42,337 nt of DNA. It comes from a virus. The stretch lies in IMG/VR virus record IMGVR_UViG_3300010370_000072, positions 1 to 42,337 of that record, one strand, 5' to 3'. Each line of letters starts with the position of its first letter. Position 1 is the first letter of the stretch. A model generated the notes under the pieces. The model did no database searches, was not told the DNA's origin, and saw only the letters and a list, made by a program, of their open reading frames with translations. This document shows, piece after piece, positions 1-42,337 of this stretch. The position numbers and the translations under genes were made by a program.

Positions 1-2
1 CA

Positions 3-1598
3 ATGCCATTTGGAGCCAATATAAGTGTAATCGTTGGCGGTGGCGGTACTTCAGCGCATCAGTTTACAAGTAATGGTAGCCGAGGAATAAACGGAAGCGA
101 TTCCTCTATTTCAGGAACAGGCATTACAACTATTACTTCTATCGGCGGCGGCGGTGGTGGCGGTGGCTCAAACTCCGCTACAAATGTTGTTGGCTCAGGC
201 GGTTCGGGCGGCGGCGGTGGTGGCGGTAGTGGTGCTGGTACTGGTACAACTGGTCAAGGTTTTGCTGGTGGCGCACAACAAAGTGGTTCTATTCCATCAG
301 GCTATAACGGTGGTGGCGGTGGTGGTGCTGGTGAAGCAGGAAATACCGATGGCGTAGGTCAAGGTGGAGATGGTGTTCAAATCTCAATCACGGGAACTTC
401 AACTTTTTACGGTGGTGGCGGTGGCGGTGCTTCTTACGGCGGCGGCGGAAGTTTTGCTCGCGTCGGTGGTTCCGGCGGTGGTGGTAATGGCGCTGTTGGA
501 AGTAGCGGAAGTGCGCCAGTTGTAGGAACCGCAAACACCGGAGGTGGCGGTGGTGGAATGGTACATGAGCCTACATGGGGTGTAACAACAGGTGGTTCGG
601 GTATTGTTGTTCTTCGTTACGCTGGAACTCAAGCGGCTTTAGGTGGCATTGTAAGTTCATCAGGTGGATATACGATTCACACATTCAATGGCTCAGGATT
701 ATTCCAAACATCTTTAGCAACGGCTAAAGCAACAGGTGGAATGATTACAAAAGATAGTACTTATTTTTATCATACTTTTATTTCTTCAGGAACTTTTACT
801 CCAACACAATCTTTGACAGCAGATATTCTTGTCATAGCAGGTGGCGGCGGTGGTGGTGACTATGCTGGTGGTGGTGGCGGCGGAGGTGGCGGCGCTGGTG
901 GCTTACTTGCTCATACATCACAATCATTGACGGCAACAGGTTATTCTGTGACTGTTGGCGCCGGCGGCGGTGCGGCTCACAATACTTCAAATGGAAGCAA
1001 TGGTTCTAACTCTCAGTTTGCTTCTCTAACTGCTTCAGTAGGCGGCGGCGGTGGTGGTTCTTCTACTGGTCCGGGAAGCGGAAATGCTGGTTCGAACGGT
1101 GGCTCAGGTGGTGGTGGTGCTGGTGCCGCTAGTACAAGTGGTGGAACAGCAACTTCAGGACAAGGAAACGCTGGTGGCGGAGGTAATGCCAATACATTCT
1201 CACCTCCCGGCGGTGGTGGTGGTGCTGGCGCGGCAGGAGCCGCGGCAACTCCAACAAAGGCTGGTAATGGCGGTGCTGGTGTAAGTACTTATAGTTCTTG
1301 GGGTTCTGCTACCGGTACTGGTCAAAATGTTTCAGGAACTTATTGGTACGCAGGTGGCGGCGGCGGTGGTGGTCATCAAAGTCAAACTCCTGATGCTAGT
1401 AATGGCGGTGGTGATGGTGGTAATGGCGGCGGCGGCGCAGGTGCCTTCTCACCAACTTCTGATTTTGCTTGGGGTGTAAATGGATTACCAAACACCGGAG
1501 GTGGCGGTGGTGGTAGTGGATACAACAATACCGGTAACACGGAAACCCCCGCTGGTGATGGCGGTTCAGGCATTGTTATTATTCGGTACGCGGCATAA
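3..1598 (+). CDS. Glycine-rich adhesin-like virion protein (5' partial)
   Basis: The frame is open from the left edge, so the true start lies outside the window and the first ATG is probably internal. About 531 residues are visible, dominated by runs of 4-8 glycines in two similar modules. Each module ends in a hydrophobic strand of the type GGSGIVxxRYA. This is the pattern of phage glycine-rich tail or fibre proteins; polyglycine-II sandwiches are known in T4-like gp38 adhesins. A receptor-binding or decoration role is inferred. It is followed closely by a small virion gene and then by a full paralogue. Confidence is good for a structural protein, low for its exact position in the virion. 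Confidence 0.75.
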   Translation: MPFGANISVIVGGGGTSAHQFTSNGSRGINGSDSSISGTGITTITSIGGGGGGGGSNSATNVVGSGGSGGGGGGGSGAGTGTTGQGFAGGAQQSGSIPSGYNGGGGGGAGEAGNTDGVGQGGDGVQISITGTSTFYGGGGGGASYGGGGSFARVGGSGGGGNGAVGSSGSAPVVGTANTGGGGGGMVHEPTWGVTTGGSGIVVLRYAGTQAALGGIVSSSGGYTIHTFNGSGLFQTSLATAKATGGMITKDSTYFYHTFISSGTFTPTQSLTADILVIAGGGGGGDYAGGGGGGGGGAGGLLAHTSQSLTATGYSVTVGAGGGAAHNTSNGSNGSNSQFASLTASVGGGGGGSSTGPGSGNAGSNGGSGGGGAGAASTSGGTATSGQGNAGGGGNANTFSPPGGGGGAGAAGAAATPTKAGNGGAGVSTYSSWGSATGTGQNVSGTYWYAGGGGGGGHQSQTPDASNGGGDGGNGGGGAGAFSPTSDFAWGVNGLPNTGGGGGGSGYNNTGNTETPAGDGGSGIVIIRYAA

Positions 1599-1619
1599 CA
1601 ACAAAGAAAAGGAGAAACT

Positions 1620-1991
1620 ATGGCGCACTTCGCAGAAATAGATGAGAACGGAACTGTTCTCCGCGTTCTTGTTGTGGATAACGCACAAGAAGCGGACGGG
1701 CAAAACTTTCTCGCAAACACACTTGGTCTAGGTGGAACTTGGGTCAAGACTTCATACAACACACATGGAGGTATTCACTCTTCCGGTGGAACACCATTCA
1801 GAAAAAACTACGCAGGAATCGGATACAAATACGATTCTCAGCGTGATGCTTTTATTCCACCAAATACCTATCCATCATGGATATTGAATGAAACTACATG
1901 TTTATGGGAAGCCCCTGTTGCTTATCCAAGCGACGGAGAACGCTATACATGGAATGAATCAACAACCTCTTGGGATTTAGTTAGCGAGTAA
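1620..1991 (+). CDS. Small virion structural protein, phage-conserved type
   Basis: This 123-residue protein begins MAHFAEIDENG. It continues with VLVVDN and ends in a Trp-rich stretch (PSWILNE, LWEAP, YTWNE, SWDL). Proteins of this shape recur in marine and freshwater phages as small tail or fibre components of unknown role. A good ribosome site (AAAGGAG) lies just before the ATG. It sits between the two glycine-rich proteins, so a shared structure such as a fibre or decoration complex is likely. No catalytic motif is visible. The family memory is from general experience, not a search. Confidence 0.8.
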   Translation: MAHFAEIDENGTVLRVLVVDNAQEADGQNFLANTLGLGGTWVKTSYNTHGGIHSSGGTPFRKNYAGIGYKYDSQRDAFIPPNTYPSWILNETTCLWEAPVAYPSDGERYTWNESTTSWDLVSE

Positions 1992-1997
1992 TCACCC

Positions 1998-3764
1998 ATG
2001 AAACATCTAGCCCTTCAGCGCATAATGATTCCCGGTTCTCAAGTATCTTCTTTGACGACCGGAAATGTGACTTTGACAGGGGCTAGAGGTCCTGCTCTTA
2101 TAGCAGTTGATTATCTTGTAGTTGCCGGTGGTGCCGGTGGGGGTGGTTGGCTAGGTGGCGGCGGCGGCGCAGGAGGTTTGCGTTCCACGGTCACAGCAAC
2201 AGGTGGTGGAGGTTCATTAGAAACCGCAGTTTTTCTAAATCCATCTTTCAACTATTCCGTTGTTGTCGGTGCCGGCGGTGCTGGTGGTCCATATTCACAA
2301 CCATCTACTTCTACACAGGGAAATAACTCATCCTTCAACAATGTGTTATCTCTTGGCGGTGGAAGGTCACAAGGAGTTTCTAAAGCAAACGGTTTTGATG
2401 GCGGTTCCGGCGGTGGAGCGAGCGGCGCATTGACCACAACAGTTGGTGGCGCGGGAACAACAGGTCAAGGTTATGCTGGTGGAAACTGTAACGCTTCTGA
2501 TTATGCCGCAGGTGGCGGTGGTGGTGCTGGTGCCGTAGGTGCTAATACAAACGGTGGTAATGGCTCAAATACCGGTAACGGCGGAAATGGTGGAGCAGGT
2601 GTAGCAGTTTCTATTTCAGGTTCTTCTGTTACCTACGCAGGTGGCGGTGGCGGACACGGGCAAAATACACCCGGCTCAGGTGGAGCAGGTGGAGGTGGTG
2701 CTGGTGCCGTAGCCTCTAATGCCGGAAGTGCTGGAACTGCTAATACTGGTGGCGGTGGTGGTGGCGGTCGAGATAACACCGGCGGTAATGGTGGGTCAGG
2801 AATCGTTATTGTGAGATATTCAGGAACAACACAACTAGCAACTGGCGGAACCGTAACAACTAGCGGCGGAAATACTATTCATACTTTTACAAGTAGCGGA
2901 ACTTTGGCTTTTACTGGTGCTACTAAATCTGCCAAAGCGACTGGCGGTTCTATCGCAACAGATGGAGCATATTGGTATCACACATTTTTTGCGTCAGGAA
3001 CTTTTACTCCTTCAAATGACATATCTTGTGATTATTTAGTTGTTGCTGGCGGTGCCGGCGGTGCTGGTGGTAACGGCGGCGGCGGTGGTGGCGGTGCTGG
3101 TGGTGTAAAAAATGCTTCTAGCATTTCTTTTACAAACGCAACTGCGTATACAGTCACAGTAGGTGCGGGCGGCGCTTTACAAGGAACAGCAAGAGCGCAA
3201 GGTAATAATGGTTCTAACTCATCTATTTCAGGTACAGGAATAACAACAGTCACTTCAACAGGTGGTGGCGGTGGTGGATATTTTAGTACCACTAATGGCA
3301 CAGCAGGTTCTACCGGCGGTTCCGGTGGTGGTGGCGGTTCCGGTGGTAATAATGGTGGTGCCGGTGGCGCTGGTACTTCAGGTGAAGGAAATAATGGTGG
3401 CGCTGGTTATGCGGGAACGCACTATGGCGGCGGCGGTGGTGGCGGTGCTGGTGGTACTGGAAGTGCTGGCTCATCAACAAACGGCGGTGCTGGTGGTGCG
3501 GGTGTAAACACTTATAGTTCTTGGCATACTGTTACTGGTACTGGTGTCAATGGTTATATTGCTGGTGGTGGTGGTGGTGGAATAAACGGCGGCGGAACGG
3601 CAGGTGGAACAGGCGGTTCCGGTGGTGGTGGCAATGGTGCGATAGAGGCTGATAAATGGACAGCGGGAAGAGTAAATACTGGTTCCGGCGGCGGTGGCGG
3701 TGGTGACAACTTTACTGGCGCTCCGGGCGCATCAGGCGTTGTTATTATTAGGTACGCAGTCTAA
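1998..3764 (+). CDS. Glycine-rich adhesin-like virion protein
   Basis: A complete 588-residue paralogue of the truncated glycine-rich protein at the left edge. Two modules are visible. Each starts with a strand of the DYLVVAGG type, continues through GAGG and GSNSSISGTGIT-like segments, runs through long polyglycine tracts and ends in SGIVIVRY or SGVVIIRY. Such modules are expected to pack as polyglycine-II helices. No strong ribosome site precedes the ATG at 1998, only 6 bases after the previous stop, so translational coupling is likely; the Met at codon 10 is an alternative start. Role inferred: receptor binding or capsid decoration. Confidence 0.8.
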   Translation: MKHLALQRIMIPGSQVSSLTTGNVTLTGARGPALIAVDYLVVAGGAGGGGWLGGGGGAGGLRSTVTATGGGGSLETAVFLNPSFNYSVVVGAGGAGGPYSQPSTSTQGNNSSFNNVLSLGGGRSQGVSKANGFDGGSGGGASGALTTTVGGAGTTGQGYAGGNCNASDYAAGGGGGAGAVGANTNGGNGSNTGNGGNGGAGVAVSISGSSVTYAGGGGGHGQNTPGSGGAGGGGAGAVASNAGSAGTANTGGGGGGGRDNTGGNGGSGIVIVRYSGTTQLATGGTVTTSGGNTIHTFTSSGTLAFTGATKSAKATGGSIATDGAYWYHTFFASGTFTPSNDISCDYLVVAGGAGGAGGNGGGGGGGAGGVKNASSISFTNATAYTVTVGAGGALQGTARAQGNNGSNSSISGTGITTVTSTGGGGGGYFSTTNGTAGSTGGSGGGGGSGGNNGGAGGAGTSGEGNNGGAGYAGTHYGGGGGGGAGGTGSAGSSTNGGAGGAGVNTYSSWHTVTGTGVNGYIAGGGGGGINGGGTAGGTGGSGGGGNGAIEADKWTAGRVNTGSGGGGGGDNFTGAPGASGVVIIRYAV

Positions 3765-3779
3765 ATAAGGAGAGAGATA

Positions 3780-3959
3780 ATGGCAAAAGAATCTAAAGAA
3801 ACACCAAAGGAAACAAAAGTATTTACTTATGAGGTAAAGATGATTGTTTCTGTATTCGACACGGACGAGAAATCCGCACAGGATAAACTTGACCGTGAAG
3901 GTGGTTTTGTATCTAAGCGAGATGTAGTTCTCATGGATGCTCAACCCATAATCAAGTAA
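3780..3959 (+). CDS. Small hypothetical virion-region protein (59 aa)
   Basis: A 59-residue reading frame begins MAKESKETPK and ends DAQPIIK. An excellent ribosome site (AAGGAGAGAG) lies 6-7 bases before the ATG, and the frame fills the gap between two structural genes exactly. It has a charged, lysine-rich N-terminus followed by a compact alpha/beta-like core (VFTYEVKMIVSVFDTDEKSA). I recognise no family. The position suggests a minor structural or assembly factor. Confidence 0.7.
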   Translation: MAKESKETPKETKVFTYEVKMIVSVFDTDEKSAQDKLDREGGFVSKRDVVLMDAQPIIK

Positions 3960-3969
3960 GGAGCAGTAA

Positions 3970-4515
3970 ATGGCAGGAACAACAACAAAAGGTTTGCGGT
4001 ACCCAACCGCAGGTGATAATCCTGCCGTCCATACCGATATTCAGAATCTCGCAACGGATGTAGATACCGAACTAGATAACTACATCCTTGCCTCTGCTCC
4101 TACATTCACAAGCACAATCAATCTTGGCACCTCAGCCAATATCATCTTCGAAGGCTCGGTAAATGATGGTTCTGAAACCACACTTACCGTGGCTAATCCA
4201 ACGGCTGATAGAACTATCACCTTGCCTGACGCAACAGGAACAGTTGTTTTATTAGATGCTACACAAACACTTACAAATAAAACTCTCACCTCACCATCAA
4301 TCAGTAATGCTACTTTTACAGGACAAGTAACCGGTCTTGAACTTGCTTTTAGTCAAGCCATTGTTTTTGAAGGTACAACCGCTGATTCAGCAGAACTAAC
4401 ACTTTCAGCCGGAGAACCAACAGTAGATAGAACGCTTACCTTGCCTGATGAGACAGGTACGCTGGCGACCCAAGGTTATGCTCGTACTTTTAGTTTGATG
4501 CTAGGTGGAATGTAA
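3970..4515 (+). CDS. Head/tail fibre-type structural protein
   Basis: The 181-residue protein starts MAGTTTKGLRYPTAGDNPAVHTDI, a type of N-terminus often seen in phage fibre or minor structural proteins. Two similar beta-rich repeats follow (IIFEGSVNDGSETTLTVANPTADRTITLPD and IVFEGTTADSAELTLSAGEPTVDRTLTLPD), each ending in TGTxxxx. The repeats suggest a beta-helical or trimeric fibre shaft. A ribosome site (AAGGAG) precedes the ATG. Its stop overlaps the ATG of the head-tail adaptor (TAATG), placing it in the same morphogenesis operon. Confidence 0.75.
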   Translation: MAGTTTKGLRYPTAGDNPAVHTDIQNLATDVDTELDNYILASAPTFTSTINLGTSANIIFEGSVNDGSETTLTVANPTADRTITLPDATGTVVLLDATQTLTNKTLTSPSISNATFTGQVTGLELAFSQAIVFEGTTADSAELTLSAGEPTVDRTLTLPDETGTLATQGYARTFSLMLGGM

Positions 4516-4961
4516 TGACATTCACCTACTCAGGTGACCCAAGCACCTCAACCCGAAACTATGTTCGCTTTCTAATCAGCGATACAGATTCAACTGACGC
4601 GCTTTTTAGCGATGAAGAGTTGAACTATGTGATTAGTGAGTGGGATGGCGATGCTTATGAATCTGCTAGAGAGTGTGCCGAAATCCTGATTGCTCGCTTT
4701 GCTAGAGAAGCAGATAATACTTCGAAGAGCGTAGGTGATATTTCAGTTTCGGAATCTTACGCATCAAAGATTACTCATTACAAAGAGTTAGCGGCTAGTA
4801 TTATGATGCGAAAAATGAGGAAGCATCCTCCCAAACCATTCGCCAATGCTGAATCTCTCAAGTCCACAGATGACCGTAGTATCGATGATTACAACACCGA
4901 TTTCTATGTAGGCATTACAGATAATCCAAACAGCAGTTACGACCAGCGCGTACCGGAGTAA
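4515..4961 (+). CDS. Head-tail adaptor (connector) protein
   Basis: A 148-residue, mostly helical acidic protein with the pattern YVRFLISDTDSxxALFSDEE near the start. This is characteristic of gp6/gp15-type head-tail adaptors that dock under the portal. The start overlaps the previous stop. The three following genes have the sizes and order of a stopper, an HK97-gp10-like neck protein and a tail terminator, which supports the assignment. No portal gene is in the window; it presumably lies upstream beyond the left edge. Confidence 0.75.
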   Translation: MTFTYSGDPSTSTRNYVRFLISDTDSTDALFSDEELNYVISEWDGDAYESARECAEILIARFAREADNTSKSVGDISVSESYASKITHYKELAASIMMRKMRKHPPKPFANAESLKSTDDRSIDDYNTDFYVGITDNPNSSYDQRVPE

Positions 4962-4964
4962 TAG

Positions 4965-5303
4965 ATGGCTGACGCAATCTATAACAAGGTAGCGGAGTTT
5001 ATGACCGATTCGGTTGTATTTACTCCGAAAGCCTCGGTTGATAAGTACAACAAAACCACTTATGGTGCCTCAAACACAAATGTGACCGCTCTTGGTCGTT
5101 TGATTTATGACACCACAAAATCGCGAGATGTTCAGGGAACAGAGGTCGTCGATATTGGTCGCTTTATCACCAAAGGACCACAGACGAGCATCACCATCAA
5201 TCACAGGATGGTGGTAGGGGCGGACACTTTTACAATCAACGCGATTGACAACATAGCGGATGAAAACGGAGCGCATCACACCGTAATCAGATTTGGACGG
5301 TAG
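4965..5303 (+). CDS. Head-closure (stopper) protein
   Basis: The 112-residue protein is beta-rich and contains the pattern DSVVFTPKASVDKYNKTTYG, followed by a barrel-like second half (YDTTKSRDVQGTEVVDIGRFITK, VVGADTFTINAID). Head-closure proteins of siphoviruses have this length, position and barrel-like composition. They seal the connector after DNA packaging. The gene is 3 bases downstream of the adaptor gene and is followed after 3 bases by the neck protein, an unbroken operon. Confidence 0.7.
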   Translation: MADAIYNKVAEFMTDSVVFTPKASVDKYNKTTYGASNTNVTALGRLIYDTTKSRDVQGTEVVDIGRFITKGPQTSITINHRMVVGADTFTINAIDNIADENGAHHTVIRFGR

Positions 5304-5306
5304 ACC

Positions 5307-5753
5307 ATGGCATCGGTGGGTAAAGCCGTTGGGAAAGTCGCCGGACGCCATATAGGGGTCAAGTTAGTTCTTGAGGGAATGGAAGAGTTACAAAAGGCTC
5401 TCAAAGAAGGCAAAGAACAATCTCCTAAAGCAATCGCTCAGGCGATATGGGAAGAAGCCAATCTCATCTTTGCTAAATCGCAAGTTTTAGTTCCGGTTGA
5501 TACGGGCGTCCTCCGCGGCTCCGGTGGAGTATCTGCTCCACAACAAGGACCACAAGGATTCTATGTAGATATTTTCTACGGTGGACCGGCGGCACCATAC
5601 GCCCTCTATGTCCATGAGATTATTGAGAACTATCACAAGCCGCCAACACAGGCTAAATATCTTGAACAACCGTTGATGGAGGCTCAAGCCGAGTTACAGA
5701 ATCGGATAAAGGATAGAATAATCGACATTATCGAGAAGGGTCACAGGCAATAA
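5307..5753 (+). CDS. HK97 gp10-like neck/tail-completion protein
   Basis: 148 residues. The hallmarks are GMEELQKALKE near the N-terminus, then VPVDTGVLRGSGG and YALYVHEI. The VxTGxLRxS and YxxxxHE patterns are typical of the HK97-gp10/minor tail family that joins head and tail. Its last base pairs overlap the start of the next gene (TAATGG). Order and length agree with siphovirus neck clusters. Confidence 0.85.
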   Translation: MASVGKAVGKVAGRHIGVKLVLEGMEELQKALKEGKEQSPKAIAQAIWEEANLIFAKSQVLVPVDTGVLRGSGGVSAPQQGPQGFYVDIFYGGPAAPYALYVHEIIENYHKPPTQAKYLEQPLMEAQAELQNRIKDRIIDIIEKGHRQ

Positions 5754-6178
5754 TGGCGACGATATTGGAATCCGTAGGGGATTACCTACAAAATGCGGCG
5801 AGCGCTTTTGGCGCTCACACAAGCCAAGGCACCCTTGGAACTGATTTATTTCTAGGCACCCTCCCTGACTCTCCCGATTCTTGTGTTGCGGTCTATGAGA
5901 ACGCCGGCAGTTCACCAAGTTTCACTATGGGGTCCGGAGGTATTCGTGTTGATTATCCGATGCTTCAGATTATCTGTCGTGCCGCTCGCGAGGATTATCC
6001 AACGGCACGGGACAAGGCAGAAAATATCCGGATTTTACTCGCGTCGGTGCTTGAACAAACCATCTCGGGAGTCCATATTATGCGTATTGAACCAATGGGT
6101 TCAGTAAACCAGTTGGGAGTAGACCCTAAATACCGTCCACTAATCTCGGTGAACTTCCGATGTCTAGTGAGAATGTGA
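5753..6178 (+). CDS. Tail terminator / minor capsid-type protein
   Basis: This 141-residue alpha/beta protein contains LFLGTLPDSPDSCVAVYENAG, then YPMLQIICRAAREDYPTARDKAENIRILL and a final strand ISVNFRCLVRM. It matches the general plan of tail-terminator proteins, which cap the tail tube and connect it to the head. It overlaps the preceding neck gene and the following Com-like gene, so translation is probably coupled. It is the last clear connector gene before the non-structural insert at 6160-9293. Confidence 0.75.
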   Translation: MATILESVGDYLQNAASAFGAHTSQGTLGTDLFLGTLPDSPDSCVAVYENAGSSPSFTMGSGGIRVDYPMLQIICRAAREDYPTARDKAENIRILLASVLEQTISGVHIMRIEPMGSVNQLGVDPKYRPLISVNFRCLVRM

Positions 6179-6348
6179 CACAGGAGCCGACGGCTCCGAA
6201 TGAGAGGCTAGGAGACCCTTATGGCAGGAACGCGACGACGGACGAATACCAAAGGTGCTGGAAATGCGACCGGCTCCTCTTCGAAAGCGCAACGCGCCCG
6301 TGGAGCATCCGCTGTCCGCGCTGTAAATCCAAAAATAAATCAGGATGA
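6160..6348 (+). CDS. Com-like zinc-ribbon protein (overlapping gene)
   Basis: The 62-residue product has a C-terminal zinc ribbon, RCWKCDRLLFE then IRCPRCKSKNK, the layout of phage Mu Com. Com activates translation of Mu mom by binding its mRNA. Here the ribbon starts at residue 33, after a polar N-terminus. The frame starts 19 bases inside the terminator gene and its second half lies, in another frame, over the start of the HTH gene at 6221. The overlap is unusual, but the paired CxxC motifs argue that it is real. No mom-like gene is visible. The RNA-binding role is inferred from Mu. Confidence 0.6.
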   Translation: MSSENVTQEPTAPNERLGDPYGRNATTDEYQRCWKCDRLLFESATRPWSIRCPRCKSKNKSG

Positions 6349-6607
6349 TTTCTTTGCTGATTTAGATTCACTTATTGGAGTTACCCGCGAACAAGGTGGC
6401 TGTTCAGTTGGTGCTTTTGTATCAAGATTAGAAGAACCAATAAAAACAAAGTTGATTGATATTATGAAAAACGAATCAGTAAGTTCAGCCAAACTTAGCG
6501 AACTTCTTTTATCGTATGGGCTTCCGCTATCCTCTACCGATGTGCTGAGAAGGCATCGGCGAAGGCTAATAGGGAAAGACGGGTGTAAGTGTCCGCGTGA
6601 ATCTTGA
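6221..6607 (+). CDS. Actinophage-type HTH protein (CSVG...CKCP family)
   Basis: The 128-residue protein has a basic, low-complexity N-terminus (MAGTRRRTNTKG) and a C-terminal core: GGCSVGAFVSRL, then VSSAKLSELLLSYGLPLSSTDVLRRHRRR, ending in GCKCP. The two-helix element before RHRRR looks like a helix-turn-helix and the cysteines may bind metal. Actinophages often carry such a protein immediately before a metallophosphoesterase, as here. AGGAG precedes the ATG. The first 128 bases overlap the Com-like gene in another frame, and the stop overlaps the next GTG start. Confidence 0.75.
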   Translation: MAGTRRRTNTKGAGNATGSSSKAQRARGASAVRAVNPKINQDDFFADLDSLIGVTREQGGCSVGAFVSRLEEPIKTKLIDIMKNESVSSAKLSELLLSYGLPLSSTDVLRRHRRRLIGKDGCKCPRES

Positions 6608-7790
6608 TGATGCTTTAGATAATCTTCTCAAAACCTCGGAAGTGGAATCGGTCCAAAAGGTTTTGCCTCGCGACCGAAAAGCCGATTGGCTTCCCGGTGT
6701 CACTTGGAATGGCGATGAAGGCACCGTAACTACACAACCAATGGAGGGCGAAAACGCTCCCGATTGGTCCGGAGTCCTTCGAATGTGGGGCTTAGACCCT
6801 GAACATTTTGAAGTTGTTGAGCCTGTTCTTTTCAATGTTTGGGGAGACACCCTTGGCATCCTCAATCGCCAATGGAAAGGCAAAGTAATCCGCAAGGGTA
6901 AGAAACTCAATGCGGATATAGATGATTTGATTAGAGAGATAAAGAAACACAAGCCACGCCAACAAAAACAACTTATCGGAGAAGCCTCACTTGTGGTTGT
7001 TGCCTCAGATTGGCAAGTAGGTAAAAGGGACGGCGATGGATTGAAAGGTTTGATTAGCCGGTGGCTACAAGCGATTGAAGATGTGGAGTGGCGCCTCAAA
7101 GAGTTGAAGAAACTTGGACGCCCAATAGATTCAATAACCGTACTATGTTTAGGCGATTTAGTCGAAGGTTGCGATGGTCATTACGATATACAAACATTTA
7201 CAGTAGAAGAGGACCGCAGAAATCAGGTCAAGATTGCCCGTCGTCTTTTGCGTGATGCTTTGATTCGTTGGTCCAAGTTAGTTCCATCTATCACCGTCGC
7301 GGCAGTTGGCGGTAATCATGGAGAGAATCGCAAGAACGGAAAAGCATTTACTACTCTCAACGATAACGACGATGTGGCTTTAGTCGAACAGGTCGCCGAG
7401 ATATTCGCGGCTAATCCTGAAGCCTATGGTCATGTTCGGTTTGCTATTCCGGCTGAAGAGTTGAGCCTGACCCTTGAGGTCCATGGCAAAATCATTGGAA
7501 TCAGTCACGGTCACTTAGCCCGTAATGCCGGAAGCGTTGAGGGTAAGTTGAAGGCTTGGATTGCCGGTCAAGCCTTGGGTCGTCAATCGATTGGTGATTG
7601 CGACATCCTTGTGACCGGTCATTATCACACTTTCAAGTTGGCAGATTGGGGAGGAGTCAAATGGCTTCAAGCCCCGGCACTAGATGGAGGGAGCGTATGG
7701 TGGCGTCAATCAACGGGGGAAGTTGCGGATGCGGGAGTTCTGACCTTCCTAGTATCGAAAACCGGAGTAAGCGACATTCAGATTCTATGA
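6597..7790 (+). CDS. Calcineurin-like metallophosphoesterase
   Basis: 397 residues from a GTG start that overlaps the end of the HTH gene. The C-terminal two thirds carry the metallophosphoesterase signature in order: SDWQVGK (about 137-143), [10 protein letters not shown] (186-195), GGNHGE (238-243), SHGH (303-306) and GHYH (341-344). The first motif has Gln where His is usual (DxQ instead of DxH). Such enzymes hydrolyse phosphodiesters or nucleic-acid ends with two metal ions. Substrate unknown. The N-terminal 130 residues are unassigned. Pairing with the upstream HTH protein recurs in actinophages. Confidence 0.88.
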
Positions 7791-8071
7791 ACGACCCAAG
7801 GGACCTTGCCGCTTATGCCGCAGAACTCGTCTCAGGGGACCGTCAAGAGGCTTATGGACACCCTTTGGATAACTTCACCCGGGCATCAAAAATATGGTCT
7901 GTAATCCTCGGCTGTGAGGTTTCTGCCGAGCAGGTAGCCCTCTGTATGGTCGGCATGAAGATAGCCCGAGAGGTCAATCAATCTAAGCCCGATACGGTCG
8001 TGGATGGGATTGGGTACTTCCTCACCCTACAAATGATTCAAGAAGAGCGCCTCCGGAGATTGAATACCTAA
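7787..8071 (+). CDS. DUF6378-like small protein
   Basis: A 94-residue helical protein whose ATG overlaps the TGA of the metallophosphoesterase (ATGA); the longer upstream frame is ignored. The pattern [25 protein letters not shown], then [14 protein letters not shown] and [14 protein letters not shown], is that of the DUF6378 phage family. These short helical proteins resemble MazG-type folds, but no pyrophosphatase activity can be claimed. Its TAA stop forms the first bases of the promoter-operator element that serves the next gene. Confidence 0.8.
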
Positions 8072-8112
8072 CTGGGGTAGTGATATACTTGGGTTGTCCA
8101 AGAAAGGAGAAC
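8070..8112 (+). promoter_or_regulatory. Operator + extended -10 promoter + SD inverted repeat
   Basis: AACTGGGGTA is followed by GTGA and TATACT, giving an extended -10 box (TGATATACT, 8081-8089). No good -35 is present. Downstream, GTTGTCC (8093-8099) and GGAGAAC (8106-8112) are inverted repeats with one mismatch around the SD GGAG. This is the same element that precedes the accessory genes 20-30 kb away. It gives the following gene its own start of transcription inside the structural operon. Confidence 0.75.
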
Positions 8113-8114
8113 CC

Positions 8115-9293
8115 ATGAGAGAGGTCAGGACCTTCAAGATTTCTGAAGGCAACGCCGACGCTACTCTTGCTAAGTTCCACAAGATTGCCAGCCGTGGCAA
8201 GTCTAAGGGTTTAGAGGGCGGCTTCACCGTTCTTGGTATCTCCGATGAGATTTACAAAGATTCTGACGGTGTTGAGTATCAGTACAAAGTTATTGAAGTT
8301 GAGTGCGAGCCTGTCAAGTTCTCCGGTTGGGAGTTCTTATCCGTAGCCGAGATTGAGCAAGGCGTGGTCTTTACCCGCGGTATCGGTTCGGCTGAAGAGG
8401 TCAAGCCTTCGCAGGTCGTTGTCGGATATTGCGACCATTGCCAAACTACGAGAGCGCGTAAGAAATATATCTTTGTCAAAAATGAGACCGGTCAAATCAA
8501 GCAGGTAGGTTCTACTTGCGTCAAGGACTTTTTAGGTTGGGAGTTCGCTCCGACCTTCTTACAGGATTGGTCAGAGTTTGAGGAATACGCAAGTTTGAGT
8601 TCCGGTCCTTCCGGAATCGATACCTTGTCGATAGCCGCCGCCGCGGTCGCGGTCGTTGCTAAGGACGGATATAGGTCGGCTTCGCAGTTTGGATACAGCG
8701 GCTCGACGGCTTTCACGGTCTCTGAGATTTTCAAGTTTGGGTCCAAGGATGAATACACAAGAAACCTCAAGAGATATTACGAAATCGAGACTTTCTCTGA
8801 TGAGCAAAAAGCCAAAGGTCAAGAGTTGATTGACTTTGCCAAGACCTTCGCCGGTGATAGCGCTTACGCAGAAAACTTGAGGGCGGCGGCAGGGCTTCAG
8901 TATCAGAGTTCTAAGACCATCGGGATTTTTGTCTCAGCAATCATCGCCAAGCAGAAAGCCGAAGAACAAGAGGTTGCGAAGAAAACCGCCAAGGTTTACA
9001 AGTCCGAGCAGTATGCCGAAACCGGCGAGCGCGTTGAGATTGAAGTGACCGCCTTGAGTTCAAGGGTTATAGAAAGTGAGTGGGGTTCCTCGACATTGTG
9101 GACCTTTGAGAGCGGCGACTATAAGTTCAAGTGGTTCGATAGCGGATACAAGTTCACCGCCGATATTGGCGAGGTGTTCAAAATCAAAGCGACCATCAAG
9201 GGTCTTGACGAGTACCAAGGTCAGTACGCAACTAAACTTTCAAGAGTTGCTAGGGTTGATAAGAAACTACCTTCTTACTTAGCCACCGTTTAG
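8115..9293 (+). CDS. Zinc-site protein with C-terminal OB-like region (moron)
   Basis: 392 residues from the ATG at 8115, chosen because AAAGGAG lies 5-6 bases upstream; the frame extends further but without a ribosome site. About residues 105-140 show YCDHCQTTRxRKKY and VGSTCVKDFLGW, a CxxC...C metal site. The last 80 residues are beta-rich (VFKIKATIKGLDEYQGQYATKLSRV), compatible with an OB fold. Similar proteins occur across actinophages without a known role; nucleic-acid binding is a guess. Its private promoter and position between virion genes suggest a moron. Confidence 0.8.
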   Translation: MREVRTFKISEGNADATLAKFHKIASRGKSKGLEGGFTVLGISDEIYKDSDGVEYQYKVIEVECEPVKFSGWEFLSVAEIEQGVVFTRGIGSAEEVKPSQVVVGYCDHCQTTRARKKYIFVKNETGQIKQVGSTCVKDFLGWEFAPTFLQDWSEFEEYASLSSGPSGIDTLSIAAAAVAVVAKDGYRSASQFGYSGSTAFTVSEIFKFGSKDEYTRNLKRYYEIETFSDEQKAKGQELIDFAKTFAGDSAYAENLRAAAGLQYQSSKTIGIFVSAIIAKQKAEEQEVAKKTAKVYKSEQYAETGERVEIEVTALSSRVIESEWGSSTLWTFESGDYKFKWFDSGYKFTADIGEVFKIKATIKGLDEYQGQYATKLSRVARVDKKLPSYLATV

Positions 9294-9410
9294 TTATACG
9301 ATACACTTTGATTACTGTGCGCTTAGTCGCCCCATTACTGTCTGCCTCCGTGCGCTAGTCGCCCCGACGGTTATATGGGGCTACCCATGTGCCGTAAGGA
9401 GGAGGTTTAG
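9294..9410 (+). promoter_or_regulatory. Intergenic region with direct repeats before tail genes
   Basis: The gap holds two near-identical direct repeats, GTGCGCTTAGTCGCCCC (9317-9333) and GTGCGCTAGTCGCCCC (9350-9365). The second repeat's GCCCC can pair with GGGGC about 11 bases later. A TTATAT box follows at about 9371 and a strong SD (AAGGAGGAGG) lies just before the ATG at 9411. It may hold a terminator for the inserted gene and a promoter for the tail genes. The functions are inferred. Confidence 0.45.
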
Positions 9411-9719
9411 ATGGCTCAATACAGAGTCCTTCAGGGTATCGATTACCCGCCAAACAAACGCGCTGAGGCAGGGCAAGTCGTATCAGATTTACCACCTCAA
9501 GCAATCAAGTGGCTTCTTGAATCCGGAGCAATCGAGGACGCAAGCAAGCCCGCCAAAAAAGAAGAACCCGTCAAAGAAGAACCAAAAGTAGAACCGGTCG
9601 TCGAGGCAGTTGCCGAGGCTCCGGCGGAAGAACCTTTCGACCCTAAAGCCGAAGATGTTGATGGCGATGGTTTTGTACAAGACGGCACTCCACATCAAAG
9701 ACCAGTTGAGGAGAAATAA
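9411..9719 (+). CDS. Small acidic protein upstream of tail-tube genes
   Basis: 102 residues preceded by the very strong SD AAGGAGGAGG. The N-terminal half (YRVLQGIDYPPNKRAEAGQVVSDLPPQAIKWLLESGAIE) resembles short head/tail proteins that are one compact domain. The second half is an acidic Lys/Glu/Pro/Val-rich linker (EEPVKEEPKVEPVVEAV). It ends in DVDGDGFVQDGT, which resembles a calcium-binding EF-loop or dockerin loop. Its stop overlaps the ATG of the first tail-tube gene. A structural or assembly role is inferred from position. Confidence 0.75.
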   Translation: MAQYRVLQGIDYPPNKRAEAGQVVSDLPPQAIKWLLESGAIEDASKPAKKEEPVKEEPKVEPVVEAVAEAPAEEPFDPKAEDVDGDGFVQDGTPHQRPVEEK

Positions 9720-10450
9720 TGCCTACATTTAGACACGGAAAAAACATCAATGTATTCGTTGATGAGTTTGATTTTTCAACATACTTCAATAGCGTAAGTG
9801 CTTCAACCACGGTTGATACAGCCGAGACTTCGGCTTTCGGAACAAGTGCCAAGACCTATGTGGTCGGTCATCTTGACGGAACAATCAGCCTCGGTGGAAT
9901 GTTCGAAGGAACGGCATCGACCGGTACCGACGAGTTCTTTGATAACGCTTTAGGAAATGCGACCAAGGCGCTAGTAATCATCGCCCCTGAAGGTCATGGC
10001 AATGGCTATCGAGCAATCATGGCTGAAGCAGATAACACCTCATACGAGGTTTCATCGGCTATCGGCGATATTGTTCAAGCATCCGCAGAGTTCCAATCAA
10101 GTGAGTCTGTCGAGCATGGAGTGATTCTTTCCTCCGGTGCGGCAGTTAGCGCGACTGGAAATGGAACAGCAGTAGACCACGGAGCCGCTACTACAAATGG
10201 CGGAGCCGGATTCATCTCGGTTCCAGTAAACACCCGCAATGGAAACATTACGGTGAAGGTCCAACATTCAGCAGACAATGTAACTTTTGCTGATTTGATT
10301 ACCTTTACCGTTGTTTCGAGCAGTACCACAACTTCACAACGAGTTGAAGTTGCGGCAGGTACAACAGTAAACAGATACCTACGAGTGAACTACACAGTCG
10401 CAGGTTCGTCAGGCTCGGCTACCCCCGTGGTGGCTTTTACTAGGAGGTAA
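9719..10450 (+). CDS. Major tail protein paralogue A with extra C-terminal domain
   Basis: The 243-residue protein starts MPTFRHGKN. A tail-tube-like domain covers about residues 1-140, with VDTAETSAFGTSAKTYVVG and a closing strand that includes ASAEFQS. The remaining 100 residues form a beta-rich domain (GNITVKVQHSADNVTFADL, TVNRYLRVNYTV) of discoidin or Ig-like type. Such domains often decorate the outside of siphovirus tails. The next gene encodes a shorter paralogue without the extra domain. Position before the tail chaperones and tape measure supports the assignment. Confidence 0.8.
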   Translation: MPTFRHGKNINVFVDEFDFSTYFNSVSASTTVDTAETSAFGTSAKTYVVGHLDGTISLGGMFEGTASTGTDEFFDNALGNATKALVIIAPEGHGNGYRAIMAEADNTSYEVSSAIGDIVQASAEFQSSESVEHGVILSSGAAVSATGNGTAVDHGAATTNGGAGFISVPVNTRNGNITVKVQHSADNVTFADLITFTVVSSSTTTSQRVEVAAGTTVNRYLRVNYTVAGSSGSATPVVAFTRR

Positions 10451-10452
10451 AA

Positions 10453-10869
10453 ATGCCTACATTTCGTCATGGTAAATCCACCGTATTCAAGGTAGACAAC
10501 AGCGGTGGAACACTAACCGACATCAGCAACACACTTACTGATGTTTCATTCCCACAATCAGTCGATACAGCCGAAACTTCGGCTTTTGGCTCATCCGCCA
10601 AGACTTATGTTGTTGGTCTAACCGACGCAACAATCTCAGTCAGCGGAATGTTCGATGCTACCGTCGATGCTCACCTCAATGGCATCCTCGGACAAGCCGC
10701 GACCGTTTCTTTCGAGTACGGTCCTGAAGGTTCAACTTCTTCGAATGTAAAGTACACCGGAGAAGCAATCCTTACTTCTTACGAGAAGAGTGGCGCAATC
10801 GGTGACATGGTTTCCTATTCTGCTGAGTTTCAAGTTAGCGGAGCAGTAACCCGTGGTACCTACGCATAA
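10453..10869 (+). CDS. Major tail protein paralogue B
   Basis: The 138-residue protein shares MPTFRHGK, VDTAETSAFGxSAKTYVVG, a GMF motif and the closing YSAEFQ strand with the gene just upstream, but lacks its C-terminal domain. It sits only two bases after that gene, with AGGAGG as SD. It is most simply a tail-tube subunit from a tandem duplication. The tail may contain both forms, as lambda gpV-type tubes can carry added domains on some subunits. Which protein is the dominant tube subunit cannot be told from sequence. Confidence 0.8.
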   Translation: MPTFRHGKSTVFKVDNSGGTLTDISNTLTDVSFPQSVDTAETSAFGSSAKTYVVGLTDATISVSGMFDATVDAHLNGILGQAATVSFEYGPEGSTSSNVKYTGEAILTSYEKSGAIGDMVSYSAEFQVSGAVTRGTYA

Positions 10870-10927
10870 CAAAAATAAATAACAACTGAATACGGTCGTG
10901 ACCAATCTAGTGTCCAAGGAGAAAAGA

Positions 10928-11290
10928 ATGACATCACTACGCGACAAAATCTTTGAAGCAGATGACATTACGAAGGAACTCGTCGAAGTCCCTGAATGGG
11001 GAGTAACCGTTGAGATTCGTTCAATGACAGCCGCACAAAGAGCGACACTTACAGAGGGCGTAAGTTCTGTTGATAAGGTCGATGTGTCCAACATGTACGC
11101 AAAGACTGTTATCGCAACTGTCTTTGACCCGGAAACGGGTTTGCCTGTCTTTACGGAAAAAGACCGTGAAGCAATCCTTTCGAAGAATGGCGCCGTAATC
11201 GAGCGCCTTGCTACAAAGGCTCTTGGTTCATCGGGCTTGAGCGAAAAGGCGGTAGAAGAATCACAGGCGCGATTTCCTAAAGAATCCTGA
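10928..11290 (+). CDS. Tail assembly chaperone (G-type, unshifted product)
   Basis: 120 residues from the ATG at 10928, preceded by AAGGAG; an upstream in-frame GTG is ignored. It lies directly between the tail-tube and tape-measure genes, the fixed place of lambda G/GT-type chaperones. The visible pattern is VPEWGVTVEIRSMTAAQRA, then a helical acidic region ending SQARFPKES. A second open frame continues past its stop and reads through to the tape-measure start, so a longer frameshifted product is expected. Confidence 0.85.
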   Translation: MTSLRDKIFEADDITKELVEVPEWGVTVEIRSMTAAQRATLTEGVSSVDKVDVSNMYAKTVIATVFDPETGLPVFTEKDREAILSKNGAVIERLATKALGSSGLSEKAVEESQARFPKES

Positions 11291-11468
11291 GCGTAGGTTT
11301 CTTTTCGAACTAGCAGAAAAGTTAGGTAGGACGGTGGGCGAGTTGCTTTATGGAAGCGCCGCCCACCGACCCCTTAGCAGTATGGAACTAACAGAGTGGA
11401 ACGCTCTGTACTTGCTCAAAGCACAAGAGCAAGAAAAGGCGGAAAGAAAAGCACGGGCGAGGAGATAA
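11256..11468 (+). CDS. Tail assembly chaperone T part, reached by +1 (or -2) frameshift
   Basis: After the G-type stop at 11290, the frame at +1 stays open from 11256 to a TAA at 11466-11468, abutting the tape-measure ATG. It lacks its own start and encodes LKNPERRFLFELAEKLGRTV, then LSSMELTEWNALYLLKAQ, the typical T region of GT chaperones. Two +1 sites are possible in the overlap: TTT-C at 11273-11276, where Phe-tRNA re-pairs perfectly, and TCC-TGA at 11285-11290. A -2 shift gives the same frame. No classical -1 slippery heptamer is present. Confidence 0.75.
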   Translation, partial: KNHRRDFLKNPERRFLFELAEKLGRTVGELLYGSAAHRPLSSMELTEWNALYLLKAQEQEKAERKARARR

Positions 11469-14400
11469 ATGGCTGAGTCACCAACCATGGAAGTCCGCGC
11501 CCGTCTCTCCGCGGATTCAGCGCAGTTTGTTCAAGGCATGGAGCGGGCATCCCGTTCTGCCGGAGATTTCCAACAAGCCGCACAAAGAGTTAGCGGAGCA
11601 TCGTTGGCGCTTGGTGCCGCGATTGGAACAGCCGCGGCATCATTGATTGCCTTTAGCGTCAAGAGTTTCAAAGCCGCCGCTGAAGTCGAGAGATTAGATT
11701 TCGCATTACAGGCAGTTGGCGCATCAAGCGGTCTTGGTTATGAGGCACTCAAAGAAGCATCTGACGGTATGCGTCGAATGGGGATTCAAGCATCCGTAGC
11801 GCAAAGAATGACATTGAAGTTGGCACAGTCCAACATTGAAATGAAGAAAGCAACCGATATTGCCAAGGTTGCTCAAGATTTATCAGTCGCAAGTAATATC
11901 TCAGCGGAAGAAGCATTAGAGAGAGTTACTCTCGCAATCACAACCGGTCAAAGCCGTATGCTTCGAAGCGTTGGTATCACAGACGCATCCAACAGCGCAA
12001 TGGAACGCTACGCCGCAACACTTGGCAAAAAAGCCTCAGCCCTAACAATGGCAGAACGCCGTCAAGCCGTTATGAATCAGGTTATGCGGGAGGGCGGAAA
12101 AGTTGCCGGAGCCTACGCGATTGCTTTACAGTCACCGGCAAAACTTCTTACATTATTCGGCGACCTCCATAATGATTTACAAGTCAATATGGGTGGAGCG
12201 CTTGTCAAAGGTTTTGGTCCGCTCATCAAAGCAACATTTAGATTTGAAAAAGCCTTAGTCGATGCGACCGCTGAGGGCGGGAAGTTGCGTCCGGTTATAG
12301 AGGCTTTGGAGTTAGTCCTTACAAAGATGACTAAGCCAATCACAGATTTGATTGAAAAGGCGGCTGATTTTGTTGAGAACATGGGAGACATGGGAACCGG
12401 CTCTGAAAAACTTGCCGGTAAAATCTCAATGCTTCTTCCAGTTTTTGCTGGACTTGGTTCTGCTATCGCAGTAAAAGCGGGACAGCCCATATTAGCGAGC
12501 ATACCTATTTTTGGTAGATTGCTTGGTGGCTTGAAACCGATTCCAGTTGCGCTTGCCGCTATTGCTTTGACATCACCACAAATCCAAAGCGCAATACGAA
12601 ATCTAGTTAGCGCTTTTGCCCCACTTCTTCCAATACTTCAAAAGGTTGCGGCAGTTTTTTCTACAACTCTTGCTATCGCAATAGGCATCGTTGCTAAAGT
12701 TATTGATGGAGTTGCGAATGTAGTTCGTAAGATTGTTGGGTTTTTCCAACAATATGAAGTAGCGGCTAAGGCTTTGGCTATTGCTATTGGGGCAGTAACT
12801 ATTGCCGTTATTGCTACAAAAGTTCCAACAGCCATCGCAACTGCTCAAAACTGGTTGCTACAAAAATCACAACTTGCTGTATCTAAAGCAAGCGCGATTA
12901 TGGCTAGTTCACTATTCCTACCCGTATTAGCCATTGCCGCCGTCATTGGCGCGATAGTTCTTTTATATCAAAACAGCGAAGAGTTCCGCGAAGGGTTCAC
13001 AAAGGTATTCAATGATGTAGCCCGAGTCGTCGGAGGAGCGCTTGCTTTTATTCTTACCGGCATTGGAAATCTTTTGATTGCTTTTGGCGAAGCAATCTCG
13101 CCAGCCACCTCTTTTGGTCAAACATTGATAAGCGTAGTTCAGTTTATTCATCAGGCTTTTCTCACCGCAATACAAGGCGTTCTCAAAGTCATTGTCATGT
13201 TCCTCAAGGCAATCAACTATCTATCAAGTTCAACTACCGGACTTGGCAAGGTTGTACGAGCAATCTTGAACTTTATATTCAAAGCATGGGCAACGGTTGT
13301 TGGCGGTATCCTCAAGTTCATTGGATTTTTCCTTGAGACTCTTGGCGCCCTATTAGATACGCACGGCATTGTAGGCAAAATCATCGGAATGATTCTTGAC
13401 TTCTTATGGAAAGCCTTTGCCACGGTTATTGGCGGAATCATCAAATACATTGGAATGTTTATTGAGTTCTTAGGCAACTTACTTGATACACATAATATCG
13501 TAGGTATGTTGATTGCCAAGATTCTTGATTTCTTGATTGATGCTTTCGCAACTGTGTTTGGTGGCATATTCAAATATGTAGGCATGTTTATAGGATTCTT
13601 AGGCGACTTGCTCGATGCTAACTCATTTGTAGGTAAAGGTATTGCGAAAGTTATCAACTTTATTGCTGAAGTTTATTTCACTCTTGTTGAAAAAATAAGT
13701 GGCTTTTTAGCAAAGATTATTGGCGCTTTAGTTTCATGGCTCAAAGGAAACAGAGAAACACTAGAAGCCGCTATTGATTTATTCAATAAGTTTGCTGAGG
13801 GAGTTGGTAAGGCTCTTGCGGCAATACCTAACTTCTTAGCAATGTTGCTAGAAAAGTTTGGTGCTTTTTTCAACGACGCCGCCAAGGGTGTTGCTGATTT
13901 CATCAAACAAGCCGCCGACGGTTTACGCTTGATTCCAAAAGTGGGTGCCGCATTAGCCGCTCCATTAGATGCCGCCGCCGCAAAGATTTCAAGTTTTGGT
14001 TCAACGATTGAAACGACTCTTGGCAATGCCGCAAAACCTTTGAGGTCTTTTGCTACTTCGATAACAAACGCTACAAAGCAAGTCATATCAGATGGAGCAT
14101 TGGGCGCTGTAATCAATAAGTTAGAAAAAGTACAAAATAGTTTAGTAGCAGTTAGCAAAAGCGCAAGTGGTTTGAAAGAGCGCGAGTTTGGGACTGAGTT
14201 AGTTACATTTATTTCACAGGGTCTAACTAAAATAGGTTCTGTCTCACAAAAAATCGGCAACACGATTCTTGAAGTAACAAAAGTTCCAATCGCTGAAGGA
14301 TTAGTACAGGCTATTTCCGATGCTCTTACGACAGTTGGTGGTTTTGCCAAGAAAGCCGGAGAGACCATTATTGAAGCCGGTGACATCAAGTTAGGCACCG

Positions 14401-15512
14401 AGTTAGTACAGATGTTGTCGGATGCTTCTAAGTTTATTGGCGGCGCAGTATCTAAGGTAGGTTCATTTGTCTCTGAACTAAAACAGTTTGAAGTGGGCGA
14501 CATCTTGATGGATGTTGTTGAGGGTATTACTGACTTTGCTATTCCAAAGATTGAAGCACTTGTCAATACTATTGAGGGTCTAAAAAACCTTCCGGTAGGT
14601 AAGTTCCTTATTGAGAACCTAAGCGAAAAAAGTATTCAAGCCGGAGAAAAACTTCTCACTTTTGCTACGGCAGTCAAATCGTTTACCTCTGAAAATACAC
14701 TTGAAAAACTAACTACTGGTTTTGGTAATCTCGCAGATAAGTTGAAGGAGTCTTTAGGATTCGGAGATATTCTGAAGGCAGAGCAAGAAAAGATAGACCA
14801 ACTTACAAGGGCTGGTGCTACCGATGACGGTGCGGCAGATGCTATTCAAAATCAAGCAGACTTGATGAAGAAGATTCGTGACGCTATGGCGGCGGGCATT
14901 GAGTCTATGCGTGATGTTCTGACGGACCTTCAAGATGCCGCTAAACAGTTTGCTGATTCCCTCAAAGATACAATCCTAAGTTTTGCTGGTCTCAAGGGAG
15001 TTGAACTTCCCGACGGATTTATTCCGAAGGCTAAATCACTTATTGAGAATATGCGTATGCGCCTTGATAAGAGCCAACAGTTCGCTAATCAGATTCTTAC
15101 TCTCCAAGGTTTAGGTCTTGATGCTAAGGCTATCCAAGACTTAGTTGAAGAGGGACCAATCAAGGGCGCTCAACTTGCCGCATCGATTCTTGGTGGTGGA
15201 GCCGAAGCAATCGCTCAAATCAATGAACTACAAAAGCAGATTAGTTTCACGGGAACTGCGATTGGAACCTATGGTTCTGAGGCGGCTTTCGGAGCCAAGA
15301 TTGCTGGCGCTCAAATGAAACTTGCCGAAGTTACCGATGCGGCGCTCTCAGCCCGTGGTCTTGGTGGTAATAACATTGTCATTGAACAGGGTGCCTTTGT
15401 GGTCAATGTTGATACAACAGGTGTAACAGATATTGACGAAAAGACAGATTTGATTACAAAGCGTATCCAAGAAACATTCGCTATTTTGGCAAAGGAGTTG
15501 GCTAACAAATAA
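11469..15512 (+). CDS. Tail tape-measure protein
   Basis: 1347 residues, the longest gene in the window. The N-terminus (VRARLSADSAQFVQGMERASRSAGDFQQAA) is the classic tape-measure opening. Hydrophobic helical stretches occur around residues 40-60, 320-380, 390-510 and 520-730. Three similar repeats of about 57 residues with FLxxLxxLLDxH/N cover roughly 595-730. Coiled and acidic helices follow. By the usual rule of about 1.5 angstrom per residue the tail would be near 200 nm; that is inference. No peptidase or lysozyme motif was noticed. Confidence 0.93.
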   Translation: MAESPTMEVRARLSADSAQFVQGMERASRSAGDFQQAAQRVSGASLALGAAIGTAAASLIAFSVKSFKAAAEVERLDFALQAVGASSGLGYEALKEASDGMRRMGIQASVAQRMTLKLAQSNIEMKKATDIAKVAQDLSVASNISAEEALERVTLAITTGQSRMLRSVGITDASNSAMERYAATLGKKASALTMAERRQAVMNQVMREGGKVAGAYAIALQSPAKLLTLFGDLHNDLQVNMGGALVKGFGPLIKATFRFEKALVDATAEGGKLRPVIEALELVLTKMTKPITDLIEKAADFVENMGDMGTGSEKLAGKISMLLPVFAGLGSAIAVKAGQPILASIPIFGRLLGGLKPIPVALAAIALTSPQIQSAIRNLVSAFAPLLPILQKVAAVFSTTLAIAIGIVAKVIDGVANVVRKIVGFFQQYEVAAKALAIAIGAVTIAVIATKVPTAIATAQNWLLQKSQLAVSKASAIMASSLFLPVLAIAAVIGAIVLLYQNSEEFREGFTKVFNDVARVVGGALAFILTGIGNLLIAFGEAISPATSFGQTLISVVQFIHQAFLTAIQGVLKVIVMFLKAINYLSSSTTGLGKVVRAILNFIFKAWATVVGGILKFIGFFLETLGALLDTHGIVGKIIGMILDFLWKAFATVIGGIIKYIGMFIEFLGNLLDTHNIVGMLIAKILDFLIDAFATVFGGIFKYVGMFIGFLGDLLDANSFVGKGIAKVINFIAEVYFTLVEKISGFLAKIIGALVSWLKGNRETLEAAIDLFNKFAEGVGKALAAIPNFLAMLLEKFGAFFNDAAKGVADFIKQAADGLRLIPKVGAALAAPLDAAAAKISSFGSTIETTLGNAAKPLRSFATSITNATKQVISDGALGAVINKLEKVQNSLVAVSKSASGLKEREFGTELVTFISQGLTKIGSVSQKIGNTILEVTKVPIAEGLVQAISDALTTVGGFAKKAGETIIEAGDIKLGTELVQMLSDASKFIGGAVSKVGSFVSELKQFEVGDILMDVVEGITDFAIPKIEALVNTIEGLKNLPVGKFLIENLSEKSIQAGEKLLTFATAVKSFTSENTLEKLTTGFGNLADKLKESLGFGDILKAEQEKIDQLTRAGATDDGAADAIQNQADLMKKIRDAMAAGIESMRDVLTDLQDAAKQFADSLKDTILSFAGLKGVELPDGFIPKAKSLIENMRMRLDKSQQFANQILTLQGLGLDAKAIQDLVEEGPIKGAQLAASILGGGAEAIAQINELQKQISFTGTAIGTYGSEAAFGAKIAGAQMKLAEVTDAALSARGLGGNNIVIEQGAFVVNVDTTGVTDIDEKTDLITKRIQETFAILAKELANK

Positions 15513-17083
15513 TGGCTACCTACACACTTCGCCCCAACGCTAACTGGAACAACGCTTCGGCTTTTACAATCTCGGGCGGCTCCGGTTCAGTTCATGCCGC
15601 GCTCGCCGATAGTAGCGATAGCACTTACATCACTCGTACAAGCACAACAGTTCCGGCTTCCTATGAAGCGGAGTTCGGTACAACAACTCTAGCGGCAACT
15701 GAAAAGATTGAATATGTAAACCTTCGCGCTCGTATGACGATTGGTACAAGCGGCAATGTTGGTCTATCCCTAGGTGTGATTACTGACCGAAATGGTCGTG
15801 AAGTGAGTTATTCCGTTGGATACTTCAAGGTCAATACGCTCTCTCTTACAACAGTTGATACCGCATTGAAACTAACCACCGCTCCTAATGGAGCAGAGTG
15901 GTCACAAACTTTGATTGATAACTTGGTAGTGAAGTTCACCGATAGCGCAATCACAAGCGGCGACCGTGCCTCTCTATATGAACTTTTTGTCGATGTCGTA
16001 ACTACAACCAAACCAACAGTTTCAGTTACCGCGCCTTCAGGAACAATCACAGACACCACATTCCCTTCAGTTACTTGGACCTATGCGGACGCAGATGGTG
16101 ACCCGCAGAGTGCCTACGAAATCAAAGTTTTTGATTCCACAACTTATTCAGGCGGAACCTTTGACCCTGATACATCTACGCCAACAGTAGAGACTGGCAT
16201 CGTCACATCTTCAAATGATGGACAGACTCTTGAGGCTGACCTTGCGGACGCTACCACTTATCGCGCCTATGTTCGAGTAGCGCAGTTATTGAACGGTGGT
16301 AACTACTTTAGCGATTGGGCTTATAGTCAGTTCACCATTGATGTCGATGCCCCGGCAACACCATTGCTTTCGGCTTTCTACGATACAAATATCGGAGCAG
16401 TTACAGTAACGGTTTTTGGTCGTACAAATGTTTTGAGTGCGAATCAAGCATCTTTAGAAACGAACACAACTGGATGGGCGGCGGTTTCAAACTGTGCGAT
16501 AGCGCGGACAACGGCTCAGGCTTCCATAGGTAGCGCATCACTTGAACTAACAGCAAGCGCCGCGGGAGATATGGTTGCCAGTACAACAACGGCAACTAAG
16601 TTCACCGTTACAGCAAACCAAGAGTTCTCAGCAATCGCAGATTTTCGAGCAAACTCAACGACTCGCCTTGCGGCAGTTGGTATCCGTTATCTGAACTCTG
16701 CTGGTAGCACAATCTCTACAACTTACGGAACTTCAGTAAGTTCAACAAGTTCCGGTTGGGCAACAGCACAGGCTACGGTTCTTGCTCCTGCCACCGCTAC
16801 ACATGCTCAAGTTTTTGTGAAAGTGATTAGTGCCGCAACAAGTGAGATTCATTATGTGGACAAGATTGCTTTTCATTCAGGCGACATGGCTGTATTTACC
16901 CGGGGAGGTTTTTCAAACTTCAAGTTTGATGTTGAGCGTTCAGATGACAACGGAACAACTTGGTCAGTTCTGCGTAACAGTCCAATCTCCGCTGACTCCG
17001 CGCAGATTGCTGAGATTGAAGATTATGAAACACCGCTTGACCAAACGGTGCGTTATCGTGCGAAAGCGAGGGCTGACATCTAA
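15512..17083 (+). CDS. Minor tail protein with FnIII-like and CBM-like domains
   Basis: 523 residues; the start overlaps the tape-measure stop. Residues 1-165 form a beta-rich domain of unassigned type. About 170-275 is FnIII-like (KPTVSVTAPSGTITD ... YRAYVRVAQ). About 300-440 looks like a carbohydrate-binding jelly roll: LETNTTGWAAV, then ASIGSASLELTA and EIHYVDKIAFH. A short FnIII-like tail closes it. The order after the tape measure is where siphoviruses place distal-tail and tip proteins. Host glycan binding is inferred. Confidence 0.75.
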   Translation: MATYTLRPNANWNNASAFTISGGSGSVHAALADSSDSTYITRTSTTVPASYEAEFGTTTLAATEKIEYVNLRARMTIGTSGNVGLSLGVITDRNGREVSYSVGYFKVNTLSLTTVDTALKLTTAPNGAEWSQTLIDNLVVKFTDSAITSGDRASLYELFVDVVTTTKPTVSVTAPSGTITDTTFPSVTWTYADADGDPQSAYEIKVFDSTTYSGGTFDPDTSTPTVETGIVTSSNDGQTLEADLADATTYRAYVRVAQLLNGGNYFSDWAYSQFTIDVDAPATPLLSAFYDTNIGAVTVTVFGRTNVLSANQASLETNTTGWAAVSNCAIARTTAQASIGSASLELTASAAGDMVASTTTATKFTVTANQEFSAIADFRANSTTRLAAVGIRYLNSAGSTISTTYGTSVSSTSSGWATAQATVLAPATATHAQVFVKVISAATSEIHYVDKIAFHSGDMAVFTRGGFSNFKFDVERSDDNGTTWSVLRNSPISADSAQIAEIEDYETPLDQTVRYRAKARADI

Positions 17084-17508
17084 TGGCAACGATTTCTTCA
17101 GGATATACAACTACCGTACCAATCCAAGTAGATAATCCCGCTCTATGGTCTTTCACGGCACCCGAGGACCCAACGATTAGAGTTACAGGTGTTGATGTTC
17201 TTCAGCCGCTCAACAATACAATCGTAGAATCTTACGGAGTATTCAAACCACTTGGTGCGACAAAAACGGTTGTTGTAGCACAATCGATTTATGGTATTGA
17301 TGGTACTTATCGTTTTACTATCAAAGGCGATACTCAATGGGATGAACTTTATCCAGTTCTTACCTATCAAGGAACTCTCCATGTCCATGACCCATTAGGT
17401 CGCCAAAAGTATGTTCGTTTTGTAGACCGTAAATGGACAGAATCCGGACCGATTGCTAACTTGGTTCGCGTTGTTGATGTCACCTATTTTGAGGTGGACG
17501 CACCATAA
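17083..17508 (+). CDS. Minor tail protein (tip-associated)
   Basis: 141 residues, beta-rich, beginning MATISSGYTTTVPIQVDNPALW. It contains VVVAQSIYGIDGTYRFTIKGD and ends in LVRVVDVTYFEVDAP. It overlaps both neighbours by a few bases (TAATG at each end), so it is translated with the tail-tip genes. The length and position suit a small distal-tail or hub-accessory protein. I recognise no named family. Confidence 0.7.
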   Translation: MATISSGYTTTVPIQVDNPALWSFTAPEDPTIRVTGVDVLQPLNNTIVESYGVFKPLGATKTVVVAQSIYGIDGTYRFTIKGDTQWDELYPVLTYQGTLHVHDPLGRQKYVRFVDRKWTESGPIANLVRVVDVTYFEVDAP

Positions 17509-18626
17509 TGTATCCGGTTTCCGATGATTTCAAAACGGCTATTCGGAAATCACATGTCACAAAAACCAAGATTGAGATTTATGACATGTCGAATGGCTCG
17601 ATTATTAGTACCGCATCCCCAATAGCCGGTGAGGTAACAATCGACAATCGCCGCTCAATCCGCCGTGAGTGTTCGCTTGAGTTTGTTGATACTGATGGAA
17701 CTCTAGTTCCAACCAATAACATTAGTTCAGTCTTGCTTCCATACAATCGTGAGGTAAAGATTTATCGAGGTATTGTTTTTGCCGACGGTACGGAAGAGTT
17801 GGTTCCTCTTGGAGTTTTTGTTATTACTTCAGTCGATATTCAGGAGTCGGCTCAAGGAGTGAAAATCGCTATCAAGGGTTCAGATAGAAGCCTGATTCTT
17901 GCTCGGGCTAAGTTTACAAACCATGAGTTTTATATTGAAGAAGGAACCGCAAAAGAAACCGCGATTGAAAACATTCTCAAGTATCGTTATCCAAAAGTAA
18001 AAACAATCTTCCCAACTACAAACCAAACAACGGCTCTGCTGTATCCGACCCTTGACCAATCATCCGACCCTTGGCGTGAAGCGTTGAAGATTGCTGAGTC
18101 CGCATCCATGGATTTGTACTTTGATGAAAATGGAGTCGCCCGTATGAGACCGATTCCGGACCCCGACTTTGGTACACCGGTTGCCACTTACACAGATGGT
18201 AGTGAATCCGTTCTTGTACAAATCGCCCGTTCGTTGAGTACAGATGATTCATATAACGGAGTTATCTTTACCGGTGAGGGAACAAATCTAACTATTGGTG
18301 TTATTGGTGAGGCGTGGGACGATAATCCCGCATCCCCGACCTATCGTAAAACTTATGGTGAAGTCCCATTATTCAAATCAAGCCCTACTGTTCTAACAGT
18401 TGCCGAGGCAGAAGAAGCGGCAAAGAATGAGTTGAAGAAAGTTATTGGGGCAACGGAAAAGATTACTTGGGACCAAATCGTAAATCCCGCTCACGATGTT
18501 TATGACTTAGTAAAAGTAACGCGCTCGCCAGTAGGTATAGACAAGATTTTGATGCTCGATGCTATTTCGATTCCTCTTGCCGCAAGCGGTACGATGAACG
18601 CAGTCGGACGAAGTAGGAGGTTCTGA
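17508..18626 (+). CDS. Tail-tip hub protein (DUF5047-like N-terminus)
   Basis: 372 residues. The N-terminal third (YPVSDDFKTAIRKSHVTKTKIEIYD ... GEVTIDNRRSIRRECSLEFVD) looks like the actinophage minor-tail DUF5047 type. A central part (YFDENGVARMRP, VQIARSLSTDDSYNGVIFTGEG) and a C-terminus (DAISIPLAASGTMNAVGRSRRF) have the beta-rich plan of hub/Tal-like proteins. The gene overlaps both flanking genes. A role in closing the tail tube and organising the tip is inferred. Confidence 0.8.
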   Translation: MYPVSDDFKTAIRKSHVTKTKIEIYDMSNGSIISTASPIAGEVTIDNRRSIRRECSLEFVDTDGTLVPTNNISSVLLPYNREVKIYRGIVFADGTEELVPLGVFVITSVDIQESAQGVKIAIKGSDRSLILARAKFTNHEFYIEEGTAKETAIENILKYRYPKVKTIFPTTNQTTALLYPTLDQSSDPWREALKIAESASMDLYFDENGVARMRPIPDPDFGTPVATYTDGSESVLVQIARSLSTDDSYNGVIFTGEGTNLTIGVIGEAWDDNPASPTYRKTYGEVPLFKSSPTVLTVAEAEEAAKNELKKVIGATEKITWDQIVNPAHDVYDLVKVTRSPVGIDKILMLDAISIPLAASGTMNAVGRSRRF

Positions 18627-19297
18627 TGGACCTGAGTTACTTAGTAAATCAAATCAAGGCATCGCCTCAAGGACTCCGACTTCGCCAAGGCAAAGTCATT
18701 ACAGTCAATACGACAAGAACAATCGATGTTCAGATTGCCGGTGATACAAACACTTTGCCCGGAGTTCGTTATGCCTCAAACTATGCTCCAAAGCCCGACG
18801 ACCAAGTTTGGCTTTTGAATCAAGGCGCCGACTTGCTTGCTTTTTCCATGGTTGCCGCGGCAGATAGAACTCTCGCTCCAACAGCCTCACGGAGTACAGC
18901 GCAGACCATTCCGACATCCACACAAACCGCTATTGTTTTTGACACAGTTGATTCCGATGGATGGAACTGTTGGGACCTTAGCCCAAACCCCACGCGGCTA
19001 ACAGTCCCAGTTACAGGTCGTTATTTTATTACGGCTAATGTTTCATACGAAGCGGCATCGGCAGGACACCGCGCTATCAACATTTTGAAAAATGGCACAA
19101 CCGAGTTGGCTCGCTCTGATTTCAGTCCAGTTTCAAACTCAATCGATACTCACACCACCGTAAATACTCACGCAGTTACCTTGACCAAAGGAGATTATGT
19201 TGAGTTGCGTGTGTGGCAAAACAGCGGAAGCGATTTAGACATTATGGCGGATGGGGACCATACCCCTAAGATGAGTCTTATCTACCTCGGTTCCTAG
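18626..19297 (+). CDS. Minor tail / receptor-binding protein with C1q-like domain
   Basis: 223 residues. The N-terminal 90 residues (YLVNQIKASPQGLRLRQGKVI, VRYASNYAPKPDDQVWLLNQ) form a small OB-like module that probably docks on the hub. The last 130 residues look like a C1q/TNF-type jelly roll: TAIVFDTVDSDGWNCW, PVTGRYFITANVSYE, VNTHAVTLTKGDYVELRVWQNSG and SLIYLGS. C1q-like heads are common receptor-binding domains in phage tails. It is the last gene of the tail cluster, directly before lysis. Confidence 0.8.
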   Translation: MDLSYLVNQIKASPQGLRLRQGKVITVNTTRTIDVQIAGDTNTLPGVRYASNYAPKPDDQVWLLNQGADLLAFSMVAAADRTLAPTASRSTAQTIPTSTQTAIVFDTVDSDGWNCWDLSPNPTRLTVPVTGRYFITANVSYEAASAGHRAINILKNGTTELARSDFSPVSNSIDTHTTVNTHAVTLTKGDYVELRVWQNSGSDLDIMADGDHTPKMSLIYLGS

Positions 19298-19337
19298 CCG
19301 TAGGTTAGAATAAGCCCCACAAGGATTAGGAGAATCC

Positions 19338-19622
19338 ATGGACAAAAAACAAAAGGCAATGCTCGCCTCTTATGGGCGTTCATTTCTTGCCGCAGTTACC
19401 ACAGCATTTCTCATTCAAGGTGGCGACCTGTTCGCCCTTGATGTTGATTCCCTCAAGACGATTTTGGCGGCAGGTATCTCAGCCGTTCTTCCAGTCGCAT
19501 TGAGAGCCGCCAATCCCAATGACCCGGCGTTTGGCAAAGTCGCAGATTCGATTACTGCCTCAGTTACCAAGAAACTAACCGAGCCAACAAAGAAGGCTCC
19601 AAGAAAGAAAGCCGCAAAGTAA
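19338..19622 (+). CDS. Holin-like small membrane protein
   Basis: 94 residues. One membrane helix is clear at about residues 11-28 (YGRSFLAAVTTAFLIQGG) and a second at about 38-54 (LKTILAAGISAVLPVAL). The C-terminal 30 residues are Lys-rich (KKLTEPTKKAPRKKAAK). It lies directly before the endolysin and overlaps its ATG, so it is the best holin candidate. SD GGATTAGGAG precedes the ATG. Function is inferred from topology and position. Confidence 0.75.
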   Translation: MDKKQKAMLASYGRSFLAAVTTAFLIQGGDLFALDVDSLKTILAAGISAVLPVALRAANPNDPAFGKVADSITASVTKKLTEPTKKAPRKKAAK

Positions 19623-20146
19623 TGTCAGTTGAGAAAGTCCTAGCCGCGGCGAAAGCCGAAGTTGATGCCAAGTTCAGAGAGGGCGCCAACAACGATACAA
19701 AGTTCGGTAAGTGGTTTGGTATGAATAACCAGCCATGGTGTGCGATGTATGTTTCATGGTGTTTCAAAGAGGCAGGACTTTCTCATCTAATCGCCGCTCA
19801 ATCTAAAAAAGGATTTGCTTCTTGTGATGTTGGATTGAAGTGGTTTGCCAAGAAGGGACAGATTGTTCCTGTCGGTCAAGCAAAGCCCGGAGATATTGCG
19901 TTCTTCCAGTTCGACGATGATGCGATGGCTGACCATGTAGGTATTGTTTTGAAGAATGATGGCAAAGGAACTCTTTGGGTTTATGAAGGAAATACCAGCG
20001 GCGATAATGCCGGAAGTCAGTCAAACGGTGATGGCGCATTTCTCAAGAAGCGCCCTTACAAACTCATCATGGGAGTTGCTCGTCCTGAGTACCCCGCTGA
20101 AGTCAAAGCGGCAAAGTCTCCTGACGAAGCCCGCGGAAAGGCATAA
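19622..20146 (+). CDS. Endolysin, CHAP-type amidase/peptidase
   Basis: 174 residues with one catalytic domain. The likely catalytic Cys40 sits in QPWCAMYVSWCF, His105 in MADHVGIVL, and EGNTS (122-126) supplies the acidic/Asn position. This Cys-His-Glu/Asn layout is that of CHAP enzymes, which cut amide bonds in peptidoglycan. No separate wall-binding domain is evident; the C-terminal 30 residues are charged and probably flexible. It follows the holin with overlapping stop/start and precedes a coiled-coil membrane protein. Confidence 0.9.
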   Translation: MSVEKVLAAAKAEVDAKFREGANNDTKFGKWFGMNNQPWCAMYVSWCFKEAGLSHLIAAQSKKGFASCDVGLKWFAKKGQIVPVGQAKPGDIAFFQFDDDAMADHVGIVLKNDGKGTLWVYEGNTSGDNAGSQSNGDGAFLKKRPYKLIMGVARPEYPAEVKAAKSPDEARGKA

Positions 20147-20148
20147 CC

Positions 20149-20427
20149 TTGAGCGAAGAGTTCCCAACATTAGGCGAGGTCATGCGCCGACTCGATGAAC
20201 TGACTATTGAAGTCAAACAAATGAATATCAACATCTCGCAGACTTATCTACGCAAAGATGTTTATGAGTCGGATACTGAAAGAATCACTCAGGCTATGGA
20301 CCACATTACCGACCGGCTTCAGAAAATGGAGTCCCGCTCGGAGTGGGTCGTTCGGACCGTGGGCGCTCTTTTCATTGCCACCGTTGTCGGTGCCTCAATG
20401 TATGTTGGACAGGTAATCGGGTTGTAG
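20149..20427 (+). CDS. Coiled-coil plus C-terminal membrane helix protein (lysis-associated)
   Basis: 92 residues from a TTG start two bases after the endolysin stop. Residues 1-65 form an amphipathic coiled coil (MRRLDELTIEVKQMNINISQ, ERITQAMDHITDRLQKMES) and about 70-90 a membrane helix (TVGALFIATVVGASMYVGQVIG). The plan resembles XhlA-type holin partners. The TTG start is weak but the spacing and composition support it. It ends just before the strong promoter of the recombination operon. Confidence 0.75.
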   Translation: MSEEFPTLGEVMRRLDELTIEVKQMNINISQTYLRKDVYESDTERITQAMDHITDRLQKMESRSEWVVRTVGALFIATVVGASMYVGQVIGL

Positions 20428-20430
20428 GGC

Positions 20431-20460
20431 TTGACAGCCTAAACCGGGGTTGTGTATCCT
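20431..20460 (+). promoter_or_regulatory. Promoter with -35, operator in the spacer
   Basis: TTGACA (20431-20436) and TATCCT (20455-20460) are 18 bases apart. The spacer contains AACCGGGGTT (20442-20451), the operator variant also seen at 31271 and 35639. Unlike the other copies it has a consensus -35. It drives the recombination/replication/terminase operon and is followed by GAGAGGAG before the ATG at 20485. Confidence 0.7.
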
Positions 20461-20484
20461 CTCCCGATAAGAGAGGAGTTCGAC

Positions 20485-21036
20485 ATGACCGAACCAATAG
20501 CAGTACCAGCAGTAGTACCAGTAGATGAGTTTGAGGTAGAGCAAGAACCGGCTCGCGAACCATTTACAATCGATGATGATTCAAAGGCTGATTGGGCGAT
20601 GCGAAAACTCGCTTCAATCCGGCGCAAGCAAGCAGAGAACCAAGCCATCTTTGACCGAGAAGTTCAGAGGGTCCAAGAATGGCTCTCAAAGGTCAATACA
20701 GCCCTCGAAAGAGATGCTGAATGGTTTGAGGCTAACCTGCGTCCTTACGCCCTCCTACAACGCTCTGAAGGTCGTAAATCGGTAGTTTTACCCCATGGCA
20801 CAATCAAGACCACCGCAGGACGGGCTAAGGTCGAGATTGAGAATGAAGAAACCTTCCTGACTTGGGCTAAGGAATCAGCGCCCGAGTTACTCCGAATCAA
20901 AACCGAGATTGATAAAAAGAATCTCAATGCTTTGATTACGGAAGAAAATAAAGTAATATCAACCCAAGGTGAAATAGTGCCAGCGGTCAGAGTCATACCT
21001 GCCGAGGCTTCAGTTTCATTTGTAATCGCAGACTAG
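20485..21036 (+). CDS. gam: Gam-like host-nuclease inhibitor
   Basis: 183 residues from the ATG at 20485, chosen for its GAGAGGAG ribosome site. After an acidic N-terminus comes the Mu-Gam pattern: WAMRKLASIRRKQAENQAIFDREVQRV (long helix), then LRPYALLQRSEGRKSVVLPHGTIKTTAGRAKVEI and ETFLTWAKE. Mu Gam binds double-stranded DNA ends and shields them from RecBCD-type nucleases; it is related to Ku. It lies directly before an ERF annealing protein, a common recombination pairing. It is the first gene of the middle operon. Confidence 0.88.
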   Translation: MTEPIAVPAVVPVDEFEVEQEPAREPFTIDDDSKADWAMRKLASIRRKQAENQAIFDREVQRVQEWLSKVNTALERDAEWFEANLRPYALLQRSEGRKSVVLPHGTIKTTAGRAKVEIENEETFLTWAKESAPELLRIKTEIDKKNLNALITEENKVISTQGEIVPAVRVIPAEASVSFVIAD

Positions 21037-21047
21037 AGAGGAAGTCC

Positions 21048-21737
21048 ATGAGTACAGAAAATCTATCTATCGCTCAGGCATTGAGCGAAGTTATGAAAGC
21101 AGTTGGTGGCATCGCAAAGAAGGACCGCAATCAAGCGCAGGGATTCAACTTCCGCGGTATTGATTCCGTTGTCAATGCGGTATCGCCACAACTTCAAAAG
21201 TACGGAGTCGTAGTAGTCCCGTCAGTTGAAGATTATTCATACGACACAGTTGAGATTGGTCGCAACCGAACAGCGATGGGGCATGTCAAAGTCAAAGTTC
21301 GATACACATTCGTAGGACCGAAAGGTGATGCGATTGCCGCGACCGTAGTTGGCGAAGCAATGGACTCAGGCGATAAGGCAACAGCCAAAGCCATGTCAGT
21401 TGCTTTCCGAACCGCGTTACTTCAAGCATTATGTTTGCCAACGGATGAACCGGACCCGGATGCGAGTTCTTATGAGCGTTCGAGTGCTGAGGACATTCTT
21501 CCCCCGGGAGCAGTTCTTATGAAGATTGCTCAAGCATCAACACTAGATACGCTCTCTGAAGTTGGCGCGTACTTGACTCAAGCAAAAGACAAATACGGCA
21601 AAGAGCAGATGGACCAGTTCCGAGAGAAGTTCATCGAAAAGCGTAATCAGTTGAATATCGTCAAAGATGGCGAATGGGTCACAACCGAGGGGACAACAAA
21701 TGACATCAAGCCTGAACCAACCGGAGTTACCGTATAA
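21048..21737 (+). CDS. erf: ERF-family single-strand annealing protein
   Basis: 229 residues. The N-terminal 140 residues carry the ERF pattern: IAQALSEVMKAVGGIAKKDRN, GFNFRGIDSVVNAVSPQLQKYGVVVVP, a central strand pair, then EAMDSGDKATAKAMSVAFRTALLQALCLPTD. ERF proteins anneal complementary single strands in phage recombination. The C-terminus is a variable acidic tail. The gene follows gam by 11 bases, with AGAGAGGAAG as SD, and its 3' end overlaps the next HTH gene. Confidence 0.92.
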   Translation: MSTENLSIAQALSEVMKAVGGIAKKDRNQAQGFNFRGIDSVVNAVSPQLQKYGVVVVPSVEDYSYDTVEIGRNRTAMGHVKVKVRYTFVGPKGDAIAATVVGEAMDSGDKATAKAMSVAFRTALLQALCLPTDEPDPDASSYERSSAEDILPPGAVLMKIAQASTLDTLSEVGAYLTQAKDKYGKEQMDQFREKFIEKRNQLNIVKDGEWVTTEGTTNDIKPEPTGVTV

Positions 21738-22077
21738 CGGAACTTCGGGACATAGCGGAACAGATACTTCAAAGACTCGGGCGGTCTCAGCGGACCGCTC
21801 GGGTAAGACAGCACTAAGACAAGCGCAAGCGCTCAATCTCTTAGCAGAAAGAACTTTCCACGGAATCACTTGGAAAGAACTTTCTGAAGTTACCGGACTT
21901 CACCATGGAACGGCTTCAGGTGTACTCTCCGTCCTCCACAAAGCCGGACGCATTGCGCGACTCAGAGATTCGCGGAATGGTTGTAAAGTCTATGTGGATT
22001 TGAGATGTATCAACGGTAGGCAGATTGAGATTCAGGGACGAAAGAAATCATGTCCCCATTGCGGAGGTAGTTTGTGA
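21700..22077 (+). CDS. Winged-helix DNA-binding protein with zinc knuckle
   Basis: 125 residues from the ATG at 21700, inside the 3' end of erf, with GAGGGG as SD. Residues 45-100 form a MarR-like winged helix: QAQALNLLAERTFHGITWKELSEVTGLHHGTASGVLSVLHKAGRI. The wing follows (LRDSRNGCKVYVDL). The last residues KSCPHCGGSL give a CxxC. It is one of the better candidates for a regulator of the phage operators, but no binding site can be assigned. The next gene starts at its stop (GTGA). Confidence 0.75.
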   Translation: MTSSLNQPELPYNGTSGHSGTDTSKTRAVSADRSGKTALRQAQALNLLAERTFHGITWKELSEVTGLHHGTASGVLSVLHKAGRIARLRDSRNGCKVYVDLRCINGRQIEIQGRKKSCPHCGGSL

Positions 22078-22775
22078 GTATCAAGTGGATGACGAGGGTT
22101 TGGTCAGATTCCCCCTATAACGGGACCCGCCTGATTCTCCACTTGGCGCTCGCAGACATGGCGCATGACGATGGACGCTTCTTCGCTTCACAAGCACATT
22201 TAGCAAAAAAGGCTAGATGTACAACGCACTATGTTCGAGAAGTCATCAATGAGTTGATTGCGGGAGGTTATATCTTGATAGTTACTAAAGGTAACTCGCG
22301 GGGTAAAGCCACGGTTTATCAGTTGTTGATGCCCTCAGAACTCCCAAACTCTGTTAGGGAGTCAGATTCAGAACTCCCTAACTCCGATAGGGACAACTCC
22401 CAAACTCTGACCGTCCAACTCCCTAACTCTACTTCACACCACTCGTCCTATACACCCGTCCTATCTACAACAGGCGAGACCGCTATCGCGGTCCGCCCGA
22501 ACTTTGAAGAAGCGGCAAAACGATGGTGGGAAAAACAGACAGTCAAGCCATTAGGAGCAAACGCTTGGTTCTCACTTTTGAAGATTTGTGAAGCCGCAGA
22601 GAAGCGCGGCTACACGAAGGAACAAATAGAACAGGCGTTAGATTATATCGGCACAGTTCCTTCAATGAGGCAGATGGATTTAGTTCTCCGAGGAGTCGGA
22701 GTTCGTACTAAGCATGAGCAAGGCGCTCGCAAAGCGATGGAGATAGCGGAGAAGTTCAGGGATGAATCTGAGTGA
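22074..22775 (+). CDS. Replication-initiation-type HTH protein
   Basis: 233 residues from a GTG start overlapping the previous stop. Residues 37-70 form a HTH_36-like domain (FFASQAHLAKKARCTTHYVREVINELIAGGY). A Ser/Asn-rich linker with repeated ELPNS units follows (about 88-120). A helical C-terminus (WWEKQTVKPLGANAWFSLLKICEAAEKRGYTKEQIEQALDYIG) resembles DnaD/RepO-like initiators. Location after recombination genes and before a helicase-loader-like gene supports replication initiation. The origin is not visible. Confidence 0.7.
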   Translation: MSIKWMTRVWSDSPYNGTRLILHLALADMAHDDGRFFASQAHLAKKARCTTHYVREVINELIAGGYILIVTKGNSRGKATVYQLLMPSELPNSVRESDSELPNSDRDNSQTLTVQLPNSTSHHSSYTPVLSTTGETAIAVRPNFEEAAKRWWEKQTVKPLGANAWFSLLKICEAAEKRGYTKEQIEQALDYIGTVPSMRQMDLVLRGVGVRTKHEQGARKAMEIAEKFRDESE

Positions 22776-23154
22776 AGTCGCCCTACTTGTAGGGTTCGCC
22801 GGAATCTATGACCTCCGTATCCAAGTCGATGAGTTGAAAGTTCGAGCATGGGCTGAATCTCTTGATGATGATATTCCTCTCGAGGATGGAAAGAAAATAA
22901 TCTCTGCTCATTACGCAAACGCAGATACCGCAGTCAATCCATCTCATATCAATCGAGAATGGAGACACCGCAAAGCATCAGCAGTCGAAAGACAACGAAG
23001 CGAGCGCTTATCGCTAGAGTTGGAAGAGGCAAAGAAAAGTAAGGCACCGCCGGAAGTTGTCGCTGTTTATATGGCGGAAATACGAAAAGCGCTGAAGAAG
23101 GGTAATGATGCTCCGGTGGAAACAGATTCACGACAGGTGGCATCTGACTTATGA
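22762..23154 (+). CDS. Helicase-loader/G39P-like helical protein
   Basis: 130 residues overlapping the previous gene by 14 bases. The first 70 residues have the pattern seen in actinophage G39P-type loader proteins: VDELKVRAWAESLDDDIPLEDGKKIISAHYANADTAVNPSHINREWRHRK. The remainder is a charged helix (ERLSLELEEAKKSKAPPEVVAVYMAEIRKAL). G39P-like proteins recruit the host replicative helicase. No helicase or primase is encoded in the window, so reliance on host machinery is inferred. Confidence 0.65.
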   Translation: MNLSEVALLVGFAGIYDLRIQVDELKVRAWAESLDDDIPLEDGKKIISAHYANADTAVNPSHINREWRHRKASAVERQRSERLSLELEEAKKSKAPPEVVAVYMAEIRKALKKGNDAPVETDSRQVASDL

Positions 23155-23353
23155 AGATATTCCGGTTTGTCGCATGGCTACGCAACTGGCGGTTCAGACG
23201 AACTCAGCGATATGCCCTGCTTGCTTGGACGCCATCGCGGATGAAAGACTCCAATGGCAAAATCTAAACCTCTCCGAGTTGATGACGAAACTCGTTTCAC
23301 CGTTCTCGCCCGAGGAGATTACAGGTGCGAACGATGCCGACAAGATTACTTAG
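23105..23353 (+). CDS. Small cysteine protein overlapping both neighbours
   Basis: 82 residues starting ATGATG at 23105, 50 bases inside the previous gene, with GAAGAAGGG as a weak SD. It contains RWHLTYEDIPVC and, 17 residues after that Cys, ICPACL, a possible zinc site of the C-x(n)-CxxC kind. It overlaps the HNH gene by 100 bases. The WHLT...PVC...CPAC pattern looks like small actinophage zinc proteins, so I believe the frame is used, with moderate confidence because of the double overlap. Confidence 0.55.
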   Translation: MMLRWKQIHDRWHLTYEDIPVCRMATQLAVQTNSAICPACLDAIADERLQWQNLNLSELMTKLVSPFSPEEITGANDADKIT

Positions 23354-23643
23354 GCAAAAGAGTTTCAATCCATCACCGCAGACCAAGGATGATGGGCGGG
23401 TCAAAGAATGAAGAGTTACACAAGACGGCAAACCTCATCGCTCTTTGTGGCTCCGGAACAACTGGATGTCATGGATGGGTTGAAAGTAATCGAGAGGAAG
23501 CGCGAAACCTTGGTTATCTGATTGTCAAAGTCGAGTCGGCTTCAGAGATACCTTTCAAAGACTTGAATGGTGATTGGTGGCTGATTGACAACGATGGGCA
23601 AAAAACGCAGTTTGACTTCACTCGAAAGTTCCCTCATGTTTAG
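23254..23643 (+). CDS. HNH endonuclease
   Basis: 129 residues. The HNH motif is clear: YRCERCRQDY (first CxxC), VSIHHRRPRMMGGS (catalytic His pair), ELHKTANLIALCGSGTTGCHGWVESN (second Cys pair and final His), then REEARNLGYLI. HNH enzymes next to or within packaging and replication genes often assist terminase or act in recombination. Here the gene lies 2.1 kb before the terminase pair. The ATG at 23254 lies in the 3' part of the overlapping small gene and has no strong SD. Confidence 0.88.
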   Translation: MAKSKPLRVDDETRFTVLARGDYRCERCRQDYLGKRVSIHHRRPRMMGGSKNEELHKTANLIALCGSGTTGCHGWVESNREEARNLGYLIVKVESASEIPFKDLNGDWWLIDNDGQKTQFDFTRKFPHV

Positions 23644-23646
23644 TCC

Positions 23647-24054
23647 ATGGAATGTTTTTGCCAACTGGATGAGATGGAGCAAACCATCTTCACGCTTGAG
23701 TTCCCATTTCGTCCATGGACCACAAACGCAGAGCGGGCTGGCAATCGATGGGAGAGAGCGAAACTTACAAAAGAGTGGCGCTCCGGTTTTCAACTTTTGG
23801 CGAAATCTGAGAAGATACCGCCTATGGCTTGGATTACCGTTACGGTCGAGCCTCATCAGAAAGGTGGTCGCCTTCAAGATGTAGGTGCGTGTAACCCGGC
23901 AGTCAAAGCGGCGATTGATGGATTGGTAGACGCAGGTGTTTTACCTGACGACTCTCCTGAGTTCGTTAGGTCGCTTGTATTCCTGCCACCCAAAAAAGAT
24001 AAAAACGCATTGGTGATTTATATTCGAGGAGTAAAGAAAGAGAGGATGTTATGA
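23647..24054 (+). CDS. RusA-like Holliday-junction resolvase
   Basis: 135 residues; an internal ATG at 23674 is an alternative start. The signature is RLQDVGACNPAVKAAIDGLVDAGVLPDDSPEFV, the RusA-type acidic cluster (D...KAxxDGL...DD). An N-terminal strand pair (FTLEFPFRPWTTNAER) and the strand ITVTVEP complete the small alpha/beta fold. RusA resolves four-way DNA junctions before packaging. It follows the HNH gene by 3 bases and overlaps the next start (ATGA). Confidence 0.82.
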   Translation: MECFCQLDEMEQTIFTLEFPFRPWTTNAERAGNRWERAKLTKEWRSGFQLLAKSEKIPPMAWITVTVEPHQKGGRLQDVGACNPAVKAAIDGLVDAGVLPDDSPEFVRSLVFLPPKKDKNALVIYIRGVKKERML

Positions 24055-24257
24055 ACTGGGAAGTTATTTGGACCGCAGTTGGATTACTTACAGCCGGTTT
24101 ATTTTTTGCGCCCTTTTATATCGCATTAGCAATCGCGTATGAGAAATCGCGTAGCAAAGTTCATTTGGAGTTTGTAGCAACAGCAAACGCAGTCGAGAAG
24201 AAGGTCAAGTTCGATGAAGCGGTAGAACGCCTATTCGAAGAAGGAGAAGCGAGATGA
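24051..24257 (+). CDS. Small membrane protein
   Basis: 68 residues. One membrane helix covers about residues 4-29 (EVIWTAVGLLTAGLFFAPFYIALAIAYE). A charged amphipathic helix follows (VEKKVKFDEAVERLFEEGEAR). Start and stop overlap both neighbours by four bases (ATGA), so it is translated inside the replication operon. No family is recognised. A membrane-anchored accessory or superinfection role is possible, but nothing supports one specifically. Confidence 0.7.
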   Translation: MNWEVIWTAVGLLTAGLFFAPFYIALAIAYEKSRSKVHLEFVATANAVEKKVKFDEAVERLFEEGEAR

Positions 24258-24553
24258 GTACGGTACTAGAGGCAGTTGAGTTAGACGGTCAAGGATTGGA
24301 TGAGGTCAAACTTCTAACTGAAGCAATCCGCACCCATCAATCACAGATTCACGATTTAGGAAAGAGACGCAAACAGTTGATTTTGCGACTTCGTAAACAG
24401 CGAATCACTTATCGCGAGATTGCTCAAGCAATGGGAGTAAGTGAGCAGTTGATTTACAAAATCATCCGCAACGATATTCCAAGAGAACCTGAGTATGATG
24501 CGAGCGGAAATATCGTTCGCAGAAGAGGGCGTCCACCAAAGCCCCGCGCATGA
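24254..24553 (+). CDS. HTH DNA-binding protein with AT-hook-like tail
   Basis: 99 residues. Residues 25-75 are basic helices ending in a sigma-factor-like helix-turn-helix (RITYREIAQAMGVSEQLIYKIIRND). The C-terminus RRRGRPPKPRA contains a GRP core like an AT-hook. It overlaps the next ParB-like gene (ATGA). The same RGRPK-type motif occurs near the N-terminus of the terminase small subunit two genes later. It may regulate the phage promoters or bind near the packaging site; neither is shown. Confidence 0.72.
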   Translation: MSTVLEAVELDGQGLDEVKLLTEAIRTHQSQIHDLGKRRKQLILRLRKQRITYREIAQAMGVSEQLIYKIIRNDIPREPEYDASGNIVRRRGRPPKPRA

Positions 24554-25737
24554 AATCCAAAATCAATGTTGGAGCAGTCGCAAGCGTTCCCATTGGTTCG
24601 CTCGAAGGCTATCCAACTAATCCGCGTCGCGGGGATATTGAAGCAATCGCGCTCTCGTTGAAAACTCATGGGCAGTACCGTCCTATTGTTGTTCAGTACG
24701 GAACTAACTTCATCCTTGCCGGCAATCACACTTACAAAGCCGCGAAGAAGTTGGGCTGGCGCAAAATCAAAGTCACCTATATCGAAGTTGATGAAGAGAC
24801 CGCTCGAAAGATTGTTCTTGCCGATAATCGATTGACCGACCTTGCTTCATATAACGAGCCGCTCTTGAAGAATCTTCTCTCGGCTCTACCTGACCTTGAA
24901 GGTACGGGCTTCTCTCAATCTGAGGTTGAGACTTTAGATAGGTTGATGACTGGTCAAGAAAAGACCACAGGAGGCGGCGAGAAGGCTTTACCGAGTGACC
25001 CTGAAGTGAAGATAGCGGCATGGAGATTTACGGTCGAACTCGAGGCGTACAAGGCTTGGAAGGAGCAACTTTACGCCGAGGCTCCGACAAAGCAGAAAGC
25101 AATCAAAGCAATCAAGACCCGGCTCGGATTCCCGGAGCGCTCGCCGGTTGAACCCGCTCCACACAAAGAGCGAACTCAGGTCGAGATTTCAGATGTGGAG
25201 ACCGTCGGTATCAATGAGGTTCAGATTCATCCGCTGAATCCAAGAGAAGGCGATGTGGGAGCAATCAGTTCATCCCTTGAGGTGATGGGTCAATATCGCC
25301 CTATCGTCGCTAACAAGCGGACCAAGAACATCGTCTCCGGCAATCACACTTATCAGGCGGCGCTTCAGTTGGGTTGGGAGAAGATAGCGGTCCATTGGAT
25401 TGATGTGGATGATGTGGAAGAGATAAAGATTTTGATAGTAGATAACCGGACTTCGGACTTGGCAACTTATGACCCGCAGGAACTCAACAAACTTCTGACC
25501 TCGACCGGATTGAATGGAACAGGATTTACCCGGGAAGAAGTCGCTGAGATATTAGCGGGAGGAAAATCTAAGCCCGGGCATCAACCCATAGGTCGAACAA
25601 CCATCCGGGTCGGCGAACACACCATGCGAGTTCACACCGAGGACTTGAATCAATGGGCGAACGCGATTTATGGATGGAAAGACATCGCTGAGTTATTATT
25701 GATTCCAATAGAGGCGTGTTCAACCGAGGTAGAATAA
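24550..25737 (+). CDS. Tandem double ParB/Srx-domain protein
   Basis: 395 residues with two ParB N-terminal-like domains. The first, about residues 5-135, has YPTNPRRGDIEAIALSLKTHGQYRPIVV, AGNHTYKAAKKLGW and IVLADNRLTDLASY. The second, about 210-340, has HPLNPREGDVGAISSSLEVMGQYRPIV, SGNHTYQAALQLGW and ILIVDNRTSDLATY. The GNHTYxAAxxLGW element corresponds to the ParB nucleotide-binding/catalytic box (GxRR-type, here GNHT). Phage relatives often lie beside terminase genes. The internal duplication is unusual. CTPase or nuclease function is unproven. Confidence 0.85.
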   Translation: MKSKINVGAVASVPIGSLEGYPTNPRRGDIEAIALSLKTHGQYRPIVVQYGTNFILAGNHTYKAAKKLGWRKIKVTYIEVDEETARKIVLADNRLTDLASYNEPLLKNLLSALPDLEGTGFSQSEVETLDRLMTGQEKTTGGGEKALPSDPEVKIAAWRFTVELEAYKAWKEQLYAEAPTKQKAIKAIKTRLGFPERSPVEPAPHKERTQVEISDVETVGINEVQIHPLNPREGDVGAISSSLEVMGQYRPIVANKRTKNIVSGNHTYQAALQLGWEKIAVHWIDVDDVEEIKILIVDNRTSDLATYDPQELNKLLTSTGLNGTGFTREEVAEILAGGKSKPGHQPIGRTTIRVGEHTMRVHTEDLNQWANAIYGWKDIAELLLIPIEACSTEVE

Positions 25738-25743
25738 TCCGAC

Positions 25744-26256
25744 ATGAGTACAAAGACCGTGGCGAAGAAGCAGGACAAGAGACCGCGTGGACGCCCGAAG
25801 GGGACGACGGTTCTCCTTGATGACACCAAACGCGAAGAACTTCTCAATCTGATTGTCCTTGGAGTTCCTATCTCAAAATCTGTGGGGATGATTGGCATAT
25901 CCGAACAAACTTTCTATAACTGGATGAGTCGCGGCATGATTGAGAAAGAGCGGATAAATACAATCGTAGGTGCGAAACCTAAACCGGAAGAGAAAATATA
26001 TCTTGATTTTTTGGAGTCTGTCACGCGGGCGCGAGCCGAAGCAATCGCTAAGAAGGTCGCAGTTGTATCAAGCGCGGCGGCTCAAGGTGATTGGAAAGCA
26101 TCGGCTTGGTGGTTAGAGCGTCAAGTACCGGAGGAGTTCGGTCGTATTGATAAGCAAGAAGTCTTGAGCCATTCGGTATCCGAGGTTCGAGTTACAGTTT
26201 CGATGGGTGAACTTCAAGAGAAGATAGCCAAGGTTTTAGAGGCGCGTAAGAAATGA
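25744..26256 (+). CDS. terS: Terminase small subunit
   Basis: 170 residues. The N-terminus has RPRGRPKGTT followed by a helix-turn-helix (LIVLGVPISKSVGMIGISEQTFYNWMSRG). The middle is a charged helical pair (YLDFLESVTRARAEAIAKKVAVVSSAAAQGDWKASAWWLERQ) ending in PEEFGR, the standard pattern of TerS proteins that bind the packaging site. It overlaps the large-subunit gene (ATGA). The start follows the ParB-like gene by 6 bases. Confidence 0.88.
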   Translation: MSTKTVAKKQDKRPRGRPKGTTVLLDDTKREELLNLIVLGVPISKSVGMIGISEQTFYNWMSRGMIEKERINTIVGAKPKPEEKIYLDFLESVTRARAEAIAKKVAVVSSAAAQGDWKASAWWLERQVPEEFGRIDKQEVLSHSVSEVRVTVSMGELQEKIAKVLEARKK

Positions 26257-27860
26257 CCGAGCGGCTCCTCGATAGATTTCTCGAGAGCGACCCGCAACAA
26301 CAAGCCGCGCTCCTTGCCATGCTTACCGATGAAGAGCGTCACGCCCTATCGGTAATCCTTGATGCTGAGTTGAAGAACCCATGGGCTAGATGGGAGAACG
26401 ACCCGGTGGGATTCGTTGAGACCGGATTGAGTGAAACCCTTTGGTCAAAGCAAAGAGAGATTCTTCTTTCAATCAGAGATAACAAGAGAACCGTGGTCCC
26501 GGCTTGTCACGCTCCGGGTAAGTCTCACCTCGCCGCTCGAGCAGTCGCATGGTGGCTATCAGTTCACGCACCCGGCACGGCTATCGCTATCACGACCGCT
26601 GGAACATTCCGACAGGTCAGAAACATCATGTGGGCAAACATCCGCCGAGTCCATGTCAAGAATGATTTACCGGGCGAGATTCTCACGACACAATGGAAGA
26701 TTGATGACACAGTTGTTGGATACGGATTCAGTCCGAGCGCTCACGATGAAACAGCCATTCAGGGTATCCACGCTCCGAACCTTTTGATTGTGGTCGATGA
26801 GGCAGGTGGTATCTCAGACATTATCGGTACAGCCCTTGAAGCATTGATGACCGGTGGCAACACCAAACTTCTTGTCCTTGGTAACCCGCCGACCGATAGC
26901 GAGCAGACATGGTTTGAAAGAATCTGTTCGAGTCCGCTTTACAATGTCATTCCAATCAGCGCCTATGACACACCAAACTTCACAGGCGAACCAACCGGAG
27001 TTTGTAAGTCATGTCCGGATTACATTGAAGCCCATGAGGTCAAGACGCATCTCGTTGATGAGACTTGGGTTCGTGATGTCATCTCTGAGTTCGGTGAGGA
27101 TTCGCCATTCGTTGAGGCTCGTATCTTTGCTCGATTCCCTAAAGCATCTACCGGCAAGGTCATCCCCTTTGCTTGGGCTGAAGAAGCCACACACAATGAA
27201 GAGCCACTTCAATCAAACAAGATTCGCCTCGGAGTTGATATTGCCTCCGATGGTGGAGATGAGTTTGTTATCGCCAAGGCAGATGGATACAAGGTCAGCA
27301 TCATCCACCGGTCCTCGGGTAAACAGAACGCGAACGCAGTTGATGTCGCCGGAGTTGTCATGCGTGAGATTGAGAAATGCGTCGAGGAGCATAAGGCTCG
27401 AGATGTACAAGATTTGGTACAAGTCAAGATAGACACAATCGGATTGGGTTGGGGAGTTGTATCCCTTCTTGATAGATGGGTCCGCGAGCGCCAGTTAGCC
27501 GCGAAGATAATCGGAGTCAATGTCGCAGAGAAGCCAAAGGACCAAGGCAAGTTCAAGAATCAAAGAGCCGAGATGTGGTGGAACGCTCGAACCCTGATAC
27601 AGCCAAGAGACGGCAAGCAAGAGATTCGCCTTGAGTGCGACCGATTTGTTTTGGCTCAGTTGGCAGGTCCGACCTATTACGCAGACGCATCCGGTCGAAT
27701 CGTGATTGAATCTAAAGTGGATATGAAGAAGCGCGGTGTCGCATCGCCTGACCGGGCTGAAGCGATATTGTTGGCGCTCTATGAATCGAGGTCGGTCATC
27801 CCTAGTATCGCTCCCCTATCAATCGGGCAAAGCAATCAATGGGACATGAAACACTTATGA
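26253..27860 (+). CDS. terL: Terminase large subunit (ATPase-nuclease)
   Basis: 535 residues. The Walker A motif is PACHAPGKSHLAA (about 83-95) and Walker B is LLIVVDEAGG (177-186), with the coupling motif VLGNPPT (208-214). The RNase H-like nuclease starts at RLGVDIASDGGDE (325-337), Asp329 being the first metal ligand; further acidic residues lie near IDTIGLGWG and around PDRAEAI. It drives DNA packaging with the small subunit. Its stop overlaps the next ATG. No portal follows, unlike most siphovirus gene orders. Confidence 0.95.
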   Translation: MTERLLDRFLESDPQQQAALLAMLTDEERHALSVILDAELKNPWARWENDPVGFVETGLSETLWSKQREILLSIRDNKRTVVPACHAPGKSHLAARAVAWWLSVHAPGTAIAITTAGTFRQVRNIMWANIRRVHVKNDLPGEILTTQWKIDDTVVGYGFSPSAHDETAIQGIHAPNLLIVVDEAGGISDIIGTALEALMTGGNTKLLVLGNPPTDSEQTWFERICSSPLYNVIPISAYDTPNFTGEPTGVCKSCPDYIEAHEVKTHLVDETWVRDVISEFGEDSPFVEARIFARFPKASTGKVIPFAWAEEATHNEEPLQSNKIRLGVDIASDGGDEFVIAKADGYKVSIIHRSSGKQNANAVDVAGVVMREIEKCVEEHKARDVQDLVQVKIDTIGLGWGVVSLLDRWVRERQLAAKIIGVNVAEKPKDQGKFKNQRAEMWWNARTLIQPRDGKQEIRLECDRFVLAQLAGPTYYADASGRIVIESKVDMKKRGVASPDRAEAILLALYESRSVIPSIAPLSIGQSNQWDMKHL

Positions 27861-28381
27861 CGGTTAGCCTTTACCTAAGCCCGGACCATCGTGAGTACGC
27901 CGAGAACCTAGCGCAAGATACCTTCGAGAAATATCAGAATGTCAAAGGTCATTACCGCAATCTATTGAGTAGCCATGTCATCGGTCGTTATGGCGAGATG
28001 GGCGCTTATCAGTTTTTCAATAACCGACAGATTGACTCCTATCCGTATTTTTCTAATATCGAGTACGACGGGTTATGCGACATCAATACCAAGTTAGGTC
28101 GGTGCGAGGTCAAGACTTGGAATCCGGATTTTTGGGAGGATTGGGGTCGAGCCATCTCAGTTGCTCAAATGCCATACCTTGAGAAGAAAGCGGATTTTAT
28201 TTTGTGGTGTACAGCCCACGAAGTTCAAGGGCTAATCAAGGTCACAGTTCATGGATGGAATCGCATCGAGGATATGAAAGTGCGCTCGCCGATTATGACT
28301 GGACCGGAAGGCAAGCAGGTTGAAAACTATCAACTAAAGGTTGAGGAGTTGCGAAGCCTAGACACTCTCCGGCTCTCGTAG
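27857..28381 (+). CDS. PD-(D/E)XK-like nuclease-fold protein
   Basis: 174 residues from the ATG at 27857, which overlaps the terL stop. The core motif is RYGEMGAYQFF (Glu47), LCDINTKLGRCEVKTW (Asp75 ... Glu84-Val-Lys86), the E...D...ExK layout of PD-(D/E)XK nucleases. An aromatic C-terminal half follows (DFILWCTAHEVQGLIKVTVHGW). Coupled translation with terL suggests a role in packaging or end processing, but a restriction-like or host-DNA function is possible. It is the last rightward gene before the leftward block, and its end overlaps a converging small ORF. Confidence 0.7.
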   Translation: MTVSLYLSPDHREYAENLAQDTFEKYQNVKGHYRNLLSSHVIGRYGEMGAYQFFNNRQIDSYPYFSNIEYDGLCDINTKLGRCEVKTWNPDFWEDWGRAISVAQMPYLEKKADFILWCTAHEVQGLIKVTVHGWNRIEDMKVRSPIMTGPEGKQVENYQLKVEELRSLDTLRLS

Positions 28382-28495
28382 AAAATCAAGGAGTTGCTCG
28401 ACGATAAGAACATCTCGAGTCACCCCATCTTTTGTCATAGGGTGCGAGTAATCTCCGGCGAAGGCTTGAATCTCGCGGATGACTAAAGCCCGCAT
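28358..28495 (-). CDS. Small hypothetical protein (45 aa)
   Basis: A 45-residue frame, MRALVIREIQAFAGDYSHPM followed by TKDGVTRDVLIVEQLLDFL and EPESV. It starts one base after the stop of the upstream leftward gene and runs 24 bases into the end of the converging nuclease-like gene. The composition is protein-like (amphipathic helices, balanced charge). I recognise no family. It would be the last gene of the leftward unit that starts at 29488. Confidence 0.55.
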   Translation of the reverse strand: MRALVIREIQAFAGDYSHPMTKDGVTRDVLIVEQLLDFLREPESV

Positions 28496-28496
28496 C

Positions 28497-28694
28497 TCAT
28501 TTATCGTCATCAGTAAAGTTCCAATCAATCTCAATCCATCTTGATTCGCGAAGCGCTTTGATTGAGACGGCGAGCGCGACGATGCTAACGAGTAGCGATA
28601 CCCAAGCGAGCATTTGTAATCCTAACTCTTGAGAGTCGGATTCTGCCACGCTTGCGATACACAAACCAGTTACGCCACACAGCGATTTCTCCAT
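28497..28694 (-). CDS. Small membrane protein
   Basis: 65 residues from an ATG at 28694 (ACAGGA as SD) overlapping the end of the upstream gene by 25 bases; starts further upstream would overlap it more. A membrane helix is predicted around residues 27-48 (GLQMLAWVSLLVSIVALAVSI), followed by KALRESRWIEIDWNFTDDDK. A start at the internal Met before AWVSLL would give 38 residues and cannot be excluded. No family recognised. Confidence 0.6.
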   Translation of the reverse strand: MEKSLCGVTGLCIASVAESDSQELGLQMLAWVSLLVSIVALAVSIKALRESRWIEIDWNFTDDDK

Positions 28695-29005
28695 TCCTGT
28701 GCGAACTTGCTCTTGGTTGGAGTCAGCAACTTGATGAAGGAAGCCGGAGCCGTATCCCATGGACCCGCATCTTCAGGCACCACTTTGACCGCCACGCTTC
28801 CGTTCTTGCGTCGAGTTAGAAAGACGGCGGCGAATATGTCGCCATCTTGATTCTTGAAGGCGGCGAAGAATGGTTTCTGACCATAGTTGTTTTTACCTTC
28901 GACCAACTTCACAAGTTCGATGAATGGATAATCTCGCTTGATTTCCCATTCAAGATATTTCTTGGTCGTAATGTTTTTACCGACCTGTTCGACATCCCAC
29001 CCCAT
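28670..29005 (-). CDS. DUF6927-like phage protein
   Basis: 111 residues beginning MGWDVEQVGKNITTKKYLEWE, with GQKPFFAAFKNQDGDIFAAVFL, then VAVKVVPEDAGPWDTAPASFIKLL. The MGW start, the Y/F-rich beta core and the E-x-GP ending recall the DUF6927 family of phages and mobile elements, whose role is unknown. The ATG immediately follows the stop of the upstream gene (TAAATG), so translation is coupled. Family recall is moderate. Confidence 0.7.
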   Translation of the reverse strand: MGWDVEQVGKNITTKKYLEWEIKRDYPFIELVKLVEGKNNYGQKPFFAAFKNQDGDIFAAVFLTRRKNGSVAVKVVPEDAGPWDTAPASFIKLLTPTKSKFAQEWRNRCVA

Positions 29006-29488
29006 TTATGCCACCGCCTTTTCTTTGATTGCCTCGGTGATTGCTTGGATAACTTCGATTGGCAACTCTTCAATCCTTGTCCATCCGCTGACATAAGTTC
29101 CGTTAGCGAAAGGTTTGATTGCTTGAATAAGTTCTCTCAAAGCAGGATTGAAAACTTCTTGCTTGTATTTTTCTCTCTCAGCCTTGATGACCGCCGCCTT
29201 AGCCTGAGTGATTTTCCATTGCGCTTGATACTCAGCCTGAGCGACTTCATATTCAGCCCATGGTTTCCACAACTGGCTCAACTGAACAACTCGTTCGTAT
29301 CCACTTCCAACTTTGATAAGAACGCCGTTGCCTTTTTGAACTTGATAGTTTTTGCTGTAACCCTTTTCGTATGGTTCAACAGCAACGATAACTGCTTTTT
29401 CATGTCCGCCCCATGCTGTGTGTTCATGGTTGCGACCTCTTTGGTAAGCCCATTCTTGACCCACCACTAACTGACTTCTTTTAGCCAT
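29006..29488 (-). CDS. Hypothetical protein, SH3-like N-terminus plus helical C-terminus
   Basis: 160 residues. The first 65 residues look like a small beta barrel (VGQEWAYQRGRN, AVIVAVEPYEKGYS, GVLIKVGSGYERVVQLSQLW). The rest is a long charged helix (EYEVAQAEYQAQWKITQAKAAVIKAEREKYKQEVF) and a compact end. No family recognised. It is the first gene after the operator-promoter at 29492-29535 and its start has GAGAGGAG in the loop of an inverted repeat. Confidence 0.72.
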   Translation of the reverse strand: MAKRSQLVVGQEWAYQRGRNHEHTAWGGHEKAVIVAVEPYEKGYSKNYQVQKGNGVLIKVGSGYERVVQLSQLWKPWAEYEVAQAEYQAQWKITQAKAAVIKAEREKYKQEVFNPALRELIQAIKPFANGTYVSGWTRIEELPIEVIQAITEAIKEKAVA

Positions 29489-29491
29489 TTC

Positions 29492-29535
29492 GTTCTCCTC
29501 TCTAAGAACAGGTTCAGTATATCAAACCCCGGGTG
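29492..29535 (-). promoter_or_regulatory. Operator + extended -10 + SD inverted repeat
   Basis: Read leftward: ACCCGGGGTT, TGA, TATACT (-10 at 29516-29521). Downstream, GTTCT and AGAAC (29505-29509 and 29492-29496 on the top strand) flank the SD TAGAGAGG in the loop. The start codon follows three bases later. This member has the GTTCT/AGAAC version of the stem. Confidence 0.75.
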
Positions 29536-29544
29536 GGTATTCAA

Positions 29545-29985
29545 CTAGGCGGCGTGAGTCGCCTCGAACTTGACCTCCGGGCGGACCACCCCGAGCCTCT
29601 TGAGGCTCTTGTCGATGATGTCCTTGGCGATGTCATGATTAGGACCGTACTCGACCGAGTAAGCGACCCAAGCGAATCCGTATCCATCTACATATTGACC
29701 GATGTAGACATATCGAACATCTGTTCGAACAGCATGGGCAGAGAACTCTTCGAATGATTTGAAACTCTGAGCGACCTCCGATGGATTGCCATAAGTTCCG
29801 GTCTTGCTTGGTCTGCCGAAAAGACTTGAGCGATTGCCAAGGGCAATGAGGCGCTTGGCTTCCTTCTCGCCATAGTTGAGCGCGAGTTGAACACCGACCC
29901 CTTGTGGGTATCCGTCAAAATGATTGTAGATTGACGAGATGGACCCATCCTTGTTCTTGATTCCGATTAGTGACCTTGTAGCCAT
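29545..29985 (-). CDS. Phage-conserved protein of unknown function
   Basis: 146 residues. The opening ATRSLIGIKNKDGSISSIYNHFDGYPQGVGVQL is the signature of a widespread phage family that starts MxTRSxIxxxxxDGxxxxIYxHxDGYP. It continues with ALNYGEKEAKRLIALGNRSSLFG and WVAYSVEYG. Members are found in many lytic phages, with no established activity. It is preceded by GGAGG and follows the gene at 30001 in the same leftward unit. Confidence 0.8.
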   Translation of the reverse strand: MATRSLIGIKNKDGSISSIYNHFDGYPQGVGVQLALNYGEKEAKRLIALGNRSSLFGRPSKTGTYGNPSEVAQSFKSFEEFSAHAVRTDVRYVYIGQYVDGYGFAWVAYSVEYGPNHDIAKDIIDKSLKRLGVVRPEVKFEATHAA

Positions 29986-30000
29986 TTTTTATTTCCTCCC

Positions 30001-30381
30001 TTAGTGTCCGGTTGAGGCATGAACAGGTTGTCCATCCCAAAACCATCCGTTTGTGAATGAGTTGATTCTGATAGCGGGCTTGCCGTCGTAACCCTCTTTG
30101 ATTCGATGAATCGTGATTGGAGCCGGGACCTTATCGATTTCGCCGGTCTCGCGATTGCGTAACTCACGGACCAAAGGCTCACCATTAGAAACTGTTGTCC
30201 AATAGTCGCCATTTCCATAATCGGCATATTCGCGCTTTTGCCCGGTCTCTTGGACCCATACAGATGAAGCCGAAACACGAACTACCTTGAAGAACTCGAC
30301 ATTGGTTTGGTCGTATCCCCAAGATGTGTAGAAGATGTCGCCGACTTTAGGCGCGACCTTTTCGATTGTTGCTGTTGTCAT
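30001..30381 (-). CDS. Hypothetical beta-rich protein
   Basis: 126 residues. The pattern KVGDIFYTSWGYDQTNVEFFKVVRVSASSVWVQETGQKR resembles small SH3-like phage proteins with alternating strands. The C-terminus has PAIRINSFTNGWFWDGQPVHAS. Its ATG overlaps the stop of the upstream 58-residue gene (ATGA), so the two are coupled in the unit driven by the operator at 30559-30600. No family recognised with certainty. Confidence 0.72.
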   Translation of the reverse strand: MTTATIEKVAPKVGDIFYTSWGYDQTNVEFFKVVRVSASSVWVQETGQKREYADYGNGDYWTTVSNGEPLVRELRNRETGEIDKVPAPITIHRIKEGYDGKPAIRINSFTNGWFWDGQPVHASTGH

Positions 30382-30554
30382 TGAGCGACCTCCTCAGTTT
30401 CGTTTACGAAGATTGCTTGGATTCTGTACTGACCGCCCGAGAACGCAGTCGCGGCTATCGCGAAGGTTTCGGCTTCTTTCTTGGTCTTGAAGTAATGAGT
30501 TCCGTTAGCATTATTAGCGGCTCTACGAACCTCGACTTGAAACACCTTTTTCAT
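30378..30554 (-). CDS. Small paralogue of the protein at 31065 (copy 1)
   Basis: 58 residues from the ATG at 30554, beginning MKKVFQVEVRRA, with NGTHYFKTKKEAETFAIAATAFSGGQY and IQAIFVNE. It matches the gene at 31065-31235 along its whole length (for example NGTHYF, FAIxATAFSGG, IFVNE). The short alpha/beta pattern resembles a one-domain binding protein. The longer upstream frame runs through the promoter and is ignored. It is the first gene of its unit. Confidence 0.75.
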   Translation of the reverse strand: MKKVFQVEVRRAANNANGTHYFKTKKEAETFAIAATAFSGGQYRIQAIFVNETEEVAQ

Positions 30555-30558
30555 TTCC

Positions 30559-30600
30559 GTCCTCCTCTCAGGACAACCCAAGTATATCACAACCCGGGTT
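30559..30600 (-). promoter_or_regulatory. Operator + extended -10 + SD inverted repeat
   Basis: Read leftward: the perfect palindrome AACCCGGGTT (30591-30600), GTGA, TATACT (-10 at 30581-30586, with TG one base upstream). Then GTCC (30571-30574) pairs with GGAC (30559-30562) around TGAGAGGA. The palindrome also forms the stop codon of the preceding gene (TAACCC). Confidence 0.82.
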
Positions 30601-30838
30601 AGTTATCTTTGATTTCTAACGCTTGAACAACTCGTATCTGTTTCAACCAATAGTGTCTACGATTGCTTTGTTGTTTCGCTTCGACCGAGCGATAGTTTTG
30701 ATGAAACGAACAAGCAAGTTTTCCCGTATCTTCTTCTTGAGTGATGATTGCCCAAGTGAAGTAGTTCGATGTCTTTCGCTCGAAAGTATAAAGTTTTGAC
30801 CCGACTTCAACAGTCGCTCTGTAAGTCCTCTTAGTCAT
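30599..30838 (-). CDS. Small hypothetical protein (79 aa)
   Basis: 79 residues, basic, MTKRTYRATVEVGSKLYTFE followed by SNYFTWAIITQEEDTGKLACSFHQNYRSVEAKQQ. It looks like a small beta sheet with a helical end (HYWLKQIRVVQALEI). It stands alone between two operator elements: its start follows the element at 30842-30883 and its TAA is the first part of the next palindrome. No family recognised. Confidence 0.7.
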   Translation of the reverse strand: MTKRTYRATVEVGSKLYTFERKTSNYFTWAIITQEEDTGKLACSFHQNYRSVEAKQQSNRRHYWLKQIRVVQALEIKDN

Positions 30839-30841
30839 TCT

Positions 30842-30883
30842 GTCCCCCTCTCAGGACACCCCAAGTTTACCACAACCCGGGTT
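30842..30883 (-). promoter_or_regulatory. Operator + extended -10 (TAAACT) + SD inverted repeat
   Basis: Read leftward: AACCCGGGTT (30874-30883), GTGG, TAAACT (30864-30869), a weaker -10 than the others but with the TG kept. GTCC (30854-30857) and GGAC (30842-30845) surround TGAGAGGG, so the SD is GAGGGGG instead of GAGAGGAGG. Confidence 0.75.
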
Positions 30884-30885
30884 AG

Positions 30886-31068
30886 TTATTCTTCTTTTTC
30901 TTCAATCTTTCCTACAAACTCGATGGCTCTGATATAGGCTCGGTTGTAAGCCAAGTAATCTTCAATCTCGCCAATCTTCTCGAACTCGACTTCAACTTCT
31001 TCAATCTGACCGTACGGGTCATTAGCGCTTCTACGCTCGACCTCTTTTCTAACTTTTGCTGTTATCAC
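30886..31068 (-). CDS. Small acidic hypothetical protein (60 aa)
   Basis: 60 residues, strongly charged: MITAKVRKEVERRSANDPYG, then QIEEVEVEFEKIGEIEDYLA and a terminal EKEE. It is coupled to the upstream paralogue gene by an ATGA overlap. Its stop lies just beside the next palindrome. The start YGQIEEVEVEFE suggests a single strand-helix unit; possibly an anti-host or inhibitor-type small protein, but nothing identifies a target. Confidence 0.65.
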   Translation of the reverse strand: MITAKVRKEVERRSANDPYGQIEEVEVEFEKIGEIEDYLAYNRAYIRAIEFVGKIEEKEE

Positions 31069-31235
31069 TTTGCGACCTCCTCGTTCACGAAGATTTCTTG
31101 AATGTTGTATAGACCACCGCTGAAAGCAGTTGCGACAATCGCAAAATCTGTCGCTTGTTCGTTGGTCTCAAAGTAATGAGTTCCATTGACTTTGGCACCC
31201 GCTTTTTTGATTTCGACCTTGAAAACCTTTCTCAT
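31065..31235 (-). CDS. Small paralogue of the protein at 30378 (copy 2)
   Basis: 56 residues from the ATG at 31235: MRKVFKVEIKKAGAK, NGTHYFETNEQATDFAIVATAFSGGLY, IQEIFVNEEVAK. It is clearly homologous to the 58-residue product at 30378-30554. Both copies are the first gene behind an operator element, which points to duplication of a promoter-gene cassette. Function unknown. The frame open upstream of this ATG crosses the promoter and is not coding. Confidence 0.75.
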   Translation of the reverse strand: MRKVFKVEIKKAGAKVNGTHYFETNEQATDFAIVATAFSGGLYNIQEIFVNEEVAK

Positions 31236-31239
31236 TTTC

Positions 31240-31280
31240 GTCCCCCTTTCGGACACCATCAGTATAACACAACCGGGGTT
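31240..31280 (-). promoter_or_regulatory. Operator (asymmetric variant) + extended -10 + SD inverted repeat
   Basis: Read leftward: AACCCCGGTT (31271-31280), GTGT, TATACT (31261-31266). GTCC (31251-31254) and GGAC (31240-31243) flank GAAAGGG. It is the promoter of the leftward pair 31235-30886 and lies back to back with the rightward cluster at 31344. Confidence 0.78.
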
Positions 31281-31293
31281 AGAAATCATCCCG

Positions 31294-31346
31294 ATTGTGC
31301 GTACATTGTGCGTACAGATTTAGTACCAAATGTGGTACCAAATATG
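31294..31346 (+). repeat. Two tandem direct repeats before the rightward cluster
   Basis: ATTGTGCGTAC occurs twice without a gap (31294-31304, 31305-31315). After seven bases, GTACCAAATGTG and GTACCAAATATG are adjacent 12-base copies (31323-31346). The start codon of the gene at 31344 is the end of the last copy. No conventional SD is seen. The repeats look like binding sites for a dimeric regulator or a translational control element. Confidence 0.65.
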
Positions 31347-31808
31347 GCTCGAACAGGTGTTCGATACACTTCTGCCATGACCCTTACTTCAGCAGTCCAC
31401 ACACTTATCAAGGCGACATGCCCAACGGCGACTCAGGATGTAAGGGCTAATCTCGAGAACCGAGCCAAAGCCATAGAAACGGCTCTGTACGGTCCTCTGA
31501 ACCCCGGAGAGCCGAACGATGAGTATTGGACCCGGCTCGGGGCTGAATGGGGTGTTAGCGCCGAGGAAGCCAAGAAACAGCGGTGCGGGAACTGTGCCGC
31601 CTTTATCCGGACCCCGGAGATGCTCGAATGTATCAATGCCGGTCTAGCCATAGGCGGAACCGGGACTGAATCTTGGGATACGGTCGAGGCGGGCGAACTT
31701 GGATATTGCGAGGCTTTTGATTTCAAATGTGCTTCGGCTCGGACCTGCCGTGCTTGGATTGCGGGCGGACCAATCACAAAAGCCGGAGTCAAAAAAGGAT
31801 TGAAGTGA
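31344..31808 (+). CDS. Cysteine-rich protein of a phage-conserved type
   Basis: 154 residues from the ATG at 31344; a second Met at 31377 is an alternative because SD signals are poor at both. The C-terminal half carries an ordered Cys set: QRCGNCAAF, MLECINAG, LGYCEAFDFKCASARTCRAW, ending in GGP. The same CxxC ... GYCxxxxFKCxxxRTCxxWxxGGP pattern occurs in many aquatic phages and may bind iron-sulfur or zinc. The N-terminal half is helical. It starts a three-gene rightward cluster inside the leftward block. Confidence 0.75.
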   Translation: MARTGVRYTSAMTLTSAVHTLIKATCPTATQDVRANLENRAKAIETALYGPLNPGEPNDEYWTRLGAEWGVSAEEAKKQRCGNCAAFIRTPEMLECINAGLAIGGTGTESWDTVEAGELGYCEAFDFKCASARTCRAWIAGGPITKAGVKKGLK

Positions 31809-31948
31809 GTAGCGGTCAATATAAAAAACACCATGGATGGCACTCGCGTCGCATGATTATTCGCGACGGTATGGTTGTGCTTCTCAATAAAGATGGGTCA
31901 GAGAGAGAGCGCCGTCCAATGGAAAAGAAGAATGACAAAAACAAATGA
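31805..31948 (+). CDS. Small basic protein (47 aa)
   Basis: 47 residues from a GTG overlapping the previous stop (GTGA). The sequence SSGQYKKHHGWHSRRMIIRDGMVVLLNKDGSERERRP is basic, with a short strand hairpin and a charged tail (MEKKNDKNK). Start choice rests on the overlap and on the frame being open. It overlaps the next gene by 17 bases. No family recognised. Confidence 0.6.
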   Translation: MSSGQYKKHHGWHSRRMIIRDGMVVLLNKDGSERERRPMEKKNDKNK

Positions 31949-32141
31949 CATTGTTGCTTTCAATGAACAATGCGATAAATGTAGCGCTCGCGCTTTAGTC
32001 GCGGCTTATTTCTTTGCGGGAGAACTTTACTTTTGTTTACATCATTACAAAGAGTTGAAGATAGGGGAGAAGGCGTATCTCCTTCAGTTCGTGGACGAAC
32101 TAGAACCGACCGAAACCACGCCCATTCATGCCTTCGAGTAA
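31932..32141 (+). CDS. DUF7455-like zinc protein
   Basis: 69 residues from the ATG at 31932. The core CDKCSARALVAAYFFAGELYFCLHHYKEL has the CxxC ... FCxHH pattern of DUF7455, a small zinc-binding family common in actinobacteria and their phages. The remainder is an acidic tail (VDELEPTETTPIHAFE). It is the last gene of the rightward cluster and converges on the SpeD-like gene, with 52 bases between the stops. Confidence 0.8.
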   Translation: MTKTNDIVAFNEQCDKCSARALVAAYFFAGELYFCLHHYKELKIGEKAYLLQFVDELEPTETTPIHAFE

Positions 32142-32193
32142 TCCCAACACCTAACGGTCAATATCTAACAACCGTCGTTTGTGTTTGTGGACT

Positions 32194-32574
32194 TCAGAGA
32201 GTTCCTCTACCTAACAAAGAGAATCCATCGGCTCTATCGTAGATAAGCCATTCGGCTGATTGGACCTCAAAAGTTTTTTGAAGAGCCGAGAGAACAATGT
32301 CTTTATTTAGTTCCCCGCAGGTATACAAATCAAACTGAAGTAATCCCGGCTCTTCTTCATCCCATATATGAAACGCGCAATGGCTGGTCTCAATCATTAC
32401 AGCGGCGGTGAGTCCGCGGTTACCGGGCTTATCGACATAACTGGCGAATGGTCCCTTGATGATTTTCATTTCAACCGCACTAATCAGGTCGCGTAAAAAC
32501 TCGATGCCTTTCTCCTCATCCTTGATTGGATTACGGATTTTGGCGATGACCATGATGTGCTTATGAAATACCAT
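32194..32574 (-). CDS. speD: SpeD-like S-adenosylmethionine decarboxylase
   Basis: 126 residues, the size of single-chain prokaryotic AdoMetDC. The motif IETSHCAFHIWDE holds the processing Ser64 that would become the pyruvoyl group. His69 and Cys86 (LYTCG) occupy the proton-donor and processing positions, as known for Thermotoga SpeD (Ser63, His68, Cys83). The residue before Ser is Thr instead of Glu; marine phage SpeD proteins, as I recall, share ETSH. The reaction makes decarboxylated AdoMet for spermidine synthesis; related proteins can act on ornithine or arginine, so the substrate is open. AAGGAG precedes the ATG. Confidence 0.85.
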   Translation of the reverse strand: MVFHKHIMVIAKIRNPIKDEEKGIEFLRDLISAVEMKIIKGPFASYVDKPGNRGLTAAVMIETSHCAFHIWDEEEPGLLQFDLYTCGELNKDIVLSALQKTFEVQSAEWLIYDRADGFSLLGRGTL

Positions 32575-32599
32575 TGCTGGCTCCTTAGAGTTCGGGTTT

Positions 32600-32788
32600 C
32601 TATCTAAAACTCTGAATCAGAGTCTCAGCGACAGAAGCCAAAACTATCAGCACAAAACTGCCAAGCAAAGTAATACCCCACAGGTATCGAAGTTCAGGAA
32701 ACTTCGCCGGTGGTCGTCTCTCTTTGAACTTTGGCTTGTTGATTATCTGACTGAACTTTTGGTCAATGACCTCTTGGTTCTCTTTCAT
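32600..32788 (-). CDS. Small single-pass membrane protein
   Basis: 62 residues. A charged N-terminus (MKENQEVIDQKFSQIINKPKFKERRPPAKF) is followed by one membrane helix at about 37-57 (LWGITLLGSFVLIVLASVAET). N-terminal positive charges suggest an N-in topology. It precedes the SpeD-like gene by 25 bases in the same unit and is driven by the weak element at 32789-32826. Role unknown. Confidence 0.7.
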   Translation of the reverse strand: MKENQEVIDQKFSQIINKPKFKERRPPAKFPELRYLWGITLLGSFVLIVLASVAETLIQSFR

Positions 32789-32826
32789 ACATTCCTCTCA
32801 TGTTGTATGGATATACAACTAGGGTT
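32789..32826 (-). promoter_or_regulatory. Divergent copy of the operator-promoter element
   Basis: Read leftward: AACCCTAGTT (32817-32826) followed directly by GTATATCC, a weaker -10. ACAT (32800-32803) and ATGT (32789-32792) surround GAGAGGA, the SD. The inverted repeat thus has a completely different stem from the other copies but the same loop. Confidence 0.55.
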
Positions 32827-32849
32827 GAGGATACAGCATGAAGGGGCTG

Positions 32850-33428
32850 TCAAGCAAACTGAGTCTCGACACAGATTGGAAGGCTCGAGTAAGCGTCCCA
32901 TTTAGTCGCGATTGTGATTGCCTTCTTGATGATTCGTTCTGCCTTCTTTGGGTCATCTGTACAGTTCAAGATTCCAAGTCCAAGCATTGCGCCTAATGCG
33001 ACATCGCCACCGGAGCCACCGATATAAACATTGCGTCGGTCCCGGTCCCATGAATAATCCTCAGCGATTGGATATAAAACACCATTGACTGAGATGATGA
33101 ATGATGAGTCCTGAAACGCCGCGGCTCCATCATCTTTCGCATCGAAACCTTCAGAGATAAAAAACGAACGCAAAGACGGAATCAGTTTGCGAGTCATAAA
33201 CTTATCGAGGCTTTCGATATTGGTAGACATTGGCGGCTTTGGTGGATTCCATCCAAACTGCGCCAAGTTACCACCGCGAGATGCGCCGGATACAGCGATT
33301 AGGTAAGAACCGTTCTCAACAATCTTTGGAGTTGATAAATCGAAAACTCGACCGCCTTCATCCGTTGCTCTTGAGTCCGCTCCAATAATCGCCCATCCAT
33401 CTCCTTGAAAAGCGGCAAGAGTTGTCAT
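32850..33428 (-). CDS. Proteasome/HslV-like Ntn hydrolase
   Basis: 192 residues beginning MTTLAAFQGDGWAIIGADSRAT. Removal of Met would expose Thr as the N-terminal nucleophile. The Asp in GADSR is then residue 17 and the Lys in STPKIV about 34, matching Thr1, Asp17 and Lys33 of proteasome beta and HslV subunits. The later IGGSGGDVALGAMLGLG recalls the S-G-G element of proteasome subunits. No propeptide is present. SD AGGAG lies 5 bases upstream. No unfoldase partner is encoded nearby. Protease activity and ring assembly are inferred. Confidence 0.8.
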   Translation of the reverse strand: MTTLAAFQGDGWAIIGADSRATDEGGRVFDLSTPKIVENGSYLIAVSGASRGGNLAQFGWNPPKPPMSTNIESLDKFMTRKLIPSLRSFFISEGFDAKDDGAAAFQDSSFIISVNGVLYPIAEDYSWDRDRRNVYIGGSGGDVALGAMLGLGILNCTDDPKKAERIIKKAITIATKWDAYSSLPICVETQFA

Positions 33429-33464
33429 CGGGTCTCCTAGGGATTAGATACCCAATAGTAACCT

Positions 33465-34388
33465 CTAAGGCTTCACAACCTCGGTAGGTAAAGCCATGAG
33501 TCCAAGCGCGGCGCTCGCCCATAGGTCCGGAGTTTCCGTATCAGGCTGGTAGCCGCCGGCTCCGCCGAGCAGAATCGGGTGGTCAAAGTATTGCTCTCGA
33601 ATCATTCGCATGGATTGGAAGTAGCCATCCTTGGTGTACTCGAGGGATGAGAGCGGGTCATTCTTGAGACCGTCAGCACCGCAAGCAACAAAAATCATAG
33701 TTGGCTGAAACTCTTGGCAAGCCTCGAGAAACATCTCGGTAGCAGAGAGCAAACCTTCGTCACCGGTATTAGAAGCAAGCGGGAAGTTGTAAGCGCGGTT
33801 GCGATAGTCGCTGAGTAAACCGGTACCCGGAAAGATGCCGTACTCATGGACCGAGAAAGTCAAAACATTCTTGTTGGACTTGAGCAATAGTTCGGTGCCG
33901 TCACCATGGTGAGCATCGCAATCGAAGATAGCAACACGGTGACCGTATTCGTTAGTTGCTTTGGTAGCGGCAACAGCGAAATCATTGAATACGCAAAAGC
34001 CGCTGGAATGGTCACGCATCGCGTGATGCTTTGCGCCGGGAAAGTGAACAGCCAATCGCGTCTTGAAATCAATCAAAGTATCGAGAGCAGTCAGAGTACC
34101 GCCAACAAATAACTTGGCTAGTTCGCCGAGGTCATGTCGTTGCCCGTCCCATTCTCCGGATTCACCGCGGATGGTGACATCGAAAACATATTCCATATCG
34201 TGAACGAGATGTAAGTCCTCAGTTGATGGAGCAACAGGTTCTATCTCGTAAACATTGAGGCGACGCTTTTGACCGGCAATAACTAGATTGTTGCGAGCAT
34301 GGAGAAATCTTCGCCCTTGAGTTGGATGCTTAGGGTCGAAAACCCAATCGGCATACTGTGGCGAATGAACAATGATTGCGTGTTCCAT
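33465..34388 (-). CDS. AcuC / acetylpolyamine-deacetylase-like enzyme
   Basis: 307 residues of the arginase-fold deacetylase family. Visible motifs: GAKHHA with the His dyad 121-122, SSGFCVFND (128-136), DCDAHHGDGT (156-165) with metal ligands Asp158 and His160, FSVHEYGIFPGTG, GADGLKNDPLS with Asp239, and GGAGGY ending in Tyr280. All catalytic positions are present. Family members remove acetyl groups from lysines or from acetylpolyamines; the substrate cannot be read from sequence. The gene is grouped with the proteasome-like and SpeD-like genes. Confidence 0.88.
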   Translation of the reverse strand: MEHAIIVHSPQYADWVFDPKHPTQGRRFLHARNNLVIAGQKRRLNVYEIEPVAPSTEDLHLVHDMEYVFDVTIRGESGEWDGQRHDLGELAKLFVGGTLTALDTLIDFKTRLAVHFPGAKHHAMRDHSSGFCVFNDFAVAATKATNEYGHRVAIFDCDAHHGDGTELLLKSNKNVLTFSVHEYGIFPGTGLLSDYRNRAYNFPLASNTGDEGLLSATEMFLEACQEFQPTMIFVACGADGLKNDPLSSLEYTKDGYFQSMRMIREQYFDHPILLGGAGGYQPDTETPDLWASAALGLMALPTEVVKP

Positions 34389-34389
34389 C

Positions 34390-34420
34390 TATATCTCCTC
34401 TCTCAATATAAACCCTAGTT
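34390..34420 (-). promoter_or_regulatory. Divergent copy of the operator-promoter element
   Basis: Read leftward: AACTAGGGTT (34411-34420) immediately followed by TATATT (34405-34410), then the SD GAGAGGAG. The spacing between palindrome and -10 is shorter than in the good copies, and a TATAAA upstream of the palindrome is an alternative -10. Assignment is tentative. Confidence 0.45.
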
Positions 34421-34449
34421 TATACTAAATCAAACATAACTACAAATCC

Positions 34450-35028
34450 TTACGATAGCCACTCCTTCAAAGTATCAGCCGGGTAGCCAATCTCTTCGAG
34501 CCACGCCCGGACATTCTCTTCATCCTTTTTCAAACAAAAGACATCCACAGTTTGAGAAAAGACATTGGAGGTAAGTTCCATCAAAGCGTAGAACGGATAC
34601 GGAGTTGGATAGTTACCTTCGCCAATCTCATTCAAGAAGTTGTTGAATCGGATTTTGCGTTGGTGATATTCGTCAGCCCAACCCGTAGTCCAACCGGATG
34701 CGAGGACCGCGACATTATCGAGATTCTTTACAGTCTCGTAATGCCCACGCCAACCATCGGTCTTTTGATACAAGCGACCTTTGAAATCGCCGGTATGGAG
34801 TTCACCTAGGAAATCCGGAATCTCCGCGTCATCATCGTAGATTGTGTAATCACCTATGCGAACGCGGTCAATCTCACCACCATGAATCTTGACGAGCGTT
34901 GAGGCGCTTTGAGTATCCTCATTCTCGCAGTCATAGCAGAGCGCTTGATTCTTGACATTCGAATAGGTCAGTTCGTCCTCGTTGAAATCTTGCTCGCAAG
35001 AAACGCACTTCTCTTTAGTTGCGGTCAT
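34450..35028 (-). CDS. Hypothetical protein with N-terminal zinc finger
   Basis: 192 residues. The first 35 residues form a four-Cys site: EKCVSCEQDF and LCYDCEN. The centre is beta-rich (IDRVRIGDYTIYDDDAEIPDF, FKGRLYQKTDGWRGHYET). The C-terminus is acidic with helices ending TLKEWLS. The start overlaps the stop of the upstream DUF7417-like gene. The zinc finger resembles those of phage proteins that interact with host transcription or translation, but nothing specific can be assigned. Confidence 0.72.
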   Translation of the reverse strand: MTATKEKCVSCEQDFNEDELTYSNVKNQALCYDCENEDTQSASTLVKIHGGEIDRVRIGDYTIYDDDAEIPDFLGELHTGDFKGRLYQKTDGWRGHYETVKNLDNVAVLASGWTTGWADEYHQRKIRFNNFLNEIGEGNYPTPYPFYALMELTSNVFSQTVDVFCLKKDEENVRAWLEEIGYPADTLKEWLS

Positions 35029-35243
35029 GCGTCCTCCTTTTGAGGTGCCTTGATTACATTGTCAGCAATCAAGATTTGAGCGGTTCGACCGTAATGACCT
35101 TGAAGGCTCCACGCCAAACCGGAATCGACTAGATATTGGAAGAGTTCGATAAAACCTTCATGCGATAGTTCGCCGGTTTCATAAGCGATGATTCGCTCGG
35201 TTAGGTCAAACTTTCCGTCCGCGTTAGTTGTTGGTTGAGTCAT
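35025..35243 (-). CDS. DUF7417-like small protein
   Basis: 72 residues: FDLTERIIAYETGELSHEGFIELFQYLVDSGLAWSLQGHYGRTAQILIADN. The pattern IIAYExGEL...ELFQxLVDSGLAWxLQGxYGRTAxxLI is that of DUF7417, a small helical family found in very many phages, of unknown function. It has GAGAGGAG as SD, lies 15 bases after the upstream gene and overlaps the next gene. Confidence 0.82.
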   Translation of the reverse strand: MTQPTTNADGKFDLTERIIAYETGELSHEGFIELFQYLVDSGLAWSLQGHYGRTAQILIADNVIKAPQKEDA

Positions 35244-35258
35244 GCTTTCATCTCCTCT

Positions 35259-35603
35259 CTAAAGAAATCTCTCGGTTGATGTAGCAAACGAAACATTGAC
35301 GAAGCAACTTGCTTTGTAAGCAACCTCGCCTACCTCTTCACAATAGACATCCTTTTGAACGCCTTTGTAAAACACCTTGCCACCACGAATAAACTCGCGG
35401 CGAACGGTGTAGGTATCGTTGAATCCAAGAGTGATTGCTACTCGGTAGCCCTTGCCTACTGGCAAGATGACTTCAACGCACTCGCCCTCTTCGTTGGTGA
35501 TTGCGGTCCAGCGTCCACCGGAAATCGCAAACACATTTATAATGCCGATTTGATTGAGCAGTTCTTTTGGATTGAACGCTCGGCATTGATACTGGTTCTT
35601 CAT
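35259..35603 (-). CDS. Hypothetical beta-rich protein
   Basis: 114 residues beginning MKNQYQCRAFNPKELLNQIG, with GGRWTAITNEEGECVEVILPVGKGYRVAITLGFNDTYTVRREFI and VFYKGVQKDVYCEEVGEVAYKAS. Alternating strands suggest a compact barrel. It is the first gene behind the operator at 35605-35648 and begins a three-gene unit down to 34450. No family recognised. Confidence 0.7.
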   Translation of the reverse strand: MKNQYQCRAFNPKELLNQIGIINVFAISGGRWTAITNEEGECVEVILPVGKGYRVAITLGFNDTYTVRREFIRGGKVFYKGVQKDVYCEEVGEVAYKASCFVNVSFATSTERFL

Positions 35604-35604
35604 T

Positions 35605-35648
35605 TTGTCTCCTCTCTAAGACAATCTGAGTATAACACAACCGGGGTT
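35605..35648 (-). promoter_or_regulatory. Operator + extended -10 + six-pair SD inverted repeat
   Basis: Read leftward: AACCCCGGTT (35639-35648), GTGT, TATACT (35629-35634). TTGTCT (35619-35624) and AGACAA (35605-35610) are perfect inverted arms around TAGAGAGG. The palindrome contains the stop codon of the 39-residue gene upstream. Confidence 0.82.
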
Positions 35649-35766
35649 AGGAACGCTCCCCGTTACTACGGTTTAGGACGATATATTCATTGAGGCAACC
35701 ATCGCAGAGATAAGTCTCAGAATCGATTTGATTCTTGGCTACCGCATCGCAGTTGGCACAAGTCAT
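35647..35766 (-). CDS. Small zinc-ribbon protein (39 aa)
   Basis: 39 residues: MTCANCDAVAKNQ, then YLCDGCLNEYIVL. Two CxxC pairs 15 residues apart make a minimal zinc ribbon. The ATG overlaps the stop of the upstream gene (ATGA) and its TAA is part of the next operator palindrome, so both ends are well anchored. It is too short for most gene finders. Role unknown. Confidence 0.7.
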   Translation of the reverse strand: MTCANCDAVAKNQIDSETYLCDGCLNEYIVLNRSNGERS

Positions 35767-36161
35767 GCTTTCACCTTCTCCGTGACCGAGAAAACCGCAC
35801 CGATTCCGTACTCGCCGGGAAGGTATTTGATTTCGGCATCTTCAGCCTTGACCCAACCGAAGTCGGCGCAAACATAAGTCTGACCCTCGATTTCGATTTC
35901 GTCACCGATTGATAGCGATGTGTGAGTTCTGTCCGAAGCCAATCTTGCTTCGATGACTTTCCACAAGTAAACCTCAAACGCCGTACCGCCAAAGTCGGCT
36001 AGTTCGCTTTGAAGATTAGTTGCTTTGTAAATCGCATTGAGCAATAAAGGATATTTGTCAGCAGGGATTTTGTAATCAAGAATGTCGAACTCGACGCTTG
36101 ATACAAAACGACCTTGTTCGATTCTGTTACCGAACGCCTTCCATGTCACTTTGACTTTCAT
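35763..36161 (-). CDS. Hypothetical beta-rich protein
   Basis: 132 residues: MKVKVTWKAFGNRIEQGRFVSSVEFDILDYKI, then a helical centre (YPLLLNAIYKATNLQSELADFGG) and IGDEIEIEGQTYVCADFGWVKAED. Strands at both ends suggest a small alpha/beta or barrel protein. It is the first gene behind the strong operator element at 36162-36207. No family recognised. Confidence 0.7.
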   Translation of the reverse strand: MKVKVTWKAFGNRIEQGRFVSSVEFDILDYKIPADKYPLLLNAIYKATNLQSELADFGGTAFEVYLWKVIEARLASDRTHTSLSIGDEIEIEGQTYVCADFGWVKAEDAEIKYLPGEYGIGAVFSVTEKVKA

Positions 36162-36207
36162 TTGTTCTCCTCTCTAAGAACAATCCGAGTATATCACAAC
36201 CCGGGTT
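36162..36207 (-). promoter_or_regulatory. Operator + extended -10 + seven-pair SD inverted repeat (best copy)
   Basis: Read leftward: AACCCGGGTT (36198-36207), GTGA, TATACT (36088 plus 100, i.e. 36188-36193). TTGTTCT and AGAACAA (36177-36183 and 36162-36168 on the top strand) form seven perfect pairs around TAGAGAGG. The palindrome includes the TAA of the upstream gene. Confidence 0.85.
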
Positions 36208-36478
36208 AGGAAACCTTCGCACACTTACAAATCTTCATCATGTGTTTGAATCCGAACTTCTCGAGACTCTCGGTAAATCGGCACTTGGCATCGCCTAAGC
36301 ACTCAGCCTTCGCATCCTCAAGGGTGGCAATATCAGTCACGAATCCTTGAATCTTATTTCTGCGCCGATTGGTCTCGGCGGCTAGAGCGATACGGCAATC
36401 GCTGGCATGGATTGAATAAGCATTACGGCAGTCCTCATGCTTGAACCAACCCCAGTTGAAGATAACTGTATAAGTCAT
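36206..36478 (-). CDS. Cysteine-containing hypothetical protein (90 aa)
   Basis: 90 residues from the ATG at 36478, which overlaps the stop of the zinc-ribbon gene upstream. It reads MTYTVIFNWGWFKHEDCRNAYS, then DCRIALAAETNRRRNKIQGFVTD and AECLGDAKCRF, ending MKICKCAKVS. Five or six cysteines are spaced as in metal-binding or redox proteins. Its stop is part of the next palindrome. No family recognised. Confidence 0.68.
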   Translation of the reverse strand: MTYTVIFNWGWFKHEDCRNAYSIHASDCRIALAAETNRRRNKIQGFVTDIATLEDAKAECLGDAKCRFTESLEKFGFKHMMKICKCAKVS

Positions 36479-36621
36479 TTCAATCTCCCTACTTTCAATG
36501 CGCTTTGGAACTCTTTCTCGAACTCGACCGCGAAACACTCACGGCAGACGGAGGCGCCGCTTTTGGTCAAGAACGCTTCAAACTTTTCCATGGCGACCCC
36601 GCACTTAGAACACTTGGTCAT
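36475..36621 (-). CDS. Small zinc-ribbon protein (48 aa)
   Basis: 48 residues: MTKCSKCGVAMEKFEAFLTK, then SVCRECFAVEFEKEFQSALK. The pairs CxxC and CxxC, 20 residues apart, form a zinc ribbon. AAAGGAGG is a strong SD and the operator element at 36642-36660 lies directly upstream. It is coupled to the next leftward gene through ATGA. Confidence 0.7.
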   Translation of the reverse strand: MTKCSKCGVAMEKFEAFLTKSGASVCRECFAVEFEKEFQSALKVGRLK

Positions 36622-36641
36622 GGCGACCTCCTTTCAGCCTC

Positions 36642-36660
36642 AGTATACCAAACCCGGGTT
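36642..36660 (-). promoter_or_regulatory. Operator + extended -10 promoter
   Basis: Read leftward: AACCCGGGTT (36651-36660), TGG, TATACT (36642-36647), then the SD AAAGGAGG. The spacing between palindrome and -10 is three bases. Only a short GGC/GCC inverted repeat is present near this SD. It marks the right end of the leftward block. Confidence 0.78.
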
Positions 36661-36758
36661 AGAAAAGCGAAAGGAAGCAAAAGGTGGAAATAGGTGTCAA
36701 ATCGCGGCGTGTCGCTTCCGGACCATGCGGGAGTTCGGTCCAATCCGGGAAGATATAA

Positions 36759-36777
36759 AACCCCCGTTTGGTAAAAT
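36759..36777 (+). promoter_or_regulatory. Operator-like + extended -10 promoter (rightward)
   Basis: AACCCCCGTT is followed by TGG and TAAAAT (36772-36777), an extended -10 with the same spacing as the leftward copies, in a 180-base divergent gap. The rest of the gap (36661-36758) shows no gene. The SD GAGAGG precedes the ATG at 36802. Confidence 0.6.
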
Positions 36778-36801
36778 GGGTCATGGAAAGAGAGGTAAGC
36801 C

Positions 36802-37326
36802 ATGGCAAAGGTCAAAGACCAAGCGAAGCGGCTCTATGCCGCTGAAGAGTTATCGGGTATCAAATACGGCGATGCTCTGACTTTGAAGGAATGTCAAAAG
36901 TTCGTAGACAAGATTATGTCTCGACAATATGTGATTGAGAAATATCGCATGAAGTCACCCATCCTCGTCCTCGATGGTAGAGGTCGTCGTTCAGCGTGTG
37001 CGACTTTCTACGGAGGCGGTAGAGCCATCAAGTTGCCGAAGTGGTCAAGAAACAAATATGTGATTCTCCATGAGGTCGCTCACCATCTGACAAGACTCGA
37101 CGGACATAAGCCGGAGTTCGCATCATGTCTCTTGGATTTAGTCAGGCACTTCTTAGGCAAAGAATCTGCCGATGCTTTACAAGCCGCCTATCACTTCAAA
37201 GGTGTCAAGGTTCTCGGAAAGAGAGGACCGGTAAAAGCGCGATGCCCACAATCTAAAAAGGATTGGCTCGAAGCGAAGAAACATTGGCAACGGGAGTTGA
37301 AAGAAAAACTGTCGCAAGTTGCCTAG
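36802..37326 (+). CDS. TIGR04338-like zinc metallopeptidase
   Basis: 174 residues. The zinc motif HEVAHHLTRLDGHKPEF (HExxH followed by a third His) lies at about 93-109, after a strand pair (IKLPKWSRNKYVIL). It looks like the TIGR04338 group of putative actinobacterial metallohydrolases, related in plan to SprT-type proteins. The C-terminus is basic and helical. Candidate roles are host protein cleavage or DNA-protein crosslink repair; neither is shown. It has its own promoter and SD. Confidence 0.82.
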   Translation: MAKVKDQAKRLYAAEELSGIKYGDALTLKECQKFVDKIMSRQYVIEKYRMKSPILVLDGRGRRSACATFYGGGRAIKLPKWSRNKYVILHEVAHHLTRLDGHKPEFASCLLDLVRHFLGKESADALQAAYHFKGVKVLGKRGPVKARCPQSKKDWLEAKKHWQRELKEKLSQVA

Positions 37327-37340
37327 GCTAAACTTGCTCC

Positions 37341-37649
37341 ATGAAAAAAGTTAGGGACATTCTAAGTCGCATGGTTGCGGTCTTTACCGTCGGCGCTCTT
37401 GGAACTCTTGGCGCCGGGGCAGTCTTTGGAGTTGATGAAGTAGTCGCGCTCTCAATGGCTGGACTATTGGCAGTCGCCTCGGTCGCAGAACGATTGGCTC
37501 GAGAATATCTTGATGATGGAAAACTAACGCTCGATGAAATCAATGGGGCTTTCAGTCCATTCGCAAAGAGCGAAGAAGTAGAACCGGAGCCGCTACCTAT
37601 TCTTTCGAACGACGAAGAGGATAAGTCAAAGCCCAAACGCCGAGCGTAA
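37341..37649 (+). CDS. Small membrane protein with EF-loop-like segment
   Basis: 102 residues. A hydrophobic segment covers about residues 12-33 (VAVFTVGALGTLGAGAVFGV), another about 34-49 (EVVALSMAGLLAVASVA). Next comes LDDGKLTLDEINGAF, resembling an EF-hand half, and an acidic/Lys tail (SNDEEDKSKPKRRA). The DGKxTxxE element also occurs in the large surface protein encoded on the other strand. It may be a second holin-like protein; evidence is only topological. Confidence 0.68.
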   Translation: MKKVRDILSRMVAVFTVGALGTLGAGAVFGVDEVVALSMAGLLAVASVAERLAREYLDDGKLTLDEINGAFSPFAKSEEVEPEPLPILSNDEEDKSKPKRRA

Positions 37650-37764
37650 TCAAAATCGCGTAGCCGACTATTCCTTTCGCAGTTCCGTCAAGAACAATCC
37701 AAGCAACAAACATTCCGAGCAAAGTCCATAGTTGCCCAATCATGTCATTGATGAAGTCTTTCAT
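37597..37764 (-). CDS. Small membrane protein coupled to the surface-protein gene
   Basis: 55 residues: [20 protein letters not shown], then AWIVLDGTAKGIVGYAILIT and LGVWALTYPLRRSKE. Two hydrophobic helices are separated by DGTAK. Its ATG overlaps the TAA of the 769-residue gene (TAATG), so translation is coupled. Its last 53 bases overlap the converging membrane-protein gene at 37341-37649. A role in anchoring or export of the surface protein is possible. Confidence 0.62.
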   Translation of the reverse strand: MKDFINDMIGQLWTLLGMFVAWIVLDGTAKGIVGYAILITLGVWALTYPLRRSKE

Positions 37765-40073
37765 TACGGTCTCCTATATCCGATACCGCCGATTGCGGTA
37801 GCCATTGTAGTTGTTGCGATATTGCCAACGATGGTCGCGGCAATGATTGTCTTAGTTGCTTCTTCTCTTTCTTGCGGAGACATATCAGCGCCAAGATTTC
37901 CAATCGCAAAAATAAGTTGTGCCGGTGATTCAAAAATCGCAGAAAGAATCTCAGCCGGAGAAGCGAGCAGTTCTAAAGCCGCGGCAATCTCAGCGGTGAT
38001 GATGACAGGATTGCCGTCCTCATCTTCTCGAGTCTCGACCGGTGTTTGTGGTGGTAGGTCCTCAAGGGTCAATCCCGCTTCGGCGAGCGCACTAACCGGG
38101 ACCGCCGGCGCATCCTCGAACTGAGTTAGGACCGCCTCGACAACAATCTCTTTCTCAGCCTCGGTCATCTTTCCGTCGGCTAAAACATCCTTGACTAAAT
38201 CCTTGACCTCTTCAGCGGTGACGGTTCCATCTTGTACTATGTCCGCCAAAGTATCGGAGGCATCAGATGGTTCTTGTGACGGATTACTTGGCTCTTGTGA
38301 TTGCGACGGTTGCGGTTCTGTATCTGACTTATCTGAATCGTCGTCATCCGTTGTCGTCGGTTCATCATCAGGATTTTTCGAATCGTCTGATTCAGTCGGC
38401 TCAGGTTCTACTGGTTGTGGCGTGGATTCTTCTTGTGTTGGTTCGGGACTAGGTTCATCCGATGGTTGTGGTTCAGGTGTTTGATTTGACGGGTCGGTTT
38501 CCGTTGGGCTTTCGGACGGTTGAGGCTCCGGTTCTTGAGAAGGCTCAGGAGTTGGCGATGGCTCAGGGTCGGGAGAAGGTGACGCTCCGGGACTTGGACT
38601 TGGCTCAGGTTCAGGGGACGGAGTGGGAGTGGGTTGAGGAGTCGGAACGGGAGTCGGTGATTGCTCCGGGGTTGGTGTTGGACTCGGAACAGGGATTGGT
38701 GTTGGATTCGGCTCGGGCTGTGGAACGGGTGTCGGAGAAGGAGTAAGAGATGGCTGAGGAGAAGGTGTGGGTTCAGGCGTGGACGGCGAGGGTTCCGGGG
38801 TCGGTTGCGGTTGAGCGCTCTGTGTTGGCTCAGGTTGCGGGCTTGGAGAACTTGTTGCCGTTGGTGCCGATGTTGGTTCAGGTGAAGGAGAAGGAGTGGG
38901 AGTTGGCTCCGTCGTACTTGATGTCGGCTCCGGCGTTGGCGAAGGTTGAGGAGTCACTTGAGGTGTTGCCTCCGGCGAAGGAGTTGGAGTAGCGTCGCCA
39001 TATTCAAGGATTACTTGTAGGCGCTTTGCGATTCCATGGCAAGGGTCACTAAAAATACTATTGACCGCTTGAATCACAGCATTGTTTTCACCAAGAAAAA
39101 TCTTTGAAACTTTTACTATCGAGTTCGCCGCATGGCATTGAGCATTGATGACAAAATCATTAGGCAGACCATAACTAGCAAAAATCACCGAAGTAAAAAT
39201 CTTTCCAATCGGAGCGGATAGATTCAAAGATTCGTTTTCGTTTGCCGTACCATTTACGCGATTGGAAGGGGGCGTCGATGGCGCAGGTGTTGTGGTTTCT
39301 GTTTGGGTTGGGCTTGGGCTTGGCGCTGGACTTTGTGTTGGTGAAGGTGATGCTTCGCTCGGTTGAGGAGAAGGTGTTGTCGTTGGAGTCGGCTCGGGTG
39401 ATGGAGCGCTTGAATCTGTTGGAGTCGGAGTTGCGCTGGCAGAGGGCGAAGGCTCAGGCGTTGGAGTCGGACTTGGAGAGGGCGAATCTGAAGGCGTCGG
39501 AGAAGGCGAAGCAGATGGTTCAGGAGATACGGTCGCAGTCGGAGTATCAGATGTCGGAGAAGGCGAAGGCTCAGGCGTTGGCGAAGGGGTGGGGGTGGGT
39601 GTTGGGATTGGAGCAGGAGAACTCACCGAAATCGTAAAGATAGGTCCGTACCATCCCGCCCAAAAACCGTTATCGATTCCGGATAGATTGATTGTTACTT
39701 GACCGGAGACGGTCGCACTTACACTTGTTTGTTCAATCGTATTTCCACTAAAACTTTGACCATTGATTGAGACGCTCCAACTATCAGCAATCGGAGTACA
39801 ACTACCAATACAGTTCGCGATTGTGTTATTGATTGAAACCGTTACCGTCGAACCATCGCTAACCGTAGTTAGATAAGTCGCGCTTCCACCTCGATAATCA
39901 AACTGAATCGAGTCGCCGGAGACATTGCCATTGACCACCGATTGCCATGAGGCATCGGCGCTCGCTGAATCCGACATGGGCAAGATGCTCCAAAAGAGGA
40001 TAAAGCACGAAACAACTAAAACGCGCAAAGTACGCAATACGGACAAACTCCTGCTTGGGGTCACGCAGGACAC
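37764..40073 (-). CDS. Secreted lectin-like surface protein with Pro/Ser/Thr linkers
   Basis: 769 residues with a signal peptide ([26 protein letters not shown]). A beta domain follows (about 42-150, [17 protein letters not shown] ... [10 protein letters not shown]). Long repeats of [12 protein letters not shown] type flank a domain at about 275-365 ([22 protein letters not shown] ... DPCHGIAK) resembling a SUEL-type galactose/rhamnose-binding lectin. The C-terminus has DGTVTAEEV and DGKMTEAEK loops and a terminal membrane helix ending YRRP. The GTG start at 40073 is uncertain; TTG codons further in are alternatives. The layout resembles cell-surface proteins of actinobacteria, so host origin is plausible. 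Confidence 0.75.
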
Positions 40074-40108
40074 GATTGGGGTTATTGTACCCGGCTCTTC
40101 TTTCTGCT

Positions 40109-40133
40109 AAACTGGGGTTGTAAATGAGAGGAG
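40109..40133 (+). promoter_or_regulatory. Operator-like element with SD
   Basis: AACTGGGGTT (40110-40119) is followed by GTAAAT and then GAGAGGAG (40126-40133). The -10 is poor compared with the other copies and the leader would be very short. It lies in the divergent gap with the surface-protein gene. Confidence 0.5.
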
Positions 40134-40138
40134 TCGAT

Positions 40139-40438
40139 GTGACAGTCGAGATGTTCGAGATTGAAAAACCAAGTTATGAGCAGATTGAAAAAAATCGCAA
40201 ACTTGGAAATACCACTACAAAATATAACGACGAATGTTTTGTTTGTGAACGCCCCATGAAAACAACCGGCATGGAAAAAGGCACTTGGGTTCACTTATCG
40301 TGGGCGACCGGAATGATTATGAACATTGAACAAGCCAATAGCGAAGAGGGCGAAAAGCAATCGCAAGGTTTCTTCCCTGTCGGTTCTGATTGCGTCAAAG
40401 CAATCCCAAAGAGATTCGTTTACAAGGCGCCCAAATGA
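40139..40438 (+). CDS. Zinc-site protein sharing a module with 8115-9293
   Basis: 99 residues from a GTG at 40139, chosen because GAGAGGAG lies five bases upstream; the ATG at 40124 overlaps that SD. It contains DECFVCERPM and later GFFPVGSDCVKAIPKRF. The CxxC ... VGSxCVK arrangement matches the product of 8115-9293 (CDHC ... VGSTCVK), suggesting one zinc module used in two proteins. Both genes have an operator element. Function unknown. It is coupled to the next gene (ATGA). Confidence 0.72.
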   Translation: MTVEMFEIEKPSYEQIEKNRKLGNTTTKYNDECFVCERPMKTTGMEKGTWVHLSWATGMIMNIEQANSEEGEKQSQGFFPVGSDCVKAIPKRFVYKAPK

Positions 40439-41076
40439 CAATCAACCTTGACGAGATTCCTGATTTCGCGAAGATGGCTTTCGAGAAACTACACCCGGAC
40501 CTTGAGCCGTATGTCGAAGAAGGTTCATTCGGTCCGATGCTCCGGCATCCACTTGTGTATCAAGTGCCGCTAACAATCCCGGGTTACGCCAATCGTTACT
40601 ATCAACAAAAACTCGAGGATACAAAAAAAGCGCTTGAGTCCAAGAACTTCAAAAGTTATGTGTGGCTACATGAGCGTCCTTATCGCTTACACGCTTTCGA
40701 AGAGATTCAAGAACACCTAACTGACCGTGAGTATTGGTCGCTCTTAGGTGCGATATGGGTCGATACAGAAAATGCGTGGGCGAATGTTGAGCAATGGCGC
40801 GAGTTCTTCTCTTCAGATAGAGGCGAGCGCGAATGGCTCATGGATTGGGATGAGCAGATGGCTTATGCCGGATTACCCGAGATGATTACGGTCTATCGCG
40901 GTTATCAACCCGGACTCAATGAGAATGGAATCTCATGGACCATAAAGCGAGAAGTTGCTGAGAAGTTTGCGACACGATTAGGCAAAAAGGGCAAGGTGCT
41001 TGAAATGCGTGTCAAAAGAGAGAGAATCGTTGCCGTCTTTACTGGACGGAATGAATACGAGGTGGTGATTATATGA
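40435..41076 (+). CDS. ADP-ribosyltransferase-like protein
   Basis: 213 residues from the ATG at 40435, which overlaps the previous stop. The C-terminal 65 residues show the R-S-E plan of mono-ADP-ribosyltransferases: MITVYRGYQ (Arg155), ISWTIKREVAEKFATR (Ser167-Trp-Thr) and IVAVFTGRNEYEVVI with Glu207-x-Glu209. The N-terminal 140 residues are helical and Trp-rich (REYWSLLGAIWVDTENAWANVEQW). T4 Alt and ModA are phage ARTs that modify host RNA polymerase and translation factors; a similar role here is inference. Activity needs testing. Confidence 0.7.
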   Translation: MTINLDEIPDFAKMAFEKLHPDLEPYVEEGSFGPMLRHPLVYQVPLTIPGYANRYYQQKLEDTKKALESKNFKSYVWLHERPYRLHAFEEIQEHLTDREYWSLLGAIWVDTENAWANVEQWREFFSSDRGEREWLMDWDEQMAYAGLPEMITVYRGYQPGLNENGISWTIKREVAEKFATRLGKKGKVLEMRVKRERIVAVFTGRNEYEVVII

Positions 41077-41210
41077 AGTGTTACAACTGCGGTAGTGAAT
41101 ATCGATTGACACTAATCAAAGGAAAGTTCTACTGTTTCGGATGTGAGGCGGATGCTTCACTCGAGGCGGTGGGGTTAGTTAGACCAATCAAAGAAAAGAG
41201 GACAGCATGA
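41073..41210 (+). CDS. Small zinc-ribbon protein (45 aa)
   Basis: 45 residues: MKCYNCGSEYRLTLIKGKFY, then CFGCEADASLEAVGLVRPI and KEKRTA. CxxC and CxxC, 15 residues apart, form a zinc ribbon. It overlaps the upstream gene (ATGA) and the downstream gene (ATGA), so it belongs to the compact cluster 40139-41568. Its partner could be the ADP-ribosyltransferase-like protein just upstream, but this rests only on proximity. Confidence 0.72.
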   Translation: MKCYNCGSEYRLTLIKGKFYCFGCEADASLEAVGLVRPIKEKRTA

Positions 41211-41374
41211 CTGAGGACATGGGCTGGATTGAATCGCGCCTTAGCAAGCGCGGAGTTCGCTTGACCGCCAAAGGTCGTAAGTGGGCAGATAACACCGAGG
41301 CGATTCTCTTCTATGCGGTGATACTGGTTGCTTTCGGCATTGCCGGGTCAATAGAGACCGGGAAGTGGTTCTAG
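41207..41374 (+). CDS. Small single-pass membrane protein (55 aa)
   Basis: 55 residues: MTEDMGWIESRLSKRGVRLT, a basic stretch (AKGRKWADNTE), then the hydrophobic helix AILFYAVILVAFGIAGSIE at about 32-50. Start and stop overlap both neighbours (ATGA and TAGTG). Topology probably N-in. No family recognised. Confidence 0.68.
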   Translation: MTEDMGWIESRLSKRGVRLTAKGRKWADNTEAILFYAVILVAFGIAGSIETGKWF

Positions 41375-41568
41375 TGAGTCTCTTATCCCGGGTACGCAGA
41401 AAAGAGCCGCTACGGGTCTCTGAAGGCTCCCTACGGGCTATTCGTAGGGCAGAGCGTGAGAGAGCGCTCGCTGAAGAAGCCGACAGGCTCCGGGCTAGGT
41501 TGCTTTCCAAACCCGGGTTTGATATACTTGGATTGTCCGAGAGGAGGACACATGACTCAAGTGATTGA
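41374..41568 (+). CDS. Basic helical small protein whose 3' end contains an operator
   Basis: 64 residues from a GTG overlapping the previous stop. It is Arg/Glu-rich (VRRKEPLRVSEGSLRAIRRAERERALAEEADRLRARLL). Its C-terminal part KPGFDILGL is encoded by the palindrome AAACCCGGGTTT and the -10 region of the next promoter, and it runs past the next gene's ATG by 17 bases. Either the gene has absorbed the control element, or translation ends are not conserved. Confidence is moderate. Confidence 0.55.
   Translation: MSLLSRVRRKEPLRVSEGSLRAIRRAERERALAEEADRLRARLLSKPGFDILGLSERRTHDSSD
41509..41550 (+). promoter_or_regulatory. Operator + extended -10 + SD inverted repeat (rightward)
   Basis: AAACCCGGGTTT (41509-41520), then GA and TATACT (41523-41528) with TG preceding. 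TGTCC (41534-41538) and GGACA (41546-41550) flank GAGAGGA. It is the best rightward copy and lies within the preceding reading frame. Confidence 0.82.
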
Positions 41569-41965
41569 GAAGAAAACACTTGGCAAGCGCGAGTGCGCTC
41601 GCATTTACAAAGAGGCTGACGCCGCTGGTTGTGCCGCCGCTGAAGCCGCGGTCCCTACACCAATAGTTGTCGGGACTCCAACTACGCCACTTGGCAATGA
41701 CATCGATTACACAAAGCAAACTTACTTTGTGGCTGACGGTCTTTGCGGATTCGCATGGGTAAAGATATTTCCTGCCCGTGGCGCGTTCGTGACCTATTTG
41801 AAGAAAGCCGGAATCGGAAGCACTAACGGTTACGAAGGTGGTTACGATATTTGGGTTCGCGGATACGGTCAGTCTGTAACTAGAAAAGAGGCTTACGCTC
41901 AAGCGTTCGCCAAGGTCTTGAATGGTTACGGAATCAAGGCTTACGGACAAAGTAGGTTGGACTAA
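41552..41965 (+). CDS. Phage/actinobacterial conserved protein of unknown function
   Basis: 137 residues: KKTLGKRECARIYKEADAAGCAAAEAAVPTPIVV, then YFVADGLCGFAWVKIFPARGAFVTYLKKAG, GYEGGYDIWVRGYGQSVTRKEAYAQAFAKVL and AYGQSRLD. I recall the same pattern in many phage and actinobacterial hypothetical proteins, with no known activity. Strong SD (GAGGAGG) and its own operator element point to high, regulated expression. It is the last clear gene before the non-coding right end. Confidence 0.82.
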   Translation: MTQVIEKKTLGKRECARIYKEADAAGCAAAEAAVPTPIVVGTPTTPLGNDIDYTKQTYFVADGLCGFAWVKIFPARGAFVTYLKKAGIGSTNGYEGGYDIWVRGYGQSVTRKEAYAQAFAKVLNGYGIKAYGQSRLD

Positions 41966-42210
41966 GGATTCAGTCACCGGCATCGACTCTCTTCCGTTGA
42001 GGACATGAGACCCGCCGGTGATTGGATAAGGGGCGCTCCGCGATTCGCTTCTTAGATTCGCGGGGCGTTCGCATAATCGCTTTTACCCTTTCGCGGTTGT
42101 GCGAGTCAGGTACCATTCCTTCCGGGTACCCGAGTCGGTGGCGTTGTAGCGCGGTTGCGCGTCCGTCCTCTCTCTAGCGTAATCATTTTGCTCCGCCACC
42201 GACGCCCACA
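41966..42210. other. Non-coding region rich in inverted repeats
   Basis: No convincing gene is seen. Five inverted repeats follow one another: TCACCGGC/GCCGGTGA (41974-41981, 42014-42021); CGCTCCGCGATTC with GATTCGCGGGGCG (42034-42067, one mismatch); GGTACC/GGTACC (42109-42130); GCGC/GCGC (42149-42160) nested within GTCGGTGGCG/CGCCACCGAC (42134-42143, 42194-42203). The long-range ten-pair stem suggests a folded RNA or a packaging/cos-type region more than a simple terminator. No poly-T run follows the hairpins. Confidence 0.55.
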
Positions 42211-42218
42211 AAATATCC

Positions 42219-42337
42219 TTGACAGTCATTCATTTTGATGATGTACCCTAAATCCCAAGGTTCGCAAAACGCCTTACTTGTAAAAGCGGGGTCGGTCCGA
42301 TACCGACACCATCGAAGTGCCGAAGCCATCGGCGCAA
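42219..42337 (+). promoter_or_regulatory. Candidate promoter and structured or open region at right edge
   Basis: TTGACA (42219-42224) is followed after 19 bases by TACCCT, a possible sigma-70 promoter reading off the window. Downstream are hairpins GTCGGT/ACCGAC (42291-42307) and GCCGA/TCGGC (42320-42334). A frame from ATG at 42238 (MMYPKSQGSQNALL...) stays open to the edge but has no SD. Whether this is a partial gene or an RNA cannot be decided from 119 bases. Confidence 0.35.

Follow-up and report, generated by a model that had tools for sequence, protein, structure and literature searches.

The stretch of viral DNA analysed here (the window) is the IMG/VR record IMGVR_UViG_3300010370_000072, 42,337 nt long. 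Between a tail terminator gene and a metallophosphoesterase gene it carries two small genes that share 128 nt in different frames, with an inverted repeat ahead of the shared part:

5753..6178, + strand: tail terminator gene (PF12691, E = 1.2e-12; PHROG 2595, E = 2.4e-23)
6160..6348, + strand: Com-like zinc-ribbon gene, 62 aa (189 nt), weak match to PF10122, also PHROG 6417 and 13819
6183..6197, + strand: inverted repeat and predicted RNA hairpin, GGAGCC-GAC-GGCTCC, from conservation
6202..6214, + strand: ribosome-binding region of the nested gene, with a conserved GAGAG (6202-6206) and, in the window, AGGAG (6210-6214)
6221..6348, + strand: overlap, Com codons 21-62 and nested residues 1-42, from ORF coordinates and codon comparison
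6221..6607, + strand: nested HTH-like gene, 128 aa, from a profile match and a model
6253..6336, + strand: ribbon core R32-N59 with Cys33, Cys36, Cys52 and Cys55, from aligned homologues and a model
6597..7790, + strand: metallophosphoesterase/exonuclease gene (PHROG 284 'exonuclease', E = 7.1e-66)

The Com-like gene starts within the last 19 nt of the tail terminator gene, and the ATG of the nested gene lies inside Com codon 21 (TAT/G), in the +1 frame relative to com. The nested ORF (6221-6607) in turn overlaps the start of the phosphoesterase gene at 6597, which has relatives in 782 phage records. The inverted repeat of the window sits 4 nt past the tail terminator stop and 23 nt ahead of the nested ATG.

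The first-pass annotation had read 6160-6348 as a Com-type ribbon, CWKC ... CPRC, and both coordinates and motifs proved exact. The protein matches PF10122 (Zn_ribbon_Com) with E = 6e-4 and 19.7 bits, under the curated cut-off of 22.9; on this score we call it Com-like and do not file it under PF10122. The homologue from Arthrobacter phage Ottawa (L161) reaches 23.6 bits, above the cut-off, and those of L163, L176 and L179 fall below it. There are also matches to PHROG 6417 ('translational regulator', 5e-5) and PHROG 13819 ('gpCom', 2e-4), and comparison with the Mu com ORF finds the PF10122 pattern present: CxxC ... CxxC, with LL separating the two pairs and RCK at the second of them. The four ribbon cysteines are invariant in two alignments, of 27 and of 25 homologues. 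The structural model has a beta ribbon from about residue 27, a block at pLDDT 90-95 (residues 31-60) and an N-terminus of low confidence; a fold search returned no PDB match with E <= 0.001, an absence that is not evidence for a new fold. A scan of viral contigs gave 192 relatives of the Com frame, of which 80, 84-100% identical, were kept. The window and L001-L159 supplied 76 distinct 189-nt haplotypes, in which codons 21-62 carry many silent changes but encode an almost unchanging peptide; the same was seen in a second set of 76 haplotypes, the long-form ones with their flanks. Four of the 160 sources yielded no Com for this set, three being cut by contig ends or unmatched and one (L154) later recovered. 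In the table of the first set, the opening codons of eleven haplotypes with an N-terminus one codon shorter do not line up with the rest, nor do those of L118, whose different N-terminus explains the table's one internal stop. The protein is probably a regulator that binds RNA.

Bases 6221-6348 had also been proposed to encode the N-terminus of the next protein in another frame; they supply its first 42 residues. Both frames are open in all 62 distinct overlap sequences, each of which has 2-5 stops in the third frame. The sampled homologues keep both frames and the four cysteines with no stop in the overlap; the outcome named beforehand as refuting the proposal, one frame kept with stops or lost cysteines in the other, was thus not seen among them. 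Parsimony changes in the overlap fall 42/11/240 at Com codon positions 1/2/3, pairs of sequences differ on average at a fraction of 0.010 of their residues in Com and 0.305 in the nested protein, and 36 of 42 Com residues are invariant, set against 5 of 41 in the nested protein. Protein-level selection in the overlap, as these substitutions record it, acts mainly on the Com frame. By our reading of the codons, few silent changes in Com could introduce a stop into the nested reading frame, so that an open frame by itself says little; the argument that the dual coding is real is carried by the ATG and the downstream protein, both conserved, and by the ribosome-binding sequence upstream. The ATG is present in 76/76 haplotypes, with no change in the third base of Tyr21, and TAT makes up only 60% of the 88 Tyr codons in 11 window genes. 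Third bases never changed at Com codons 30, 37 and 39 and changed once at codon 59; some of the constraint in the overlap may come from the nested frame or from the RNA. Two loci (L174 and L175) have ACG in place of the nested ATG, the first in-frame start being a TTG nine bases on, and in L189 the nested frame stops early, at 86 aa, beyond the overlap, with Com intact. On this comparative evidence we regard the locus as a genuine dual-coding gene junction.

The nested protein has a helical domain at about residues 41-116 and a C-terminal CKC, and its part downstream of the overlap is conserved. In the model, residues 1-35 have a pLDDT below 50 and helices start from residue 41; the overlap ends at residue 42. 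Because the overlapped arm is predicted to be disordered, the junction looks like overprinting: the HTH-like gene would have been extended upstream into a frame in which the Com peptide allows hardly any stops, giving rise to a disordered arm. The protein had no Pfam hit and no PDB fold match at E <= 0.001 (again not evidence for a new fold), a second pass over the Foldseek list gave only rows of Z 2.1-2.5, and the search against BFVD found an uncultured phage protein (E = 6.6e-7). By profile comparison, residues 60-116 match proteins of Streptomyces phages RedBear and Nanodon (probability 90.9%, E = 1.1e-6), the former annotated as HTH and the latter without that annotation. In these phages the small gene lies directly before the phosphoesterase gene and overlaps it by 8 nt (RedBear gp43-44, Nanodon gp44-45), a slight overlap of the kind seen in the window pair (6221-6607 and 6597-7790); in contrast to the window, the gene preceding the pair is not Com-like in the two phages and there is no N-terminal arm. 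The original HTH label is helped by this match and by the shared place upstream of the phosphoesterase, and is weakened by the lack of Pfam and PDB matches, so that the assignment is an indirect one, made through the profile match alone.

Relatives occur in about 200 environmental phage contigs (192 and 214 in two scans); among bacterial genomes there was one, in a Dehalococcoidia MAG. The viral-contig scan with the nested frame gave 80 relatives. When the folded domain of the nested protein was used alone, the Com ribbon was found in the other frame in 75/75 testable loci (best 80 of 183 relatives fetched, five of them cut by contig ends), and a scan with the folded domain of L176 matched only its own contig. 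The family consists of uncultured phages that are probably actinobacterial, a label given because relatives occur in phages of Arthrobacter and Streptomyces. Com itself matched 15 phage records, and no Streptomyces phage is among them. In the GenBank entries of Laroye (L163), Waltz (L165), Salgado, LiSara and Shrooms no gene is annotated under the Com-like frame.

A further 21 more distant or unusual Com loci, several of them near-copies of each other, divide into 12 without the nested HTH-like gene and nine with it, counting the shortened L189. By eye, an ORF resembling the tail terminator lies just upstream or one gene away in 19 of the 21, the exceptions being L172 and L173. In many sampled phages, then, the Com-like gene is found at or near the end of the tail terminator gene, with or without the nested gene, and where the HTH-like/phosphoesterase pair follows com, the HTH-like gene starts inside com in the +1 frame. 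Our reading of these arrangements is that Com belongs to the tail-terminator slot and the HTH-like gene to the phosphoesterase, the overlap being the meeting place of two gene blocks. The Arthrobacter phages (Ottawa, Kovu, Laroyevirus) have the same ribbon in the same region just past the tail-connector genes; they differ in that a small gene separates tail terminator and Com and no nested HTH-like gene is seen. In three Laroyevirus records the gene after Com (L163:4179-4346, L162:4200-4373, L165:4176-4370) shares 50 nt with the end of the Com-frame ORF. Its product contains Cys-Lys-Cys, which in L162 and L163 lies near the C-terminus; the nested gene of the window has its CKC at the tail.

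Between the two starts the 6-bp stem of the inverted repeat is conserved and its 3-nt loop is free to vary. Over the 76 haplotypes its 12 stem positions account for a single parsimony change and its 3-nt loop for 40 (10, 14 and 16), with ten loop sequences occurring; when the stem template is slid along com, the real site is the lowest of 154 placements, with 1 change against 7 for the next. Among 232 loci with a deeply buried Com start (recognised by sequence pattern, about 19 nt inside the tail terminator gene), 205 have this long form, 26 a short form, GGAG-N4-CTCC, in which the spacing from GGAG to CTCC falls from 7 to 4 bp, and one (L147) a U-G pair, whereas the repeat is present in 0/17 loci of the other layout (Com with its own upstream site, or overlapping the stop by a few bases); the loci overlap and some were fetched repeatedly, so that the counts represent 78 and 11 distinct upstream sequences, and two more loci were too short upstream to judge. 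The short and U-G forms retain a shorter or a wobble stem, and because of them we infer that it is the RNA, not the DNA, in which the repeat functions. Repeat and deeply buried start agree in 105/105 rows of a tree, with three changes; as both lie within the same ~40 nt, a single replacement may have removed the two together. The distance from stop to repeat is 4 nt in 72 of 79 distinct upstream sequences (six were not parsed and one parsed as 0), and from repeat to ATG it is 23 nt in all but three, which have 17 nt.

Folding gives a mixed picture. The local hairpin is part of the 54-nt minimum-energy fold in four of nine repeat-bearing loci (window, L006, L064 and L245) and absent from it in L003, L126, L132, L147 and L153; at 170 nt it forms in two of five (window and L245, not L003, L006 or L126). 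The z-scores of the 54-nt folds run from -2.35 in the window to -0.76. The covariation test on 23 aligned sequences found no pair altered on both sides, and Rfam gave no match in 5700-6700 up to E = 1. At a similar place L118 has an unrelated inverted repeat, TGTAG-AAC-CTACA, which folds in 170 nt and not in 54 nt and could be chance. On balance the conserved inverted repeat is probably an RNA hairpin. The 3' arm recurs at Com codons 38-40 as GGCTCCTC; long-range pairing of the 5' arm with this second copy was considered and rejected, as it shows no covariation, codon 38 varies independently and some repeat-bearing loci have lost the copy.

The two starts differ in their translation signals. 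No clear Shine-Dalgarno sequence precedes the Com ATG, where the anti-SD energy is -3.0 (family mean -2.88 over 39; mean of random positions -2.48). At the nested start it is -7.3 in the window and averages -4.98 over 57 distinct upstream sequences (range -8.3 to +0.4), an average that is only moderate, as 18% of random positions match it. Com codon 15 (GAG), which falls in the nested ribosome-binding region, has no changes. The lack of a clear Shine-Dalgarno sequence and the buried start of Com suggest that it would be made by restarting ribosomes. We suggest that ribosomes terminating at the tail terminator stop restart and translate Com, while the repeat, folded in the RNA, would keep the Com and nested start sites apart by making it harder for terminating ribosomes to continue to the nested start. 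Com output would follow translation of the tail terminator, and the HTH-like gene would use its own ribosome-binding site. This whole explanation (overprinting, restart at Com and a repeat that insulates the nested start), read from sequence and models, is tentative, and we give it a probability of about 0.45. In a random-sequence library described in a review, coupling is negatively correlated with the structure predicted immediately behind the upstream stop (PMC12548453). Against an insulator, no pair had changed on both sides, the short forms depart from the full stem, and an insulator needs pairing only and not a fixed sequence. An antiswitch, in which the 3' arm would hide the nested ribosome-binding site while a ribosome covers the 5' arm, was also tried and rejected, as it had no consistent effect; with the 5' arm blocked, accessibility of the nested ribosome-binding region changed little (0.580 vs 0.558; in the window 0.516 vs 0.567).

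The first-pass annotation had raised the possibility of a local circuit analogous to that of Mu, with the HTH gene in place of mom. Applied to the repeat, this would mean that the Com-like protein recognises the hairpin at 6183-6197 of its own transcript and thereby controls translation of the nested gene, activating it as for mom or repressing it. The parts and their order agree with Mu: both loci have a 62-aa Com with a C4 ribbon of the same type, encoded by an ORF of 189 nt that overlaps the start of the downstream gene (in Mu at 35907-35956), and in both a hairpin or inverted repeat precedes that start, the Mu motif that we found ending 15 nt before mom and the repeat here 23 nt (or 17) before the nested ATG. 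A fixed stem sequence would suit a protein ligand, and the long-form loop is closed by C-G, a closing pair that was invariable in the SELEX RNAs of a Com zinc finger (PMC6483171). There are also differences. The downstream gene encodes an HTH-like protein and not mom, the DNA modification enzyme; the overlap is 128 nt from Com codon 21, whereas in Mu it takes up the last 50 nt of com; the ribbon is C-terminal here and the repeat lies ahead of its codons; and the Mu-type RNA motif is not conserved. Its core, reported as CC(N)2-3GAG in a hairpin loop (PMC6483171), stands beside the repeat in only 28/76 haplotypes and is absent from the window's site (CC(N)4GAG is in 76/76). The short-form hairpins have no C-G closing pair, L118, L252 and L260 have the same ribbon and nested gene with no repeat, and neither the folds nor the accessibility calculation found a conserved alternative structure hiding the nested start. 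The ribbon, the dual coding and a repeat upstream of the nested start are supported, but Com acting on the nested gene is not: Com is also present without that gene (12/21 inspected loci), the Mu motif is unconserved and the repeat is missing in 17 loci. We consider such a switch possible but rather unlikely, and a translation-coupling or insulating element more likely. Were it nevertheless real, a Com ribbon untied to mom would bind a CC-NNN-GG hairpin in its own coding region and set the output of the overprinted gene, so that one 190-nt stretch would encode a regulator, its RNA site, the start site of its target and the target's N-terminus; we doubt this.

The repeat might instead owe its conservation to the protein that it encodes. 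On plain compaction, the overlap would be an accident of joining two blocks and the repeat would reflect a Glu-Pro-x-Ala-Pro motif with fixed codons; in keeping with this, among the matches listed in viral contigs the same DNA pattern occurs without a Com ribbon within 230 nt in 46/120. The codons speak against it. The first two bases of codon 11 changed 30 times and the third never; codons 9 and 12 have no silent changes, while their neighbours 10 and 13 have 10 and 11 third-base changes; and all four third positions in the stem are unchanged, for which the chance is 4e-4 over codons 7-62 or 0.005 over codons 7-20. We judge compaction distinctly unlikely. A DNA operator, for instance one through which the HTH-like protein regulates itself, would leave RNA structure irrelevant; a perfect, nearly invariant palindrome with a free 3-bp spacer, near the gene of a possible DNA-binding protein, is what one would look for. 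Yet the short form alters the GGAG-CTCC spacing, the repeat is missing from loci that retain the HTH-like gene, and the window holds one exact copy, so that an operator is very improbable. As a site used many times the repeat was likewise rejected, matches with up to two mismatches numbering 3 against 1.13 expected.

Restart at Com with an insulated nested start has a further parallel in the translational coupling of coat and lysis genes in MS2 and fr, which to our knowledge involves no zinc protein and no nested third gene. There too the downstream start is buried before the upstream stop, with larger offsets of 38-50 nt (PMC12548453). The same review states that over 80% of overlaps are under 30 bp (PMC12548453); long ones on the same strand are uncommon. 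Com proteins, overlapping starts and coupling hairpins are already known; in the open-access literature searched we found no Com-like ribbon overprinted over 128 nt with a conserved repeat separating the two starts, and no actinophage Com-like gene that holds a nested one. Both proteins, the start codon and the conserved repeat can be traced across 97 distinct natural variants, so that the overlap offers a testable system for two questions: how overprinting begins, here with a disordered arm encoded in the second frame of zinc-ribbon codons, and which roles Com proteins have outside Mu. With the nested start and the repeat inside so small a gene, the junction is an unusually compact place to study translation control in phages.

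Elsewhere in the window, 37764-40073 (-) encodes a 769-aa protein rich in Pro, Ser, Thr and Glu, which weakly resembles a SUEL lectin domain (E = 9.7e-6; 26.3 bits against a cut-off of 31.4). Two 61-nt direct repeats (31232-31292 and 35600-35660, +), 74% alike and with GTATAACACAACCGGGGTTAG in common, are perhaps a promoter or operator common to the flanking genes. A histone-deacetylase-family protein (33465-34388, -; PF00850, E = 7.2e-58) is encoded close to an S-adenosylmethionine decarboxylase (32194-32574, -; PF02675, E = 1.9e-13), and the two genes are perhaps a phage polyamine pair.
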